Part shown: positions 1 through 64,000 of the stretch, piece by piece
How positions within the stretch are numbered: the first letter of the stretch is position 1
Layout: every line of letters begins with the position of its first letter
Origin: Pseudoxanthomonas sp. PXM01
GTDB taxonomy: Bacteria > Pseudomonadota > Gammaproteobacteria > Xanthomonadales > Xanthomonadaceae
Length of the DNA: 64,000 bases
Assembly: GCF_014851815.1 (NCBI RefSeq)
Contig: NZ_JACVAJ010000001.1
Location: forward strand, 1,798,001-1,862,000
Direction of reading: 5' to 3'
Position numbers and translations under genes: made by a program
Notes under the pieces: model-generated
Told to the model about the DNA's origin: nothing
The model's database searches: none
What the model saw: only the letters and a program-made list of their open reading frames with translations

Positions 1-96
1 TGCCGGATGCGGCGTTTCCGCCGGCTGCTCCGCACTGCAGGCGGCCAGGCCGACCAGCACGATTGCGAACACTCCGTTCCAGCGCATCTGGCGCAT
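1..96 (-). CDS. Lipoprotein N-terminus, probable RND efflux periplasmic adaptor (partial)
   Basis: The window starts inside this gene, so only the first 32 codons are seen. They encode a lipoprotein signal peptide: a short basic start (MRQMRW), a hydrophobic stretch and the lipobox LAAC, after which a Ser/Glu/Pro-rich linker begins. It is transcribed away from a TetR regulator 78 bp to the right. A divergent TetR gene next to an inner-membrane-anchored lipoprotein is the usual layout of RND multidrug efflux operons (acrA or smeD type), so I infer a membrane fusion protein. The functional domains lie outside the window, and any other lipoprotein remains possible. Confidence 0.55.
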   Translation of the reverse strand, partial: MRQMRWNGVFAIVLVGLAACSAEQPAETPHPA

Positions 97-174
97 GACT
101 GCTCCGTTGAGGCTTCAATTAGTGGACTTGGCGGTATAGTATAAATATCGAACCGAGTAGTCTAGTATTAAGCC
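97..174. promoter_or_regulatory. Divergent promoter/operator between lipoprotein and TetR genes
   Basis: This 78 bp spacer is much more AT-rich than its surroundings. It holds -10-like hexamers on both strands (TATAGT at 135-140 on plus, TATACT at 143-138 on minus). An imperfect dyad pairs 127-138 with 146-157 (7 of 12 positions). TetR regulators normally bind such a spot and repress both genes; that is inference from the layout. Confidence 0.4.
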
Positions 175-846
175 ATGGTCAGCCCACGCCCCTCCGCCAG
201 CCGCCCCAAGCCGTCCGCCAAGCCCGCCTCCAGCGGCCCCGGCCGCCCCAAGGACCTGGGCAAGCGCGCCGCCATCCTCGAAGCCGCCAAGCAGTTGTTC
301 GCGCGCGAGGGTTTCAACGGCGTCAGCATGGACCAGATCGCTGCCGAAGCCGGCGTGTCCAAACTGACGGTGTACAGCCACTTCGGCGACAAGGACGCCC
401 TGTTCGCCGCGGCCGTGCAGGCCAAGTGCGAGGAAATGCTGCCGGACGCGCTGTTCGAGATCGAGCTAAAGGGCAGCCTGCGCGACCAGCTCAAGGCCAT
501 CGCGCAGGCGTTCTTCGCGCTGGTCACCAGCGAGGAGGCCATCAGCACGCATCGCATGATGATGGTCCCGGGCAACATCGACGACAAGCTCAAACGGACC
601 TTCTGGGAAGCCGGCCCGCAACGCACGCACGATGCCTTCGCCGCCATGCTGCAGGCACTGGTGGCCAAGGGCGAGCTGGATATCCCCGACGTGGCGACGG
701 CCTCCGTGCAGTTCTTCACCCTGATCAAGGGCGAGGTGCACGCGCGCATGACCTGCGGCCTGTGCAGCCGGCCAGGCCCGGTCGACGCCCGCCAGCACGT
801 CGATGCCACGGTGGACATGTTCCTGAGGGCGTATGGCCGCCGCTGA
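175..846 (+). CDS. TetR/AcrR family transcriptional regulator
   Basis: A 223-residue one-component repressor. A low-complexity Pro/Ser/Lys leader (residues 1-30) precedes a classic TetR helix-turn-helix: AAILEAAKQLFAREGFNGVS, then DQIAAEAGVSK and LTVYSHFGDKDALF (about residues 33-80). The C-terminal half resembles the AefR-like ligand domain and should bind a small effector. It is divergent from an exported lipoprotein that looks like an efflux adaptor, so the likely role is repression of that pump and of itself. The ATG has no clear Shine-Dalgarno site; an internal start would only shorten the disordered leader. Confidence 0.88.
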   Translation: MVSPRPSASRPKPSAKPASSGPGRPKDLGKRAAILEAAKQLFAREGFNGVSMDQIAAEAGVSKLTVYSHFGDKDALFAAAVQAKCEEMLPDALFEIELKGSLRDQLKAIAQAFFALVTSEEAISTHRMMMVPGNIDDKLKRTFWEAGPQRTHDAFAAMLQALVAKGELDIPDVATASVQFFTLIKGEVHARMTCGLCSRPGPVDARQHVDATVDMFLRAYGRR

Positions 847-951
847 AACTGAAGCGCAGCCCCGGGCGACGGAGGTTGCGGTGACTTCCGGCACTGCGCC
901 TGCCGCCGCGGGTGCCCCGATCCTTGCCCAGCGCGGACCGAGCCAGCCCGG

Positions 952-957
952 TAAAAT
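952..957 (+). promoter_or_regulatory. Possible -10 element for pcm-tolC
   Basis: The hexamer TAAAAT lies 24 bp before the pcm start in otherwise GC-rich sequence. No convincing -35 box is at the right distance, so this is a weak call made from base composition and position. Confidence 0.3.
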
Positions 958-981
958 GCCCGGCCCAGCCCTCCGCGTCGG

Positions 982-1650
982 ATGACCACCCCCATGACGA
1001 TCAACTACACCCAGGCCCGCGAAAACATGGTCGAGCAGCAGGTACGTCCCTGGGACGTGCTGGATGCGCGCGTGCTGGAAACGCTGGCCACGCTGCCGCG
1101 CGAGGCCTTCGTTGCCGAATCGCACCGCGCGCTCGCCTATGCGGACCTGGAACTGCCGCTCGGCCATGGCCAGTCGATGGCCAAGCCGGTCATCGAAGGC
1201 CGCACCTTGCAGGCGCTCAAGCCGCAGGCGGACGAGGACGTGCTGGAGATCGGCACCGGCAGCGGCTACCTGACCGCCTGCCTGGCGCACCTGGCACGCG
1301 AAGTGGTCAGCCTGGAGATCCAGCCCGAGCTCGCCGACGCCGCGCGCGCGCGCCTCGATGCCGCCGGCCTGGGCAGCAACGTGCGGATCGACACCGTCGA
1401 CGCGCTTTCGTGGGAAACGGACCGCCGCTTCGACGTCATCTGCGTGACCGGGGCCGTCGCCACCGTGCCCGCACGTTTCCTGCAATGGCTGCGTCCGGGC
1501 GGTCGCCTGTTCGTCGTGCGCGGGGCATCGCCGGTGATGGAAGCCGTGTTGCACGTCGCCGATGTCAACGGTACCCGCGTCGAATCGTTGTTCGAAACCG
1601 ACCTCCCCTATCTGGTCGGCGCCGCACCGGCGCCCCAGTTCGTCTTCTGA
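982..1650 (+). CDS. pcm: Protein-L-isoaspartate O-methyltransferase
   Basis: A 222-residue class I SAM-dependent methyltransferase that methylates isoaspartyl residues in damaged proteins in the cytosol. The Rossmann motif I, DVLEIGTGSGYLTACLA, is near residues 85-101, and the family's substrate-loop pattern (GHGQSMAKP) is near residue 62. Length and order match the PCMT family. An in-frame ATG at 994 (MTINY) is an equally good start. It lies 22 bp before tolC on the same strand, an arrangement I recall from Xanthomonas and Stenotrophomonas, so the two are probably co-transcribed. Confidence 0.9.
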   Translation: MTTPMTINYTQARENMVEQQVRPWDVLDARVLETLATLPREAFVAESHRALAYADLELPLGHGQSMAKPVIEGRTLQALKPQADEDVLEIGTGSGYLTACLAHLAREVVSLEIQPELADAARARLDAAGLGSNVRIDTVDALSWETDRRFDVICVTGAVATVPARFLQWLRPGGRLFVVRGASPVMEAVLHVADVNGTRVESLFETDLPYLVGAAPAPQFVF

Positions 1651-1672
1651 AGAAATACAAAAAGGAACCCGC

Positions 1673-3019
1673 ATGAGCCGTCGCCCCCTCGTACTCGCGC
1701 TCGCCCTGGCCCTGCCGTCTGCGGCAAACGCCGCCGACCTGATGCAGACCTATGAACTGGCGCGCACCGGCGACCCGACCCTGTCGATCGCGGAATCGAC
1801 GCGCCTGATCGACAAGGAAGGCGCGGTGCAGGCGCGTGCGGCGTTGCTGCCGCAGATCACCGGCAGCGCAGGATACGAACTGACCCACAGCAGCCGTCCG
1901 GGCGATCCGACCGGCGACGGCAAGAGCCGCACCTACGGCGCCCAGGTCAACCAGACGATCTTCGACTGGAGCCGCATCGCCAACCTGCGCGGCCAGCGCG
2001 CCATCAGCCGCGCCGCCGATTTCGATCTGGCCTCGGCGAACAACGAACTGATCACCCGCACGTCGGCCGCCTATTTCAACGTGCTGATCGGCATCGAATC
2101 GCTGGCCGCCGCCGAAACCAACGAAGCCGCGTCGAAGAAGCAGTTCGACTACGCGCAGAAGCGACTGGACGTGGGCCTGGCTCCCATCACCGACGTGCAT
2201 GAAGCCCGCGCCCAGTACGACAGCGCGCGCGCCAACACCATCCTGGCCCGCAACGCGCTGGACGACAGCTACCGCGCCCTGGCCGAGATCACCGGCCAGC
2301 CGATCAGCGGCCTGAAGGGCCTGCCGGACGATTTCCGCCCGGAACTGCCGGTGGAACAGAACGCGCAGTCGTGGGTGGACCGTGCGCTGGAGCAGAATCC
2401 GAACCTGAAGTCGGCCGAATATGTGCTGGAATCGGCGCAGCATGGCGTGGCCAGCGCGCGTGCAGGCCACTATCCCACACTGAATTTCCGCGGTGGCTAT
2501 TCCAACGGCACCGACTGGGACAGCGTGCCGGGCACGCTGTCGCGCGATGGCGAGGGCTACAACTGGGGCGTGACGCTGACCGTGCCGATCTTCTCCGGCG
2601 GCGCCACCCAGTCCGGCGTGCGCCAGGCACTGGCCCAGCGCGATCGCGCCACCGATGGCCTGGAGCAGACCCGTCGCGCGCTGGTGCGCAACACCAGCAA
2701 TGCCTACCAGGCACTGGTCGCCGGCGTGACCGAAGTGGAAGCGCGTCGCCTGGCCGTCGTGTCCGCGCAGAGCGCGCTGGATGCCTCGCAGGTCGGCCTG
2801 GAAGTCGGTACCCGTACCGTGCTGGACGTGCTGCAGAACCAGCGCACGCTGTTCCAGGCGCAGGTCGAATACGCGCGCGCGCGCTACAACTTCCTGCAGA
2901 ACCGACTGCTGCTGGAACAGGCGGCCGGCACGCTGGACGGCACCGATGTGCAGGACGTCAACCGCCTGCTGACCGCCGACGCCGAGGCGCGCCTCTCGTC
3001 GCAGCCCGTTTCGCAGTAA
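1673..3019 (+). CDS. tolC: TolC family outer-membrane efflux channel
   Basis: A 448-residue outer-membrane channel of the TolC type. It forms the exit duct for RND and ABC efflux pumps and type I secretion. A signal peptide (MSRRPLVLALALALPSAANA, cut before ADL) is followed by two OEP repeats with the usual coiled-coil features: NELITRTSAAYFNVL in the first, and RNTSNAYQALVAGVTEVEAR with GTRTVLDVLQNQRTLFQAQV in the second. The start has an AAGGAA ribosome-binding site 5-6 bp upstream; longer upstream reading is not needed because the signal peptide begins here. A strong hairpin terminator follows 21 bp after the stop. Confidence 0.93.
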   Translation: MSRRPLVLALALALPSAANAADLMQTYELARTGDPTLSIAESTRLIDKEGAVQARAALLPQITGSAGYELTHSSRPGDPTGDGKSRTYGAQVNQTIFDWSRIANLRGQRAISRAADFDLASANNELITRTSAAYFNVLIGIESLAAAETNEAASKKQFDYAQKRLDVGLAPITDVHEARAQYDSARANTILARNALDDSYRALAEITGQPISGLKGLPDDFRPELPVEQNAQSWVDRALEQNPNLKSAEYVLESAQHGVASARAGHYPTLNFRGGYSNGTDWDSVPGTLSRDGEGYNWGVTLTVPIFSGGATQSGVRQALAQRDRATDGLEQTRRALVRNTSNAYQALVAGVTEVEARRLAVVSAQSALDASQVGLEVGTRTVLDVLQNQRTLFQAQVEYARARYNFLQNRLLLEQAAGTLDGTDVQDVNRLLTADAEARLSSQPVSQ

Positions 3020-3040
3020 CACCTCGCGCTCTTCGCGATC

Positions 3041-3072
3041 ACGACGGCGGGCTTCGGCCCGCCGTTGTCGTT
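3041..3072 (+). terminator. Hairpin terminator after tolC
   Basis: A GC-rich stem (GACGGCGGGC with a TTCG tetraloop and GCCCGCCGTTGTC) ends in GTCGTT 21 bp after the tolC stop. It is a strong intrinsic-type hairpin, though the T tract is short. Confidence 0.7.
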
Positions 3073-3090
3073 ACAGGACCCGGGATTTTC

Positions 3091-3186
3091 TGCAGGAGCG
3101 ACGCGAGCCGCGACCGCACGTTTCGGTAACCCGGATACGTCGAAGCAGGTGGAAGCCCCGCGGTCGCGACTCACGTCGCTCCTGCA
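3091..3186. repeat. Inverted-repeat element, GGAGCGACGTGAGTCGCGA family, copy 1
   Basis: A 27 bp arm at 3091-3117 is matched in inverted orientation at 3160-3186 (25 of 27 positions), with 42 bp between. The arm core GAGCGACGTGAGTCGCGA recurs at 16161-16296 and 58380-58449. All three are intergenic and look like REP/BIME-type elements. This copy lies between the tolC terminator and the caiB stop codon, so it could form a hairpin in either 3' end. Confidence 0.8.
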
Positions 3187-3194
3187 CCCGCCCC

Positions 3195-4415
3195 TCAGAT
3201 CGCGCCTCGCGCACGCAGCGCGACGATCTCCGCATCGTCGTAGCCTGCCTCGAGCAACACCTCGTCGGTATGCTGTCCGAGTAGCGGCGGCGCATGCCGC
3301 AGATCGACCGGCGTAGCGGACAGCTTCATCGGACTGTCGACCAGCGCCACGACGCCGGCCAACGGGTGCGGAGCCTCGACGACCATGCCGCGCGCCCGGA
3401 CCTGCGGATCGGCAAACACGTCGGCGATGTCGTTGACCGGTCCGCATGGAATGCCAGCCGACTCCAGCAAAGTCAGCCATGCGTGCCGGTCGCGCGCGCG
3501 GAAGGCCGACTGCAGCATCGGCACCAGCACATCGCGATGGCGCACGCGTCCCGCGTTTGTCGCGAAACGCACGTCGCCAGCCAACGTGGGAACCTCCAGT
3601 ACGTCGCACAAGCGCGCGAACTGCCGGTCGTTGCCGACCGCCACGATGAGGTGGCCGTCGGCAACGGCAAAGACCTGGTACGGCACGATGTTGGCATGCG
3701 CATTGCCCTGTCGCGGCGACACCTCGCCACCGATCAGGTAGTGGCTGCCCAGGTTGGCGAGCATCGCGACCTGCGCATCCAGCAGGGCCATGTCGACCAC
3801 CTGCCCCTCGCCGGTCGCATCGCGGTGACGGAGCGCGGCGAGGATCGCAACGGTCGCGTACATGCCGGTGAACAGGTCCGCGACGGCGACGCCGACCTTC
3901 TGCGGTTCGCCATCGGCCGCACCGGTGACGCTCATCAGGCCGCCAAGTCCCTGCACGGCGAAGTCGTAACCGGCACGCCGGGCATACGGCCCTTCCTGGC
4001 CGAAACCGGTGATCGAGCAATAGACCAGTCGTGGGTTGGACGCGCGCAGCGTTTCGGCATCCAGGCCGTAGCGTGCCATGTCGTCGACCTTGAAGTTCTC
4101 CACGAGCACGTCGCTCTGCAGCGCGAGCCGACGAATGATGGCCTGTCCTTCCCCGGTGGCGATGTCGACCGTCAGCGAACGCTTGTTGCGGTTCGCGCAC
4201 AGGTAGTACGCGGATTCCGCCGTCTCGTTTCCTTCTGCATCGCGCAGGAACGGCGGCCCCCAGCCACGCGTATCGTCGCCGCTGCCCGGGCGCTCGACCT
4301 TGATGACCTCGGCGCCCAGGTCGGCCAGTGTCTGCGTGCACCATGGTCCGGCGAGCACGCGGGTCAGATCCAGCACAAGCACGCCAGCCAGCGCGCGTGG
4401 TGCGCCCGTGCTCAT
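3195..4415 (-). CDS. CaiB/BaiF family CoA-transferase
   Basis: A 406-residue class III (CaiB/BaiF, Frc-type) CoA-transferase, which moves CoA between carboxylic acids in the cytosol. It has the N-terminal LDLTRVLAGPWCTQTLADLG signature, the KVERPGSGDDTR motif, and the catalytic Asp in RRAGYDFAVQGLGG (about residue 155). The C-terminal domain has AGIPCGPVNDI and QVRARGMV. It shares the ATGA overlap (start at 4415, upstream stop at 4412) with waaA, so it is translated from the same message although its chemistry is unrelated to Kdo transfer. Substrate is unknown; dicarboxylate transfer is typical of the closest families. Confidence 0.88.
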   Translation of the reverse strand: MSTGAPRALAGVLVLDLTRVLAGPWCTQTLADLGAEVIKVERPGSGDDTRGWGPPFLRDAEGNETAESAYYLCANRNKRSLTVDIATGEGQAIIRRLALQSDVLVENFKVDDMARYGLDAETLRASNPRLVYCSITGFGQEGPYARRAGYDFAVQGLGGLMSVTGAADGEPQKVGVAVADLFTGMYATVAILAALRHRDATGEGQVVDMALLDAQVAMLANLGSHYLIGGEVSPRQGNAHANIVPYQVFAVADGHLIVAVGNDRQFARLCDVLEVPTLAGDVRFATNAGRVRHRDVLVPMLQSAFRARDRHAWLTLLESAGIPCGPVNDIADVFADPQVRARGMVVEAPHPLAGVVALVDSPMKLSATPVDLRHAPPLLGQHTDEVLLEAGYDDAEIVALRARGAI

Positions 4416-5722
4416 GCCACGGGCGCCGGCAGGTGGGGCGCGATCATCACCAGCGTACGCGCCAGCGCGCCGCGTCCGTGCTCGACCAGCGCCCGTCCCC
4501 GTTCCGCCATGCCGCGTCGGCGGGCGTCGTCGCCGAGCAGGGCATCGATCGCCTCCGCCACGCCCGGTGCGTCGGGCACGATCACCAGCGCATCGGCCTC
4601 CTTGAGCCGACGCGAAATCTCGCTGAAGTTGTGCAGGTGCGGCCCGGTAACGGCCGGTGTTCCCACCGCCGCAGGCTCCAGCATGTTGTGGCCCCCGATG
4701 GCCTGCAGGCTGCCGCCGATGAAGGCCACGTCGGCGCACGCGTAGAACGCCATCAGCTCGCCCAGCGTGTCCAGCACGAAGACATCATCGCCGGCGGACG
4801 GCCAGCGGTCCTCGCGCCGCGTGCCGACCTTCCAGCCGGCCTCGCTCGCCGCCTCCGCCACGCGCGGAAAGCGTTCCGGATGCCGCGGTGCCCACAGCAG
4901 CAGCAGGTCCGGCCAGCGCTGGCGCAGGCGCGCGTGGATGGCGAGGACGGGACCCTCTTCGTCCTCATGCGTGCTGGCGGCGATCCAGACCGGCCGGCCG
5001 CTCGACAGATGCTGCCGGAAGCCGTCGACCACCTCGCCCACGTTGGCCGGCACGGGAATGTCGAACTTGAGATTGCCCACGTCGCGCACCTGTCCGGGCA
5101 ACGCACCCAGCTGCACGAAGCGCGCGGCGTCATCGCCGGACTGCGCCGCCACCTTGCGCACCGTTCGCAGCGTGCGCGCGATCAGCGGCCGCAGCACGCT
5201 GTAGCCACGCAGCGAGCGCGCGGACAGCCGCGCGTTGAGGATGTACAGCGGCACCTTGCGATCATGGCAACCGAACAGCAGGCTGGGCCAGAGTTCGGTT
5301 TCCATGATCAGCGCCAGGCGCGGCGGAAAATGCCGCAGGAAGCGCGACACGGCGCCCGGCAGGTCGTAGGGGGAATACACGTGCAGCACGCGCTCGCCCC
5401 ATAGCGTCTGCACGCGCTGCGATCCGGTCGGCGTGATGGTGGTGATGAGCAGGCGCAGGCCGCGATGCCGTTTCAGCAGCGCATCGACCACCGGCGCGGC
5501 GGCGTTGACCTCACCCACCGACACCGCATGCAGCCACACGTCGACCGTGCCCCCCGGGACATCGTAGTTGCCGTAGCGCTCGTTCCAGCGCTGGAAATAC
5601 TCCGGATAGCGGAAGCCGCGCCAGATCAGGTGGTAGAGGGTGACCGGCGTCAGCACGTACAGCACCACCGAGTACAGGGCGCGCAGCAGGCGTTCGGCAG
5701 TACGGTTCGACATGGGCGACAA
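4412..5722 (-). CDS. waaA: 3-deoxy-D-manno-octulosonic acid (Kdo) transferase
   Basis: A 436-residue GT30 glycosyltransferase that adds Kdo from CMP-Kdo to lipid IVA, the first step of LPS core assembly at the inner membrane. An N-terminal membrane anchor (about residues 12-32) precedes the Kdo-transferase fold with WLHAVSVGEVNAAAPVV, ALIMETELWPSLL (the conserved acidic site, about residue 140) and FIGGSLQAIGGHNMLEPAA near residue 335. Length fits the family. The start may be 5722 or the second Met at 5713. It is divergent from an acyltransferase 30 bp away, so an LPS-related divergent pair is formed. Confidence 0.93.
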   Translation of the reverse strand: MSPMSNRTAERLLRALYSVVLYVLTPVTLYHLIWRGFRYPEYFQRWNERYGNYDVPGGTVDVWLHAVSVGEVNAAAPVVDALLKRHRGLRLLITTITPTGSQRVQTLWGERVLHVYSPYDLPGAVSRFLRHFPPRLALIMETELWPSLLFGCHDRKVPLYILNARLSARSLRGYSVLRPLIARTLRTVRKVAAQSGDDAARFVQLGALPGQVRDVGNLKFDIPVPANVGEVVDGFRQHLSSGRPVWIAASTHEDEEGPVLAIHARLRQRWPDLLLLWAPRHPERFPRVAEAASEAGWKVGTRREDRWPSAGDDVFVLDTLGELMAFYACADVAFIGGSLQAIGGHNMLEPAAVGTPAVTGPHLHNFSEISRRLKEADALVIVPDAPGVAEAIDALLGDDARRRGMAERGRALVEHGRGALARTLVMIAPHLPAPVA

Positions 5723-5752
5723 GGATACCCGGGGCCGCCGTTACAATGGGCC

Positions 5753-6682
5753 ATGGCCGAATCCAAGCGATCCTCCGACGCCGGCGAGCGTCCACCGATG
5801 GGCCCGCGGCAGTGGCCGTCCTGGCTGGGCATCGGACTGGCCTGGCTGGCTGCGCGCGTGCCGTGGGTCCTGCAGCGCCCGATCGGCCGCGCCGTGGGCG
5901 CGCTGCTGTACCGCGTGCTGCGCGACCGCCGGCACGTGGCCCAACGCAACATCGCCCTGTGCTTTCCGGAACTGGATGCGCAACGCCAGGACGCCCTGGC
6001 GCGCGCCAGCTTCGGTGAGCTCGGCATCGGCCTGTTCGAGTTCGCGCGCGCCTGGTGGGGCAGCGTCGAGCCGATGCGGAAGGGACTGCAGGTGGAGGGA
6101 CTGGAGCACCTGGCCGCTGCGCGCGCGGGTGGACGCGGCGTGATCGTGGTGTCGGGCCACTTCACCACGCTGGAGATCTCGGCACGCCTCATGTGCGATT
6201 ACGCACCCCTGGCGGGCATGTACCGCCCGCACAACCAGGGCGCGATGGAGTGGGCAGTCAAGCGTGGCCGACTGCGTTACGCCACCGCGATGTTCACCCG
6301 TGAGGAACTGCGTCCCGCGTTGAAGCACCTCAAGCAGGGCGGCCTGCTGTGGTTCGCGCCGGACCAGGACACGCGTCGCGGCGACAGCGTGTTCGTACCG
6401 TTTTTCGGCCACCCCGCCTACAGCCTGACGTCGACGCACCAGTTGGCGCGGCTGTCCGGTGCGGCGGTGATCGCCTTTGCGCACGTGCGCCGCGAAGATG
6501 GTGGATACACGCTGAAACTGTCGCCCGCGTTCGAGGACTTCCCCTCGTTCGATGCCACCGGCGATACCGCGCGCGTGATCGCCGCGATCGAGGCGATGGT
6601 GCGGCAGGCGCCCACGCAGTACCTGTGGATCCATCGGCGCTTCAAGCGGCAACCCGACGGACGCGGTGAACTCTACCGGTAA
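5753..6682 (+). CDS. Lipid A biosynthesis lauroyl-type acyltransferase, paralogue 1
   Basis: A 309-residue LpxL/HtrB-family enzyme expected to add a secondary acyl chain to Kdo2-lipid IVA at the inner membrane. An N-terminal hydrophobic segment (WPSWLGIGLAWLAARVPWVL) is followed by the catalytic HX4E motif (SGHFTTLEI, about residue 138), the RPHNQGAMEW acceptor motif and the DQDTRRGDSVFVPFFG block. The start is the ATG at 5753, which sits right after a TACAAT hexamer, so the leader would be very short. It ends in a convergent overlap with paralogue 2, with which it shares the last residues Leu-Tyr-Arg. Which chain each enzyme adds cannot be told from sequence. Confidence 0.9.
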   Translation: MAESKRSSDAGERPPMGPRQWPSWLGIGLAWLAARVPWVLQRPIGRAVGALLYRVLRDRRHVAQRNIALCFPELDAQRQDALARASFGELGIGLFEFARAWWGSVEPMRKGLQVEGLEHLAAARAGGRGVIVVSGHFTTLEISARLMCDYAPLAGMYRPHNQGAMEWAVKRGRLRYATAMFTREELRPALKHLKQGGLLWFAPDQDTRRGDSVFVPFFGHPAYSLTSTHQLARLSGAAVIAFAHVRREDGGYTLKLSPAFEDFPSFDATGDTARVIAAIEAMVRQAPTQYLWIHRRFKRQPDGRGELYR

Positions 6683-7578
6683 AGGTCAGGCTCGCGCGGA
6701 GGCCGCGTCTTGAAGCGGCGGTGCACCCACAGGTACTGCTCGGGATGCTGGCGGACCACGGCCTCAAGTTCGGACATGTAGCGCGCCGCGTCCTTCACGG
6801 GATCGCCGCTCGGCCATCCATTCCACGTCGGCTCGACGCGCAGCTGATAGCGCCCATCCGCATCGCGGTGGAACCAGAACGGCAGCACCACCGCGTTGCC
6901 GCGACGTGCGAGGTCGGGCGTGGCGGTCAGCGTCGCGGCCGACACGCCGAAGAACGGCACGAACGCGTTCTGGTAGTTGAAGTCCTGATCGGCCGAGTAC
7001 GCCACGATGCCGCCGCGCGACAGCGTGCGCAGCAGGCCGCGCACGTCCTTCTTGCCGATGACGTCGGCGAACACGCGACGACGCGCGTCGTCCATCAAGC
7101 GCTCGATGCAGGGATCGTTGTTGCGTCGCGCGACGATGTTCACGCGCTCGCCCAGCGCGTCACCGAGCAGACGCGCGCACAGCTCGGAATTCGGGATGTG
7201 TCCGCCGAACAGCAGAATGCCGCGACCCTGCGCGCGCGCGGCCTGCACATGTTCCAATCCCTGCACGTCGGCCAGCCCGCGCAGCGCGCGCGAGGGTGCA
7301 TACCAGCCACGGACGAGTTCGAGCGCGGCGGTCACGGTCGCGCGCACGGTACCGCGGAGCAAGCGTACACGCGCGTGCTCGTCCAGCTCCGGAAAACAGA
7401 GCGCCAGATTGATCGCCGCGTGGCGACGACGTTTGGCGAGCAGCGGCCACAGCAACGAGGTCGCAACACTCCCCAGGGCCAGCAGCCAGGACTGCGGCAG
7501 GCGCGCGATGCACGCTGCCACCAGGTTGACCGGTGCTACGAACCAGCAGCGCACCCCCGACGCGCGCTCACTCGTCAT
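6673..7578 (-). CDS. Lipid A biosynthesis lauroyl-type acyltransferase, paralogue 2
   Basis: A 301-residue LpxL/HtrB-family acyltransferase, clearly paralogous to the neighbouring convergent gene. It has the HX4E motif (FGGHIPNSEL), the RRNNDPCIERLMDDARR acceptor motif and the ADQDFNYQNAFVPFFG block. It is the last gene of a leftward set with the O-antigen ligase and glycosyltransferase, overlapping the ligase by 11 bp. Its stop lies in a 10 bp tail-to-tail overlap with paralogue 1. Its closest relatives may add a different chain (LpxL, LpxM or LpxP type); specificity is not readable here. Confidence 0.9.
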   Translation of the reverse strand: MTSERASGVRCWFVAPVNLVAACIARLPQSWLLALGSVATSLLWPLLAKRRRHAAINLALCFPELDEHARVRLLRGTVRATVTAALELVRGWYAPSRALRGLADVQGLEHVQAARAQGRGILLFGGHIPNSELCARLLGDALGERVNIVARRNNDPCIERLMDDARRRVFADVIGKKDVRGLLRTLSRGGIVAYSADQDFNYQNAFVPFFGVSAATLTATPDLARRGNAVVLPFWFHRDADGRYQLRVEPTWNGWPSGDPVKDAARYMSELEAVVRQHPEQYLWVHRRFKTRPPREPDLYR

Positions 7579-8890
7579 CGCGCGCCAGCAGGCTGCCCGC
7601 GTACAGCGCCGCCAGCATCAGGGTAAGGCCGCCCCAGAACGTCGAATAGAAGGCCAGGTGCGTGTTCAACGGGAACACCGTCACCGCCAGCGCCAGCATC
7701 GCCGGCCGCGCGCGATCCTTGGCCTGGGGCGTGGCATAGCGCCATGCGCGCCACGCCAGCGCCGTGCCGGCCAGCCACAGCAACAGACCGATGACGCCGG
7801 TTTCGCTGAGCACCTCGAGCACGATCTGGTGGGCGTGGAATGCCGGGCCCTGGCCCCACTCCGGACGCTGGCCGGTATCCGTGGTGCAGGCGGGATAGGC
7901 CTCGCGGAAGCCACGGGCACCGACGCCATTGATCGGATGATGGACCACCATGCAGACTGCGGCAGACCAGATCTGCGCACGCCCCGACAGGGCCGTATCC
8001 ACGCCCGACTCATCGGCGGCCAGGGCCTGGGTCGTCAGCATGATGCGGTCGCGTACCTGCACGGACGACACCGAAAGCAGGGTCAACACCAGCAGGCCGG
8101 CCGCCATCACGCCCAGCATGCGGCGCAGCCCGAGCAGTCGCCAGCCGGAGGCCACCAGCACCAGCGCGTACGTGATCCATGCGGCCCGTGCGCCTGCGAG
8201 CAGGACGACGATGCCGATCGCACCCGCGGCGAGCAGCCAGCCCAGCGTCTCCAGGCGCTTCGCGGCGGCGAACAGCAGGAACGGCGACAGGCTGGCCATC
8301 ACCACGCCGAGCTTGCGATTGCACGGGCCAAGGAAGCCGCTGAGCCGGTCGATTCCCGCCACCTGCTCCAGCGTGCACATCGGCCGTCCGCTGATGAGCT
8401 GCTTCAGCTGGTCGAGCCCCCAGAACAGCGGACTGCTGCCGAAGACCACCTGCGCTATCGCATCCAGCGTCCAGATCGCCACGATGACCGCAAGCCCGTT
8501 GAAGGTCGTGCGCCTGGCGGAAGCGTTCGCCACCGATGCCGCCACCAGCCACAGGAATGGCAGGTAGCGCAGATCCACCGCCGCCTCGCGCAGCGCGCGC
8601 GGCGTGTCGACCGCATCGATCGCCGAGATCGCCTGCGGCAGCCAGTACGCGGCGAACAGCGCGCTCGTCAGCGCCCATGCGCCCCCGCTCAACAGGCGCG
8701 TGCCTCCGCGGAAGCGGCCGAGCAGCAGGCGGACGACCGCCGCCAACGCACCCAGCACCATCACCGCCTCGGCATAGCCGGGCGCGGGCCACAACGCCAC
8801 GAACGTGAGCACCCACGCCGGTGCCCAGCGCCAGCCGTGCGCGTCGCGTGGACGCGGTGTATCAGGGATCGATGGCGAGTCGGCGGTCAT
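7568..8890 (-). CDS. O-antigen ligase family protein
   Basis: A 440-residue polytopic inner-membrane protein with about ten hydrophobic segments. The large periplasmic loop has the Wzy/WaaL signature: SGRAQIWSAAVCMV, then HHPINGVGARGFREAYP and AFHAHQIVLEVLSETGVIGLL, with the conserved His of the ligase superfamily. Such proteins join an undecaprenyl-linked glycan to lipid A-core or polymerise it. The start is the ATG at 8890, which overlaps the upstream glycosyltransferase by 29 bp; longer forms would add a hydrophilic leader not seen in the family. Neighbours (glycosyltransferase, acyltransferase, Kdo transferase) support an LPS role. Confidence 0.87.
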   Translation of the reverse strand: MTADSPSIPDTPRPRDAHGWRWAPAWVLTFVALWPAPGYAEAVMVLGALAAVVRLLLGRFRGGTRLLSGGAWALTSALFAAYWLPQAISAIDAVDTPRALREAAVDLRYLPFLWLVAASVANASARRTTFNGLAVIVAIWTLDAIAQVVFGSSPLFWGLDQLKQLISGRPMCTLEQVAGIDRLSGFLGPCNRKLGVVMASLSPFLLFAAAKRLETLGWLLAAGAIGIVVLLAGARAAWITYALVLVASGWRLLGLRRMLGVMAAGLLVLTLLSVSSVQVRDRIMLTTQALAADESGVDTALSGRAQIWSAAVCMVVHHPINGVGARGFREAYPACTTDTGQRPEWGQGPAFHAHQIVLEVLSETGVIGLLLWLAGTALAWRAWRYATPQAKDRARPAMLALAVTVFPLNTHLAFYSTFWGGLTLMLAALYAGSLLARDDE

Positions 8891-10001
8891 CGGCGAGGTC
8901 GTGGTAGAGGGCGAGCGTGGCGTCCTGCATCGCGCGCAGGGTGTAGGCCGCCATCGTAGCCAATGGCGACGGCGGATGGGCGAGAACGTCCTGCACCGTG
9001 TCGAGCAGCGTGCCTTCATCGAAAGCCGGCACGGCGCCGCGCGGTTGCAGTTCGGCCAGCAGTTCGCCGACGCCGCCATGCGCCCAGCCGACGACCGGAC
9101 GTCCCACCGAAAGCGCCTCGATCACCGTGCGGCCGAAGGCTTCGGGCTTGCGCGACAGCTGCAGTACCAGGTCGCTGGCGGCATAGGCGCGGGCGATCTC
9201 TGTCGTCGGGGGCGTAATCGCGAGCGCATCGGCGAACCGGCCCCGCTGCGCTTCCGTTTCAAGATCGGCCACGTACTGCTCACGCCCGCGCTCACGCGTG
9301 CCCGGCATCCACAGGCGGGCATCCACGCCCCGGTTGCGCAGGTTGCCCAGTAGCGCGAGCGCCTCGCGGTGCCCCTTCAGGCGCGTGCCGCGTCCCGGCA
9401 ACAACAACAGCGGGCCATCGCCCGCCAGCGCGGGGTGCTGCGCCGCTGCCCAGGCGCGTGCGTCTACATCCGGGTGCGCGGCGCGCGGGAATTGCGCCGG
9501 ATCGATGCCGCGCGGAATCACCACCAGCTTGCCGGGATCCGTACGCAGGTAATGCTGAAGCAGGTAACGGCGCACCGTGTCGGATACGCAGATCACGCGT
9601 TCGCCATAGGTCATCACCGCGCTGTAGCGGCCCGGCGAATTCAACCCGTGCATGGTGGTGACGAAGCGGGGCCGCGATGCCGGCGGCATGCTACGCACCG
9701 CCCACAGGCCGATCCACGCCGGCAGGCGCGAACGCGCATGCACGATATCGGCGCCGACATCGGCGAACAGCTGCCGCAGCGCACCGGCATGACGCAATGT
9801 CAGCAGCGATTTCCGGCCGATATCGAGGGTGACATGCTCCGCGCCGGTGGCGCGCAGCGCGGGCTCCAGCCGGCCACCCGAGGACACGACCACGGCACGA
9901 TGTCCGGCGCGCACCAGCGCGTCGGCGATTTCCAGGGTGGAGCGTTCGACACCGCCGGACTCCAGCGCCGGCAGCAGCTGGACGACGGTCAGGCGGCGCA
10001 T
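8862..10001 (-). CDS. Glycosyltransferase family 4 protein
   Basis: A 379-residue GT-B glycosyltransferase. The N-terminal half has the GGVERSTLEIADALVRAGHR acceptor-side motif of GT4 enzymes and IVHARSRLPAW; the C-terminal half has the donor-binding LLLPGRGTRLKGH loop and the EX7E motif KPEAFGRTVIEALSVGRPVV (about residue 290). It leads a leftward set followed by an O-antigen ligase and a lipid A acyltransferase, so it most likely adds a sugar in LPS core or O-antigen assembly at the cytosolic face. Donor and acceptor are unknown. Confidence 0.87.
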   Translation of the reverse strand: MRRLTVVQLLPALESGGVERSTLEIADALVRAGHRAVVVSSGGRLEPALRATGAEHVTLDIGRKSLLTLRHAGALRQLFADVGADIVHARSRLPAWIGLWAVRSMPPASRPRFVTTMHGLNSPGRYSAVMTYGERVICVSDTVRRYLLQHYLRTDPGKLVVIPRGIDPAQFPRAAHPDVDARAWAAAQHPALAGDGPLLLLPGRGTRLKGHREALALLGNLRNRGVDARLWMPGTRERGREQYVADLETEAQRGRFADALAITPPTTEIARAYAASDLVLQLSRKPEAFGRTVIEALSVGRPVVGWAHGGVGELLAELQPRGAVPAFDEGTLLDTVQDVLAHPPSPLATMAAYTLRAMQDATLALYHDLADDRRLAIDP

Positions 10002-10037
10002 GGGCGATGGGCCGCGCGCGGGGCCCGCATCAGCCAG

Positions 10038-10235
10038 TCAGTCGGCCAGGACGAAGTGCGAACCGCAGTACGGGCACTGCACTTCCCCGCCCGCCGCGTC
10101 CTCGATGGCCAGGTACACCCGCGGGTGCGAGTTCCACAACGCCATCGACGGCAGCGGGCAGCTCAGCGGCAGGTCGGCGCGCGACACGGTGTAGCGCTTC
10201 TCGGCATTGGCGGGCGCGGTGGCGGTCTGGCTCAT
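10038..10235 (-). CDS. Zinc-finger domain-containing protein (zf-CHCC type)
   Basis: A 65-residue protein with the C-terminal zinc ribbon of the zf-CHCC family, whose eukaryotic member is complex I subunit NDUFS6. Ligands seen are Cys in LPLSCPLPS, His in WNSHPRVYLAI, and CPYCGSHF. The bacterial function is not known. It lies 36 bp before the glycosyltransferase, in the same direction, and may be co-transcribed. No signal peptide. Confidence 0.82.
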   Translation of the reverse strand: MSQTATAPANAEKRYTVSRADLPLSCPLPSMALWNSHPRVYLAIEDAAGGEVQCPYCGSHFVLAD

Positions 10236-10312
10236 GGCGGTGCGGGCAGTCGTCGAACGAGGCGACCAGTCTACCAGCCGGCGCCGGGGTGCCCAAGGAA
10301 CGGGCCTTCCAC

Positions 10313-10349
10313 CAAGAAAAACGCCGCCCGGCGTAAGCGGGGCGGCGAG
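10313..10349 (-). terminator. Intrinsic terminator after the yceI gene
   Basis: Read on the minus strand, CGCCGCCC pairs with GGGCGGCG across a ten-base loop and is followed by TTTTTCTT. It stands about 50 bp after the YceI stop, and separates it from the small zinc-finger gene. Confidence 0.8.
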
Positions 10350-10398
10350 TCCTTGCTGGCGGGATCCGGCGGGGGGAGGAGCGCCGGATCGCAGCGGA

Positions 10399-10977
10399 TT
10401 ACTTCTTCGCGTCGGCCGTGGCTTCGGTGGTGATCTTCAGCGCGACCTCGTCGCTGACCATCGGGGCGTACGCGCCCACGCCGAAATCGCTGCGCTTCAC
10501 GGTGGCGGTGGCATCGAAGCCGATCGCCGGCACCTTCTTCATCGGGTGCTCGCCGGCCTTGTTCAGGGTGACGTCCAGGACGACCGGCTTGGTGATGCCC
10601 TTGATGGTCAGGTCGCCGGTGACCTTCAGCTTGCCTTCGCCCGCAGCTTCCACCTTGGTGCTCTTGAAGGTCGCGGACGGGTACTTGGCGGCATCGAACC
10701 ACTTGTCGCCGGTGAGGTGATCGTAGAACTGGTCGGCCAGCGCGCTCAGGCCGGTCAGCGGCAGCGTGACCTGCACGCTGGACTTGGACACGTCGGCGGC
10801 GTCGTACACCAGGGTGCCGTCGGCCTGGCCGAAGTTGGCGCTCGGATTGGAGAAGCCGAAATGGTTCCAGCTGGCCAGCACGTTGGTGTGGCCGGGGTCG
10901 AGCTTGTAGGTCACCGGCGCAGCGAAGGCCGAACCGGCGAACGCGAACAGGGCGGCAACGAGCAGGGTCTTGCGCAT
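10399..10977 (-). CDS. YceI family periplasmic protein
   Basis: A 192-residue secreted protein of the YceI lipocalin-like fold, which binds polyisoprenoid-type lipids in the periplasm. Signal peptide MRKTLLVAALFAFAGSAFA is cut before APVTYKLDP. The conserved opening DPGHTNVLASWNHFGFS and the middle block GDLTIKGITKPVVLDVTLN are present. The start has a GGAGA site 6 bp upstream. It follows a nitroreductase gene by 25 bp and is ended by its own terminator, so the two probably form a bicistronic unit. Confidence 0.9.
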   Translation of the reverse strand: MRKTLLVAALFAFAGSAFAAPVTYKLDPGHTNVLASWNHFGFSNPSANFGQADGTLVYDAADVSKSSVQVTLPLTGLSALADQFYDHLTGDKWFDAAKYPSATFKSTKVEAAGEGKLKVTGDLTIKGITKPVVLDVTLNKAGEHPMKKVPAIGFDATATVKRSDFGVGAYAPMVSDEVALKITTEATADAKK

Positions 10978-11002
10978 GGGGATGTCTCCGGGTGGTGGGG
11001 TG

Positions 11003-11590
11003 TCAGAGGATGCGTGCGGCTTCGTCGAAGCCCAGGCGCGGGGAACGCGGGAAAATGCTGGACGGATCGCCATGGCCCAGGTTGACCAGGATGTCGGACT
11101 TGATGGCGGTGCCTGCGAAGAACGCTTCGTCGACCTTCTCGGCGTCGAAACCGGTCATCGGGCCGGCATCCAGGCCCAGCGCACGTGCGGCGACGATCAG
11201 GTAAGCCGCCTGCAGGCTGGCGTTGCGCAGCGCGGGCTTGAAGCGGTTGTCGCGCGGGCCGTCGAACCAGGCCTTGGCGTCGGTATGCGGGAACAGGAAC
11301 GGCAGCTTCTCGTGGAAGTCCTCGTCACGGGCGATGATGACGGTAACCGGGGCTTCCATCGTCTTCTTGTAGTTGCCTTCGGACAGCGCCGGGCCCAGCT
11401 TGGCCTTGGCCTCGGCCGACTTCACGAACACGAAGCGTGCCGGCGTGGTGTTGGCCTGGGTCGGACCGAACTTGAGCAGGTCGTACAGCTGGCGCAGGGT
11501 GTCGTCGCTGACCTCGCCGGTAAACGCGTTGTAGGTGCGGGCGGTGCGGAACAACTGGTCGAGCGAGGCGGCATCGAGGGCGTGGGACAT
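11003..11590 (-). CDS. Nitroreductase family protein (RutE/HadB-like)
   Basis: A 195-residue FMN-dependent oxidoreductase of the nitroreductase family. The length and the segments [57 protein letters not shown] and [20 protein letters not shown] match the RutE-like branch (3-hydroxypropionate dehydrogenase / malonic semialdehyde reductase). No rut pathway genes are near, so the natural substrate is open. It is cytosolic and transcribed with the downstream yceI gene. Confidence 0.87.
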
Positions 11591-11713
11591 GGGTTACCTG
11601 TCGCGAGGAAGGGAAGCACGTCGCGGCGGCACGGGCCGGCGCATCGGACGGGCAGTGTAGAGTGTCCTGACCATGGCAATATCCAATCGACCCGGAACGG
11701 ATTGTTTTAACCG

Positions 11714-12688
11714 GTGGAACAAACAAGCCCCCTCCCGTCCGATTCCCGCGGTCTCTGCACGCTGACCGATGGACACGCCGGCAACCTACGCCAGGCGCAG
11801 TCGCTGGCGCGTGCACTGGGCGGCGAAGCACGCGACCTGATACTCGCACCGCGTGCGCCCTGGCGCTGGTTGGCACCGCGCCTGCTGCCGGGCGCGACAC
11901 AGGGTCTCGGGCCGGCCTTCGATCAACTGCAGCGGCGGCCACCCACCCTGGCCATCGGCTGTGGTCGCCAGGCGGCGCTGGCCACGCGGCTTCTGCGCGC
12001 GCGTGGCAGCCGCGTCGTGCAGATCCTCGACCCGCGCATCGATCCATCGCATTGGGACCTGGTCATCGCGCCGGAGCACGACGGGCTCACCGGTCCGAAC
12101 ATTCTCACCCTGCTCGGCAGCCTGAATCCGGTCGACGATGCGTGGCTGGCCGACGCGCGCACCGCATTTCCCGCATTCGCAGCCCTGCCCTCGCCTCGCA
12201 CGGCAGTGCTGCTCGGCGGCGACAGTGCGCACTACCGGTTCGATACGGACGCGTTCGCACGGCTCACGATCCTGCTCGATGACCTGACGGCGGATGGCAG
12301 CCTACTGGTCACCACCTCACGACGCACGCAACCCACGGTGATCGACGCCGTGCGCCGGCGCTGGGCACAACGGCCGCATACGCTCCTGTGGTGCGATCCG
12401 TCCGACGGCCCGAATCCTTACGCCGGCCTGCTGGGTTGGGCAGAGCGCATCGTCTGCACACCGGAGTCGGTGAACATGGTGTCGGAGGCCTGCGGCACGC
12501 GGGCCCCCGTGCTGGTGTTCGAACCGGGCCGCGTCAGCGGGCGTCCGCGTCGTTTCCTCGATGCACTGAGAGATCGCGGACGCATCCACGACCTGGCTGG
12601 AGCCCCGACGCTGTTCGATGGAGAGCCATTGCGGGAGACGGCACGCGTGGCAGCAGAGGTTCGAAAGCGCCTGGCCATGCCGGCATGA
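11714..12688 (+). CDS. ELM1/GtrOC1 family putative nucleoside-diphosphate-sugar glycosyltransferase
   Basis: A 324-residue protein of the ELM1 (DUF1022) family. The N-terminal signature LCTLTDGHAGNLRQAQSLA, the middle HWDLVIAPEHDGLTGPNILT and the C-terminal VCTPESVNMVSEACGTRAPV (a GT-B-like donor loop) are clear. In alpha- and gammaproteobacteria this family often lies with LPS genes, and some members are called mitochondrial-fission ELM1-like from the plant homologue. The start codon is GTG at 11714; ATG at 11768 would remove part of the signature and is rejected. It overlaps the next gene by 4 bp (ATGA). Confidence 0.8.
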   Translation: MEQTSPLPSDSRGLCTLTDGHAGNLRQAQSLARALGGEARDLILAPRAPWRWLAPRLLPGATQGLGPAFDQLQRRPPTLAIGCGRQAALATRLLRARGSRVVQILDPRIDPSHWDLVIAPEHDGLTGPNILTLLGSLNPVDDAWLADARTAFPAFAALPSPRTAVLLGGDSAHYRFDTDAFARLTILLDDLTADGSLLVTTSRRTQPTVIDAVRRRWAQRPHTLLWCDPSDGPNPYAGLLGWAERIVCTPESVNMVSEACGTRAPVLVFEPGRVSGRPRRFLDALRDRGRIHDLAGAPTLFDGEPLRETARVAAEVRKRLAMPA

Positions 12689-13245
12689 GCGCCGACGCGT
12701 CCCTTTATCCGGTTCGTCTCCGATGGGCAGGCCAGGAGTACCTGGTGTTGTGGGTGACCGGCATCGAAGGCACTTCCGGCCTGGATGCGATCGACCACCT
12801 GGTGTGCGATGGCCATCGACGCATCTCGATCTTCGACCCCGCCACGCTGGCAAGGGACGCCATGGCCAATCGCGTTGCCTGGAGCGAGGAGCACCGGGTG
12901 GACCTGGATGATGTCGATGGACGACTCAATGGCCTCAGTGGGCGTGACGTGCTGCGCCAGGACTGCACTGCGTTCCTGCACGCATGGAACATGCTCGATG
13001 ACATCGCGGCCACGGTGCGGGGCCCCGCGCTCGACACATCCAAGGCGATGAAGTGCGACGCGGTGCTTTGGGACGTCTACGACATGATCTTCCAGGCCAG
13101 TCTCGGCACGGGCAAGGACGATCCCGATATCGTCAGTCCCGACCTGTTCTGGAGCCATGACGACGCCGTGGCGCTCGCACACGGTCTGCGTGAACTGATC
13201 GATGTGGGGATGGGGGCGTTGCGGGGCCCGACCGGCGTCCACTGA
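12685..13245 (+). CDS. Hypothetical protein coupled to the ELM1-type gene
   Basis: I do not recognise this 186-residue soluble protein. It has no signal peptide or membrane segment and is rich in acidic and Trp residues (LRWAGQEYLVLWVTGIEG, CDAVLWDVYDMIFQASLG). The start ATG overlaps the upstream stop as ATGA, so it is translationally coupled to the ELM1 gene. Codon use is like its neighbours. It faces glnE tail to tail across 48 bp. A role alongside the glycosyltransferase is a guess from position. Confidence 0.7.
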   Translation: MSADASLYPVRLRWAGQEYLVLWVTGIEGTSGLDAIDHLVCDGHRRISIFDPATLARDAMANRVAWSEEHRVDLDDVDGRLNGLSGRDVLRQDCTAFLHAWNMLDDIAATVRGPALDTSKAMKCDAVLWDVYDMIFQASLGTGKDDPDIVSPDLFWSHDDAVALAHGLRELIDVGMGALRGPTGVH

Positions 13246-13293
13246 ACCGTGATGTCCGCGGCGCGCGGAAGCACGTGGCTGGCCACGCCAGGC

Positions 13294-16110
13294 TCAGGGC
13301 GACGACGCGACGTCCAATCCGTGCGCGGCCGTCGTCCGCATCACCACCGCACGCGCCATCGCCAGTGCGGCGTTCTCGACGACCAGCCTCGGACGCCGGT
13401 CCAGCGTGCAGGCCAGACCTTCGGCGACGAAGGTGGCATGCACCGCATCGAGCGCACTGGCTTCTTCCGGAGTCAGCGCCCCCTCGGCCGCCAGCGACGC
13501 GATCAGGCGCGGCGTATCCCGCGGCAACAACAAGGCGGGTTGCGCCATGGCATCGCGCAGGACCAGGTACTGGATCAGGAATTCCAGGTCGACCAGGCCA
13601 CCGGCGCCCTGCTTCAAATCGAAGCGCGCGACGTCGCTGCGGTCGAGTTCGGAACGCATGCGTCCGCGCATCTTCACCACGTCGTCGCGCAGGACGTCGA
13701 CATCGCGCGACCGCGCCAGCGTCGCGGCCCGGATGTCTTCGAACGTCTGAAGCAGCGAGGCATCGCCGGCGACGCCACGCGCACGCACCAGTGCCTGGTG
13801 TTCCCAGGTCCAGGCGCGCTCGCGCTGGTACTCGGTGAAGCTGGCCAGCGACGACACCAGCAGGCCTTTCGCGCCGTCCGGGCGCAGCCGGACGTCCACG
13901 TCGTAGAGCCGTCCCGCCGCGGTCACGGCACCAAGCAGCGCGACGACCTTCTGGGCCAGCCTGGCGTACCAGCGACCGGCTTCCATCGGCCGCTTGCCAT
14001 CCGATTCCGCCTCGGCCGGCGCATCGAACAGGAACACCAGGTCGAGATCCGAACCGAAGCCGAGCTCCTCGCCCCCCAGGCTGCCATAACCGATCACCGC
14101 GAACCGTCCTGCGGCAACGATGCCGTGCGAGGCGGCGACATCGCGCGTGGCGACCTGCACGACCACGCGGACGACCTCGTCCGCCAGCCAGCCCAGCTGG
14201 CGCACGCTGTCGCGCGCGGACTGACGGCCATCGAGCGCGGCCAACGCGACGCGGAAACTCAGCGCCAGACGGCGCTCGTTGAGCACGCGCAGGCAGGTCT
14301 CCGGATCCTCCTCGACCAGTGCGGCCTCGCACTCGGTCCGCAATTCGTCGCGGTCCGGCATCGGCCCGGAGACGCGCGTGTCGAGCAGCTCGTCCAGCAG
14401 CAGCGGATAGTGCGCCAGGCGTTCGGACAGCAGCGCACTGCGCGCCAGCACGTCGACCAGGCGGCCCAATGCGCTGGGCTGCTCGTCGAGCAGCGCGAGG
14501 TAGCTGGCGCGGCGCAGGACGGCCTGCAGCAGCGACAGCACCCGGCGCAACGCGGCATCCGGCTGTGACGACCGCGCGCAGGCGTCGAGCAGGGCCGGCA
14601 CCACGCGATCCAATCGCGCGCGCGCGCCGTCGGACAAGGCACGCACGCCACTGAATTGCGCGAACTCACGCAACGCACCATCGGCACTGCCCGCGTCCGC
14701 GAAACCCGACGCCGCCAGCGTGCCCGCTTCCCCACCGTCGGGCAGCGCGCGCCAGTACAGCGCCAGTGCGTCGGGCGCGGTGTCGCGCTGGCGCGGCGCC
14801 AGCAGTTCGGCGAACTCGGCGGCAACGCGCGCGCGTTGCACGTCCAACGCGGCACGCAGGCTGTCCCAGTCCGGATAGTCGAGGCCTCGCGCGATGCGAT
14901 GCCGGTCCAGTGGATCCTCCGGCAGCGCATGCGTCTGTGCGTCGCGCAGCATCTGCAGGCGATTCTCCAGTCGACGCAGGAAGCGATAGGCCTGCATCAG
15001 CGCATCGCCTTCCTCGACCGAGACCTGTCGGGCAGCGACCAGTGCCGGCAACGCGACGCGCAGGCGGCGTTCACGCAAGGCCGGTTCGCGACCGCCCCGG
15101 ATCAACTGCAGCGCCTGCGCCAGGAATTCGATCTCGCGGATCCCACCCGGTCCACGCTTGATGTCGTCCGCCAGTTCGCAGCGCGCGACTTCGGCAGCGA
15201 TGGCGGCTTTCATCTCACGCAGACCGTCGAGCGCGGTGTAGTCCAGGTAGCGGCGATAGACGAACGGGCGCAGCGATTCCAGCCAGCGTTCGCCAGCATC
15301 GATATCACCGGCCACCGCGCGCGCCTTCAACCACGCATAGCGCTCCCAGTCGCGGCCTTCGCGCTGGAAGTACTGGTCCATGCCGGCGAACGACAGCGCG
15401 ACGCGACCGGCATTGCCGAAGGGGCGCAAGCGCAGGTCGACGCGATGGCAGAAGCCGTCGACGGTCGGTTCGTCCAGCAGTTTCGCCAGCCGCTGGCCCA
15501 GCCGCATGAAGTAGTCCTCGGCAGCGAGCGACCGCGCACCATCGGATTCGCCACCCTGCGGATACGCATAGACCAGGTCGATGTCGGACGAGAAATTCAG
15601 TTCGCCACCGCCCAGCTTGCCCAGCCCGAACACCACCAGCCGCTGCGCGCTGCCGTCCGGCGCGCGCACCACGCCGTGGCGTTGCGCGAACTCCGCTTCC
15701 AGAGCCTCCAGCCCGGTCTGCAGGCAGACCTCGGCCAGGCGCGTGGTGCCGGCCAGCGTGTCGTCGACGGCGTCCAGCCCGTGCACGTCGCGCCATACGA
15801 GGCGCGTCGATTCGGCGGTGCGGTAACGACGCAGCAGCTCGGGCCATTGCACCGTGTTGTCGGTCGTCAGTGCGGGCACCGGCCATGGCGCGACACCGTC
15901 GTCGCGGAGCAGTGCGGTCAGCAGGTCGGGCTGGCGACGCAGGGTTTCGAGCGCCAGGTCGCTCGTGGCGATCACGCGCGACACGCGGCCGACGTGGTTC
16001 GTATCGGCGAGCAGTCCCTCCACGTCGGCGGACACGGCGCGGAGGCGCGCCAGGCCGCGTTCGATCAGGGCATCGCGTTCGGTGTCGAGGGACAGGGTCG
16101 CGTCATTCAT
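13294..16110 (-). CDS. glnE: Bifunctional glutamine synthetase adenylyltransferase / adenylyl-removing enzyme
   Basis: A 938-residue cytosolic enzyme that attaches and removes AMP on glutamine synthetase in response to PII. It has two nucleotidyltransferase domains. The N-terminal de-adenylylating one carries [20 protein letters not shown] (about residues 165-185), and the C-terminal adenylylating one carries [20 protein letters not shown] near residue 670, each with the catalytic acidic SDxD. Total length fits. The ATG at 16110 (MNDATLSLD) is chosen; an upstream Met at about 16131 is possible. An inverted-repeat element lies in the spacer to lipB. Confidence 0.95.
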
Positions 16111-16160
16111 GGCGACCGATTGTGGCATGGGCCCGGCTCGGCGCACGCGACTGCCCCGAC

Positions 16161-16296
16161 GTGGGAGCGACGTGAGTCGCGATGCGACAAAGTTTCGAAG
16201 GCATCCATGCACGAGGCGCCCTGACCCAGGCCGCGTCCGCTTCACCTTCGGTTGCAAGGTTTCCGGGAAAGCCTTCGCGACTTACGTCGCTCCCAC
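16161..16296. repeat. Inverted-repeat element, GGAGCGACGTGAGTCGCGA family, copy 2
   Basis: A 22 bp arm, GTGGGAGCGACGTGAGTCGC plus GA, at 16161-16182 is repeated inverted at 16275-16296 (21 of 22 positions) with 92 bp between. It fills the spacer between glnE and lipB. The arm core is shared with the elements at 3091-3186 and 58380-58449. Confidence 0.85.
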
Positions 16297-16308
16297 AACC
16301 TGCCTGCG

Positions 16309-16968
16309 CTACGCGGCTTCGGAGAGATCCGGCAACACGGCTTCGCGCTGCAGCGACAGGCCGAACTGGTCCGCCATGTGCTTCAGCAGCACAGGCTTCA
16401 CCTGATCCATGCCGGACGGCCCACCGAGATCGGCGAGCGAGACGACCTGCAGGCCCTGGTAGCCGCAGGGATTGATGCGGTGGAACGGTTCCAGGTCCAT
16501 CGCGATATTGAACGCGAGCCCATGGAACGTGCAGCCATGGCGCACGCGGATGCCGAGCGCGCCGATCTTGGCGCCCGCCACGTAAACGCCGGGTGCACCG
16601 TCCTTGCGCGCGGCCTCGATATTCCATTCGGCGAGCGTGTCGATCATCGCCTGCTCGATCTTGCAAACGTAGTCGCGCACGCCGACTTTCAGGCGCTTCA
16701 GGTCGAACAGCGGGTACGCCACGATCTGGCCGGGGCCGTGGTAGGTCACCTGGCCGCCGCGATCGACGTGGATCACCGGGATGTCGCCTGCCGCCAGCAC
16801 GTGCTCGGGCTTGCCGGCCTGGCCGAGGGTGAACACCGGATCGTGCTCGACCAGCCACAGCTCATCGGGCGTGTCGTCGATGCGCGCATCGGTGAAGCGT
16901 TGCATCGCGCGCCAGACCGGCTCGTACGGCTGACGGCCGAGCTCGCGGACGATGCAGGTCGCCGTCAC
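16309..16968 (-). CDS. lipB: Lipoyl(octanoyl) transferase
   Basis: A 219-residue LipB that moves octanoate from acyl carrier protein to lipoyl domains of the 2-oxoacid dehydrogenases and GcvH in the cytosol. The conserved [20 protein letters not shown] and the catalytic pair, Lys in [11 protein letters not shown] and Cys in INPCGYQGL, are all present. The start is a GTG. The copy at 16968 overlaps the upstream ybeD stop as GTGA; another GTG at 16977 would add three residues. The ybeD-lipB pair is the same as in E. coli. Confidence 0.92.
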
Positions 16969-17243
16969 AGCGTCCACTTCACTTCGGGATGGTCGCGCAG
17001 CGCTTCATGGGCGGCGTCGTACTGCGCGCGGTCGTTGGCCTGGAAGCGGATGCGCACGGACACGTACTTGCCGTTGGCCGAATGCTTCCAGCTGATGTCT
17101 TCATGCAGGACTTCGACGCCTTTCGATTCCAGCAGGCGCGGGAGTTCGGTTTCCAGACCGGTGCCGGCCGTGCCCATGGCGCTGAGCTCGAAGGTGCCGG
17201 GGAACTGGAAGCCGTGTTCGGGGTTGTCGGATTTGATTTCCAT
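16965..17243 (-). CDS. ybeD: DUF493 family protein YbeD
   Basis: A 92-residue small cytosolic protein of the DUF493 family with a ferredoxin-like (ACT-type) fold. Typical segments are [30 protein letters not shown] and the C-terminal [14 protein letters not shown]. coli YbeD is a likely regulatory partner of LipB-related metabolism, though its exact role is unsettled. The start at 17243 ([11 protein letters not shown]) is the usual one; the longer upstream reading crosses a terminator hairpin and is rejected. Confidence 0.88.
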
Positions 17244-17295
17244 CCCCGGATTATTGGGACGCCGGCGGCGAAAGCCAAGCCGATGCCATCCCGGA

Positions 17296-17326
17296 ACGAC
17301 GAAGGGCCGCTTGCGCGGCCCTTCGT
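17296..17326 (-). terminator. Terminator after the CsgG-like gene
   Basis: A perfect 10 bp stem (GAAGGGCCGC and GCGGCCCTTC) with a TTGC loop at 17301-17324. Read leftward it ends in GTCGTT. It lies 18-48 bp after the stop of the CsgG-like gene and before ybeD, so it should separate the two. Confidence 0.72.
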
Positions 17327-17343
17327 TCACACAGTGACGCGGC

Positions 17344-18306
17344 TCAGCGCGCCAGCTGCACCAGGGTGGACGAGACCCAGCCCTTGTTGCCGAGTTCGTC
17401 CTCGACTTCCCACATCATGCCGTCCTTGTTGCCGGTCGGGTACAGCATCATCCCCGGATCCAGGTCGCGCACAGGCTTGCCGGTACCCTTCGGATTGGCG
17501 AACAAGCGACCCGGCTTGGTCATTTCTACCGCCTGCTGGGCGTTGGAGGCCGACGCGTTGCCGGACAGGCCGCCCAGCTCGCTCACCAGGTTGGTGTAGG
17601 CCTGCAGGTAGGCCAGCGTGATGACCTGGCCGATCTCGGTGTTGGCGTAGCCGCTGGCACCGCCGCCGCCCCAGTGGCTGCCGGTGAACAGGCTGCCGCC
17701 CGCGCCCCAGCCGATGTCGGTCTTCTTGGCGCTGCCCTCGGCCATGGCGACCTGCTCGGACGAACGCACATCGGTGACCGTCAGCACCACGTCGGCGGTC
17801 TTTTTCTTGAAGTCCAGTCCACCGACCATGCGACCGACATTGCCGCCCACCAGTCCGCCCAGCAGGCCGCTGATGGCGTTGCCGCCGGCGTTGCTGTTCT
17901 GCGAGATCAGATCGGGCACCAGCACGTAGTCGGCGGCGCGGATCTGGCCCTTGCCGATGTTGGAGCGGTTGCGCAGTTCGCCGCTGGCGGCCAGATCGCG
18001 CTCGGCCATCGCCGCACCCATGCCCACGCCACGGTCGACCAGCGTGAAGCAGCGCGACTTGTTCACGAACACCTTGATCAGCTTCGACGGTGCGGGCAGC
18101 TGCTGGCCGCTCCACCAGTTCACGCCATCCTCCGGCTCGATCACCGAGATGCTGCCCAGCGGCTTGCTGCAGGTCGGGATTTCCGCGGTCTGCTGCTTGC
18201 GCTGGTCCTGCGCACTCTGGCGCTGCGCCCACACGGGCGCCGTTGCTGCGGTCGCCATCAGCAGGCAGGCCGTCATCGTTACCGTCTTGCCAATTCCCCT
18301 GTTCAC
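17344..18306 (-). CDS. CsgG/HfaB family curli-type secretion or assembly protein
   Basis: A 320-residue exported protein with the CsgG/HfaB-type pattern: signal peptide MTACLLMATAATAPVWAQ inside the first 35 residues, SKLIKVFVNKSRCFTLVDRG, MAERDLAASGELR, IRAADYVLVPDLISQNSNAG, and the glycine-rich GGLVGGNVGRMVGGLDFKKK. A C-terminal segment (GKPVRDLDPGMMLYPTGNKDG plus WEVEDELGNKGWVSSTLVQL) looks like an SH3-type domain. The GTG start at 18306 has a perfect AAGGAG eight bases upstream, better than any ATG. No lipobox Cys and no csg genes are near, so curli export is not implied; holdfast or surface-protein assembly is only a possibility. Confidence 0.75.
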   Translation of the reverse strand: MNRGIGKTVTMTACLLMATAATAPVWAQRQSAQDQRKQQTAEIPTCSKPLGSISVIEPEDGVNWWSGQQLPAPSKLIKVFVNKSRCFTLVDRGVGMGAAMAERDLAASGELRNRSNIGKGQIRAADYVLVPDLISQNSNAGGNAISGLLGGLVGGNVGRMVGGLDFKKKTADVVLTVTDVRSSEQVAMAEGSAKKTDIGWGAGGSLFTGSHWGGGGASGYANTEIGQVITLAYLQAYTNLVSELGGLSGNASASNAQQAVEMTKPGRLFANPKGTGKPVRDLDPGMMLYPTGNKDGMMWEVEDELGNKGWVSSTLVQLAR

Positions 18307-18495
18307 TGGTGCATCTCCTTGAGAATGATGGTGCCCGCACCCCGCGGACCTTCCGTTGCGGGCGCGATCTGCGCTTGTGCGCCGCATCGCCCCGTTGACG
18401 ATCATAGGCGAAGAATGCGGCATCGTTTGTTGTACACGGAAAGAGTGACAGTCGAAGGCCATCCGGGAGCGGCCTGACCCACGGATGCGGCGATA

Positions 18496-19389
18496 ATGCC
18501 GACCCCTTCCGTGAGATCAGCCGTGCCGTACCTGCTCTCCAGCGTCGTCTGCAGCGTGCTCGTCTCGGTCCTGCTCAAGCTCATGCAGCGCCGCGGCATC
18601 GACACCGCCCAGGGCATCGCCTGGAATTACCTGGCGGCCTCGCTGCTGTGCTTCACGTTGCTGGATCCCCCGTTGTCGGCACTGGCCGCACCGCACGCGC
18701 CCTGGCCCGCGCTCGCCCTGCTGGCGGTGCTGCTGCCCGGCATCTTCCTGGCGCTGTCGGCCTCGGTGCGCGCAGCCGGCATCGTGCGGACCGACATCGC
18801 GCAGCGCATGTCGCTGGTGCTGTCGCTGCTGGCGGCGTTCCTTTGGTTCGGCGAACAGGCCGATGCGCAGCGCCTGGCCGGGCTTGCGCTGGGCCTGCTG
18901 GCGATCGTGCTGCTGGTGCTGCGGCCGCGCGCTGCGTCGGGCGAAGCCGAAGGCGGCTGGAGCGGTTGGGCGCTGCCCCTGCTGGTCCTGGTCGGCTACG
19001 CCAGCGTGGACGTGCTGCTCAAGCACATCGCGGCGGCCGGGACACCGTTCGCCGCCTCGCTGCAGGTCGCCTTCGTTGCCGCCTTCGTGGTGATGATGGG
19101 CGTGCAGGTCGTGCGGAGCGTGCGCGGCGGTCCGTCGCTGACATTGCCCGCACTCGGGAGCGGCCTGCTGCTGGGCGCGCTGAACTTCGGCAACATCCTG
19201 TTCTACGTAAAAGCGCACCGCGCGCTGCCGGACAACCCGGCGGTGGTGTTCTCCACCATGAACATCGGTGTGGTCGTGCTGGGCACGCTGGCCGGCATGC
19301 TGCTGTTCCGCGAACGACTGAATCGCATCAACCTGTTGGCGATTCCGCTGGCGATCTTCGCCATCGCAGTGATCGCCGCGGGGTTGTAG
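18496..19389 (+). CDS. DMT-superfamily (EamA-like) inner-membrane transporter
   Basis: A 297-residue protein with ten hydrophobic segments in two repeats of five, as in the drug/metabolite transporter superfamily (EamA domains). It has ENPs such as LSLLAAFLWFGEQADAQRL at the end of the first repeat and GTLAGMLLFRERLNRINLLA at the end of the second. Substrate is unknown; an efflux role is usual. The ATG at 18496 overlaps a -10-like GATAAT, so GTG at 18511 or 18523, just before the first membrane segment, may be the real start. Confidence 0.83.
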   Translation: MPTPSVRSAVPYLLSSVVCSVLVSVLLKLMQRRGIDTAQGIAWNYLAASLLCFTLLDPPLSALAAPHAPWPALALLAVLLPGIFLALSASVRAAGIVRTDIAQRMSLVLSLLAAFLWFGEQADAQRLAGLALGLLAIVLLVLRPRAASGEAEGGWSGWALPLLVLVGYASVDVLLKHIAAAGTPFAASLQVAFVAAFVVMMGVQVVRSVRGGPSLTLPALGSGLLLGALNFGNILFYVKAHRALPDNPAVVFSTMNIGVVVLGTLAGMLLFRERLNRINLLAIPLAIFAIAVIAAGL

Positions 19390-19400
19390 GCGTCGGAAAC

Positions 19401-19429
19401 AAAAAAGGCCGGCAATGCCGGCCTTTTTC
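19401..19429. terminator. Bidirectional terminator between DMT transporter and dacC
   Basis: A perfect stem, AAAAAGGCCGGC with GCCGGCCTTTTT around an AAT loop, flanked by A and T tracts on both sides. It lies between two convergent genes and can stop both. Confidence 0.9.
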
Positions 19430-19449
19430 TCATGCGGTGACGCGCCGGA

Positions 19450-20649
19450 TCACTCCGACTCCCACCACATCCAGAACGCATCCCACAGGCGCTTGAAGAA
19501 GCCGGCTTCTTCGATCGGCGTGATCGCCACCAGCGGCGACTCCGCGACCACCTTGCCGTCCAGCGTGACCTTCACCGTGCCGATGGCCTGGCCGGCGGTG
19601 ATCGGGGCGACCAGCGTCTTCGGCACGTCCATCGTCGGCTTCAGCGCGTCGTAGCGGCCGCGCGGCACGCTGACCAGCATCGGCTGCGCCACGCCCAGCT
19701 GCACTTCCTTGGCCTGACCCTTCCACACGCGCTGCGTGGCGATGGCCTTGCCCGGCTCGTACAGGCGATGCGTTTCGTAGAAGCGGAAGCCCCAGTTCAA
19801 CAGCGCCAGGCTGTCGTCGGCGCGCTGCTTCTCGGAGGTCGAGCCCATCACCACCGCGACCAGGCGCTGGTCGCCGCGCTTGGCCGAACTCATCAGGCAG
19901 TAGCCGGCACCGGAATGGTGGCCCGTCTTGATGCCGTCGACGCTCGCATCGCGCCACAGCAGCAGGTTGCGGTTCGGCTGGGTGATGGTGCCGACCGTGA
20001 ATTCCTTGATCTTGTTGAACGCGTACTGCTCGGGATAGTCGCGGATGAACGAACGACCCAGCAGGGCCAGGTCGTACGCCGTCGAGTAGTGCTCCGGCGC
20101 GGACAGGCCATGCGCGTTGACGAAGTGCGAGCCCTTCATGCCGATCTGCGCGGCGTAGTTGTTCATCAGCGACGCGAACGCTTCCTGGCTGCCGGCGGCG
20201 TGCTCGGCCAGCGCGATGGCGGCGTCGTTGCCCGACTGCACGGCCATGCCCTTTTCCATGTCCAGCAGCGGCGCGGTCTTGTTGACGGCGAAGCCGCTGT
20301 AGCTGCCGTCGGTGCCGGCGCCACCCTCGCGCCAGGCGCGCTCGCTCATCATCACCTGGTCGTCGGGCTTGATCTTGCCGTTCTTCTGCTCGGCCGCCAG
20401 CACGTACGAAGTCATGACCTTGGTGATGCTGGCCGGCTCGACGCGCTCGTTGTAGTTCTCGCCCGCCAGGACCTGGCCGGTGATGTAGTCGACCAGCACC
20501 CACGCGGTGGCGGTGGGCTTGGGCGGCGGCGGGATCTCGACGGCCGCGGCGGCAGGCGCGGCGGGCGCCGGGGTCGGCGCGGGCGTCTGGGCAATGGCCA
20601 GGCCCATGGCGGTGGTCGCGAGCGCGGCGAGGGCGAAACGGAACTTCAT
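19450..20649 (-). CDS. dacC: D-alanyl-D-alanine carboxypeptidase (PBP5/6 type)
   Basis: A 399-residue penicillin-binding protein that trims the terminal D-Ala from peptidoglycan pentapeptides on the periplasmic side of the inner membrane. A signal peptide (AALATTAMGLAIA) and a Pro/Ala linker precede the peptidase S11 domain with SITK (about residue 75), SGN, and KTGHHSGAG. The C-terminal PBP5-type domain ends in an amphipathic anchor rich in Trp, KRLWDAFWMWWESE. It is at the end of the elongation block, following rlpA as in E. coli. A TACAAT hexamer at 20704-20699 could be its own -10. Confidence 0.93.
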   Translation of the reverse strand: MKFRFALAALATTAMGLAIAQTPAPTPAPAAPAAAAVEIPPPPKPTATAWVLVDYITGQVLAGENYNERVEPASITKVMTSYVLAAEQKNGKIKPDDQVMMSERAWREGGAGTDGSYSGFAVNKTAPLLDMEKGMAVQSGNDAAIALAEHAAGSQEAFASLMNNYAAQIGMKGSHFVNAHGLSAPEHYSTAYDLALLGRSFIRDYPEQYAFNKIKEFTVGTITQPNRNLLLWRDASVDGIKTGHHSGAGYCLMSSAKRGDQRLVAVVMGSTSEKQRADDSLALLNWGFRFYETHRLYEPGKAIATQRVWKGQAKEVQLGVAQPMLVSVPRGRYDALKPTMDVPKTLVAPITAGQAIGTVKVTLDGKVVAESPLVAITPIEEAGFFKRLWDAFWMWWESE

Positions 20650-20698
20650 CGGCGGAAAACTCCTGGCAAGGCCGTGGGCCTGACGGTTCAAGGCGAAT

Positions 20699-20704
20699 AT
20701 TGTA
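20699..20704 (-). promoter_or_regulatory. Possible -10 element upstream of dacC
   Basis: TACAAT on the minus strand, 50 bp before the dacC start and after a T-rich stretch (TTTTTTT about 20735-20745) that follows the rlpA stop. No good -35 box is seen. It may give dacC a promoter separate from the upstream rlpA. Confidence 0.3.
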
Positions 20705-20766
20705 GGGAGGCCGACCGCGGGTTGGGTTGGAAAGACGTAAAAAAACCGACGGACCGGTGCGCGCCG

Positions 20767-21933
20767 CTACTCGCGGACGATCTGCGGGCGACCGAAGCCC
20801 AGGCTGGCGATCCTGCCTGCCAGCGCCTCTGCCGATGCGGCATCCGCCGCGCCGACGCGCAGGCGCCACAGGGGGCGATCCGCACCGGGCACATCGCTGA
20901 GCCGCGCATCGGCGATGCCGGCGGCGGTCAGACGCGCCAGGGCGCGGTCGGCATTGTCGCGGCTGGAGAAACTGGCGACCTGCAGCTGCAGGGCAGGCGG
21001 CAGCGTGGCCACAGACGCCACGACGGCCGCCTGCGGCGAAGCAGGTGTCGCGGACGGCGCCGCCACTGAAGGCACCGCAGGCGCACCGGGCTTGCCTGAT
21101 GCCACGCGCACGCCGTTGGCCTTCATCCATGCCTCGAAACCGGCGGCACTGGGCGCATCCCCGGGCTTGGCAGGGACGTGGTAACGCGCGGCGTCCTTCG
21201 GCAACTGGCCGACCAATTGGTCCATCGCCGATGACGAAGGCGCGGGCGCGGGCGCGGCGGCGAGCGTGCTGCCATCCGGCGTCAGCGCGCGCACTTCCAC
21301 GCGACCGGTGCCGCGCTGGGTGATGCCCAGACGGACTGCGGCGGCGTAGCTGAGGTCGATCACGCGGCCTTCGTGGAACGGACCGCGATCATTCACCCGC
21401 ACGACCACGGACTGCCCGTTGTCCAGGTTGGTGACCCGCGCGAAGCTCGGCAGTGGCAGCGATTTGTGCGCGGCGCTGTAGGCGTACATGTCGTACACCT
21501 CCTGGTTGGAGGTGCGGCGGCCATGGAACTTGTTACCATAGTAGGAAGCTGTGCCCTGCTCCACGTAGCCGTCGACGCGGTCGAGCACCTTGTACTGCTT
21601 GCCCAGCACCGAATACGGCGACTTGTTGCCCACGCGCGAGCGCGCTTCGGCGGTAACGACGGGTTCGCGGATGCAGTCCAGGTCGGGCACGTGGTCCGGG
21701 GTGGTGTCGGAGACGCCCGGCTTGTAGAGGCCGCCGGCGGTGTAGTCGCCGCGCGTGGACAGGTCTTCCTGCGCGGGTGCGTAACGCGAGCAGTCCTTGC
21801 CGGCGATGCCGGGCAAAGGCGTTGCCGGCGACGGACGGGTGATGCCCCCGGTCGATGGCGACGGCGACTTCTTCGGCGCCGTGCTGCACGCGGCCAGGGC
21901 CACCGCCAGTAGCGGCAGGACCAGCCACTTCAT
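20767..21933 (-). CDS. rlpA: Septal-ring lytic transglycosylase RlpA family lipoprotein with SPOR domain
   Basis: A 388-residue outer-membrane lipoprotein that cleaves denuded peptidoglycan strands near the division site. Lipobox LAAC follows MKWLVLPLLAVALA. The double-psi beta-barrel carries the RlpA signature GTASYYGNKFHGRRTSN and VVRVNDRGPFHEGRVIDLSY (residues about 130-200). A Pro/Ala linker leads to a C-terminal SPOR domain (LQLQVASFSSRDNADRALAR), which binds naked glycan strands. Its ATG overlaps the mltB stop as ATGA, so the two are coupled. Confidence 0.92.
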   Translation of the reverse strand: MKWLVLPLLAVALAACSTAPKKSPSPSTGGITRPSPATPLPGIAGKDCSRYAPAQEDLSTRGDYTAGGLYKPGVSDTTPDHVPDLDCIREPVVTAEARSRVGNKSPYSVLGKQYKVLDRVDGYVEQGTASYYGNKFHGRRTSNQEVYDMYAYSAAHKSLPLPSFARVTNLDNGQSVVVRVNDRGPFHEGRVIDLSYAAAVRLGITQRGTGRVEVRALTPDGSTLAAAPAPAPSSSAMDQLVGQLPKDAARYHVPAKPGDAPSAAGFEAWMKANGVRVASGKPGAPAVPSVAAPSATPASPQAAVVASVATLPPALQLQVASFSSRDNADRALARLTAAGIADARLSDVPGADRPLWRLRVGAADAASAEALAGRIASLGFGRPQIVRE

Positions 21934-23069
21934 GCCGGCGGGATCTCGCGGCCCGCGATGGCCTGCGACAGCTGGTGCACCGCCATCGCGTACATCTTGG
22001 AATTGTTGTAACGGGTGATTGCGTAGTAGTTCTGGAAGCCCAGCCAGTACTGCTTGCCGTCGGCGCCATCCAGCTGCACCAGCGTCGCCGTCGCATCGGG
22101 CGCCACCGGCTCGAGCGGCCGGTAGCCTTTCTCGGCCAGCTGCGCCAGCGTGTAGTCCGGCGTCCACGTTTCCGGATTGAACTCGGCGAAACCGTCCTGC
22201 AGCTGCGCGCGTGCGACCACCGCACCGCCCGGGACCCAGCCGCCGCGCTCGCCGCCCTTCTTGCGGAAGTAGTTGGCGATCGACGCAAAGATGTCGGGAT
22301 ACGTGGTGAACAGGTCGCGGCGGCCGTCGCCGTTGCCGTCCACCGCGAATTCGCGGTAGCTGGACGGCATGAACTGGCCCAGCCCCATCGCACCGGCGTA
22401 GCTGCCGGTCAGCGAGGCGATGTCCAGGTTCTCCTCGCGGCCCAGTGCGAACAACTGCGCCAGCTCGTCGCGGAAGAACTGCTCGCGGCGGTGTTCATAG
22501 GCGGCGCGTTCGGGATTGCCGGTGCGCGGATAGCGGAACGCCAGCGTGTACAGCGCATCCAGCACCTTGTGCCGGCCGGTGAAGCCGCCGTAGTTGGTTT
22601 CCACACCGATGATCGAGACGATCACCTCGGCGGGCACGCCGTACTGCTGCTCGACGCGGGTCAGTTCGTCGCGATGCGCGGCGATGAACTTGCGGCCGCC
22701 ATCGATGCGCGTCTGGGTGAGGAACCCGACGCGGTACTCGCTCCACGGCTTCACGCGTTCCGCGGGGCGCGACATCGCCGCGACCACGCTGTCGAGGAAC
22801 TGCGCCTTAGCCAGCGTCGCCTCGATCTCGGCCGGTGCGATGCCGTACTTCGCCGCGGTGTCCTTCACGAACTGCGCGCGCGCAGTAGGGAAGTCGACCG
22901 GCTTCAGCGCTTCCGGCGGCACGTCGGCGACGCGTTCGACCGAGGTTTCGGCGGGCGTCGTCGATGCAGGTGTGGAAGGCGTCGCCGAAGCAGCCGGCGG
23001 CGGCGGTTGCGGTGTGGCACAGGACGCAAGGCCCAGCACCAGCAGACAGGAAAGTGCGTTTCGCATCAT
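21930..23069 (-). CDS. mltB: Lytic murein transglycosylase B
   Basis: A 379-residue outer-membrane lipoprotein with lipobox LASC. The MltB-type (SLT_2) domain shows GVPAEVIVSIIGVETNYGGF with the catalytic Glu, then SLTGSYAGAMGLGQFMPSSY and NYFRKKGGERGGW. It cuts the MurNAc-GlcNAc bond to give 1,6-anhydro-muropeptides. The start may be 23069 or 23066. It sits between rodA and rlpA, so remodelling enzymes travel with the elongasome genes. Confidence 0.94.
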   Translation of the reverse strand: MMRNALSCLLVLGLASCATPQPPPPAASATPSTPASTTPAETSVERVADVPPEALKPVDFPTARAQFVKDTAAKYGIAPAEIEATLAKAQFLDSVVAAMSRPAERVKPWSEYRVGFLTQTRIDGGRKFIAAHRDELTRVEQQYGVPAEVIVSIIGVETNYGGFTGRHKVLDALYTLAFRYPRTGNPERAAYEHRREQFFRDELAQLFALGREENLDIASLTGSYAGAMGLGQFMPSSYREFAVDGNGDGRRDLFTTYPDIFASIANYFRKKGGERGGWVPGGAVVARAQLQDGFAEFNPETWTPDYTLAQLAEKGYRPLEPVAPDATATLVQLDGADGKQYWLGFQNYYAITRYNNSKMYAMAVHQLSQAIAGREIPPA

Positions 23070-23141
23070 CGGCGCGAGGGTAGCACGCACCTTTCGCGGC
23101 AGGGTGAACAGCTCACGCGATGCAGACGTGAGGCGACGGAC

Positions 23142-24278
23142 TCAGTAGCCATGCACCGGCCGGTGCGCGCGCACCGCCATCACCAGCCCCAGTCCCGCGA
23201 GCAGCGATACCGCCGACGTGCCCCCGTAGCTCAGCAGCGGCATCGGCACGCCGACCACCGGCAGCAGGCCCGACACCATGCCGCCGTTGACGATGACGTA
23301 GACGAACAGCGCCATGCCCAGCGTGCCGGCGATCAGCCGCGAATAGGTGTCGCGCGCATCCATCGCGATCCACAGGCAGCGACCGACGACGAACAGATAG
23401 AGCAGCAGCACCACCATCACGCCCACCCAGCCGAATTCTTCCGACAGCACCGAGAAGATGAAGTCGGTGGTGTGCTCGGGCAGGTAGTCCAGGTGCGATT
23501 GCGAGCCCTCGCCCCACCCCTTGCCGCTCCAGCCGCCGCCGCCGATGGCGATCTTCGACTGCAGGATGTTCCAGCCCGCACCGAGCGGGTCGTTCTCCGG
23601 GTCGCGGAAGGTCAGGATGCGGTTCTGCTGATACTCGCGCAGGAACGAGAACCACGAGATCGGTGCGAACATCACCAGGCCCACCGCCGTGCCGCCGACC
23701 ACACCGGCGGTGATGAACCACCACCAAGACAGGCCGGCGAGATACAGGCCGAACACGCCGCTCGCCGCGACCAGCATGGCCGTGCCGAAGTCCGGCTGCA
23801 GCAGGATCAGGCCGGTCGGCAGCCCGATCAGCAACGCCGACACGATCGTGGTGCGCCAGCCCGGCGGCAAGGGTTCGCGGTGCAGGTACCACGCCAGCAT
23901 CATCGGCAGCGCGATCTTCAGCAGTTCCGAAGGCTGCAGGTAGAAGAACTTCAGGTCGATCCAGTGCGCACCGTGCTTGCCGGTGCCGATGAACAGCACG
24001 AGCACCAGGGGCACCAGCGCCACGGCGAAGACACCCGGCGTCCATGCGCGCAACCGCACCGGCGTCACCCGCGACAGCGCCCACATCGCCACTAGGCCGA
24101 CGCAGAAGCGCACGCCCTGCGCCAGCACCAGGCGATCGCCCAGCGCCTCGCCACCGGCGCTATACAGCACCGCCAGGCCGATCCCCATCAGCGCCAGCAA
24201 CGCGCCCAGCAGCAGCCAGTCCACCGTGCGCAACAGGTGGCGCAGCAGGTCGAAGCCCCAGCGCAGCAGGTCGGTCAT
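23142..24278 (-). CDS. rodA: Rod-shape-determining protein RodA (SEDS glycosyltransferase)
   Basis: A 378-residue SEDS-family inner-membrane protein with about ten hydrophobic segments. It polymerises lipid II into glycan strands during elongation, together with PBP2. The SEDS blocks KFFYLQPSELLKIALPMMLA, LQPDFGTAMLV, the WGEGSQSHLDYLPEHTTDFI loop with the conserved Asp, and GVPMPLLSYGGTSAVSLLAG are present. Start overlaps the mrdA stop as ATGA, so it is coupled to its PBP2 partner. Confidence 0.96.
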   Translation of the reverse strand: MTDLLRWGFDLLRHLLRTVDWLLLGALLALMGIGLAVLYSAGGEALGDRLVLAQGVRFCVGLVAMWALSRVTPVRLRAWTPGVFAVALVPLVLVLFIGTGKHGAHWIDLKFFYLQPSELLKIALPMMLAWYLHREPLPPGWRTTIVSALLIGLPTGLILLQPDFGTAMLVAASGVFGLYLAGLSWWWFITAGVVGGTAVGLVMFAPISWFSFLREYQQNRILTFRDPENDPLGAGWNILQSKIAIGGGGWSGKGWGEGSQSHLDYLPEHTTDFIFSVLSEEFGWVGVMVVLLLYLFVVGRCLWIAMDARDTYSRLIAGTLGMALFVYVIVNGGMVSGLLPVVGVPMPLLSYGGTSAVSLLAGLGLVMAVRAHRPVHGY

Positions 24279-26425
24279 GCCGGTGCCCCCGGTGCGCGCT
24301 TAAGCCCCTCTCCCGCCGGGAGAGGGGTTGGGGAGAGGGTCTGGAAAGGCGCGATGGCCGGCAAAGAAGAAGAGCGCGGCGCGAGCGCGGCCGAGTTGTT
24401 GGAACTCGTACCCACACGACCTTCGTTGCCCCTCACCCCAACCCCTCTCCCGGGGGGAGAGGGGCTCGTGCCCTGGCTCGGATTCGCGCCCTGCGTCGGA
24501 TTCGCCTGCGGCACCGTCGTCGGCGCAGCAGGCGTCGGCGTCACACCCGCGGGCGCGGCAGGCGCGGCTTCCTCGCCTTCCTTCTCCGGCATCTTGCCCA
24601 GCAGGTAGGCATCGAAGATCTTGCGCGCCATCGGGCCGGCGGTGCTGCCGCCGTAACCGCCGCCTTCCACGGCGATGGCGATCGCGATGGTCGGGTTGTC
24701 GGCCGGCGCGAAGCCGACGAACAGCGAGCGGTGGCGCAGGTGCATCGGCAGGCTGCGCGGGTCGACCGCGGCCGTGCCGCGACGACTGATCACCTGCGCG
24801 GTGCCGGTCTTGCCCGCCATCAGGTACGGCGCACCCAGCGCGGTACGCCAGCCGGTACCGCCGGGCTGCATGGTGTCCTGCATGCCGAGCCGTACCACCT
24901 CCACGTTCGCCGGATTGGGGCTGATCGCGATCGGTGCGGGCTGCGGCATCGGTTCCCACGGGCGGTCGAAACCGACACGCGCTTCGCTGACCAGGTGCGG
25001 GCGCCGCATCTGCCCGTTGGCGATGCCGGCCGTGGCGCGCACCAGCTGCAATGGGGTGACCTTCCAGTCGCCCTGGCCGATGGCGACGTTGACGGTGTCG
25101 CCGGGATACCAGCGCTCCTTGCGCGCCTTCAGCTTGGCCGCCGGCGACGGCAGGATGCCGCCGATCTCGCCGCGCAGGTCCACGCCGGTCGGCTGGCCGA
25201 AGCCGTAATGCTCCATGTAGTCGTCGAACTGCGCGATGCCCAGGTCCAGCGCGAGCCGGTAGTAGTACGTGTTCACCGACTGCGAGATCGACTTGCGCAG
25301 GTTGGTCACGCCATGGCCGCGCCGGCTGGCGTCGCCCCAGCCGCGGCTGGTGCCCGGCAGATAGAACATGCCGGTGGAGACGACCGAGTCTTCCGGCTTA
25401 CGCTTGCCGCTGTCCAGTCCGGCCAGCGCGATCAGCGGCTTCAGCGTCGAACCCGGCGCCACGCCGCCCAGCACGAGGCGATTGAACTGCGGTCGCGACG
25501 GATTGTCGTTGAGCAGCTTGAAGTCCTTGCTCGAGATGCCGTTGACGAACAGGTTGGGGTCGTAGCTCGGCAGGCTGACCATCGCCAGGATTTCGCCGGT
25601 GCGCGGATCGACGGCGATCGCCGAGCCTTCCAGCTCGCCGAAGGAATCGACGATGGCCTGCTGCAGCTTGGCGTCCACGCTCAGCCGCAGATCCGTGCCC
25701 GCCTGCGCTGGCACGCGACCGACCACGCGCAGCGCGCGGCCTTCCACGTTGGTCTCGACCTTCTCGTAGCCGATCTTCCCGCGCAGTTGTTCGTCGTAGT
25801 AGCGCTCCAAGCCGGTCTTGCCGATGTGGGTCAGCGCCGAGTTGATCTCGCCCAGCGTTTCCAGGTCCTTCTCGTCCACGCGGCCGACGTAGCCGACGAT
25901 GTGCGCGAACAGTTCGCCGTACGGATAGCGGCGGGTGAGGTACGGCACCAGCTCCACGCCGGGATAGCGCCAGCGGTCGACCGCGAAACGCGCCATCTCC
26001 TCCTCGCTGACGCGCAGCTTCAGCGTGATCGGGCGGAAGCCGCGCGTGGCCTTTCGCGTGGCCTCGAAGCGTTCGATGTCCTCGGGCGAGAGGTCGATGA
26101 TCTTCGCCAGGTCGGCGACCAGCTTCACCGGTTCCTTGACCTTGTCGGGGGTCACGTCGAGGCGGAACGCAGGGACGTTCTCCGCCAGCAGCAGGCCGTT
26201 GCGGTCGTAGATGGTGCCGCGGCCGGGCACGACCGGCCGCGGGCGGATGCGGTTGGCTTCCGAACGCGTGGCGTAGTCGGCATGGTCGATGACCTGCAGC
26301 TTGAAGTACCAGGCGCCCAGGCCCAGCAGGCAGAGCGCCACCACGACGAAGCCGGTCACCGCGCGGCGGCGGAACTGATCGGCTTCGGCATGCGGATTCT
26401 TGCCGCGCCGGCGGTGTCCGATCAT
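24275..26425 (-). CDS. mrdA: Penicillin-binding protein 2 (peptidoglycan D,D-transpeptidase MrdA)
   Basis: A 716-residue class B PBP, the transpeptidase of the elongasome at the inner membrane. A single membrane anchor (TGFVVVALCLLGLGAWYFKL, about residues 28-48) precedes the dimerisation domain and the transpeptidase domain with GSTLKPLIAL (SxxK), QSVNTYYY (SxN) and MAGKTGTAQV (KTG). The family normally ends near residue 630; this one carries an extra 85-residue low-complexity tail. Residues about 650-707 are encoded by a paired inverted repeat and read PSPPGRGVGVRGNEG and LSPTPLPAGEG. The tail is likely disordered. Confidence 0.95.
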   Translation of the reverse strand: MIGHRRRGKNPHAEADQFRRRAVTGFVVVALCLLGLGAWYFKLQVIDHADYATRSEANRIRPRPVVPGRGTIYDRNGLLLAENVPAFRLDVTPDKVKEPVKLVADLAKIIDLSPEDIERFEATRKATRGFRPITLKLRVSEEEMARFAVDRWRYPGVELVPYLTRRYPYGELFAHIVGYVGRVDEKDLETLGEINSALTHIGKTGLERYYDEQLRGKIGYEKVETNVEGRALRVVGRVPAQAGTDLRLSVDAKLQQAIVDSFGELEGSAIAVDPRTGEILAMVSLPSYDPNLFVNGISSKDFKLLNDNPSRPQFNRLVLGGVAPGSTLKPLIALAGLDSGKRKPEDSVVSTGMFYLPGTSRGWGDASRRGHGVTNLRKSISQSVNTYYYRLALDLGIAQFDDYMEHYGFGQPTGVDLRGEIGGILPSPAAKLKARKERWYPGDTVNVAIGQGDWKVTPLQLVRATAGIANGQMRRPHLVSEARVGFDRPWEPMPQPAPIAISPNPANVEVVRLGMQDTMQPGGTGWRTALGAPYLMAGKTGTAQVISRRGTAAVDPRSLPMHLRHRSLFVGFAPADNPTIAIAIAVEGGGYGGSTAGPMARKIFDAYLLGKMPEKEGEEAAPAAPAGVTPTPAAPTTVPQANPTQGANPSQGTSPSPPGRGVGVRGNEGRVGTSSNNSAALAPRSSSLPAIAPFQTLSPTPLPAGEGLKRAPGAPA
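24305..24464. repeat. Paired inverted repeat inside the 3' end of mrdA
   Basis: Two inverted copies of a CCCCTCTCCCGCCGGGAGAG-type element (continuing GGGTTGGGGTGAGGG) lie at 24305-24341 and 24429-24464, with about 87 bp of unrelated sequence between. Each copy is itself a hairpin (CCCCTCTCCC with GGGAGAGGGG). The same pair occurs inside mreC at 26960-27118. Both are read in frame as Pro/Gly-rich peptide. Confidence 0.85.
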
Positions 26426-26428
26426 CGC

Positions 26429-26914
26429 TCAGCCCCGCCGGCGGCGACCCAGCCGCAGGGCGTCCATCAGCACGAACAGCGGCGGCCAGAACAGCATGCC
26501 CAGCAGCGGCGCCCACCAGTACTGCCACGGCAGCGTGGGCTCGCCCAGCGCCAGGTGCACCACCGTGGTGACGATGCGGTCGTTGAGCAGCAGGCCGCCG
26601 ATCGCCAGCGCCTGCTGCGACATCGGGAAGAAGCGCAGCCGCGCACGGAAGCGCTGCAGGATGAAGGCCATGATCAGCAGGCGCAGCGCCTGTTCGCCCA
26701 GCAGCGTGCCGAACATCAGGTCGGCGACCAGGCCGACGATCACGGCGAACCCGAGGCCCGCGCTGTCCGGCGCCTCGATCACCCAGTACGCCACCACCAA
26801 CGCCAGCCAGTACGGCCGCAGCGGCTGCAGCAGGTCGGGCAGCGGCAGCAGGCCCAGCAATAGGGCCAGCAGCAGGCTCAGCGGCATCAGCCAGCCGGTG
26901 CGCGCGCGGCTCAT
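26429..26914 (-). CDS. mreD: Rod-shape-determining protein MreD
   Basis: A 161-residue inner-membrane protein with about five hydrophobic segments that links MreC and the elongasome. Recognisable blocks are LQPLRPYWLALVVAYWVIE, GFAVIVGLVADLMFGTLLGE and RLLIMAFILQRFRARLRFFP. Length is typical. It overlaps the mreC stop as ATGA and ends 3 bp before mrdA starts, inside one operon. Confidence 0.93.
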   Translation of the reverse strand: MSRARTGWLMPLSLLLALLLGLLPLPDLLQPLRPYWLALVVAYWVIEAPDSAGLGFAVIVGLVADLMFGTLLGEQALRLLIMAFILQRFRARLRFFPMSQQALAIGGLLLNDRIVTTVVHLALGEPTLPWQYWWAPLLGMLFWPPLFVLMDALRLGRRRRG

Positions 26915-28062
26915 CGTTGCGGCTCCGTTGACGGTGGCGTCGAAGCCGGTGCGTTCGGCCCCTCTCCCGCCGGGAGAGGGGTTGGGGTGAGGGTCGGGAC
27001 GTTTGCAGGGCGTGGCGCTTGCGGGGAAACGGTCGCAGGCGCGGTTCCCGTTCCCGGCGTTGCACTATTCCCACCTTCGTTGCCCCTCACCCCAACCCCT
27101 CTCCCGGCGGGAGAGGGGCTCTGGGTCGTCGGCGCGGCAGGCGGCACCTGCTCACCCGGCTCCTGTACTGGAGCGGTGCTCTCAGGCAGGAACCGGCTCG
27201 GATCCGGCGGCGGCAAGGGCAGCGGCGGCGCGGACTTCAGCAGCAGCACGTCGCGGCCCCGGTCCAGGCGGGCGGCCGGGGTAACGTCGCCGACCAGGAA
27301 GGCGTGACTGTCGTCCGGCCGCAGCGCGGCGATCGTGCCGACCGGGAAGCCGGCCGGGAAACGGCCGCCCAAGCCCGAGGTCACCAGTACGTCGCCCACT
27401 TCCACGCCGCTGTTGAGCGGCACGTCGGCCAGTTCCAGCAGGTCGCTGCGGCCACGGCCGTAGACGATCAGGCGCACGCCGTTGCGCGCGACCACGACCG
27501 GGACGGCGTGGTCCGGATCGGTCAGCAGCAGCACGGTGGAATGGACTGGCGTGGTCTCGATGATCTGGCCCATCAGGCCACCGGCATCGATGACCGACTG
27601 GCCGACCAGCGCGCCGGCGCGACTACCCGCATCCAGCACCAATCGCTGGCGACCGGGCGCCAGGTCGATGTCGAGGATCGGCGCCAACTGCACGTCGAGG
27701 CCGCGCGAGGTCTTCACGCCGAGCAGCGCGCGCAGCTGGGCGTTGTCGGCCGCGGCCGTCTGCAGCCGGGCGAGCCGGGCGTTGGCGACCAGCATGTCGT
27801 TGCGCAGGCGCTGGTTCTCTTCGATCAGGCCGGTGCGGGTGGCCGCATCGTCCTGCACGCGGGTCGTCACACGGCCCGGCAGGCCCGCCACCCACCACAG
27901 CGGCTGGGTGACCACGTTGGCCTGCGCCCGCAATTGCGACAACCAGCCGCCGCGGTGGTCGAGGATCACCAGGGCGATGGTCAGCGCCAGGTAGCCCAGC
28001 AGCCGCAGCGTGCTGGCGACTTCTCCGCGGGTGGCGACAGGAGGACCGGCGTAGGAAGGCAC
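26911..28062 (-). CDS. mreC: Rod-shape-determining protein MreC
   Basis: A 383-residue protein anchored in the inner membrane by one segment (LLGYLALTIALVILD, about residues 20-34), with a coiled coil (about 75-110, LIEENQRLRNDMLVANARLA) and the periplasmic beta-barrel domain with SVIDAGGLMGQIIET and VLVTSGLGGRFPAGFPVG. It activates PBP2-RodA. The normal domain ends near residue 285; a Pro-rich tail follows, and residues about 314-367 are encoded by a paired inverted repeat and read PSPAGRGVGVRGNEG and LTPTPLPAGEG, almost the same as in mrdA. Confidence 0.94.
   Translation of the reverse strand: MPSYAGPPVATRGEVASTLRLLGYLALTIALVILDHRGGWLSQLRAQANVVTQPLWWVAGLPGRVTTRVQDDAATRTGLIEENQRLRNDMLVANARLARLQTAAADNAQLRALLGVKTSRGLDVQLAPILDIDLAPGRQRLVLDAGSRAGALVGQSVIDAGGLMGQIIETTPVHSTVLLLTDPDHAVPVVVARNGVRLIVYGRGRSDLLELADVPLNSGVEVGDVLVTSGLGGRFPAGFPVGTIAALRPDDSHAFLVGDVTPAARLDRGRDVLLLKSAPPLPLPPPDPSRFLPESTAPVQEPGEQVPPAAPTTQSPSPAGRGVGVRGNEGGNSATPGTGTAPATVSPQAPRPANVPTLTPTPLPAGEGPNAPASTPPSTEPQR
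26960..27118. repeat. Paired inverted repeat inside the 3' end of mreC
   Basis: Copies at 26960-26994 and 27083-27118 are near-perfect inverted matches (about 35 of 36 positions) of the same 36 bp element found in mrdA. The flank CCTTCGTTG before the second copy is shared too, but the sequence between the arms is not. Each copy is a hairpin on its own. Confidence 0.87.
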
Positions 28063-28200
28063 GTCAGGGCCGAAGGGAGGTGGATCGGAAGGGAACGCCC
28101 GGCAAGGGCGCGGCGCGGAGGAGCTTCAGCGTGCCCGCAACGGCATCGGGGCGTCGGAGCGGCGTGGCCGCTCCCGTTCGCCGATGCCGGATGTCTGGCT

Positions 28201-29565
<1,365 letters not shown>

Positions 29566-30498
29566 ATGTCCGCACTGATCTGTGGTTCCCTTGCCTACGA
29601 CACCATCATGGTGTTCCCGGACCAGTTCAAGAACCACATCCTGCCGGACAAGGTGCACATCCTGAACGTGTCGTTCCTGGTGCCGCGCATGCGCCGCGAG
29701 TTCGGCGGCTGCGCCGGCAACATCGCCTACAACCTGAAGCTGCTGGGCGGCGATCCGATCCCGATGGCGACCGTGGGCCAGGATTTCGGTCCTTACCGCG
29801 AGCATTTCGTCGAGCAGGGCATCAATCTCGACCAGGTGAAGGTGATCGACGAGCTGTTCACCCCGCAGGCGTTCATCACCACCGACCACGACAACAACCA
29901 GATCACCGCGTTCCATCCCGGCGCGATGATGCGCAGCTACGAGAACCATGTGAAGGACGTGCCGGGCGTGACGTTCGGCATCGTCAGCCCGGACGGACGC
30001 GAGGGCATGATCCAGAACGCCGCCGAATTCGCCGAGGCCGGCATCCCCTTCATCTTCGATCCGGGCCAGGCGATGCCGCTGTTCAACGGCGAGGAGCTGC
30101 GCCATTTCATCGAACTGGCCAACTACGTGACCGTCAACGACTACGAGTCCAACCTGCTGCAGGAACGCACGGGCTGGAGCGAGGCCGACATCGTCAAGCG
30201 CGTGAAGGCCTACATCACCACCCGCGGCCCGCACGGCTCGCAGATCCACACCCCCGAGAAGACCTACGACATCCCGCCGGCGCACGAGCGCCGCGTGACC
30301 GATCCGACCGGTTGCGGCGACGCCTTCCGCGCGGGCCTGATCTTCGGCATCGAGAAGGGCTACGACTGGCTGACCATCGGACGCATGGGCAACCTGATGG
30401 GCGCGCTGAAGGTCGAGCACCCGGGCACGCAGAACCAGCGCTTCGATTTCGACGGATTCAACGAGCAGTTCAAGCAGCAGTTCGGCTACGCGCTGTAA
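29566..30498 (+). CDS. PfkB-family carbohydrate/nucleoside kinase
   Basis: A 310-residue ribokinase-fold sugar or nucleoside kinase, cytosolic. The N-terminal GG motif is REFGGCAGNIAYNLKLLGGD, and the C-terminal PfkB signature DPTGCGDAFRAGLIFGIEKG has the catalytic Asp. The closest described relatives are annotated adenosine kinases or unspecified carbohydrate kinases. It stands alone, divergent from mreB, so its pathway cannot be read from context. Confidence 0.85.
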   Translation: MSALICGSLAYDTIMVFPDQFKNHILPDKVHILNVSFLVPRMRREFGGCAGNIAYNLKLLGGDPIPMATVGQDFGPYREHFVEQGINLDQVKVIDELFTPQAFITTDHDNNQITAFHPGAMMRSYENHVKDVPGVTFGIVSPDGREGMIQNAAEFAEAGIPFIFDPGQAMPLFNGEELRHFIELANYVTVNDYESNLLQERTGWSEADIVKRVKAYITTRGPHGSQIHTPEKTYDIPPAHERRVTDPTGCGDAFRAGLIFGIEKGYDWLTIGRMGNLMGALKVEHPGTQNQRFDFDGFNEQFKQQFGYAL

Positions 30499-30631
30499 GC
30501 CTGCCGCGCTTCCATACGGTCCGGGCGGCCGGACACTTGCACGACGGTCATCCCCCTGGCGTAAGGTAAGTCCCGGGGGAACGGGATCCGCGATCGCGCA
30601 CCCTCATGCAGTCGTACTTCGCAGGGGCAGC

Positions 30632-32077
30632 ATGGTCGCGCAACATCGGCAATCCATTCCGCAGGACGCGCGCGTCCCGTCGCCCCCGGTGCCCACGGCT
30701 CGCCAGCTGCTCCTGCAGGCCCTGCTGGTCGTCGCCGTCGTCTTCCTTGCCTGCGGCCTCGGCATCCTGACCCGGCCAGAGCACCAGCTGGCGGCCTTCT
30801 GGCCGACCAACGCGCTGCTGCTGGGACTGTTCGCCCGTCGCCCCGCCCTCGCCTCCCCGGCCGGCTGGGCCGCCGCCGCCCTCGGGTATGTCGCGGCCGA
30901 CCTGCTGACCGGCAGCTCGCTGCCGACCACCCTGCGCCTGACCGCCGCCAACCTGGCTGGCGTGGCCGCCGGCTTCCTGGTCTTCCAGCGGGTGCGCCAC
31001 GAGGACCGGCAGCTGCAGCATCCGCTGTCGATGCTGTCGGTACTGGCGGTGTCCGCCGCCGCGGCCCTCGCGGCGGGACTTGCTGGCAGCCTCAGTTCTT
31101 CCATGAAGCTGGGCTTCCTGACGACCAGCGGGTTCTGGTTCTCGGCCGAGCTTGTCTGTTACGTCGCCATCCTGCCGGTGGTGTTGTTGGCCCCGGCGCC
31201 GTCGACGCTGCCGCAGGTGCTGCGCGAGCGGCTTGCCCGCCTGCGGCGGCACCCGCGTACCGTGCTGCCGCTGCTGGCGTTGTTGCTGACGATCCTGCTC
31301 GGCGTGGTGATCGGGGGCCCGGGGGCCATCGCCTTCCCCGTGCCCGCGCTGTTGTGGTGCGCGCTGGCCTACCGCCTCTTCACCACGGCCCTGGTCACCC
31401 TGCTGTTGTGCATGTGGACGCTGATCGCGATCGCCACCGGCGTCATCGACCTGCAGCTCCGGGACGACGGTCCGTTGCCGGTGATTTCACTGCGGATGGG
31501 CATGGCACTGCTGGCGGTGGCGCCCCTGACCGTGGCCAGCGTCAACGCGGCGCGCAACCGCCTGCTGGCCACGCTCAACCACGCCGCCGACCACGACGCG
31601 CTGACCGGCACGTTGAACCGGAGCGCGTTCATGCGCCGAGGCCGCGAACTGGCCGAGCATGCGCAGGCGACAGGCAGGCCCGTCGTCGCGATGATGCTGG
31701 ATATCGACCACTTCAAGTCGGTCAACGATCGCCACGGACATGCCGCCGGCGATGCCGTGCTGACGATTTTCGCCCAGCGTATGCGCGAGCATCTGCGCCA
31801 GGATGGCCTGTTCGGGCGGTTCGGTGGCGAGGAGTTCGCGGTGTTGCTGCCGGACCTGGACACCGACGACGCAAGCACCGTCGCCGAGCGCCTGCGCCAT
31901 CTGGCCAGCGAACCGATCCCACTGAACGATGGCCGCATGCTCGACGTCACTGTCAGTGTCGGCCTGGCTTCCCTGTCATCGCCGATGCGGGTGGACACGC
32001 TGGAGCAGTTGCTCAGCCAGGCCGACGCCGCGCTCTACCGCGCGAAGGCGATGGGTCGGAACAGGGTGATCGCCTAG
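30632..32077 (+). CDS. MASE1 domain diguanylate cyclase
   Basis: A 481-residue inner-membrane signalling protein. The N-terminal MASE1 sensor domain has about eight hydrophobic segments (LAAFWPTNALLLGLF near residue 53). The C-terminal GGDEF domain makes c-di-GMP from GTP: DALTGTLNRSAFMRRGREL, MMLDIDHFKSVNDRHGHAAG and the active site GRFGGEEFAVLLPD (about residue 395). The usual inhibitory RxxD five residues before the active site is not kept; the region reads RQDGLFGRF, so feedback inhibition may be lost. The trigger sensed by MASE1 is unknown. Confidence 0.9.
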   Translation: MVAQHRQSIPQDARVPSPPVPTARQLLLQALLVVAVVFLACGLGILTRPEHQLAAFWPTNALLLGLFARRPALASPAGWAAAALGYVAADLLTGSSLPTTLRLTAANLAGVAAGFLVFQRVRHEDRQLQHPLSMLSVLAVSAAAALAAGLAGSLSSSMKLGFLTTSGFWFSAELVCYVAILPVVLLAPAPSTLPQVLRERLARLRRHPRTVLPLLALLLTILLGVVIGGPGAIAFPVPALLWCALAYRLFTTALVTLLLCMWTLIAIATGVIDLQLRDDGPLPVISLRMGMALLAVAPLTVASVNAARNRLLATLNHAADHDALTGTLNRSAFMRRGRELAEHAQATGRPVVAMMLDIDHFKSVNDRHGHAAGDAVLTIFAQRMREHLRQDGLFGRFGGEEFAVLLPDLDTDDASTVAERLRHLASEPIPLNDGRMLDVTVSVGLASLSSPMRVDTLEQLLSQADAALYRAKAMGRNRVIA

Positions 32078-32227
32078 CGATCGTCCACACCCTTGAGACC
32101 CGCCCGGCATGCCGGTGCCCCATGGACGAACCGCCTCGTGGGACGGTGCGGCGCCGGGCAGCCGAAGCGCCACCCCCGGCAGCCGCAGGATAGCCTGCTC
32201 GCGGGCTGCGGCGGGGTGATGCGCGCT

Positions 32228-32881
32228 TCACTCCACGCGGTCGCGTTGGCCGCCTTCCACCTGCGTGGGGCCGAGTCCCGCCAGGATCGTCGCGCAATCG
32301 GCCAAGCGCCACGTGGCCTGCGTCGACCACGTCTCTTCCCTGCAGTTCACCAGCACGGTCCGCGTGCCGGCAGCGATGCCGCACTCGATGTCGAAGCGGT
32401 AATCCCCGACCATCACCATCTGCGCCGGCGGCACGTTCCAGCGCGCCGCGAAGTAGTGCAGGCCGTCCGGCGCGGGCTTGGGCGCCGCTTCGTCGCGCCC
32501 GATGATGTCGGCCTCGTCGAACACGTCGGCCAGTCCGATGGTCGCCAGCGTCACCCAGGCCAGTTCGCGCGCATTGCGGGTAAGGATACCGAGACGACAG
32601 CCCCGCGCATGCAGGGCGCGCACCAGTGCGACCGCACCTGCGGCGGCCGTCGCTGCTTCGGCCAGGCCACGCTCGTGCCGCATCAGCCACGCGCGCTTGT
32701 CCTGCGCCTCACTCGCCGGCAACGCCGCCAGATGGGCCAGGATGTCGTCTTCCAGCGGGATGTCCAGCGCGCGCCGTATTAGCACGAAATCATGCACCGC
32801 TTCGGTCAGCGTGCCATCCAGATCGAACACCCAGTGGCGCAGCGCCGACAGCGACGGCGCATCGACACCCGTCGCCGACAC
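32228..32881 (-). CDS. HAD-family phosphatase
   Basis: A 217-residue haloacid-dehalogenase-type hydrolase. Motif I VFDLDGTLTEAV has the nucleophile and acid/base Asp pair, motif II is ILTRN, the Lys is in APKPAPDG and motif IV is MVGDYRFDIECG. It resembles the Gph/phosphoglycolate phosphatase class, cytosolic, substrate uncertain. The start is GTG at 32881, five bases after the upstream lipoprotein stop, so the two are probably co-translated. It faces the GGDEF gene tail to tail. Confidence 0.85.
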   Translation of the reverse strand: MSATGVDAPSLSALRHWVFDLDGTLTEAVHDFVLIRRALDIPLEDDILAHLAALPASEAQDKRAWLMRHERGLAEAATAAAGAVALVRALHARGCRLGILTRNARELAWVTLATIGLADVFDEADIIGRDEAAPKPAPDGLHYFAARWNVPPAQMVMVGDYRFDIECGIAAGTRTVLVNCREETWSTQATWRLADCATILAGLGPTQVEGGQRDRVE

Positions 32882-32886
32882 CGCGA

Positions 32887-33627
32887 TCAGTCCCAGCCAG
32901 GCATCTGGCTGCCATCCAGTCCACCGGTTTCGAACACCGCCTTGCGCGGGCTGCCATCCTTCACCAGGAACTCGACTTCAAGCACCTTGGTCTTGCGCAC
33001 GAGGCGCCACAGGGCCTTGTTGTCGTCGATGAACATCGCCGTGGCTTCGTCGGTGTCAGGACGATGTGCGGCCATGCGCTTCGGTGCCGCCCCGTCGGCC
33101 ACCACCGTCACCTGGCAGCGGCTGTAGCACGCCTTGGCGAAGTCGCTGGCCTGCAGCACCAGGTAGCTGCTGCGCTTCCACTCCGGGTGATCGCGGAACA
33201 CCAGCTGCACCGGCTTGGCGCCGGTGCCGTCCACGTCCACCGGTTCCTTGCTGTAGATCATCGCCGAACGCTGGCTGCCGCCACCGATCGCCACCTGTGC
33301 ATAGGCCCACAGCGCTTCCATCCTGCGCTGGTCGCGCACCGCCTCGGCCTTGCCCTTCACCTCGTCGAGCGTCGGGCCGATGCGCGTGGCCGCCGTGCTC
33401 TGCGGGTACTGGTCGAGCAGCGCGACGCCGTGGATGCGCGCCATGTCCCAGTCGCCGGAGGCCGCCGCACTGTCGTACTTCTTCGCCAGTTCATCGGCCT
33501 GCTGCTCGATGGCAGCCGCCTGGGCCGCGGCGGCGGCGGCGCGTTCGGCCTCGCGGTCGCCGCAGGCCGACACGGCCAGCGCGCAGGCGATCGCCAGCAA
33601 CAGGGGTTTCATTGCGTTCTTCTTCAT
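32887..33627 (-). CDS. Hypothetical lipoprotein
   Basis: A 246-residue predicted lipoprotein (lipobox VSAC after a hydrophobic stretch). An Ala/Glu-rich helical stretch (about 25-60, with a coiled-coil look) is followed by a region with LDQYPQSTAATRIGPTLDEV and a soluble domain with two cysteines (KACYSRCQVTVVADG). I do not recognise the family. Its start overlaps the alpha/beta hydrolase stop as ATGA, so it is coupled to that gene. Confidence 0.8.
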   Translation of the reverse strand: MKKNAMKPLLLAIACALAVSACGDREAERAAAAAAQAAAIEQQADELAKKYDSAAASGDWDMARIHGVALLDQYPQSTAATRIGPTLDEVKGKAEAVRDQRRMEALWAYAQVAIGGGSQRSAMIYSKEPVDVDGTGAKPVQLVFRDHPEWKRSSYLVLQASDFAKACYSRCQVTVVADGAAPKRMAAHRPDTDEATAMFIDDNKALWRLVRKTKVLEVEFLVKDGSPRKAVFETGGLDGSQMPGWD

Positions 33628-34601
33628 CGTGAGGCGCCTCGCTGGATCAACTGGGCGACCGCAGCCGCCACGTCGTCGGGTTTTTCCATGATGGACATGT
33701 GGCCGCAACCGTCCAGTGAAACCTGGATCGCCTGCGGTATCTGTTTGGCGTACAGCGCCATCGCGCTGGGGTCGATCACGCGGTCCTGCCGGCACCACAG
33801 CAGCAGCGTGGGTTGCCGGATCGAAGCGGCCCTCTCGCCGGGCAGGAAGCGCTCGTCGCTGCGGCCGATGCGGTCCAGCACCCGCTGCTCGAACGGCGCC
33901 TGTGCGATACGCCAGTCGATCACGGCCTTCGACGCTGGCCATGGAATGGCGGGCTGCGCGGCGCGATCGTGGAAGACGGTGTCGAGGTAGCGCTGCAGCG
34001 AAGTGGCATCGTGGACCGCGAACGGATTCTGCCCCTCCAGCACCTCGATGCCGAAGGCGTTGTCGTTGAAGCGCACGCCCGCGGCGTCGATCAGGGCCAC
34101 GCGTGCGACCAGCTCGGGGTGCTCCGCGGCGGTGATCGCGACGATGCCGCCGCCCATAGAATGGCCAAGCAGCACGATGGGGCTGCCATCGCGGCGGATC
34201 GCGCGCAGGAAATCCGCCAGCCGTGCAGCCTGCGCCTTGAACCCATAGTCCGCCCCGTCGATGCGCTGGCTTTCGCCCCAACCGGGCAGGTCCGGGATCA
34301 CCAGTCGGTAACGGTCGCGCAACCGCGCCGCCAGCGGATACCAGTTCTCCTTGCTGCCGGTGAAGCCGTGCACCATCACCACCGTCGGCGCGGTGGGATC
34401 CTTCGCCTCGCGTTCGTCGTAGGCCCAACGATGGTCATCGACGACCACGCGACGCTCCACCAGTCCCGCCCACCAGCCCTGCACCGCCATGCCGTTGCGC
34501 AGCGGCACCATCGGATCGCGCCAGATCCACACGGCCAGCACGCAAACAAGAACGGCCGCCACCAGGGCGACCGTCCGTGTGCGGGTGAGGCGCAACGCCA
34601 T
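33624..34601 (-). CDS. Alpha/beta hydrolase with an N-terminal membrane segment
   Basis: A 325-residue hydrolase of the alpha/beta fold. An N-terminal hydrophobic helix (VALVAAVLVCVLAVWIW) tethers it or signals export. The oxyanion HG motif VVMVHGFTGSKENWYPLA, the nucleophile elbow VLLGHSMGGGIVA (Ser near residue 150), an acid site WCRQDRVIDPS and the His in DGCGHMSIMEKPDD are all seen. Esterase or lipase-like activity is likely; substrate unknown. It is between the M1 aminopeptidase (3 bp upstream) and the lipoprotein in one leftward set. Confidence 0.87.
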   Translation of the reverse strand: MALRLTRTRTVALVAAVLVCVLAVWIWRDPMVPLRNGMAVQGWWAGLVERRVVVDDHRWAYDEREAKDPTAPTVVMVHGFTGSKENWYPLAARLRDRYRLVIPDLPGWGESQRIDGADYGFKAQAARLADFLRAIRRDGSPIVLLGHSMGGGIVAITAAEHPELVARVALIDAAGVRFNDNAFGIEVLEGQNPFAVHDATSLQRYLDTVFHDRAAQPAIPWPASKAVIDWRIAQAPFEQRVLDRIGRSDERFLPGERAASIRQPTLLLWCRQDRVIDPSAMALYAKQIPQAIQVSLDGCGHMSIMEKPDDVAAAVAQLIQRGASR

Positions 34602-34604
34602 GCG

Positions 34605-36518
34605 TTACGGACTTGCCGGCGCCTTCGCCAGCAGCGCCTCGACCGATCCGGTCGTGATCGGGTGGTAGCCCGGCTTGGCGCGCGCGAAGCTTTCCTTCGC
34701 CAACGCCAGGCCTTCCGGCGTCTTCACCAGTTCCTCGTAGATCGGCATGATCAGCTTGCGGCGGCCGACGCGCTCGATGAACTTGGCGATCTCAGGCTGC
34801 GCATCGACATAGCCGCTGCGGATCGTCAGCGGATACCAGCGCATCGCGATCTCGCCGTTGGCCGTGCCGGTGAAGTGGTAGGCATCATCCAGCTGCTTAA
34901 GCTGTTCGACCGTCAGCGTCTGGCCCATGCCCTCGAGGAAATGCACCCACTGCTGGGTCACCCAGGCACTGGTCAGCTGCGCATTCGGCAGCTGGCCACT
35001 GCCCTGCCAGGCGATGCGCGCGGTATCGGTGTTGGAGAAGCCACGCGACTGCACCTGCGGCGCGTTGGCCGGGATGCCCGTGCCGTACACCCAGGCCTGG
35101 ATCTCGGCGTCGGTGACCAGGTTGGGATGCTTGTCCAGCAGGTTCTTCTTCGCGTAGTCGAGGAACTGCTCGGTGGTGATGCTCTGGAAGGCGAAGTGGT
35201 CGAAGTAGCCGCGCAGGAAGGCGTCGAACTCCTGCCGGCCGAAACGCTCCTCCAGGAACTGCAGGAACCACGCGCCCTTGTCGTACGACACCGCACTCAG
35301 CGCGTCATCGGCATCCAGCTGCGTGCCCGGCTTGACCGCCAGCGACTGGGTCGCTTCCGGCATCGTGCCGATTTCCTTCTTCAGGCTGTTGCGGGCGATG
35401 GAGTACTCCATGCTCGCGGTTTCCTTGCCGTACAGCGCCTCGACGATGCGGTTCTCCACGTAACTCGTGAAGCCTTCGTTGAGCCAGCCGTGCTTGGCGC
35501 TGGAGAAGGTCACCAGGTTGCCCGACCAGCTGTGCGCCAGTTCATGCGCGATCAGCGAGACCAGCGTCTTGTCGCCGACGATCACGGTGGGCGTGATGAA
35601 GCTCAGGCGCGGGTTTTCCATGCCGCCGTACGGGAACGAGGGCGGCAGCACCAGCATGTCGTAACGGTCCCAGCGGTAGGGGCCGTACAGCTGCTCGGTG
35701 GCGGCGATCATCTTCTCGGTGTCTTCGAACTCCTTGGTCGCGCGGTCGACCATCGCCGGCTCGGCCCATACGCCGCTGCGCGCGGAGATCGGCTTGAACA
35801 CCAGGTCGCCGGCGGCGATCGCCATCAGGTACGACGGGATCTTCTGCGGCATCTTGAAGCTGTAGTCGCCGTCGCGTGCGGCGGCCGGGTCGTTGTCGGC
35901 GCTCATCAGCACCATCACGTCCGGACGCGAGGTCACGTGCGCGCTGTAGGTGTAGCGCACCTGCGGCGTGTCCTGCAGCGGCACCCAGCTGCGCGCGTGG
36001 ATCTGCTGCGACTGGCTGAACATGAAGGGCAGCTGCTTGCCTTCGGTCATTTCCGGCGTCAGCCACTGCAGGCCCGAGGCCTCGGGCGAGCTGGTGTAGG
36101 TGACCTTGACCTTGGCGTTGCGGGCCGGCGTCTCGATGGTCAGCTTGCTGCCCAGCACCGCGTCCTTGTCGGCCAGCGCGTACTGCAGCGGCGCCCAGGC
36201 GCCGTTGGCTTCGCCTTCGACCTTGGCGATGGTCAGATCGCGCGTGTCCAGCACCAGCTGGGTGGCGGCCTTGTCCTTCCAGTCCAGCGTGTAGGTCGCG
36301 GTGCCGCCGATGGTCTTGGCGTCGAAGTCGACCGCGATATCCAGCGCCAGGTCGTCGATGGCGACCTTGCGCGGTTCGGCGTAGGAGTGCTCGTCCTGAT
36401 CGACGGGCGCTTCGACGGCGGGCGGGGGCGTGGCGGCCACGGGAGCGGGTTCGGGTTCCTTGGAACAACCGGCCGCCAGCACGGCGGCGCAGGACAACAG
36501 CAAAGCCAGAGAACGCAT
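34605..36518 (-). CDS. M1 family zinc metallopeptidase (aminopeptidase), lipoprotein
   Basis: A 637-residue exported M1 peptidase anchored as a lipoprotein (lipobox AAGC). A beta-rich N-terminal domain precedes GGMENPRLSFI (the GxMEN substrate site) and the zinc site HELAHSWSGN with the third ligand Glu 19 residues later in NEGFTSYVE (about residues 320-350). The C-terminal part is shorter than in large aminopeptidase N and closer to leukotriene-A4-hydrolase-type proteins. It likely removes N-terminal residues from peptides in the periplasm or at the outer membrane. Confidence 0.9.
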   Translation of the reverse strand: MRSLALLLSCAAVLAAGCSKEPEPAPVAATPPPAVEAPVDQDEHSYAEPRKVAIDDLALDIAVDFDAKTIGGTATYTLDWKDKAATQLVLDTRDLTIAKVEGEANGAWAPLQYALADKDAVLGSKLTIETPARNAKVKVTYTSSPEASGLQWLTPEMTEGKQLPFMFSQSQQIHARSWVPLQDTPQVRYTYSAHVTSRPDVMVLMSADNDPAAARDGDYSFKMPQKIPSYLMAIAAGDLVFKPISARSGVWAEPAMVDRATKEFEDTEKMIAATEQLYGPYRWDRYDMLVLPPSFPYGGMENPRLSFITPTVIVGDKTLVSLIAHELAHSWSGNLVTFSSAKHGWLNEGFTSYVENRIVEALYGKETASMEYSIARNSLKKEIGTMPEATQSLAVKPGTQLDADDALSAVSYDKGAWFLQFLEERFGRQEFDAFLRGYFDHFAFQSITTEQFLDYAKKNLLDKHPNLVTDAEIQAWVYGTGIPANAPQVQSRGFSNTDTARIAWQGSGQLPNAQLTSAWVTQQWVHFLEGMGQTLTVEQLKQLDDAYHFTGTANGEIAMRWYPLTIRSGYVDAQPEIAKFIERVGRRKLIMPIYEELVKTPEGLALAKESFARAKPGYHPITTGSVEALLAKAPASP

Positions 36519-36579
36519 CAGGGGACTTCCAGCGCTACGGGGGAAGTGCCCAGTTTACCGCGCCGGGGCCCGGCCGCCC

Positions 36580-37341
36580 CTAGACCTTGTAGCCGGTATG
36601 GATCGCGACGATGCCGGCGGACAGGTTCTTGTAGCTGGTCCGGGCGAAGCCGGCCTCGTCCATCATGCCCTGCAGTTCGGCCTGCGGAGGATGCTGGCGG
36701 ATGCTTTCGGCCAGGTACTGGTAGCTGCCGGCGTCCTGGGCGAACAGCTGGCCCAGCTTCGGCAGCACCTTGAACGAATGGAAGTCGTACACCGGCTTGA
36801 ACCAGTCCACCGTGACCTCGGAGAACTCCAGCACGCGTGCCTGGCCGCCGACCTTCAGCACACGGTGCATGTCGCGCAGCGCGGCGGCCTTGTCGGTGAC
36901 GTTGCGCAGGCCGAAGGCGATCGTGACCAGGTCGAAGCTGGCGTCCGGGAAGGGCAGCGCCTCGGCGTTGCACTGCACGTATTCCAGGCCCTGCACCACG
37001 CCGCGGTCGGTCATACGGTCGCGACCGACCGACAGCATGCCGGCGTTGATGTCGCCCAGCACGATCTGGCCGGTGTCGCCCACCCGATCCTTCAGCAGCG
37101 CGGCGATGTCGCCGGTGCCGCCCGCCAGATCGAGCACCCGGTCGCCGCGCTTCACCTGGCAGGTGCCGACGAAGTAGCGCTTCCAGACCCGATGGATGCC
37201 GAGGCTCATCAGGTCGTTCATCAGGTCGTACTTGCCGGCCACCGAGGTGAAGACCTCGCCGACGAGCTTCTGCTTGTCCTTGGCGGCGACGTCGCGGAAG
37301 CCGAAATGGGTGGTGCCGCGTTCGTAGGGGGATTCGCTCAT
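36580..37341 (-). CDS. ubiE: Bifunctional demethylmenaquinone/2-methoxy-6-polyprenylbenzoquinol methyltransferase
   Basis: A 253-residue SAM-dependent C-methyltransferase of ubiquinone (and menaquinone) synthesis. N-terminal TTHFGFRDVAAKDKQKLVGE and VFTSVAGKYDLMNDLMSLGI, motif I VLDLAGGTGDIAALLKD, and the UbiE-specific GLRNVTDKAAALRDMHRVLK are all present. Length is that of UbiE. It stands alone at the edge of the metalloprotease array, on the same strand as the array. Confidence 0.96.
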   Translation of the reverse strand: MSESPYERGTTHFGFRDVAAKDKQKLVGEVFTSVAGKYDLMNDLMSLGIHRVWKRYFVGTCQVKRGDRVLDLAGGTGDIAALLKDRVGDTGQIVLGDINAGMLSVGRDRMTDRGVVQGLEYVQCNAEALPFPDASFDLVTIAFGLRNVTDKAAALRDMHRVLKVGGQARVLEFSEVTVDWFKPVYDFHSFKVLPKLGQLFAQDAGSYQYLAESIRQHPPQAELQGMMDEAGFARTSYKNLSAGIVAIHTGYKV

Positions 37342-37378
37342 GGCCGGATTATCGCACTACCCGCCGGCCGCGGTCCGT

Positions 37379-39013
37379 TCACCGTTCGGACGACGCGCAG
37401 GCCGCCGATGCCGGCCATCGCCGTGCCAGCAGGCCGCAGATGCTCCCCATGTGCGGACGCTTGCCCGCTGGTATGCCGGCATCCATGCGTCCCGTCGCCA
37501 CAGGCGTGGCGGACAAGGCAGGCAGGCTGCGTTCCAGCGCAGGCGCGGGCGTGCTCATGACGCGTGGACGTGGCCCGATACGCACCCGGAAACCCGTGGG
37601 TGTCGAGGCCACCACCGAGACCCAGTGCCGGCCATCCGGTGTATTCCATTGCTCTCCCACCTTCAGCATCGAGCCTTCGTTGCCCGACAGGTCGGCAGGC
37701 GGTGTGTCGGTGTCGACACTGTAGGCCACACCGTTGCCGCCTACCCGATGCAGGATCACTGCATCGCCGGCCAGCGAGGACTCGTAGGCTCCGCTGCGAC
37801 GCCTGGCTTCCACCGTGTAGAACTCGGCCTGGTAGGGGTCGGGCTGTGCCGCACCGGCCAGCACCACCAGCTGCACCTGGCTGGATGCCGCCACACTGCC
37901 CGCCTCCAGCACGATGTCGTGGGTCGCCTCGTTGTCCGCCGGCACGACCTGCTTGCGTGCCGCTGGAACCCATCCCAGGCGATCCCGCTGGTGCATAGCC
38001 AGGTGCTTGGGCAGCAGGCCCAACACAGGATCTGTGGTGGCATGGCGCCAGGCATCGCTCATCAGGTCCCACGGGTTGTCGTGGGTATCGGCATCGCCAT
38101 CGGAGTTGTCCGAATGCGGCAACCCGTAACCGTGCCCCATCTCATGCGCCAGGCTGGCGATGTTGTCCGACGCCCACGGCGGACTCCAGGTCGCACGGGT
38201 GCAGGCATACACGCCCTCGAGCAGGCCGCAGGCCCCGCCTCCCCATGCGCGACCATCGAGTTCGCCGTTGAACACCAGATTGATGCCCTGCACGTGGCGG
38301 AAATCGACATCCGCTTCCGCCTGTGCGACGCAGTCGTTGAACAGGCGCGACAGGTCGGCGCGAGGCTTCCCCGCAATCCCGGTGATGTAGTCGGACCTCA
38401 CCGCCGGCAACGTGTACCACCCGTATGCCGCGCTGCCGGCCAGATCGATGGCGCCCTGGGAGACTTCCGACCAGTAGTGGCCCAGTTGGCCCGGCGCGTT
38501 GCCGTACTGTGCCTGGAAGAACGCACGCGTTTTCGGTTCCACCGCCATGTCGGCGAACTTGCACATCAGCGTCACCCAGCGGGTGCCGCCCACCAAGGGC
38601 TCGGCCATCGCAATACGTCCACCGGCGTCGCGTGCGGTGGCGCGTTGCGGCAGGCGTCCGACCGGCACGATCGCCTCGATGGCGGGATCCGCCGCGATGC
38701 TCCCCCGCGGCCGGTAAGACACGGCCACACGCCGGTTCGACAATGCGGAAAGATCGCCCGCCGCGCGCGTGGCCTCGGCCTCGTCCAGCCGATAGCGCAG
38801 GCCCGGCCCGAGCTCCAGCCAGGCCTCAATCGTGGGTGGCACCGTCACATGGCCCTGGGGCGCAGCGCGTGCATCGCCCCACCGCAGCTGCAGCGTGCCC
38901 TGCACGATGTCGCGCGCCATGGCGTGCGTGTTCAGACAGGCACCGACCACCAGCATCACGACACCTGCGAGGGCCGGACGGACGGTCATTTTCCCAGTTC
39001 GCTGCGATCCCAC
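37379..39013 (-). CDS. Secreted M6-like zinc metalloprotease, paralogue 1 of 4
   Basis: A 544-residue exported metalloprotease. A signal peptide (GVVMLVVGACLNTHAMA) leads to an N-terminal domain that starts VQGTLQLRWGD, as in its three neighbours. The peptidase domain has WVTLMCKFADMAVE, GHYWSEVSQGAIDL and WYTLP, and the zinc site HEMGHGYGLPHSDNSDGD (about residue 288), with a Met-turn WDLMSDAW. The consensus HExxHxxGxxH is that of metzincin-type enzymes, and the arrangement resembles the M6 (immune inhibitor A) group. A Pro/Ser linker precedes a C-terminal C-x12-C-A-x3-R tail. The start is GTG with an AGGGAG site; ATG at 38989 is an alternative. Substrate is unknown. Confidence 0.85.
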   Translation of the reverse strand: MGSQRTGKMTVRPALAGVVMLVVGACLNTHAMARDIVQGTLQLRWGDARAAPQGHVTVPPTIEAWLELGPGLRYRLDEAEATRAAGDLSALSNRRVAVSYRPRGSIAADPAIEAIVPVGRLPQRATARDAGGRIAMAEPLVGGTRWVTLMCKFADMAVEPKTRAFFQAQYGNAPGQLGHYWSEVSQGAIDLAGSAAYGWYTLPAVRSDYITGIAGKPRADLSRLFNDCVAQAEADVDFRHVQGINLVFNGELDGRAWGGGACGLLEGVYACTRATWSPPWASDNIASLAHEMGHGYGLPHSDNSDGDADTHDNPWDLMSDAWRHATTDPVLGLLPKHLAMHQRDRLGWVPAARKQVVPADNEATHDIVLEAGSVAASSQVQLVVLAGAAQPDPYQAEFYTVEARRRSGAYESSLAGDAVILHRVGGNGVAYSVDTDTPPADLSGNEGSMLKVGEQWNTPDGRHWVSVVASTPTGFRVRIGPRPRVMSTPAPALERSLPALSATPVATGRMDAGIPAGKRPHMGSICGLLARRWPASAACASSER

Positions 39014-39027
39014 GTCGGTCTCCCTGT

Positions 39028-39045
39028 CGTGACATCACACTCACG
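39028..39045. promoter_or_regulatory. Inverted repeat near the start of protease paralogue 1
   Basis: CGTGA (39028-39032) and TCACG (39041-39045) flank an 8 bp spacer, 15 bp before the GTG start of paralogue 1. It recalls a Clp/CRP-type site but has an 8 bp spacer instead of 6, and lies close to the ribosome-binding site. A weak call. Confidence 0.3.
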
Positions 39046-39175
39046 ATCTAAGCTTTATCGCGATCCGGCGTCCAAGCAGGAAACCGGTCGCATGACCGGT
39101 GCCACCGCTTGTTCCAATCCGCGATGCAGCGCACGTTCCGACGGTTTCCGCCCACCCCACACCCCTCCAGATCCA

Positions 39176-40864
39176 TCACCGGGTCAGCAAGGCGCACACC
39201 ATCGGCATCCGCAGGAGACGTGGCATGCGCTCGCATCCGCGTGATCGTGGCGCCGAAGCGGCTGCGGTGCGCGTGACGACCGCAGACGATGCCGCAGACG
39301 GCAGCGTCCTGAGCGCCGCGCCCGTCTGCGGCTTGCCGGCGCCTTGCAGCAGGGCAGGCGTCGGGGCGCTCATCGCGCGCGGACGCGGCCCCACCCGTAC
39401 CACGAAACCTTGCGCCGTCTCCGAGACCACCTGCACCCAGTGGCGCTCATCGGGGGTACTCCATTGCTCGCCCACCTTCAGCATCGAACCTTCGTTGCCG
39501 GAGAAATTCGCCGCCGGCGTGTCGGTATCGACACTGCGGGCGATGCCGTAGTCCTCGATCCGATGGATGATCACCGCATCGCCCGCCAGCGCAGACTCGT
39601 AGAGGCCATGACGACGACGCGCCTCCAGCGTGTAGATGACGGTCTTGTAGGGATCCGGTTGCGCCGGCATCGCCAGTACCAGAAGCTGCACGCCACCGGT
39701 GCCTTCCATGCCTGCCGCGTCCAGCACGATCTCGTGCGTGTCGCGGTTGTCCGAGACGAGGACGTGCTTGCGATCCGGCGCCACCCAACCCAGCCGTTCG
39801 CGCTGGTAAGCGCTCAGGTACTTCGGCAGCAAACCGTAGGTCGTATCGGTGACGGCCCCGCGCCAGGCATCGCTCATCAGGTCCCAGGGATTGTCGTAGG
39901 TGTCGTTGTCGCCGTCGGAGTTGTCCGAGTGCGGCAACCCGTAGCCGTGCCCCATCTCGTGCGCGAGCGGTGCCAGGTTGTTGAACGACCACGGCGGATT
40001 CCACGTCGCACGCGTGCAGGTGTAGCTGCCATCGAGCATCGCGCAGGCGCCTCCGCCCCATGCACGGCCATCGAGTTCGTCGTTGAACATCAGGTTGACG
40101 CCCTGCGCACCACCGAAATCGACCGCCGCATCGGCCTGTGCGGTGCAGTCGGCGAACAGCAGCGACAGGTCCGCCCGTGGCCGGCCCTCGACGATCGCGA
40201 CATAGGCCGATCTCGGCTTCGGCAGCGTGTACCAGCCGTGCGCACTGCTGCCTTCCAAGTCGATCGCGCCTTGCGAAACGACGGACCAGTAGTGGCCCAG
40301 CTGGCCCGGCGCGTTGCCGTACTGGGACTGGAAATAGGCGCGTGGCTTCTGCTCGGCGGCGACATCGGCGAACTTGCACATCAGCGTGATCCAGCGCGTA
40401 CGGCCGATCATCGGCGCCGCCGCCATCACCCGACCATCCTTGCCCACGGCCAACGCGCGCTGCGGCACCCGATCCGCCGGCACGATGGCGCTGATCGCCG
40501 GTGCGGGGCCGGAGACGGACATCAGCTTGTCCGCTGAGGCCGTGTTCCCGCGCGTGTCGTAGGACACCGCGACCCGGCGGTTCGCCAGCGCATACAGGTC
40601 GCCTGCCGCCCGTCGGGCCTGCGCCACGTCCAGCCGATAGCGCTTGCCGGGGCCTGCATCCAGCCATGCTTCGAACGGCGATGACGACGGCGCAACGCCT
40701 TGCGGTGCGCGCGGTGCGTCGCCCCACCGCAGTTGGAGCACGCCATGCACGACATCGTCCCGCTGCGTGTCGATCGCCATCGCCCCACCCGCAAACAGGC
40801 ACGCCACGAGCGCACAGCACCGCGCGACCGCGCGCCGCGCGGCCCCATTGTTCACGCCCATCAT
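39176..40864 (-). CDS. Secreted M6-like zinc metalloprotease, paralogue 2 of 4
   Basis: A 562-residue member of the same tandem family. The signal peptide ends ACLFAGGAMA, the conserved start of the mature part is VVHGVLQLRWGDAPRAPQG, and the zinc site HEMGHGYGLPHSDNSDGD is near residue 300 with WDLMSDAW after it. The body (FYTLE-type MTVIYTLEARRRHGLYE and RIEDYGIARSVDTDT) is closest to paralogue 3. A Pro/Ala/Ser-rich linker precedes the tail CERMPRLLRMPMVCALLTR. A CGGAGTGA ribosome site overlaps the ATG start. It has its own 250 bp upstream spacer, so it may be expressed independently. Confidence 0.87.
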   Translation of the reverse strand: MMGVNNGAARRAVARCCALVACLFAGGAMAIDTQRDDVVHGVLQLRWGDAPRAPQGVAPSSSPFEAWLDAGPGKRYRLDVAQARRAAGDLYALANRRVAVSYDTRGNTASADKLMSVSGPAPAISAIVPADRVPQRALAVGKDGRVMAAAPMIGRTRWITLMCKFADVAAEQKPRAYFQSQYGNAPGQLGHYWSVVSQGAIDLEGSSAHGWYTLPKPRSAYVAIVEGRPRADLSLLFADCTAQADAAVDFGGAQGVNLMFNDELDGRAWGGGACAMLDGSYTCTRATWNPPWSFNNLAPLAHEMGHGYGLPHSDNSDGDNDTYDNPWDLMSDAWRGAVTDTTYGLLPKYLSAYQRERLGWVAPDRKHVLVSDNRDTHEIVLDAAGMEGTGGVQLLVLAMPAQPDPYKTVIYTLEARRRHGLYESALAGDAVIIHRIEDYGIARSVDTDTPAANFSGNEGSMLKVGEQWSTPDERHWVQVVSETAQGFVVRVGPRPRAMSAPTPALLQGAGKPQTGAALRTLPSAASSAVVTRTAAASAPRSRGCERMPRLLRMPMVCALLTR

Positions 40865-41114
40865 TCACTCCGAGTTCGCGCAGTGACGCGCGACTACTCG
40901 GGACATCGCCAAGACGCGTCCAATGCGGCAAGCGGATCCGCGTTTTCGGCGGCGACATTCCGTTTCTGGAATGCACGTCGATCTTCGTCTGCGCTGCTTT
41001 GCGCATTCCGTCGGAACGCATACGAATGCGGCCGTGTCCGCTCCTCGCACGTCCTGTCACATGGGAATGCGATTACATCGACACTCTCTGCTCAAGATCG
41101 AAGCCACGCCACGC

Positions 41115-42800
41115 TCAGCGCTCGAGCAGCGCGCAGACAGGGGCCAGCCGCAACAGGGTCGGCAACGCATCGCAGCCGCGCCGACGCGCCACCTGCGGCC
41201 GGGCAGCCGGCGCGGGGCTGGAAGGGCGTGGCGTCGCGGGAGACGACGACGCCACCGGCGTCGGGCGCACCAGCACGGGAGCCGGGGAGCTCATGGCGCG
41301 CGGACGGGGACCGACCCGCACCACGAATCCCTGCGCGGTGGCGGACACCACTTCCACCCAGTGCAGTTCGTCCGGCGTGCTCCAGCGCCCTCCCACCTTC
41401 AGCATCGAGCCTTCGTTGCTGGAGAAGTTCGCGGCCGGCGTATCGCGGTCGACGCTGTAGGCGATGCCGTAGTCCTCGAGCCGGTGGATGATCACCGCAT
41501 CGCCCGCCAGGTTCGCTTCGTACGTGCCGGTGCGGCGGCGTGCCTCCAGGGTGTAGATCACGGTCTTGTACGGATCCGGCTGCGCCGGGAGGGCGAGCAC
41601 CACCAGCTGCGTGTTGGCCGTCTTCATGACGCTTCCCGCATCCAGCACGAACTCCAGCGTCTCGCGGTTGTTGGCCGCCACGATGCGCTTGCGCGACGCC
41701 GGCAGCCAGCCCAGGCGCTCGCGCTGGTACATGTTCGGATGCTTCGGGAGCAGGCCGTAGGTCGCATCGGTGGTCGCGTGGCGCCACGCATCGCTCATGA
41801 CGTCCCACGGATTGTCGTAGGTATCGCTGTCGCCGTCTGAGTTGTTGGAATGCGGCAGTCCGTAGCCATGACCCATCTCGTGCGCCAGCGGTGCGAGATT
41901 GGCGAACGACCACGGCGGACTCCACGTCACCCGCGTGCACGTGTAGGTGCCGTCCAGCGTGGCGCAGGCACCGCCGCCCCACGAATTGCCGTCGAGTTCG
42001 CCGTTGAACATCAGGTTGACGCCCTGGATGCCGGCGAAGTCGACGTCGGCATCGGCGGCCGACGCGCAATCGGAGAACAGTTCCGACAGCTGCGCCTTCT
42101 GCTTGCCGTTGACGTCCGCCAGGTAGGCCGAGCGCGGCTTCGGCAACGTGTACCAGCCGTGTGCGGAACTGCCCGCCAGGTTGATCTGCCCGTAAGAAAC
42201 CTCGGCCCAGTAGTGGCCCAGCTGTCCCGGTGCGTTGCCGTACTGGTCCTGGAAGAAGCTGCGCGGCTTCTGCTCGGTCGCGATGTCGGCGAACTTGCAC
42301 ATCAGGGTGACCCAGCGGGTCGCACCGAGTATCGGTGCCGACGACATCACGCGTCCGTCCGCACCCATCGCGAGCGCACGTTGCGGCAGCCTGTCCGTCG
42401 GCACGATGGTGCTGATCGCCGGTAGCGCGCCGGAGGCGGACATGACCTTCGACGACGTCGCGATGCTCGTGCGCGTGTCGTACGACACCGCTACGCGGCG
42501 GTTCGCCAGCGCATACAGGTCGCCCGCCGCGCGCTGCGCCTGCGCCACGTCCAGCGCCACGCGCTGCCCGGGGCCCATGTCCAGCCAGGCGTCCAGCTGC
42601 GGCTGCGCCTGCACACGCCCCGGCAGCGCGCGCGGAGGATCCGCCCACTGCAGCTGCAATGTTCCCTGCACCACCGTTTCCGCCTTCAGAGGAAGGACGG
42701 GGAGGATGCATGCCAATACCGACATTCCAGCGACGAAGAGCGCCCGAACGCTCCTGCATCGCGTGTCGGCTGATCGGTGTTTGACCACGCGCGACCCCAT
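41115..42800 (-). CDS. Secreted M6-like zinc metalloprotease, paralogue 3 of 4
   Basis: A 561-residue member of the tandem family. A long basic N-region and a hydrophobic core (MSVLACILPVLPLKA) give an export signal, followed by VVQGTLQLQWADPPRALPG. The zinc site is HEMGHGYGLPHSNNSDGD (about residue 306), with Asn for the usual Asp after the third His motif, and WDVMSDAW is the Met-turn. A Pro/Ala/Ser-rich linker runs into the tail CDALPTLLRLAPVCALLER. No good ribosome site precedes 42800, so the internal ATG at MSVLACIL could be the start. Confidence 0.86.
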   Translation of the reverse strand: MGSRVVKHRSADTRCRSVRALFVAGMSVLACILPVLPLKAETVVQGTLQLQWADPPRALPGRVQAQPQLDAWLDMGPGQRVALDVAQAQRAAGDLYALANRRVAVSYDTRTSIATSSKVMSASGALPAISTIVPTDRLPQRALAMGADGRVMSSAPILGATRWVTLMCKFADIATEQKPRSFFQDQYGNAPGQLGHYWAEVSYGQINLAGSSAHGWYTLPKPRSAYLADVNGKQKAQLSELFSDCASAADADVDFAGIQGVNLMFNGELDGNSWGGGACATLDGTYTCTRVTWSPPWSFANLAPLAHEMGHGYGLPHSNNSDGDSDTYDNPWDVMSDAWRHATTDATYGLLPKHPNMYQRERLGWLPASRKRIVAANNRETLEFVLDAGSVMKTANTQLVVLALPAQPDPYKTVIYTLEARRRTGTYEANLAGDAVIIHRLEDYGIAYSVDRDTPAANFSSNEGSMLKVGGRWSTPDELHWVEVVSATAQGFVVRVGPRPRAMSSPAPVLVRPTPVASSSPATPRPSSPAPAARPQVARRRGCDALPTLLRLAPVCALLER

Positions 42801-42991
42801 TTGCAGCCGGCGGGTCGAGATGACGCCGCCATGGTCGGGGTGTCGGCAGGAAGCAGGAGGTCTTGAGGGGACTTTCGCGCGAATCGCGCTGGATGTTCCG
42901 AACTGCGATGCAGGTCAGGAATCGATCGCGAACATCATCGTCTTCCGTCCCGACAACGCGCACTCACGCGATGTCGGGGCGCACCGGAACA

Positions 42992-43010
42992 TGTAGGGAC
43001 ATCCCCTACA
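42992..43010 (-). other. Hairpin just after the stop of protease paralogue 4
   Basis: Perfect 7 bp arms TGTAGGG and CCCTACA around a 5 bp loop, starting 2 bp after the stop codon. It has no T tract, so it is more likely a 3'-end stabilising or processing hairpin than a strong terminator. Confidence 0.45.
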
Positions 43011-43011
43011 G

Positions 43012-44628
43012 TCAGCGTTCGCGGATCGCACATGCGATGACAGGCGAGCGCATGCCGCCCGCGGTGCAGTGCGCGACGGTCGGCGTGCGCTCGCGTGCGC
43101 CGCCGGATACCGGCTGCGCGGCCGGCAAGGCGAGGGAAGATGGCGACACGGCATCCGGCTTCAATCGCGGCGGCAACGGCGTACTCATCACCCGCGCCTG
43201 CCCGACCGTCAGCACGAAGCCGGTCGCCGTCTGCGCCTTGACGGTGACCACGTGCGAACCCTCGGGCGTAAGCCAGCGCTCGCCTACCTTGAACATCGAT
43301 CCTTCGTTGTTCGAACGGTTGGCGGGCGGCACGTCGGCATCGATGCTGTAGGCCGTCCCGGACCGCTCGACCTTGTGGATGATCACCGCATTGCCCGCCA
43401 GGCTGCCTTCGTACGGCCCCTCGCGCTTTCTCGCTTCCAGGGTGTACACCACGGTGGCATAGGGATCGGCCTGCGGCGACAGCGAGAGCACCAGCATCTG
43501 CACGTTCGTCGATCCGGCAATGTGCGCGTAATCGAGGGCGACATCGCGCGGCGCCTGGTCGCCGAGCGCCACGATCTGCTGGCGCGGTGCATCGACCCAG
43601 CTCAGCCGGTGGCGCTGAAAGATGTTGATGTGCTTAGGACGCGTACCGTACGTGGTATCGCCGACCGCATTCGACCAGCTGTCGCTCATCACGTCCCACG
43701 GATTGTCGTAGGTGTCGTCGTCTCCGTCGGAATTGTCGGAGTGCGGCAGGCCGTAGCCGTGCCCCATCTCGTGCGCGAGTGGCGCGAGGTTGCCGAACGA
43801 CCACGGAGGATTCCACGTGACCCGCTTGCACAGGCGCGCGCCACGCACCGTGGCGCAGCTCTGTCCGCCCCAGGCGTAACCGTCCAGATTGCCGTTGAAC
43901 ATCATGTTGATGCCCACCGGCGCGGTGAGGTTGACCGTGTCCGGCGCGGCCGACGCGCAGTCGGCGAACAGTTTGTTGAGGTCCGCCTTGTCCTTGCCGT
44001 CCACCGTCGTGACGTAGGTGGATCGCGGATTCGGCAGCGTGTACCAGCCATGCGCCGTGCTGCCCGTTAGGTTGATCTTGTTGTACGACACCTCTCGCCA
44101 GTAGTGGCCCAACTGGCCCACGCCCTCGCCGTACTGGGACTGGAAGAAGGCCTGGTCCTTCTGTTCGTCCGCGATGTCGCTGAACTTGCACATCAGCGTC
44201 ACCCAGCGCGTGGTGCCGCTGATCGGCGCCGCCGCCATCACGCGCGCGTTGGCGGCCTGCACGGATGCGGACGACGCCACGCGATCGGCGGGCACGATCG
44301 CCTCGATGGCCGGCATGGAGGACATGATGCGTCCTGCGGGCGCGAAGGCCACGGCGACGCGGCGGTTGGCCAGCACATACAGGTCGCCCGCGGCGAGCTT
44401 CGCCTGCGCCGGGTCGAGGCGGATGCGGGTCCCGTCGTCCTTCAGCAGCGAGGCGTTGAACTGCGGCGCAAGCCGCGGCTGTCCTTTCGCCGCAGGGGGT
44501 GGATCGCCCCATTCGAGGTGCAGCAATCCCTGTTCGATGGTCTGTGCGCGTGCGGCCGACATTGCACACATGACCAGCACCGCCATCGCCCACGCGCGGC
44601 ACGGCGCCGCCCTGGCATCCTTCCCCAT
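43012..44628 (-). CDS. Secreted M6-like zinc metalloprotease, paralogue 4 of 4
   Basis: A 538-residue protease, first in the order of transcription and the most diverged of the four. A signal peptide (VLVMCAMSAARA) is followed by the mature start IEQGLLHLEWGDPPPAAKG. The zinc site is HEMGHGYGLPHSDNSDGD (about residue 285) and the Met-turn WDVMSDSW. Cysteine positions differ (RGARLCKRVTWNPPW, QSCATV). The tail is CTAGGMRSPVIACAIRER. GGAG lies 5 bases before the ATG. A Clp/CRP-like site lies 76 bp upstream. Short linker compared with paralogues 2 and 3. Confidence 0.86.
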   Translation of the reverse strand: MGKDARAAPCRAWAMAVLVMCAMSAARAQTIEQGLLHLEWGDPPPAAKGQPRLAPQFNASLLKDDGTRIRLDPAQAKLAAGDLYVLANRRVAVAFAPAGRIMSSMPAIEAIVPADRVASSASVQAANARVMAAAPISGTTRWVTLMCKFSDIADEQKDQAFFQSQYGEGVGQLGHYWREVSYNKINLTGSTAHGWYTLPNPRSTYVTTVDGKDKADLNKLFADCASAAPDTVNLTAPVGINMMFNGNLDGYAWGGQSCATVRGARLCKRVTWNPPWSFGNLAPLAHEMGHGYGLPHSDNSDGDDDTYDNPWDVMSDSWSNAVGDTTYGTRPKHINIFQRHRLSWVDAPRQQIVALGDQAPRDVALDYAHIAGSTNVQMLVLSLSPQADPYATVVYTLEARKREGPYEGSLAGNAVIIHKVERSGTAYSIDADVPPANRSNNEGSMFKVGERWLTPEGSHVVTVKAQTATGFVLTVGQARVMSTPLPPRLKPDAVSPSSLALPAAQPVSGGARERTPTVAHCTAGGMRSPVIACAIRER

Positions 44629-44703
44629 GATCTCCGACTCCCCGGGTTCCGGTGCGCCTTCCGCACCGCGTCCTGCGTTCTAACCGCTCGCCGGCGTATC
44701 CGC

Positions 44704-44719
44704 CGTGAGTGGCATCACA
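44704..44719. promoter_or_regulatory. Predicted Clp/CRP-like binding site
   Basis: CGTGA-N6-TCACA (TGTGA-N6-TCACG read leftward) matches the CRP consensus TGTGA-N6-TCACA at 9 of 10 positions. It lies in the 141 bp spacer between paralogue 4 and the deaminase, 76 bp before the protease start. In Xanthomonas the CRP homologue Clp drives secreted enzymes and is released by c-di-GMP; that link here is inference. Confidence 0.45.
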
Positions 44720-44769
44720 TTCTCCAAGTGTGTGATCCTGCGCGCCCGACGTCGCCGACTTTCTTCCGC

Positions 44770-45225
44770 ATGGACCACGCCATCGACTATCGCGCCCTTC
44801 TCCAGACCGCCATCGCCGAAGCCCGGCAGGGACTCGCCGAAGGCGGCATTCCCATCGGCGCCGCTCTCTACCATCAGGATGGGCGCCTGCTCGGCTGCGG
44901 CCACAACCGGCGCGTGCAGGAAGGCGACCCCTCCGTGCATGGCGAAACCGACGCGTTCCGCAAGGCCGGCCGTCAGCGTCGCTACCGCGACACGATCATG
45001 GTCACGACGCTGGCGCCCTGCTGGTACTGCAGCGGACTGGTGCGTCAGTTCAACATCGGTACCGTGGTGGTGGGCGAATCGGTGACGTTCCGGGGCGGCA
45101 TCGACTGGCTGCGCGAGTCCGGCGTCAACGTCGTCGACCTGCAGAGCCAGGAATGCATCGATCTGCTCGGCGGCTACATCCGCGCCAATCCCGAGGTGTG
45201 GAACGAGGACATCGGCGAGGACTGA
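44770..45225 (+). CDS. Cytidine/deoxycytidylate-type nucleoside deaminase
   Basis: A 151-residue zinc deaminase of the CDA superfamily. The HxE zinc/proton-shuttle motif HGETDAFRKAG is near residue 57 and the CxxC zinc motif LAPCWYCSG near residue 84. This spacing and the C-terminal segment resemble fungal-type cytosine deaminase, so cytosine or a modified base is a likely substrate, but that is only similarity. The start ATG at 44770 is chosen because it begins the conserved fold. It is divergent from the metalloprotease array. Confidence 0.87.
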   Translation: MDHAIDYRALLQTAIAEARQGLAEGGIPIGAALYHQDGRLLGCGHNRRVQEGDPSVHGETDAFRKAGRQRRYRDTIMVTTLAPCWYCSGLVRQFNIGTVVVGESVTFRGGIDWLRESGVNVVDLQSQECIDLLGGYIRANPEVWNEDIGED

Positions 45226-45238
45226 GCGCCAGGTATCC

Positions 45239-45703
45239 TCAGGACGGTTTCGCCACCATCAGCCAGAAGATGGCGATGACACTGATGAAGGCAGGCCAGC
45301 CCAGCCAGAACCACCACCGCATCGCGCGGTGGTAAGCCGGCGGCAGCGGCGCGCCGGAGGACGCCGCCTGCGACGCGAGATCGCGCGCACGGACCTGCAG
45401 CCACAGCACCGGCAACCAGCAGGCGCCGATCACGAAGAAGAGCACCAGCGCCGTCTTCACCCAGAACACGTCCAGCGGCAGGCCAAGCAGGTGCGTCAGC
45501 CACAGGCCGGTGCCCAGTTGCACCACCACGGCGGGCGCCGTGAAGCACGCATCGGCGATCACCACCGTACGCGCCGTGGCCGCGATGACGCGGGCATCGC
45601 CGCGCAGGTGTGCCAGCCACATGAAGAAGGCGATGCCCAGGCCCGTGCCGAACAGCAGGGTCGAGGCGAGGATGTGGATCCACTTCACCCACAGGTACGT
45701 CAT
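45239..45703 (-). CDS. DUF2269 family inner-membrane protein
   Basis: A 154-residue protein with four hydrophobic segments, of the DUF2269 family (YLWVKWIHILASTLLFGTGL at the start, then LWLTHLLGLPLDVFWVKTAL). Function unknown. Its first codon overlaps the last base of the upstream SDR-DoxX stop (TGATG), so it is coupled to it. Confidence 0.86.
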   Translation of the reverse strand: MTYLWVKWIHILASTLLFGTGLGIAFFMWLAHLRGDARVIAATARTVVIADACFTAPAVVVQLGTGLWLTHLLGLPLDVFWVKTALVLFFVIGACWLPVLWLQVRARDLASQAASSGAPLPPAYHRAMRWWFWLGWPAFISVIAIFWLMVAKPS

Positions 45704-47019
45704 CAGCGGCGCTCCGTCAGGACCCACAGCACGGCCAGGGCCGGCAGCAGCACCAGGTTCTTCGCCAGTCCGCCCAGCGGGTCCCACCAGAGCGCCGGCA
45801 CGGCGGTGCCGAGCACCAGCGTATAGGCGAGCAGCAACAGCAGCATCGCGGAGACCGCGGCACGGGGGCGCCAGCCGCTGGCCAGCCACAGTCCGAGCAG
45901 CAGGTCGGCCACGCCACCACCCCGGGCCAGCAGCACAGGACTCATCGCATCCAGCGGCGTGCCGGCGGACAGGCGCCGGATATCGGCCGCCGGGGTTAGG
46001 AAGCCGGCCAGCGCCGACAACAACCAGAGCGCCACCACCGACCATCGCAAGGCGGGCGCAAGGAAATAGAGCTGCGCCTGCCAACGGTCCTGCACCTGGC
46101 TCGGCGCCGATGCGAGCGCATCCTCCAGCGTGCGCGGCCGCATGCCGAAATCGGCCGCCAGCCGCTCGCCCGCATCCGGCGCCGTCGTGTTGCCACGCTG
46201 GAGCATGCGCCACATCGTGCGTCCCACCGGACCGCGCCCAAGCGCTTCCATCGCGGTGACGGCAAGCGACACCGCGGCTTCGGGCACGGCGACGACGCGC
46301 TCTCCCGGAACCCGCAACCAGCGCCGCCACTGCCCCTGGTAGTCGCGCAACGAGAGCGGTGCGGGACCGCCCACATCGTAGATGCCGGTGACGGTGCCCG
46401 ACACCGCGCGCGCGACCAGTTCCCCGAGGTCTTCCGCCGCCAGCGGCTGCACCTGCCAGCGCCCATCGCCCGGAAGCCATTGGAAGCCGGGGAATCCCGC
46501 CAGCGCACGCAGCAGCGAGGTGCCGCCATACGAACCGCTGACCGAATACACCACCGAGGGACGGAGCACGACGGACGATAATGCGAGGCCGCCGAGTCGC
46601 TCGTCGAAACGATGCTTGGAGGCGATGAACGGACCGTCTTCCGGAAGGCCGAGGGCCGAGACCTGCACGAAACGGCAGACGCCGCGCGCCACGCAGGCCT
46701 GCGCGAGCGCGAGGGGCGCGTCGACGTGGATAACCTCGAATGTCTGGCCACCCTCCTCGCGCAGGATGCCGGCAGCGTTGACGACGGCATCCACGCCATC
46801 GAGCAGCGGGATCCAGTCGTCCGCCCGCACCATCGCCTGCAGGTCGCAGGCGCGTTCGTCGTCCGCGAGCGGCCGTCCTCTGGCTCGCACGGCCCGCAGC
46901 ACGCGCCAGCCGTGCCGGCGGAGCGCGGCCACCAGATAGCCGCCGATGAAACCCGCGCCTCCCACCACCAGCACGGTCCGACCCGCGTTGTCCGGCGATG
47001 CCTGCGGGAGGTTTTCCAT
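45703..47019 (-). CDS. NAD(P)-dependent SDR fused to a DoxX-like membrane domain
   Basis: A 438-residue fusion. The first 300 residues are an extended SDR of the complex-I-NDUFA9-like class: GGAGFIGGYLVAALRRHGWR (NAD-binding), VNAAGILREEGGQTFEVIHV and SALGLPEDGPFIASK, with VYSVSGSYGG downstream. The last 130 residues are a four-segment DoxX-like membrane domain (LRWSVVALWLLSALAGFLTP, VADLLLGLWLASGWRPRA). The two are usually separate or paired in operons. DUF2269 lies immediately downstream. Substrate is unknown. Confidence 0.86.
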   Translation of the reverse strand: MENLPQASPDNAGRTVLVVGGAGFIGGYLVAALRRHGWRVLRAVRARGRPLADDERACDLQAMVRADDWIPLLDGVDAVVNAAGILREEGGQTFEVIHVDAPLALAQACVARGVCRFVQVSALGLPEDGPFIASKHRFDERLGGLALSSVVLRPSVVYSVSGSYGGTSLLRALAGFPGFQWLPGDGRWQVQPLAAEDLGELVARAVSGTVTGIYDVGGPAPLSLRDYQGQWRRWLRVPGERVVAVPEAAVSLAVTAMEALGRGPVGRTMWRMLQRGNTTAPDAGERLAADFGMRPRTLEDALASAPSQVQDRWQAQLYFLAPALRWSVVALWLLSALAGFLTPAADIRRLSAGTPLDAMSPVLLARGGGVADLLLGLWLASGWRPRAAVSAMLLLLLAYTLVLGTAVPALWWDPLGGLAKNLVLLPALAVLWVLTERR

Positions 47020-47058
47020 GCGGTCTTCCGTGTCCGTCGAGAGAGGGAGAAACGCGGG

Positions 47059-47397
47059 TCAGGCCTTGCGCACGAACTCCGACTTGAGCTTCATCGCGCC
47101 GATGCCGTCGATCTTGCAGTCGATGTCATGGTCGCCATCGACCAGGCGGATGTTCTTGACCTTGGTGCCGACCTTCACCACCAGCGACGAGCCCTTGACC
47201 TTCAGGTCCTTGATCACGGTGACGGTATCGCCGTCCTGCAGCAGGTTGCCGTTCGCATCCTTGATGACGCGTTCGTCGTCGCCGCTGCCTGGTGCCTCGG
47301 CGGACCATTCGTGTCCGCATTCCGGACAGACCAGCTGGGCGCCGTCCTCGTAGGTGTAGACGGAAGCGCACTGGGGACAAGGAGGCAACGTACTCAT
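47059..47397 (-). CDS. yjdM: Zinc-ribbon protein YjdM (PhnA family)
   Basis: A 112-residue cytosolic protein of the YjdM/PhnA family. The N-terminal zinc ribbon has CPQC and CPEC, and the C-terminal domain has [20 protein letters not shown] and [19 protein letters not shown]. The older name alkylphosphonate protein PhnA is not supported by any phosphonate genes here, so no role in C-P cleavage is implied. Alone between hslU and the SDR-DoxX gene. Confidence 0.93.
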
Positions 47398-47462
47398 CGA
47401 AACCGGGAGGTAAAAACAGGTGCATCGATTGTAACCGACGGAGCGATGCCCTTCCGAAGCGA

Positions 47463-47486
47463 AGAACCCGCCTTGCGGCGGGTTCG
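47463..47486 (-). terminator. Terminator after hslU
   Basis: A 9 bp perfect stem (GAACCCGCC with GGCGGGTTC) and a TTGC loop, right after the hslU stop. It stops hslVU transcription before yjdM. Confidence 0.7.
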
Positions 47487-47491
47487 TGGCA

Positions 47492-48880
47492 TCACAGGAT
47501 GTAGCGGCTCAGGTCCGGATCCTGCACCAGTTCGCCAAGATGCGCGTCGACATACGCGCGATCGATGGTGATGCTCTGGCCATCGCGATCGGGCGCCTCG
47601 TAACTCAACGTATCCAACAGGCGTTCCAGCACGGTGTGCAGGCGTCGCGCGCCGATGTTCTCCTGGCGCTCGTTGACCAGCGCCGCGATCTCGGCCAGGC
47701 GGTCGACGGCGTCGTCGGTGAAGCGCAACGCGACGCCCTCGGTCTTCATCAGCTCCACGTACTGCCTGGTCAGCGCCGCCTTGGGCTCGGTGAGGATGCG
47801 GATGAAATCCTCCTTGCTCAGCGCCGACAGCTCCACGCGGATCGGGAACCGGCCCTGCAGCTCGGGAATCAGGTCGCTGGGCTTGGCCAGGTGGAACGCG
47901 CCCGAGGCGATGAACAGGATGTGGTCGGTCTTCACCGTGCCGTACTTGGTCGACACGTTGCTGCCTTCCACCAGCGGCAGCAGGTCGCGCTGCACGCCTT
48001 CGCGGCTGACGTCGGCGCCGCTCATGTTGCCGCTGCGCTTGGCGACCTTGTCGATCTCGTCGATGAAGACGATACCGTGCTGCTCGCACGACTCGATGGC
48101 GGCGGCGCGGATATCGTCCTCGTTGACCAGCTTCGCGGCTTCTTCCTCGACCAGCTGCGGGCGCGCGGCCTTGATGGTCACCGTACGCTTGTGGGTCTTG
48201 GCGCCGCCCAGGCTGGAGAACATCTGCCGCAGTTGCTGGCCCATTTCTTCCATGCCTGGCGGGGTCATGATGTCGACACCGACGTTGGCCGCCAGCTCCA
48301 GTTCGATCTCGCGATCATCGAGATCGCCGTTGCGCAACTGACGGCGCAGCTTCTGCCGGGTTTCCGACTCCTTCGACGAAGGCTCTGCACCGATGTCGAC
48401 CGTCGTGGTGCTGGCACCGAAGCCGAACCCGTTGCCACCTGCGGCATCACGTCGCGGCAGCAGCGCATCCAGGATGCGGTCTTCGGCGCGCTCCTCCGCC
48501 TGCGTGCGCATGCGCGCCTTGGCCTGCTCGCGGTACATCTTCACCGCGGTGTCGGCCAGGTCGCGGACGATCTGCTCGACGTCCTTGCCCACGTAGCCGA
48601 CTTCGGTAAAGCGGGTAGCTTCCACTTTCACGAACGGCGCATTGGCCAGCGTCGCCAGCCGGCGCGCGATCTCGGTCTTGCCGACGCCCGTCGGGCCGAT
48701 CAGCAGGATGTTCTTGGGCATCACTTCGTTGCGCAGCCCGGCATCGAGTTGCATGCGGCGCCAGCGGTTGCGCAGCGCGATGGCGACCGCGCGCTTGGCG
48801 GCGTGCTGGCCGACGATGTGGCGGTCGAGCTCCTGCACGATTTCGCGCGGGGTCATGGTAGAGGACGTGGTATCGGTCAT
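47492..48880 (-). CDS. hslU: ATP-dependent protease ATPase subunit HslU
   Basis: A 462-residue AAA+ unfoldase that feeds substrates to HslV. Walker [16 protein letters not shown] (about residue 62), Walker [10 protein letters not shown] near residue 265 and sensor region [20 protein letters not shown] are present; the I domain lies between. The C-terminus YIL fits the conserved HslV-docking tail. It follows hslV by 46 bp in the same operon. Confidence 0.97.
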
Positions 48881-48926
48881 GGCTTTGCGATAGGAAGAGG
48901 GGGGACGGAACGTGCGGCGTCGCGGC

Positions 48927-49478
48927 TCAGAGCTCTTCGACGACGACGTTGCGGTTGGTGTAGATGCAGATGTCGCCGGCGATGTTCAGCGACTCGACGG
49001 CGATGGCTTTCGCGTCCAGCTCCGTGTGCGCCAGCAACGCGCGCGCAGCGGAGAGCGCGTAGGAACCGCCGGAACCGATCGCGATGATGCCGTCCTCCGG
49101 CTCGATGACGTCGCCGGTGCCGCTGATGATCAGCGAGGTTTCCTTGTCGGCGACCGCGAGCAGCGCCTCGAGCTTGCCGAGGCGGCGCTCGGTGCGCCAG
49201 TCCTTCGCCAGTTCCACGGCCGCACGCGTCAGCTGCCCGTGCTTCTCCAGCTTGGCTTCAAACAGCTCGAACAGCGTGAATGCATCGGCTGCAGCGCCGG
49301 CGAAGCCCGCCAGCACCTGGCCGTCACGGCCGAGCCGGCGCACCTTGCGCGCATTGCCCTTCATCACGGTGTGGCCCAGCGTCACCTGGCCGTCGCCGGC
49401 GACCGCAACATGGCCGTTACGGCGGACGGAAAGAATGGTGGTGGCGTGGAAGACGTTGGGATTCTGACTGGGGTCCAT
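48927..49478 (-). CDS. hslV: ATP-dependent protease subunit HslV
   Basis: A 183-residue proteasome-like peptidase. The N-terminal Thr nucleophile is in [20 protein letters not shown]; 12 residues ([12 protein letters not shown]) precede the first Thr, an extension I recall from Xanthomonadaceae, so it must be removed after translation to free the active Thr. The rest ([35 protein letters not shown]) is standard. It lies upstream of hslU and downstream of xerC, as in many gammaproteobacteria. Confidence 0.96.
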
Positions 49479-49552
49479 GGAGGCCTCCGGGGTGTTCCCA
49501 CAGAGGTGGGGACGCCGATTCCGCGTTCAAGCATGACCTTCGACGTACCGGT

Positions 49553-50434
49553 TCAGCCCTTCTTGCGCTTCGCCCGTGGATGCGCCGCGTCGTACACCTT
49601 GGCCAGGTGCTGGAAATCCAGGTGCGTATAGATCTGGGTGGTGGCGATGTCGGCGTGGCCCAGCAGTTCCTGCACGCCGCGCAGGTCGCCGGACGACTCC
49701 AGGATGTGGCTGGCGAAGCTGTGCCGCAGCATGTGCGGATGCACGTGCTTGAACAGGCCCTGCCGCTGCGCGAGCTGCTTGATGCGGATCTGCACGGCGC
49801 GCTGCGAGATCGGCCCGGCGCCACGGCCGGGGAACACGAAGCCCTCGTTCGCCGCTGGTCGTTCCTGGCGCCATTCGGCCAGCGCGTTGCGCGCGTGCGA
49901 GCCGACCGGCACCTTGCGCTCCTTGCTGCCCTTGCCGAGCACGATGACCATGCCGCCGGCCATGTCGAGGTCGCGCCAACGCAAGGCGCAGAGTTCGCTC
50001 AGGCGCAGACCGGAGGAGTAGAAGAGTTCGAGCAGCGCGCGATCACGCCTGCCCAGCGGCGCATCGGTCGGCACCTCCACCAGCCTGACGGCCTCGTCCG
50101 CATCCAGCACCTGCGGCAACTTGCGTGGCGCCTTGGGCGCGCGCAGCGCCGCGGCGGGACTGGCCGGGATGCGGCCATGCTTGAGCAGCCACTGGTAATA
50201 GCTGCGGCACGCGGACAACCGGCGCTGCAGGCTCTTCGGCGACAGGCCGCGCCGGTGCTCGCTGGCGACGAAGCCGCGCAGCTGTTCCGATTGCACGTCC
50301 GCAAGATCGGCGATGCCCTGGGACTGCGCCCACTCGGTCAACGCGCTGAGATCGCGGCGATAGGCATCCAGCGTGTGCGCGGACACGCGGCGCTCGACCT
50401 CGAGATGCGTAAGGAAGTCATCGACGGTGTGCAT
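49553..50434 (-). CDS. xerC: Tyrosine recombinase XerC
   Basis: A 293-residue site-specific recombinase that resolves chromosome dimers at dif together with XerD. Catalytic residues are Arg in SGLRLSELCALRW, Lys in LGKGSKERKVPV, HxxR in MLRHSFASHILE, His and Tyr in LGHADIATTQIYTHLD. It starts at ATG 50434 (MHTVDDFL). Order dapF-DUF484-xerC is conserved from E. coli (dapF-yigA-xerC), with hslVU downstream. Confidence 0.96.
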   Translation of the reverse strand: MHTVDDFLTHLEVERRVSAHTLDAYRRDLSALTEWAQSQGIADLADVQSEQLRGFVASEHRRGLSPKSLQRRLSACRSYYQWLLKHGRIPASPAAALRAPKAPRKLPQVLDADEAVRLVEVPTDAPLGRRDRALLELFYSSGLRLSELCALRWRDLDMAGGMVIVLGKGSKERKVPVGSHARNALAEWRQERPAANEGFVFPGRGAGPISQRAVQIRIKQLAQRQGLFKHVHPHMLRHSFASHILESSGDLRGVQELLGHADIATTQIYTHLDFQHLAKVYDAAHPRAKRKKG

Positions 50435-50460
50435 GCGCGCTTCCCGATGACGACGCGCGA

Positions 50461-51135
50461 TCAGGCCTCGAACCGCTTCAGCGCCGTGACCAGCGTTTCG
50501 CCCATCATGCGCAGGAACAGCGTGCCCATGCCGGGATAGAAGCGGTTGCCGTCGCGGCTGCCGACGGCGACCAGGCCGATACCTGGAAGCGGCAGCAACG
50601 CCGATGACGCCACATCCTCGGCGCGCGCGCCGTACAGCAGCACGTGCTTCTCCGGCTGCAGGCGGCCACAGATCGGCTCGCCATCGCGCAGGCAGTCGCG
50701 GAACGGCGCCAGGTGCGGATTGTCCGCCGGCACCACCTGCAACCAGTCGCTTTCCTCCAGCCCGGCCACCGGCGTGAGCAGCACGATGCTGACGCGGTCG
50801 CCATTGAAGTCTTCGGCCAGCGATGCGGCCATCGCCCGCACGGTGTCGGCGGCGGAGCCCTGCTTCATCAGCGTCAATGCGAGCTGATGCGTACGGACGG
50901 CCAGGCGTTCGTTCTCCTGCGCATTGGCGAACAGATCGCCGAGGCGCCGGGACAACTCGCGGTTCTTGTCCCGCAGAACATCCAGCTGGTAGCTGGCCAG
51001 GGATGCCGTGGGGCCCTCGTCGCGCGGCACGACGAGGCTCAGCGCCAGGTCCGGGAACTGCTTCAGGAAGGTCGGGTGCCGCCGCAGCCACGCCGCGACG
51101 TCGTGGGCGCCCAGTTTTTCCAGTGTCTCGCTCAT
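50461..51135 (-). CDS. DUF484 (YigA-type) family protein
   Basis: A 224-residue protein of the DUF484 family, which has a GAF-like fold. Typical segments are [40 protein letters not shown] (coiled) and [20 protein letters not shown]. Function is unknown, but it is nearly always between dapF and xerC. The ATG at 51135 (MSETLEKLG) is chosen because it overlaps the dapF stop as ATGA; an upstream ATG at 51144 is possible. Confidence 0.9.
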
Positions 51136-51962
51136 GCTTTCCATTCCCCTTCGAATACGAATGCCGCCGGCCCGGACATGATGACCGGCGCGTCGTCGGA
51201 CGGCCAGCGGATGCGCAACTCGCCGCCCGGCAGCACGATGGCCACGTCGCGGTCCACCCGGCCGCGGTGGATCAGGACCGTCGCCGCGGCACAGGCGCCG
51301 CTGCCGCAGGCCAGCGTTTCGCCCACGCCACGCTCGTACACGCGCAAGCGGACGCGGTCGCGCGTCACCACCTCGGCGAAACCGACGTTGACCGACTCCG
51401 GGAAGTGCCGCGAGCGCTGCAGCAGCGGGCCGTAATGGTGGACGGGGGCGCCGTCGACGGAAGGCACCTCGATGACGGCATGGGGGTTGCCCATCGACAC
51501 CGCGCCGAAACGCAGGCGCAGGCCTTCGTCCACATCGATGTCGTACTCCGCGCGCGCGTGCTCGAACCCCTGCAACGGGATGCGGGCCGGCACGAACTCG
51601 GGCACACCCATCGCGATGGCATAGCGGTGTGCGCCGATGCGCTCCACGGCATGCGTGGCCAGCGGACTGTCGACCTCGAACGTGTCGCCGTTCGCCGCGC
51701 CATCACGCACCAGCCAGGCCGCCACGCAGCGCGCGCCGTTGCCGCACTGCTGCGACGGCGAGCCATCGGAGTTCCAGATGCGGTACGCCGCGACCGAACC
51801 GGCGCTGCGCGGCGGCTCGATGGTCAGGATCTGGTCGCAGCCTATGCCCCGGTGACGGTCGGCGAGCGCCGCGGCAAGCGCGGCATCCGGTGGTGGCAGG
51901 CCGTCGCGCAGGTCCAGCACGACGAAATCGTTGCCGGCCCCGTGCATCTTGGTGAACCGCAT
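51132..51962 (-). CDS. dapF: Diaminopimelate epimerase
   Basis: A 276-residue PLP-independent epimerase that converts LL- to meso-diaminopimelate for lysine and peptidoglycan. The two catalytic cysteines lie in [11 protein letters not shown] and [12 protein letters not shown]. The N-terminal [17 protein letters not shown] is standard. The start MRFTKMHG at 51962 is the family usual; ATG at 51995 would add 11 residues and overlap the upstream lipoprotein stop. It is coupled with lptM and DUF484. Confidence 0.96.
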
Positions 51963-51987
51963 CGCCGTGGACCGCGTGTGCGAGGGA

Positions 51988-52197
51988 TCAGCCATTCCCG
52001 TCGGTGGCAGGCACCGTGGCGGGATCGATCGGGGGTTCCGGAGGCAGCGTGTCGCTGCTTGCCGGTGCGGCCTCGGCGGGCGCGGCAGGCGCCTCTTCGA
52101 CCGGCTTCTCCGGCATGAACAGCGGGCCCTTGGCACCGCAGGCGGACAGGACCGCCATCAGGGCGGCGGCGAGGACAAGACGGGCATTCCGATTCAT
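51988..52197 (-). CDS. lptM: LPS translocon maturation chaperone LptM-like lipoprotein
   Basis: A 69-residue lipoprotein (lipobox LSAC) whose mature start [13 protein letters not shown] matches the LptM/YifL motif CGxKGPLY. In E. coli LptM binds LptD-LptE and helps correct disulfide formation in the LPS translocon. The rest is a Pro/Ala-rich tail. It lies just before dapF, as does yifL in E. coli. Its stop overlaps the longer possible dapF start. Confidence 0.8.
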
Positions 52198-52238
52198 GCC
52201 GCGAGTATAGCCACAGCGCGATGAACGCCGATGGCCGT

Positions 52239-52700
52239 TTACCCGGCGCGCGGCGGCTCGGGACGCAGCCACAGCCAGGTACCCACGGCGGCCATGCACG
52301 CGATCGGCAGCGCCACCATCCACCAGCGGTGCGAACCCAGCCACAGCATCGCCACGAGCAGGACCGCGGTACTCGCCAGCATCGTCCATGTGGCGGCCCA
52401 CTTGGCGCGACGCGAGACCGCACGATGCCGGTGCCAGTCGTGGATCATCGGACCGAAGCGCGGGTGCGTGACCAGATAGCGGTGCAGGCGCTCGGAGCCG
52501 CGCGACGCGGCATAGGCGGCGATCAGGATGAAGACCGTGGTCGGCAGCCCGGGGACGAACACGCCCAGGATGCCCATGCCGAGGCTGGCGTAGGCCAACA
52601 ACCACCATGCCCAGCGGAAGCGCACCGGACGGGCGTCGGGCAGGTCACGCGGCGGCGGGGGAGAAGCATCGTGCACGGCGACCTTGTACCCCAAATCCAT
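52239..52700 (-). CDS. ybaN: YbaN family (DUF454) inner-membrane protein
   Basis: A 153-residue protein with three hydrophobic segments. DUF454 signatures: WWLLAYASLGMGILGVFVPG, LPTTVFILIAAYAASRGSER and HRYLVTHPRFGPMIHDWHRH. Function unknown. It starts at ATG 52700 (MDLGYKVAVHD); the first part is a hydrophilic Pro-rich stretch. It lies upstream of lptM by 41 bp. The 194 bp spacer to its right ends in the terminator of the oligopeptidase gene. Confidence 0.82.
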   Translation of the reverse strand: MDLGYKVAVHDASPPPPRDLPDARPVRFRWAWWLLAYASLGMGILGVFVPGLPTTVFILIAAYAASRGSERLHRYLVTHPRFGPMIHDWHRHRAVSRRAKWAATWTMLASTAVLLVAMLWLGSHRWWMVALPIACMAAVGTWLWLRPEPPRAG

Positions 52701-52849
52701 GGCGGACGGCGCAAATACGATTTGCGCGGATCGGACCACCGCGCCCCACCTTGCCATGACCTGCCACCCTCTCCCGACGACTCACCGGGTTATCGGTCGT
52801 GGCGGGGCAGACCTGAAGCCTCCTGTCCCGGCCAGCCCTGCCAGAACGC

Positions 52850-52875
52850 GAAGAGCCGGGTTGCCCCGGCTCTTC
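52850..52875 (-). terminator. Terminator after the oligopeptidase B-like gene
   Basis: An 11 bp perfect stem (GAAGAGCCGGG with CCCGGCTCTTC) and a TTGC loop, 20 bp after the stop, ending in CGTT on the minus strand. It separates this gene from ybaN. Confidence 0.78.
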
Positions 52876-52894
52876 CTGTTCCCGACCGGCGCCG

Positions 52895-55066
52895 TTACTT
52901 CGACGCCACGCCCAGCTGGTCCAGCATGAAGGCGTACATCTCGGCCCGCTCGCGGTACTGGCGGAATCGGCCCGACTTGCCGCCGTGGCCTGCTTCCATG
53001 TTGGTGCGGAACACGACGGTTTCCTTGCTCGTGTTCAGGTCACGCAGGCGGGCGACGTACTTGGCCGGCTCCCAGTACTGCACCTGCGAATCCCACAGGC
53101 CGGTGCCGACGAACATCGCCGGGTAGGCCTTGGCCTGCAGGTTGTCGTACGGCGAGTACTTCAGGATGTAGTCGTAGTAACCCTTCTCTTCCGGGTTACC
53201 CCACTCGTCGTACTCGTTGGTGGTCAGCGGGATGCTGGGGTCCAGCATCGTGGTGACCACGTCGACGAAGGGCACCAGGGTCAGGATGACCTTGTACTTC
53301 TCCGGCGCCATGTTCGACACCGCGCCCATCAGCAGGCCGCCGGCGCTACCGCCCATCGCGGCGACGCGGTCCTTGGCCGCATAGCCTTCCTTCACCAGGT
53401 AGTCGGTGACGTCGATGAAGTCGGTGAAGGTGTTGATCTTGTTGTACAGCTTGCCGTCGTCGTACCAGGTACGGCCCATTTCCTGGCCGCCACGGATGTG
53501 CGCCAGCGCGTAGACCACGCCGCGGTCGAGCAGGCTGATGTTGGTGATGCTGAAGTTCGGATCCATCGACGAGCCGTAGCTGCCGTAGGCGTACTGCAGC
53601 ATCGGCGCCTTGCCGTCGCGTGCCACGTCCTTGCGGTACACCAGCGTCACCGGGATCTTGGTCTTGCCGTCGCGGGCCGGCGCCCATACCCGTTCGGTCA
53701 CGTACTTCGACGCGTCGTAGCCCGGCACGGGCTGCTGCTTCAGCTGGCGGCGTTCACCCGTCTTCGTATTGATCTCGTAGGTGGTCGCCGGCGTGGTCAT
53801 CGACGTGTAGCTGTAGCGCAGCCAGTCGGTGCCGGTCTCCGTATTGGCCGACAGGCCCATCGAGTAGGCGGACTCGTCGGCCTTGACGTAATCGCTGCTG
53901 CCGTCGGCCTTGATCACGCGCAGGCTCTCCAGCGCATTGGCGCGCTCGGACACCACGCTGAAACCGTCGAACAGTTCGATGCCCTCGACGAACACGTCGT
54001 CGCGGTGCGCGATCCAGTCCTTCCAGTCCTTGCGCGAGGTCGAACCGGTCGGCGCGGTAACCACCTTGAAGTTGGTCGCGCCATCGGCGTTCGTGCGGAT
54101 GACCCAGCGGTCGCCCAAGTGGTCGGCCTGGTACTCGACGTCGCGCTCGCGCGGCGCCAGCACGGTGAACACGCCAGGGCTGGCGGCCGGCGTGCAGCGC
54201 ATTTCCGAGGACACGGTGCTTTCCACGCCGATGCAGATGAACTGATCGTCGCGCGTGCGGCCGATGCCCATGTAGAAGCTGTCGTCTTCCTCTTCGTACA
54301 CCAGCTTGTCGTCGCTGAACGGCGTGCCCAGCACGTGCGACTTCACCCGCTTGCTGAGCAGGGTCTCCGGATCCTTGTCCACGTAGAAAAGCGTGCTGCC
54401 GTCGTTGGACCAGACCAGGTTCGGCTCGGCGTTGGTCACGGTGTCCGGCAGGATCTCGCCGGTGTCCAGGTCCTTGAAGCGGATCGTGTACTGGCGACGG
54501 CCGTTGGTGTCGTCGGCGTAGGCGAGCAGGCGGTTGTCCTGGCTGACCTCGTAGTCGCCGACGCTGTAATAGTCCTTGCCTTCGCCCAGCGCATTGACGT
54601 CCAGCAGCACCTGCTCACCGGCAAAGTCGCCGGCCGCGTTGGCCGCCTGGATCGACACCGCATCCACGCCCGGAGCGTCCTTGCGGCGCGCATGCACGGG
54701 GTAGTCCTTGCCGGTCACGAAGCGCGCGTAGTACCACCAGCCGCGCTCGCGGTACGGCACGCTGGCGTCGTCCTGCTTGATGCGCGCGACGACCTCGTTG
54801 TAAAGCTTGTCCTCCAGCGGCTTCAACGGCGCCATCACCGTGTCGGTGTAGGCGTTCTCGGCATTGAGGTAGGCGAGCATCTCCTTGTTCTCGCGCTTGT
54901 CGTCGCGCAGCCAGTAGTACTCGTCGTTGCGCTCGGCGCCGTGCGGCGCCTTGACCACGTGCGGCTTCTTGGCCACGTCGGGCGGGGTGGCGCTGGCGGC
55001 CAGGGCGGAGGTGATCGGGGTGCTCATCAGGACGGTCGCGGCAAGCAGGAAGGAGGTCGTCTTCAT
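52895..55066 (-). CDS. ptrB: S9 family oligopeptidase (oligopeptidase B type), exported
   Basis: A 723-residue prolyl-oligopeptidase-family serine peptidase with signal peptide (LLAATVLMSTPITSALA). The N-terminal beta-propeller (about 70-420) is followed by the catalytic domain: Ser in AMGGSAGGLLMGAVSNM (about residue 571), Asp in GTGLWDSQVQYWEP and His in MEAGHGGKSGRFRQY. The SQVQYWEP and GHGGKSGRF signatures and the acidic pockets point to oligopeptidase B, which cuts after basic residues in short peptides. It is preceded by a second S9 peptidase on the same strand with a terminator between. Confidence 0.9.
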   Translation of the reverse strand: MKTTSFLLAATVLMSTPITSALAASATPPDVAKKPHVVKAPHGAERNDEYYWLRDDKRENKEMLAYLNAENAYTDTVMAPLKPLEDKLYNEVVARIKQDDASVPYRERGWWYYARFVTGKDYPVHARRKDAPGVDAVSIQAANAAGDFAGEQVLLDVNALGEGKDYYSVGDYEVSQDNRLLAYADDTNGRRQYTIRFKDLDTGEILPDTVTNAEPNLVWSNDGSTLFYVDKDPETLLSKRVKSHVLGTPFSDDKLVYEEEDDSFYMGIGRTRDDQFICIGVESTVSSEMRCTPAASPGVFTVLAPRERDVEYQADHLGDRWVIRTNADGATNFKVVTAPTGSTSRKDWKDWIAHRDDVFVEGIELFDGFSVVSERANALESLRVIKADGSSDYVKADESAYSMGLSANTETGTDWLRYSYTSMTTPATTYEINTKTGERRQLKQQPVPGYDASKYVTERVWAPARDGKTKIPVTLVYRKDVARDGKAPMLQYAYGSYGSSMDPNFSITNISLLDRGVVYALAHIRGGQEMGRTWYDDGKLYNKINTFTDFIDVTDYLVKEGYAAKDRVAAMGGSAGGLLMGAVSNMAPEKYKVILTLVPFVDVVTTMLDPSIPLTTNEYDEWGNPEEKGYYDYILKYSPYDNLQAKAYPAMFVGTGLWDSQVQYWEPAKYVARLRDLNTSKETVVFRTNMEAGHGGKSGRFRQYRERAEMYAFMLDQLGVASK

Positions 55067-55099
55067 GGATGGGGTCCGGGAATGCGGGATGCAATGGCA

Positions 55100-55124
55100 G
55101 CGCCCCTCCGCAAGGGAGGGGCGC
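55100..55124 (-). terminator. Terminator between the two S9 peptidase genes
   Basis: An 11 bp stem (GCGCCCCTCC with GGGAGGGGCGC, one mismatch end) and a GCAA loop, right after the upstream gene's stop at 55133. It has no T tract, so it may be a weak terminator or a processing hairpin. Confidence 0.6.
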
Positions 55125-55132
55125 TGGGGGAC

Positions 55133-57238
55133 TTACTTGGCCAGTTGTTGCCAGAGGAAGGTGTAGGCCAGTGCGCTCATGTGCGCGGCCTGGGCATTGT
55201 TCGCCGCGCCACCATGGCCGCCCTCGATGTTCTCGTAGTAGCGCACGTCCTTGCCGGCGTCGAGCATCATCGCCGCCATCTTGCGGGCATGGCCGGGATG
55301 CACGCGGTCGTCGCGCGTCGAGGTCATGAACAGGGTCGGCGGATAGTCCTTCTTCGCATCGAACAGGTGGTACGGCGAGAAGGTCTGGATGAATTCCCAG
55401 TCGGCCGTGTCGGGATTGCCGTACTCGGCCATCCACGACGCGCCGGCCAGCAGGTGGCTGTAGCGCTTCATGTCCAGCAAAGGCACCTGCACCACGACCG
55501 CACCGAACAGTTCCGGATACTGCGTCAGCATGTTGCCGGTCAGCAGGCCGCCGTTGCTGCCGCCCTGGATGCCCAGGTGCTTCGGCGAGGTGATCTTGCG
55601 CGCGATCAGGTCCTGCGCGACCGCGGCGAAGTCCTCATAGGCCTTGTGGCGGTTGGCCTTCAGCGCCGCCTGGTGCCAGCGCGGACCGTACTCACCGCCA
55701 CCGCGGATATTGGCCACGGCGTACACGCCGCCCTTCTCCAGCCAGCCCTTGCCGACGCCACCGGAATAGCCCGGCGTCATCGAGATTTCGAAACCGCCAT
55801 ACCCGTACAGCAGGGTCGGCGTGCTGCCGTCGTACTTCAGGCCCTCGGGGCGCACGAGGAAGTACGGGATCTTGGTGCCGTCCTTGGAGGTGGCGAAGTG
55901 CTGCTCGATCTTCTTGCCGGAGGCGTCGAAGAACGCCGGCATCGACTTCAGCTGTTCCGGCTGCTTGCCCAGCTCGACCAGCGACAGCGTGGTCGGGGTC
56001 AGGTAGTCGGTGACGGTCATCCACACCGCATCGCTGTCGTCGCCGTCCACCGCGCTGACACTGACGGTGCCGAAGGACGGCGCGCCGACGAACTCGCTGC
56101 GCTTCCAGCCGGTCGCCGACGGCGTCAGCACGCTGAGCTTGTTCTTGACGTCGTCCAGCACGTTCAGCACGACGTGGTTCTTGGTGACGGACATGCCGGC
56201 GAGCGACGTGGTCATGGTCGGCTCGAACAGCACATCGAACGAGCGCTTGCCCGCCATGAAATCGTCGAACTTCGCCGCCAGCAGCGAGCCCGCGGCGTAG
56301 GTCTTGCCCTCGACGGTCCATGGCTCGCGCAGTTCCAGCGTCAGCCATTCGCGGAACGCGCCCTTGTTGGCCGAGTTCGGCGCATCGATCTTGGTGAGCG
56401 TGCCGTCCTTGCCGCGCAGGTACATCTCGTCGTTGTAGAAGGCCAGCGTGCGACTGACGAAATCGCGCTGGAACCCCGGCGTGTCGTCGTGGTACGCCGC
56501 GATGTACATGTCGTCCGGCTTGCCTTCGTAGACCACCTTGGCGCTGTCCAGCGGCGTGCCGCGCTTCCATTCCTTGACGATGCGCGGGTAACCGGAACTG
56601 GTCATGCTGCCGGCGCCGAAATCGGTGTACACGTAGACCGTGTCGGCATCCTTCCAGCCCAGGCCGCCCTTGGCCTCGGGACGATAGAAGCCGTCGGTCA
56701 GGAACTTCTTGTTGACCAGGTCGAACTCGCGGGTCTCGTCGGCATCCGCTCCGCCGCGCGACAGCGCGATCAGGCAGCGCGTGTAGTCGGGCTTGCGGCA
56801 GTCGGCGCCGTGCCAGACCCAGTTCTTGCCCTCGGCCTTGTTCAGCGCATCCAGGTCGAGCACGGTCTCCCACTGCGGCTGGGCCTTGCGGTACTCCGCC
56901 AGCGTGGTGCGGCGCCACAGGCCGCGCTCGTGCTGCTTGTCCTTCCAGAAGTTGTAATAGTGGTCGCCGATCTTCTGCACGCCGGGGATCTTGGCGTCGG
57001 AATCCAGGATGGCGCGGATGTCGGCTTCCAGCTCGCGGAACGCCGGCGTCGTGGCGATCTCGGCCTCGGCCTTGGCGTTGACCCCCTTCACCCAGTCGAG
57101 CTGTTTCTGGCCCTCGACGTCTTCCAGCCAGGCATACGGGTCGTTGGACACGTCAGCCTCCTTGGCGTGGGCAGGGGCGGACAGCGCGCCCGCAACAGCA
57201 AGGCCGGCGGCCAGGCAGGCATGGGTGAGTCTGGGCAT
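55133..57238 (-). CDS. S9 family prolyl oligopeptidase, exported
   Basis: A 701-residue prolyl oligopeptidase-type peptidase with signal peptide (LAAGLAVAGALSAPAHA). A beta-propeller precedes the catalytic domain with Ser in GIQGGSNGGLLTGNMLTQYP (about residue 559), Asp in STRDDRVHPGHARK and His in EGGHGGAANNAQAAH. GGGEYGPRWHQAALK is a POP-type segment. It cleaves after Pro in small peptides, here probably in the periplasm or outside. It is unlike the downstream S9 gene in its active-site signatures, so they are diverged relatives, not a recent duplication. Confidence 0.9.
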   Translation of the reverse strand: MPRLTHACLAAGLAVAGALSAPAHAKEADVSNDPYAWLEDVEGQKQLDWVKGVNAKAEAEIATTPAFRELEADIRAILDSDAKIPGVQKIGDHYYNFWKDKQHERGLWRRTTLAEYRKAQPQWETVLDLDALNKAEGKNWVWHGADCRKPDYTRCLIALSRGGADADETREFDLVNKKFLTDGFYRPEAKGGLGWKDADTVYVYTDFGAGSMTSSGYPRIVKEWKRGTPLDSAKVVYEGKPDDMYIAAYHDDTPGFQRDFVSRTLAFYNDEMYLRGKDGTLTKIDAPNSANKGAFREWLTLELREPWTVEGKTYAAGSLLAAKFDDFMAGKRSFDVLFEPTMTTSLAGMSVTKNHVVLNVLDDVKNKLSVLTPSATGWKRSEFVGAPSFGTVSVSAVDGDDSDAVWMTVTDYLTPTTLSLVELGKQPEQLKSMPAFFDASGKKIEQHFATSKDGTKIPYFLVRPEGLKYDGSTPTLLYGYGGFEISMTPGYSGGVGKGWLEKGGVYAVANIRGGGEYGPRWHQAALKANRHKAYEDFAAVAQDLIARKITSPKHLGIQGGSNGGLLTGNMLTQYPELFGAVVVQVPLLDMKRYSHLLAGASWMAEYGNPDTADWEFIQTFSPYHLFDAKKDYPPTLFMTSTRDDRVHPGHARKMAAMMLDAGKDVRYYENIEGGHGGAANNAQAAHMSALAYTFLWQQLAK

Positions 57239-57314
57239 CGGGAGTGGCTCCGGAGGTGCAGTTCATGAACATGTCACGCTAGCACAAGGCCCGGAGGCCA
57301 CCCCCTGCCGAAGG

Positions 57315-57629
57315 TCAGGCCGCCCGCGGCAGGGCTGTCGTGCGGGCCCGGATCCGCCGCGCCTGCGGGCTGCGTCGGCGTCGCGCCGCCCCCGTCAGGC
57401 GAGTGCCGGTCGGCAGCCGGAAGCGGTGCAGCGCCCACCACGCCACGGCCGGCATGCCGACCAGCCACAGCGGCAACCAGCCCAGCCAGTCCGTGCTGGC
57501 CCGCGCCAGCGGCACCAGCAGCACCAGTGCCACGCCCGCCAGCACTGCCCGGCGCAGGACACGATCAAGATGAACATCGGGGCGGTCCGGGCGGACGGCA
57601 TGCGGATCCTGGATCGAGAACGTGGCCAT
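57315..57629 (-). CDS. Small hypothetical membrane protein
   Basis: A 104-residue protein I do not recognise. Two hydrophobic segments (AVLAGVALVLLVPLARA and WLPLWLVGMPAVAWWALH) are followed by a strongly basic C-terminus (RRRRSPQARRIRARTTALPR). AAGGGAG lies 9 bases before the ATG, which supports it being a gene. It is divergent from the lipocalin gene across 140 bp that holds an inverted repeat. Confidence 0.65.
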   Translation of the reverse strand: MATFSIQDPHAVRPDRPDVHLDRVLRRAVLAGVALVLLVPLARASTDWLGWLPLWLVGMPAVAWWALHRFRLPTGTRLTGAARRRRSPQARRIRARTTALPRAA

Positions 57630-57645
57630 GGCGAAAGACTCCCTT

Positions 57646-57670
57646 GTGTGATGTCAGTACGCCGTCACAC
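57646..57670. promoter_or_regulatory. Candidate operator between small membrane gene and lipocalin gene
   Basis: GTGTGATG (57646-57653) and CGTCACAC (57663-57670) are inverted repeats matching at 7 of 8 positions with a 9 bp spacer. It lies in a divergent 140 bp spacer. The regulator is unknown, and the spacing differs from a CRP site. Confidence 0.35.
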
Positions 57671-57769
57671 TCGCGCATGCGCATCTCATGGATTGCGACG
57701 TCACCGGTTACCATCTGCTCGCACCCTGATGACGCGCGTGTCGGTAAGACGGGGAGGAAGGAGTTCCAC

Positions 57770-58354
57770 ATGTCCATCGCGTTCCACTACCGCACGTTCC
57801 ATCTCGCCCTGATGGTGCTGCTCCTGTGCCTCACGGCGGGTTGCGCCAGCCGTGGCGGCGCGCAGGCATCCCCCGATGCCATCGACCTGCCGCGCCTCAT
57901 GGGCACCTGGCACGTGGTCGCGCACATCCCCTACTTCGCCGAGCGCGGACACGTGGCGGCACGCTACGAGTACGCGCTGCGCGATGCCGACAAGGTGGGC
58001 GTGACCTATCACTACCGTGAAGGTTTCGCGGCGCCCGAAGAACAGCGCGAGGCACGCGCCTCGGTCAAGGGCGACTCGGGCAACCGCGAATGGACGTTGT
58101 GGTTCGTCGGGGTGGTGCCGGCGAAGTGGCGCATCGTCGAGGTGGCCCCGGACTATTCGTGGGTGCTGGTCGACTACCCGGGGCGCGACATGGGCTGGAT
58201 CCTCGCCCGCGACACCGTGATGGAGGATGCGCAGTACCAGGACCTGGTGAAGCGCGCCCGCGACCACGGCATCAACGCGCGCCAGCTGGTTCGTGTGCCG
58301 CAGGTGCCGGAACAGGTGGGCAAGCCCGGATTCGGCGAACCGAAGGGGCCGTGA
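57770..58354 (+). CDS. blc: Lipocalin family outer-membrane lipoprotein (Blc-like)
   Basis: A 194-residue bacterial lipocalin. Signal peptide ends in lipobox LTAGC (RTFHLALMVLLLCLTAGC). The lipocalin start motif is LPRLMGTWHVVAHIPYFAER (G-x-W), and WILARDTVMEDAQYQDLVK is the C-terminal motif of Blc. It binds lysophospholipids or fatty acids at the inner face of the outer membrane. The start is fixed by a strong GGAGGAAGGAG site. Blc is usually a stress gene. Confidence 0.9.
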   Translation: MSIAFHYRTFHLALMVLLLCLTAGCASRGGAQASPDAIDLPRLMGTWHVVAHIPYFAERGHVAARYEYALRDADKVGVTYHYREGFAAPEEQREARASVKGDSGNREWTLWFVGVVPAKWRIVEVAPDYSWVLVDYPGRDMGWILARDTVMEDAQYQDLVKRARDHGINARQLVRVPQVPEQVGKPGFGEPKGP

Positions 58355-58379
58355 CGGCAACGGCAGAGGACAGCGTCCT

Positions 58380-58449
58380 GTGGGAGCGACGTCAGTCGCG
58401 ATGACAGGTGGGGCGAACCGCAAAGCTTTGCGACTTATGTCGCCCCCAC
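58380..58449. repeat. Inverted-repeat element, GGAGCGACGTGAGTCGCGA family, copy 3
   Basis: GTGGGAGCGACGTCAGTCGC plus GA (58380-58401) and an inverted degenerate copy (58429-58449) with 27 bp between. It occupies the space between the lipocalin stop and the WYL regulator stop, which are convergent. The shortest of the three copies. Confidence 0.82.
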
Positions 58450-58462
58450 AACGACCACGGCG

Positions 58463-59434
58463 TTACTTCTTCTCGTAGTTCGACAGCGCCAGCTCCAGCA
58501 GCGCTTTCGCCTGTTCGCGCAACACCGCGGGCTCCACGATCTCGGCGTCGGCACCGTAGTGCAGGATGTCCATCAGCAGCTCGCGCGAGACGCTGTAAGG
58601 GATTTTCAGTTCGTAGCGGCCATCGGGCAGATGGCGGCCCTGCTGCTTGGAGTGCCATTGCTCGTCGGCGACCCAGCGCGCGGCCTTGGCACTGAACAGG
58701 ATGGTCGCCCAGCCTTTCGGTTCGCCCGAGAAGATGCCGTAGCTCGAGGCCAGGTGCTGGTTCAGTTCTTCGTTGGGCAGGTCGCGCGCCGGCTCTTCGC
58801 CCAGTCGTGCATTGCCGACGCGATCGACGGCGAAGCTGCGTAGCCCGTTGCGTTCGTGGTCCCAGGCATCCAGGTACCAGTTGTCGCGGTAGTGGGTGAT
58901 GCGTTGCGGCGACACCGTGCGCCGTGTGCGCTCGTCGGTGGAGCGCGCGCGATATTCGAACTGCAGTTGCTTGCGCTCCAGCACGGCGGAGGCGACGGTA
59001 CGGAAGCTGGCTTCGTCGAGCTTGCGTCCGCGGTGCGGAATCACCCGCACGCGGTCGACCGGCCACTGGTCCACGCCGGCATGATCGGCCAGCAGGCCTT
59101 CGATGCGTTTCTGCAGCGGCGCCAGCGCGCCCGACAGCACGCCGCCCCCGGTACGCACCAGCAGCTGCTGCGCGGCGAGCAGCGCATACAGTTCCTCCGA
59201 ACTCAGCCACAGGCCCGGCAGTTCGAAGCGGTCGCTTTCGGCGGCGTGGTAGCGGAAGCCCGCCTCGCCATCGCCCTCGATCGGTGCCATCAGTGCATCG
59301 CGCAGGTAGGCCAGGTCGCGATAGACGGTGGCGCGCGAGCAGCCCAGTTCCTCCTGCAGGCGCTTCACGGTGACCGGATAGCGTGCCGCTTTCAGGATGC
59401 GGTGCAGGGCGGTGATGCGTTCGATCTTGTCCAT
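58463..59434 (-). CDS. WYL-domain transcriptional regulator (YafY family)
   Basis: A 323-residue regulator. An N-terminal winged helix-turn-helix (HRILKAARYPVTVKRLQEEL and CSRATVYRDLAYLRDAL) is followed by the WYL domain (RITHYRDNWYLDAWDHERNG) and a WCX domain at the end (VSRELLMDILHYGADAEIVE). Such proteins bind nucleic-acid-like ligands and repress stress or phage-defence genes. The start is ATG at 59434; the upstream GTG at 59443 would add three residues. It lies at the edge of a 323 bp non-coding stretch. Confidence 0.9.
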   Translation of the reverse strand: MDKIERITALHRILKAARYPVTVKRLQEELGCSRATVYRDLAYLRDALMAPIEGDGEAGFRYHAAESDRFELPGLWLSSEELYALLAAQQLLVRTGGGVLSGALAPLQKRIEGLLADHAGVDQWPVDRVRVIPHRGRKLDEASFRTVASAVLERKQLQFEYRARSTDERTRRTVSPQRITHYRDNWYLDAWDHERNGLRSFAVDRVGNARLGEEPARDLPNEELNQHLASSYGIFSGEPKGWATILFSAKAARWVADEQWHSKQQGRHLPDGRYELKIPYSVSRELLMDILHYGADAEIVEPAVLREQAKALLELALSNYEKK

Positions 59435-59757
59435 GGGTGGCACGGCAGGGGGCGTGCGCGGATTATCACCGACGGGTGGCCGTTTTCATCGCCTGCCCGC
59501 CGTTGGAACGGGTACAGGGGACATGCGCCGATGGCGCCTTGGGCCCGTGCGGTGCCTGGTGCCGCGGCGTGTCCTCGCCGCCGTGGCGCCCTCAACGCAC
59601 GGACCCAAGGCGCCCTCGCCCGGGAGCACCGGCACGGGCGCCCCGTGCGAGCTCCAACCGGCAGGACGCCCGGGCCACGCTATCAGCGCGTGGACGGATA
59701 ACTCCACATTCATCTCCGGCTCGACAGACTCCGCGCACGCGATGCGGAGATGACAGG
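59435..59757. other. 323 bp non-coding stretch with a large cruciform-like repeat
   Basis: I see no gene. A 19 bp arm at 59533-59551 is repeated inverted at 59596-59614 (18 of 19 positions), with about 44 bp between that partly pairs too. A second perfect hairpin, GCACGGG-CGC-CCCGTGC, lies at 59632-59648. Together they could form a long stem region upstream of the TonB-like gene. This is not one of the repeats at 3, 16, 24, 27 or 58 kb. Confidence 0.6.
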
Positions 59758-60375
59758 ATGTCAGCGGAGGGCCGGAGCCGTGCCATTGCGGCGGTGATCG
59801 TACTGGTGATCCATGGATCGGTGGCCTGGGTGCTGTTGCGAGCACCCGCCCGACATGCCGACGGGCGCGATGATCGATCCGTGCTGCGGGTGCGCTGGAT
59901 CGAGTTGGCGCAGCCCGCGCCGCAACCATCCCTTCCGCCAGCGCGCGCGACAACGCCCCCACCCGACAACCATCCATCGCCGCCATCCGAGCGGGTGCCG
60001 CCATCGCAGGTGGCCACGGAACCGTCTCCCGAGGCGACGGTATCCCCCCGCGCGTCCGACTACCTGGCGCAAGGCGCGGCCTGGGCGGCGCAAACAGCAA
60101 CGGCGGTGGATTTCCAGCCCGGACTGACGGCCAGCCGCACACCAGCACTTCCCGGAGGCGCAAACGGCGGCCGGTTCCGCATGCGCGAACCGACATCCCC
60201 CAAACGGACCGTCGAAAAAAGGATTGGATTGCTCTTCGGCGGACCCCACTACACCACCGATCCCTGCCCCCGGATGCATGAGAATGTGTACGGCCTGCTG
60301 CCCGATGCCAGCGATGAGGGCCGGCGACGGCTGGCATGGGAACTCCGCGAGTACCGGGAGCGCTGCCGACCGTGA
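59758..60375 (+). CDS. TonB-like membrane-anchored proline-rich protein of unknown function
   Basis: A 205-residue protein with a TonB-like start: a short cytosolic N-terminus, one membrane helix (IAAVIVLVIHGSVAWVLL) and a long Pro-rich region (about residues 55-110). The C-terminal part (DPCPRMHENVYGLLPDASDE) with two Cys does not look like the TonB receptor-binding domain. I do not recognise the family. It precedes the DUF481 outer-membrane gene by 141 bp. Confidence 0.6.
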   Translation: MSAEGRSRAIAAVIVLVIHGSVAWVLLRAPARHADGRDDRSVLRVRWIELAQPAPQPSLPPARATTPPPDNHPSPPSERVPPSQVATEPSPEATVSPRASDYLAQGAAWAAQTATAVDFQPGLTASRTPALPGGANGGRFRMREPTSPKRTVEKRIGLLFGGPHYTTDPCPRMHENVYGLLPDASDEGRRRLAWELREYRERCRP

Positions 60376-60448
60376 TGGCGATCCTGATCCAGGTCCGCTC
60401 GCATGGCAGAATGCATGTCGCAAACCTGAATCGGAACAAGCACTTGGG

Positions 60449-60477
60449 TTGTCGCACCGATGGGGCTTCCCTACCAT
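60449..60477 (+). promoter_or_regulatory. Possible sigma70-type promoter for the DUF481 gene
   Basis: TTGTCG at 60449-60454 and TACCAT at 60472-60477 are separated by 17 bp, four of six consensus matches each. The DUF481 start is 40 bp further on. Confidence 0.35.
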
Positions 60478-60516
60478 GTAACCGGTTTCAGTCATTTCCC
60501 TCCCCCGAGATTCGCC

Positions 60517-61434
60517 ATGCCTGCCCGGATGTCCCCTTCCCTGCTCGCCCTTGCCCTCATGATGGCGGGCGGCACGATCGAGGCGCACGCCGCCGACGTC
60601 CTTCTGCCGCGCAACGACAAGGCCACCGTGCCCCACTCCGGCAAGGGGTTCGGCAAGCAGGACGGCATGGCCGTGCCGGTCGTCGCCATGGCGGTACGCC
60701 CGATCCCGGAAGAGGTGCCGCCCCCACCGCCGCCCGCCCCGCCCACCCCGACGCTGACCGGTGGCGGCGAACTGGGCTTCGCGGCCGCGAGTGGCAACAG
60801 CAACAACGAAAGCTTCAACGGGCGGCTGGACCTCACCTACAACGACGGCGGCGCCTGGCGCCACAGCGCCAGCCTGTTCGGCCTGCACTCGCGCTCCGAA
60901 TACACGCGCACACAAGAGGACGGCAGCGTTGTCCGCGACCGCCGCACCACCGCCAACCGCTACACGGTGACCGGCAACAGCGCCTACATGATGGATGACC
61001 GCGGGACGCTCAACACCTCGGTGCGCCACGAGCAGGACGACTTCGGCACCTATAGCCGGCAGCAGTCGGTCAGCCTCAGCTACGGCAACCGCGTGATCGA
61101 GAACGAGCGCGCGCACCTCGACCTGCAGGTCGGTCCGGGTTACCGGCGTGCCCACGACACCGTGGACGGACGCACCGAAGCCAGCTTCATCGGCCGTGGC
61201 CTGATCGACATGCGCTATGCCCTCAGCGAGAACACCGAGATCGTCAACAAGCTGCTGGTGGAGTCGGGCGAGTACAACACGTTCGCGCAGAACGACCTGG
61301 GCGTCTCGGTGACGATGAACTCGCACCTCGCATTGAAGGCCGGCTGGCAGGCCCGCCACAACAGCGACGTGGCGCCCGACATCAAGAAGACCGACACGCT
61401 GACCACCATGAACGTGGTCTACCGCTTCAAGTAA
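60517..61434 (+). CDS. DUF481 family outer-membrane protein
   Basis: A 305-residue exported protein. Signal peptide (MSPSLLALALMMAGGTIEAHA) and a Pro-rich linker are followed by a DUF481 (YdiY-like) beta-barrel: GGGELGFAAASGNSNNESFN, MDDRGTLNTSVRHEQDDFGT and a C-terminal barrel strand ending with Phe-Lys (TMNVVYRFK). Likely a salt-induced or structural outer-membrane barrel; function not known. It converges on hemC with 6 bp between the stops. Confidence 0.88.
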   Translation: MPARMSPSLLALALMMAGGTIEAHAADVLLPRNDKATVPHSGKGFGKQDGMAVPVVAMAVRPIPEEVPPPPPPAPPTPTLTGGGELGFAAASGNSNNESFNGRLDLTYNDGGAWRHSASLFGLHSRSEYTRTQEDGSVVRDRRTTANRYTVTGNSAYMMDDRGTLNTSVRHEQDDFGTYSRQQSVSLSYGNRVIENERAHLDLQVGPGYRRAHDTVDGRTEASFIGRGLIDMRYALSENTEIVNKLLVESGEYNTFAQNDLGVSVTMNSHLALKAGWQARHNSDVAPDIKKTDTLTTMNVVYRFK

Positions 61435-61440
61435 GGGCTG

Positions 61441-62349
61441 TCAGGCGAGGAACGCGCCCGCGCCCTGTTCGAGCAATTGCGCGGCGACGCGGCGCCCGAG
61501 CGCGTCGGGGTCGGCCGCCGGACCGCGCGCTTCGGCGCGGAGCACCTGGCCATCGGCGGCGGATCCCACCAGCCCCGACAGCACGAGATCGTCACCGACG
61601 CGCTGCGCGAATGCAGCGACGGGAACATGGCAGCTGCCATGCAGCGCGCGGTTCATCGCCCGCTCCGCCTCCACGCAGAGGCGGGTGGCGGCATCGTCCA
61701 GCACGGCGAACAACGCATGCGTGTCCGGGTCTTCGGCGCGGCACTCGACCGCGACCGCACCCTGCGCAGGCGCCGGCAGCCAGTCCGGCGCATCCAGCCG
61801 GGCACGGATGCGCGATGCGAAGCCGAGCCGCTGCAGGCCGGCACAGGCCAGGACGATGGCGTCGTATTCGCCCGCATCCAGCTTGGCCAGGCGCGTGTTG
61901 ACGTTGCCACGCAGGTCGCGCAGTTCCAGGTCCGGGCGCAGCGCGCGCAACTGCGCCTGCCGGCGCAGCGACGACGTGCCTACGCGGGCGCCCTGCGGCA
62001 GTGCGGCGACATCGGCGTAGAGGGTGGAGACGAACGCATCGGCGGGATCGGCGCGGGTCAGGATGGCCGGCAGGGCGAACGGCCCCTCCAGTTCCATCGG
62101 CACGTCCTTGAGCGAATGCACCGCGCAATCGGCCTCGCCGCGCAACATGGCCAGCTCCAGTTCCTTCAGGAACAGGCCCTTGCCACCGATCGCCGCCAGC
62201 GACCGGTCCAGCACTTCGTCGCCACGCGTGCTCATCGGCACCAGTTCGACGACCAGACCAGGGTGCGCGGCGCGCAGGCGGTCGGCGACGTGTTCGCTCT
62301 GCCAGAGGGCGAGCGGGCTCTTGCGGGTGGCGATGCGCAGCGTGGTCAT
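61441..62349 (-). CDS. hemC: Hydroxymethylbilane synthase
   Basis: A 302-residue enzyme that joins four porphobilinogen units to hydroxymethylbilane in haem synthesis. N-terminal [40 protein letters not shown], and the cofactor-binding Cys in [15 protein letters not shown] are present. It lies downstream of an AlgR-type regulator by 37 bp on the same strand, as in Pseudomonas algZR-hemC. Confidence 0.96.
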
Positions 62350-62386
62350 GCGGGCATTATCCCGCATGGGGCGGCGTCCGCGGCGG

Positions 62387-63118
62387 TCAGAGCGCCTTGA
62401 CCGTCTCGCGCAGACCGGCCACGCAACGGCGGCTGACCTCGAGAGGCACCTTGCCGTGGCGCAGGATGGCCTGCACGTGGCCGTCGCCGACGCGCTTGAT
62501 CTCGACCAGTTCATGCCGCGCCACGAGGCAATTGCGATGGATGCGCACGAAGCGTCCACCGAACTCTTCCTCCAGCGACTTCAGCGATTCCTCGATCAGG
62601 TCCTCGCCGCGGGCGTGGTGCACCACCACGTACTTCTCCTCGGCCTGCAGGTAGTGCACTTCATCGACCGGGATCAGTCGCAGGCTGCCACGCAGGCGCG
62701 CGCACAGATGGGTGCGCGGCTGGCTGCTCGAAGCCGCAGGCGGATGGTTCTCACGCCCGGCGATGAAGGTGCGCGCACGCTCCAGTGCCGCCGCCAGCCG
62801 CTCGGGCCGGATCGGCTTCATCAGATAATCGATGGCCGCCGCCTCGAACGCGGACAGCGCATGTTCGTCGTAGGCCGTGCAGAACACCACCGCCGGGCGG
62901 GGATCGAAGGCCGCCAGGTGGCGGGCCGCTTCCAGTCCATCCACGCCGGGCATGGCGATGTCGAGCAGCACCATGTCGGGGCGATGTTGCGAACACGCCT
63001 GCAGCGCATCGAGCCCGTTCTCGGCCTCGGCCACCACGTCGATGCCGGGATGCTCGGCGAGCAGCGCGCGCAACCGCTCGCGGGCCAGGGATTCGTCGTC
63101 GGCGATGACCACTTTCAC
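62387..63118 (-). CDS. algR: LytTR-domain response regulator (AlgR family)
   Basis: A 243-residue response regulator. Receiver domain: acidic pocket [15 protein letters not shown], phospho-acceptor Asp in [15 protein letters not shown] and Lys in IDYLMKPI. The C-terminal LytTR DNA-binding domain has [19 protein letters not shown] and [20 protein letters not shown]. The GTG start at 63118 has GAGGA ten bases before it; upstream reading adds no domain. Likely works with the histidine kinase whose end is at 63938 and controls surface traits as AlgR does in Pseudomonas. Confidence 0.9.
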
Positions 63119-63214
63119 GGCAAAGGCGTCCTCGGTGAACGTTGGCGTGATCCCCCGAGTCCTAGGGTACCCATGGCGACGCCATGCGTCATCCACCGGG
63201 GGGGCGCGTGGGAA

Positions 63215-63901
63215 TTACAACGCAAAACGCCGCGCCATCCAGTCACCCAGGTCACGGATTTCCTCCGCGCACACCTGGTGCGCCATCGGATAGCGGTGCC
63301 ACTGGACGTCGAAACCCAGGTCGCCCAGGACACGGGCGCTATGTTCGGCATGGACGAGCGGAATCACCGGATCGCCCGTTCCGTGCGCCATGAAAACGGG
63401 CTGCGCGGTCGCCGCCTGGGCGAGATGGGCCCCGGCCTGCGCCACACCGGGCAAGTAGGTCGACAACGCGATCAGTCCTGCCAGCGGCACCTGCCTGCGC
63501 AGGCCGGCCGCCAGGGTCACCGCACCGCCCTGCGAGAATCCTGCCAGCAGGAGGCGCTCCGGCGCGATGCCGCGGGCCTGCTCGCGTGCGATCAGCGCCT
63601 CCACCTGGACGATGGACTCCTCGATGCCGGCACTGTCCGCGCGGGTGGGGAAATCCATGCCAACGATGTCGTACCACGCGCGCATGCGCACGCCGTTGTT
63701 GATCGTCACCGCGCGCACCGGTGCGTGCGGGAACACGAAGCGCAAGGCCGGCCACCCCGGCCGTACGAGCTCTGGCACGAGCGGCGCGAAGTCATGGCCA
63801 TCGGCGCCCAGCCCGTGCAACCACAGCACGGACCATTGCGGCTCGGGGCCTGTTTCCTGTTCGACGGTGTCGAGCACGGCGGAAGCGGAAGAAGTCGTCA
63901 T
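63215..63901 (-). CDS. Carboxylesterase/phospholipase family hydrolase
   Basis: A 228-residue alpha/beta hydrolase of the lysophospholipase/carboxylesterase type. HGLGADGHDFAPLVPELV (oxyanion region), the nucleophile elbow LLLAGFSQGGAVTLAAGLRR (about residue 110), Asp in AHGTGDPVIPLVHA and His in YPMAHQVCAEEI are seen. Start ATG at 63901 (MTTSSASAV). It stands between the putative sensor-kinase end and the response regulator, with a 96 bp spacer to the latter. Confidence 0.9.
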   Translation of the reverse strand: MTTSSASAVLDTVEQETGPEPQWSVLWLHGLGADGHDFAPLVPELVRPGWPALRFVFPHAPVRAVTINNGVRMRAWYDIVGMDFPTRADSAGIEESIVQVEALIAREQARGIAPERLLLAGFSQGGAVTLAAGLRRQVPLAGLIALSTYLPGVAQAGAHLAQAATAQPVFMAHGTGDPVIPLVHAEHSARVLGDLGFDVQWHRYPMAHQVCAEEIRDLGDWMARRFAL

Positions 63902-63937
63902 GCCGCCATTCTCGCCGCAGATGCTTGCCGACACCAC

Positions 63938-64000
63938 TCAGCCGCCGCCGGCATCTCCGGCAGGCAGACGGAACCGCACCGTGCGGCTGGATGCATGCGC
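63938..64000 (-). CDS. C-terminal end of a probable AlgZ-type histidine kinase (partial)
   Basis: The last 20 codons of a leftward gene that continues beyond the window. They read SSRTVRFRLPAGDAGGG before TGA, which looks like the final strand of a histidine kinase ATPase domain. Its neighbour is an AlgR-type response regulator one gene away, which supports an AlgZ/LytS-type kinase, but 20 residues are too few to be sure. Confidence 0.45.
   Translation of the reverse strand, partial: AHASSRTVRFRLPAGDAGGG

Follow-up and report, generated by a model that had tools for sequence, protein, structure and literature searches.

The window, by which we mean the whole 64,000-nt stretch of DNA that was analysed, holds a tandem array of four peptidase genes that is a genuine but fairly ordinary product of local gene duplication and divergence. 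We think it likely that the genes encode four secreted digestive zinc endopeptidases, duplicated within one chromosomal slot and kept for their diverged specificity and regulation.

The array and its chromosomal slot

In the ORF list the array consists of four intact ORFs on the minus strand. Copy A (37379..39013; 544 aa), a metzincin-like zinc peptidase with a GTG start and an export-signal-like N-terminus, adjoins ubiE and is followed by the paralogues B (39176..40864; 562 aa), C (41115..42800; 561 aa) and D (43012..44628; 538 aa), with intergenic gaps, in coordinate order, of 162, 250 and 211 bp. The slot is bounded by ubiE (36580..37341, minus strand) and by a cytidine/deoxycytidylate-deaminase-family gene (44770..45225, plus strand; start codon picked by eye). 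A preliminary description of this DNA had reported four same-strand genes of 538-562 codons, 162-250 bp apart, between ubiE and a deaminase gene; the ORFs lie where it placed them, and Pfam confirms both flanks. Beyond ubiE is an M1 aminopeptidase gene (34605..36518, minus strand; Pfam), whose product has a lipoprotein-like N-terminus by eye. This gene is co-oriented with the peptidase array, and is found near ubiE in many relatives too.

Is the array real? Protein A shares 62% identity with B, 59% with C and 50% with D, and four other species have a four-gene array in this slot too, so that the arrangement is not a matter of chance; the arrays in the other species also rule out an assembly artefact. 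In DNA the array paralogues are 60-73% identical pairwise. A fifth, remote copy (E) lies about 64 kb away from the array in the same genome, outside the window. A TGA inside the match to E might suggest a broken gene, but the open frame is intact and carries the zinc site, and the match overruns the natural stop by 24 bases. A plasmid-borne origin was also considered and finds no support in the single distant plasmid match, with 27.7% identity across 60% of the query.

The peptidase family is present in 24 of 38 genus genomes. The comparison of copy number in relatives that the preliminary description had called for yielded the four-gene array, together with one remote copy, in five of the 38; the others have a tandem pair (10 of 38, with like flanks), a single gene or none. 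The single-copy homologue of Luteimonas and other Pseudoxanthomonas resembles the array genes in its slot and zinc site but stands alone. It lies in this slot, with both flanks shared, in 7/7 single-copy Pseudoxanthomonas genomes and at 7 of the 11 Luteimonas-named loci, and at some loci (e.g. L042, L044, L047, L120) about 3 kb separates it from ubiE. At all 12 zero-copy loci read, out of 14 zero-copy genomes, the peptidase is absent from the slot. There is thus a natural copy series at one slot (0, 1, 2, 4+1), in which the duplication and specialisation of a secreted protease can be observed.

Phylogeny and selection

A tree was built from 72 of the 118 rows. Copies A, B, C, D and E each form one group (support 89/89, 89/92, 93/63, 95/54 and 100/99, respectively), and A, B and E group together with support 97/99. 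Of the tandem-pair genes in ten other Pseudoxanthomonas genomes, the one on the ubiE side falls with copy C and the one on the deaminase side with copy D. The tree has an old pair, D and C, with A, B and the remote E sister to C. Did A, B and E arise by recent expansion in place? A single clade made up of copies A, B, C and E from the five-copy genomes was rejected by the AU test (p 0.0004), as was that clade with the Gammapro3 pair gene added (p 0.007). It may therefore be that A, B and E are older than the five-copy group and were lost elsewhere, or that they are long-branch misplaced, rather than being the result of recent expansion in place.

Purifying selection acts on each of the five copies. 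By the NG86 method, dN/dS was 0.076-0.337 in 25/25 orthologue comparisons, several of them with dS near or above 1, which makes those ratios rough; YN00 gave values for 11 of the 25, of 0.023-0.113, and none for the other 14. In 5/5 genome pairs dN was greater for A and B than for C and D; against P. japonensis it was 0.098 and 0.111 for A and B, and 0.038 and 0.034 for C and D. Recent gene conversion among the copies was looked for and rejected, there being no near-identical 40-codon window; the best, close to the zinc site in the comparison of B with D, has 89% DNA identity.

What steps might account for the array? In the path that we propose, a single gene between the deaminase gene and ubiE would have been duplicated to the D-C pair, and a C-like copy would then have given rise to A, B and the remote E. 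Purifying selection would have retained these three while they diverged faster, each behind an upstream region of its own. Synteny, the tree and the dN/dS values lend good support to the view that the genes duplicated locally, in one chromosomal slot, and diverged, as the preliminary description had supposed.

Upstream regions

The upstream regions differ between A, B, C and D, and conserved sequence is found upstream of D. A CRP/Clp-like box, TGTGATGCCACTCACG (44704..44719, minus strand), lies 76 bp upstream of the copy D ATG, in the divergent region that D shares with the deaminase gene; either gene could be its target. It is the sole match in the window to TGTGA-N6-TCACR, which we take to be the CRP/Clp-type consensus; at least one match was also present in 18 of 100 shuffles, so that the box alone is not significant. 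Genome-wide there are four matches, the box among them. Upstream of the D orthologues the strict form occurs in 9/15 and a loosened form, broadened after inspection of the upstream alignment, in 15/15. The genome has three Crp-family matches above cut-off. Scans for sigma-70 promoters and terminators gave nothing above chance.

Protein features and family assignment

The zinc site HEMGHGYGLPH and the Met-turn WD[LV]MSD, both pointed out in the preliminary description, are present in all four array copies. Across the 40 array or pair copies, HExxHxxGxxH is invariant and the Met-turn, recognised from sequence only, is found in 39, the remaining copy having Leu. The third zinc ligand is His in all 115 rows with HExxH; the count was taken from 118 rows, duplicates and fragments included, and many of the loci were collected by the pattern HEMGHGY, which leaves the third ligand free. 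The N-termini of A-D look signal-like by eye, in agreement with the export signals already proposed. An N-terminal domain said to be near-identical among the copies proved otherwise: across residues 46-146 (numbered as in copy C) identity among A-D is 47-66%, and in 6/6 copy pairs this stretch is less conserved than any of the other three folded regions compared. The C-terminus carries a Pro/Ala/Ser/Thr-rich linker and a two-cysteine tip in 39 of the 40 array or pair copies; Luteimonas-type rows have a short basic tail, with the two-cysteine tip in 0/9. To judge from their sequences all copies look functional, and A-D are probably pre-pro-enzymes with an N-terminal pro-domain. The predicted parts would be, in order, an export signal, the N-terminal (probably pro-) domain, a catalytic domain that bears the Met-turn and a His-His-His zinc site, one more C-terminal part, the linker and a two-cysteine basic tip.

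To what family do these enzymes belong? The best-scoring family model for A-D is TIGR03296, the broad M6 domain of NCBIfam (E 1.7e-13 to 2.3e-19), which matches within residues 161-412. The scores (A 51.1, B 60.7, C 70.4 and D 70.2 bits) do not reach the cut-off of 110.8, and no match above it was found in the whole genome. Alignment A2 comprises 101 of the 118 ORF rows and omits five duplicates of other loci, five fragments from loci that are split or frameshifted (L079, L091) and seven weak or partial rows; all 101 members, including the four window copies, match TIGR03296 at E <= 0.001. PF05547 (M6) gives 12.0, 20.7, 15.4 and 19.8 bits for A, B, C and D, below its gathering score of 22. PF05548 (M11 gametolysin) gives 18.6 bits for C, over residues 168-396, and 14.2 for D, below its gathering score of 21, with no match for A or B at E up to 1; 29 of the 101 A2 members match it at E <= 0.001. 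No curated family cut-off of Pfam or NCBIfam is reached by any of A-D. Searches of PDB sequences returned motif-level metzincin matches (best E 0.35 and 0.071) along with unrelated ones, and were of no use for classification.

The preliminary description had called the genes M6-like, and insofar as TIGR03296 is the top model the name has some basis. Thuringilysin is an M6 enzyme. One might then ask whether A-D are true M6 peptidases of the immune inhibitor A type, which we consider improbable. All are zincins, and a table of PMC3890501 places M6 in subclan MA(M), but A-D miss the cut-offs of both TIGR03296 and PF05547, and have His as third ligand where the thuringilysins have Asp, according to the part of PMC12237041 that deals with them. 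For these reasons M6 is a weak and loose label. The copies share the HExxH zincin character of the TIGR03296 domain but carry an N-domain and a tail of their own. The M11 gametolysins offer another likeness, as numerous paralogues within one genome are mentioned in a passage of PMC8643629, though C and D score below the M11 gathering score. A-D are best called a divergent metzincin clade close to the broad M6-domain model, one that current family models match only at sub-cut-off scores.

Role and retention of the copies

How A-D are secreted, whether they are latent, what they cleave, how they are regulated and what role they play are matters that we infer. Export would most likely be by Sec and then by type II secretion; GspD, the only component of that system looked for, is present in the genome (557.5 bits; cut-off 351.35). 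Outside the cell the peptidases would most likely break down protein from the environment, and the M1 aminopeptidase could plausibly finish the resulting peptides.

Why keep four copies? If all shared one job, more copies would simply yield more enzyme, and the tandem arrangement and the identical zinc site kept in all copies would fit. A recent dosage array would be expected to be near-identical, however, and the divergence among the paralogues, reaching 89% DNA identity in the best 40-codon window without a recent conversion tract, disfavours dosage, as do the dissimilar upstream regions and the faster evolution of A and B. Dosage is accordingly an unlikely reason for the array. Copies A, B and E diverge faster, which might instead mean that some of them are decaying relics; that is very improbable given dN/dS far under 1 in every comparison and frames and zinc sites that are intact across five species.

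That same faster evolution could mirror changing targets, if other cells or hosts were what the proteases attack; predation, competition and virulence are uses to which secreted metzincins in general can be put. An arsenal for predation or virulence had been suggested in the preliminary description, and no support for it was found. The five flanking ORFs examined by Pfam included nothing like a toxin, effector or immunity gene, the literature searched held no publication on these peptidase genes, and the single-copy form in relatives holds the same slot beside ubiE. We consider such an arsenal distinctly unlikely. Nutrient proteolysis would fit better, since the single-copy form lies in the same slot, near ubiE and the M1 aminopeptidase gene.

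Digestive enzymes of diverged specificity and regulation thus remain our preferred reading. A bolder version, which we offer as a tentative and rather doubtful idea, is that the slot acts as a protease-diversifying cassette, in which the four paralogues, each with its own conserved upstream region and a cleft diverging from the others, would be deployed singly, only D being under CRP/Clp-type control, and in which the linker and two-cysteine tip would serve the secreted enzymes of this lineage as a tail, so far undescribed, for sorting or anchoring. In practical terms the array is of moderate interest, as a set of four related secreted proteases, possibly different in specificity, from one environmental genus. 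The metzincin clade is patchily distributed, and the members found are mostly from Lysobacterales.

Sequence and family of the four paralogues

Copies A to D are four open reading frames, all on the minus strand within 37379-44628: A at 37379-39013 (544 aa), B at 39176-40864 (562 aa), C at 41115-42800 (561 aa) and D at 43012-44628 (538 aa), with intergenic gaps of 162 bp (A-B), 250 bp (B-C) and 211 bp (C-D). The preliminary description placed the genes correctly. The zinc site HEMGHGYGLPH and Met-turn WD[LV]MSD it reported are indeed present in all four, and Pfam confirms ubiE and a deaminase-family gene as the flanks. We regard the array as an instance of tandem expansion within a metzincin clade that existing models cover poorly, interesting though not startling. 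B, C and D are 62%, 59% and 50% identical to A. The supposed near-identical N-terminal domain is a mistake: between window copies, residues 46-146 (copy C numbering throughout) are only 47-66% identical, versus 56-74% for residues 160-300; the tails (501-561) fall to 21-41%. No recent gene conversion between the copies was seen.

To what family do these proteins belong? A Pfam search of A-D returned no model at gathering score, the best (Reprolysin_5, M6 and M11) all lying under cut-off. The broad M6 domain model of NCBIfam, TIGR03296, scores A at 51.1, B at 60.7, C at 70.4 and D at 70.2 bits against a cut-off of 110.8. We collected 118 open reading frames, duplicates included; the named loci were gathered with the patterns HEMGHGY and DNPWD[LV]M and so are a biased sample, and the genus search used the whole protein. 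At E up to 0.001, TIGR03296 hits all 101 aligned sequences, window copies among them; by the same threshold 70 match Reprolysin_5, 29 M11 and 19 M6. Genome-wide, TIGR03296 matches at E up to 0.001 only A-D and the remote copy E, D being split in two stretches. HExxH is absent from three of the 118 (pieces of loci L079 and L091); the other 115 all have His as third zinc ligand. We take thuringilysin to be an M6 enzyme. According to PMC12237041, His is the usual third ligand and Asp a rare one, as seen in snapalysins and thuringilysins, so that this family differs from thuringilysins at this position. With sub-cut-off scores and the His ligand, A-D are by motif metzincins, nearest the broad M6 model and failing the tested features of true M6 enzymes; the earlier M6-like label names the closest model correctly but says too much.

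Cys occurs in more than 30% of the aligned sequences at columns 168, 245, 279, 288, 543 and 556, and in no column of the N-domain, and therefore a cysteine switch is unlikely. One gene of a tandem pair (L118:8521-10467) keeps an intact zinc site but reads WDLLSD at the Met-turn, Leu replacing Met.

Distribution and history of the slot

The family is found in 24 of 38 genus genomes, PXM01 included, with five copies in 5, two in 12, one in 7 and none in 14. The four-gene array lies between the deaminase gene and ubiE in five of the 38 (the window, P. japonensis L034, PXM02 L035, L109 and L112), and a tandem pair occupies this slot in ten. Of the two remaining two-copy genomes, CF125 keeps one copy in the slot and the other elsewhere; in the second, a fragmented MAG, the copies sit on separate short contigs, adjoining the deaminase gene and ubiE respectively. 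Single-copy genomes carry the gene in the slot in 7/7 cases, and the same holds for 7 of the 11 loci named Luteimonas; among the others, the order differs in L056, L091 has ubiE alone, and L065 and L079 have neither flank. ubiE was located in all 14 zero-copy genomes. At the 12 of these loci fetched, the deaminase gene and ubiE are neighbours with no peptidase match at E 1e-5, their match ends being 56-190 bp apart in five and about 1.1-4.4 kb in seven. Two of the seven wider spaces were read, and by eye both hold transporter-like genes (L146:6743-8059; L150:768-5328); the slot may therefore see repeated gene gain and loss. In a family-wide sample only 14 of 149 genomes, in 5 of 54 genera, match at 1e-30, hence a patchy distribution. 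Two or three copies also occur in other lineages, as in Tahibacter aquaticus (tandem pair, L070:8003-11332), L062, G170 and G097, so the peptidase gene seems to duplicate repeatedly.

What duplications account for the array? A tree built from 72 of the 118 sequences places the pair gene on the deaminase side with D and the one on the ubiE side with C. Copies A, B and E are each monophyletic (support 89/89, 89/92 and 100/99) and unite in a single clade at 97/99, next to C with its orthologues from the pairs; array C and array D each form one group, with weaker support (93/63 and 95/54). The AU test rejects A+B+C+E of the five-copy genomes as a single clade (p 0.0004), and still does so when the Gammapro3 gene is included (p 0.007). 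Taken literally, this would make the A/B/E line older than the small species group that now has it, though fast evolution and long branches could mislead. The proposal of local duplication with divergence is well supported for this shared slot, but the A/B/E line may be older.

Copy E (L107:9206-10891) lies outside the window, about 64 kb from the array. Open reading frames around E are common to P. japonensis, G013, G028 and PXM02 (stretches of 7.9-19 kb), and none in the 19 kb around the PXM01 copy matched these neighbourhoods. Since its surroundings differ although its sequence is closest to E of PXM02 (83%, versus about 62% to P. japonensis), E has moved or been exchanged between species.

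Selection and proposed role

NG86 dN/dS is 0.076-0.337 in 25/25 orthologue comparisons (five genome pairs, five copies), which are non-independent as the pairs overlap, with several dS near or above 1; YN00 gives 0.023-0.113 in the 11 comparisons with values. dN of A and B exceeds that of C and D in 5/5 pairs (PXM01 versus P. japonensis: A 0.098, B 0.111, C 0.038, D 0.034). Each of the copies thus appears to be retained, A and B being either less constrained or under more pressure to diverge.

A-D are most likely secreted zinc endopeptidases, leaving by Sec export and then probably type II secretion (GspD is present in the genome), and presumably digesting protein outside the cell. The peptides may then be finished by an M1 aminopeptidase that resembles a lipoprotein and whose gene lies on the far side of ubiE. 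The copies were probably kept for different specificity and timing. Sound as the preliminary description was in its observation, one detail and its over-specific label aside, we found nothing in specific support of its predation or virulence arsenal. The titles and abstract openings surveyed describe neither family nor array, though full texts may mention them.

Upstream regions and C-terminal tails

A TGTGA-N6-TCACR box upstream of D (44704-44719, minus strand) is the sole match in the window, weak evidence alone (0.24 expected; at least one in 18/100 shuffles); genome-wide there are four occurrences versus one for the reversed pattern. We take this pattern to be the CRP/Clp consensus. Sequence upstream of 15 D orthologues (five arrays, ten pairs) is conserved: nine have TGTGA-N6-TCAC, and TCAC is replaced by TCGC in four and GCAC in two. 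A pattern loosened after the aligned D upstream regions had been inspected finds 15/15 D orthologues and 0/103 other sequences. In Xanthomonas, Clp binds a TGTGA-containing site upstream of an extracellular endoglucanase gene (PMC6430473); the putative Clp motif quoted there is a different one, so we read the D box as no more than a suggestive match. It is also upstream, by 51 bp, of the divergently oriented deaminase gene, on which it might act.

Conserved blocks also precede C (15 genomes) and B (five genomes); the region upstream of A is common to three genomes, and in G013 and G028 the B-A gap is nearly nil. By eye, palindromes lie upstream of B (40865-41114, minus; CATTCC-N6-GGAATG, also in P. 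japonensis) and just after D (42801-43011, minus; TGTAGGG-N5-CCCTACA, one mismatch in P. japonensis), possibly operators or a terminator.

Counted by sequence pattern, a Pro/Ala/Ser/Thr/Gly-rich linker ending with two cysteines closes 19/20 array and 20/20 pair copies (33-43 residues counted; on average 64% and 67% of them Pro, Ala, Ser, Thr or Gly), and 38/40 have a basic residue within the final two positions. The two-cysteine tail occurs in 5/11 single-copy-type sequences (among them Luteimonas mephitis L057 and two from MAG PMG_160), 1/6 remote and 0/9 Luteimonas-type sequences. Unlike the Pseudoxanthomonas tail, the ending in Tahibacter, Dokdonella and kin (L069, L071-L076, L078, L081, L083) has a short F-x-x-[GN]-F-like motif near the C-terminus, such as FRNGFQ or FKNGFDG, possibly another terminal signal.
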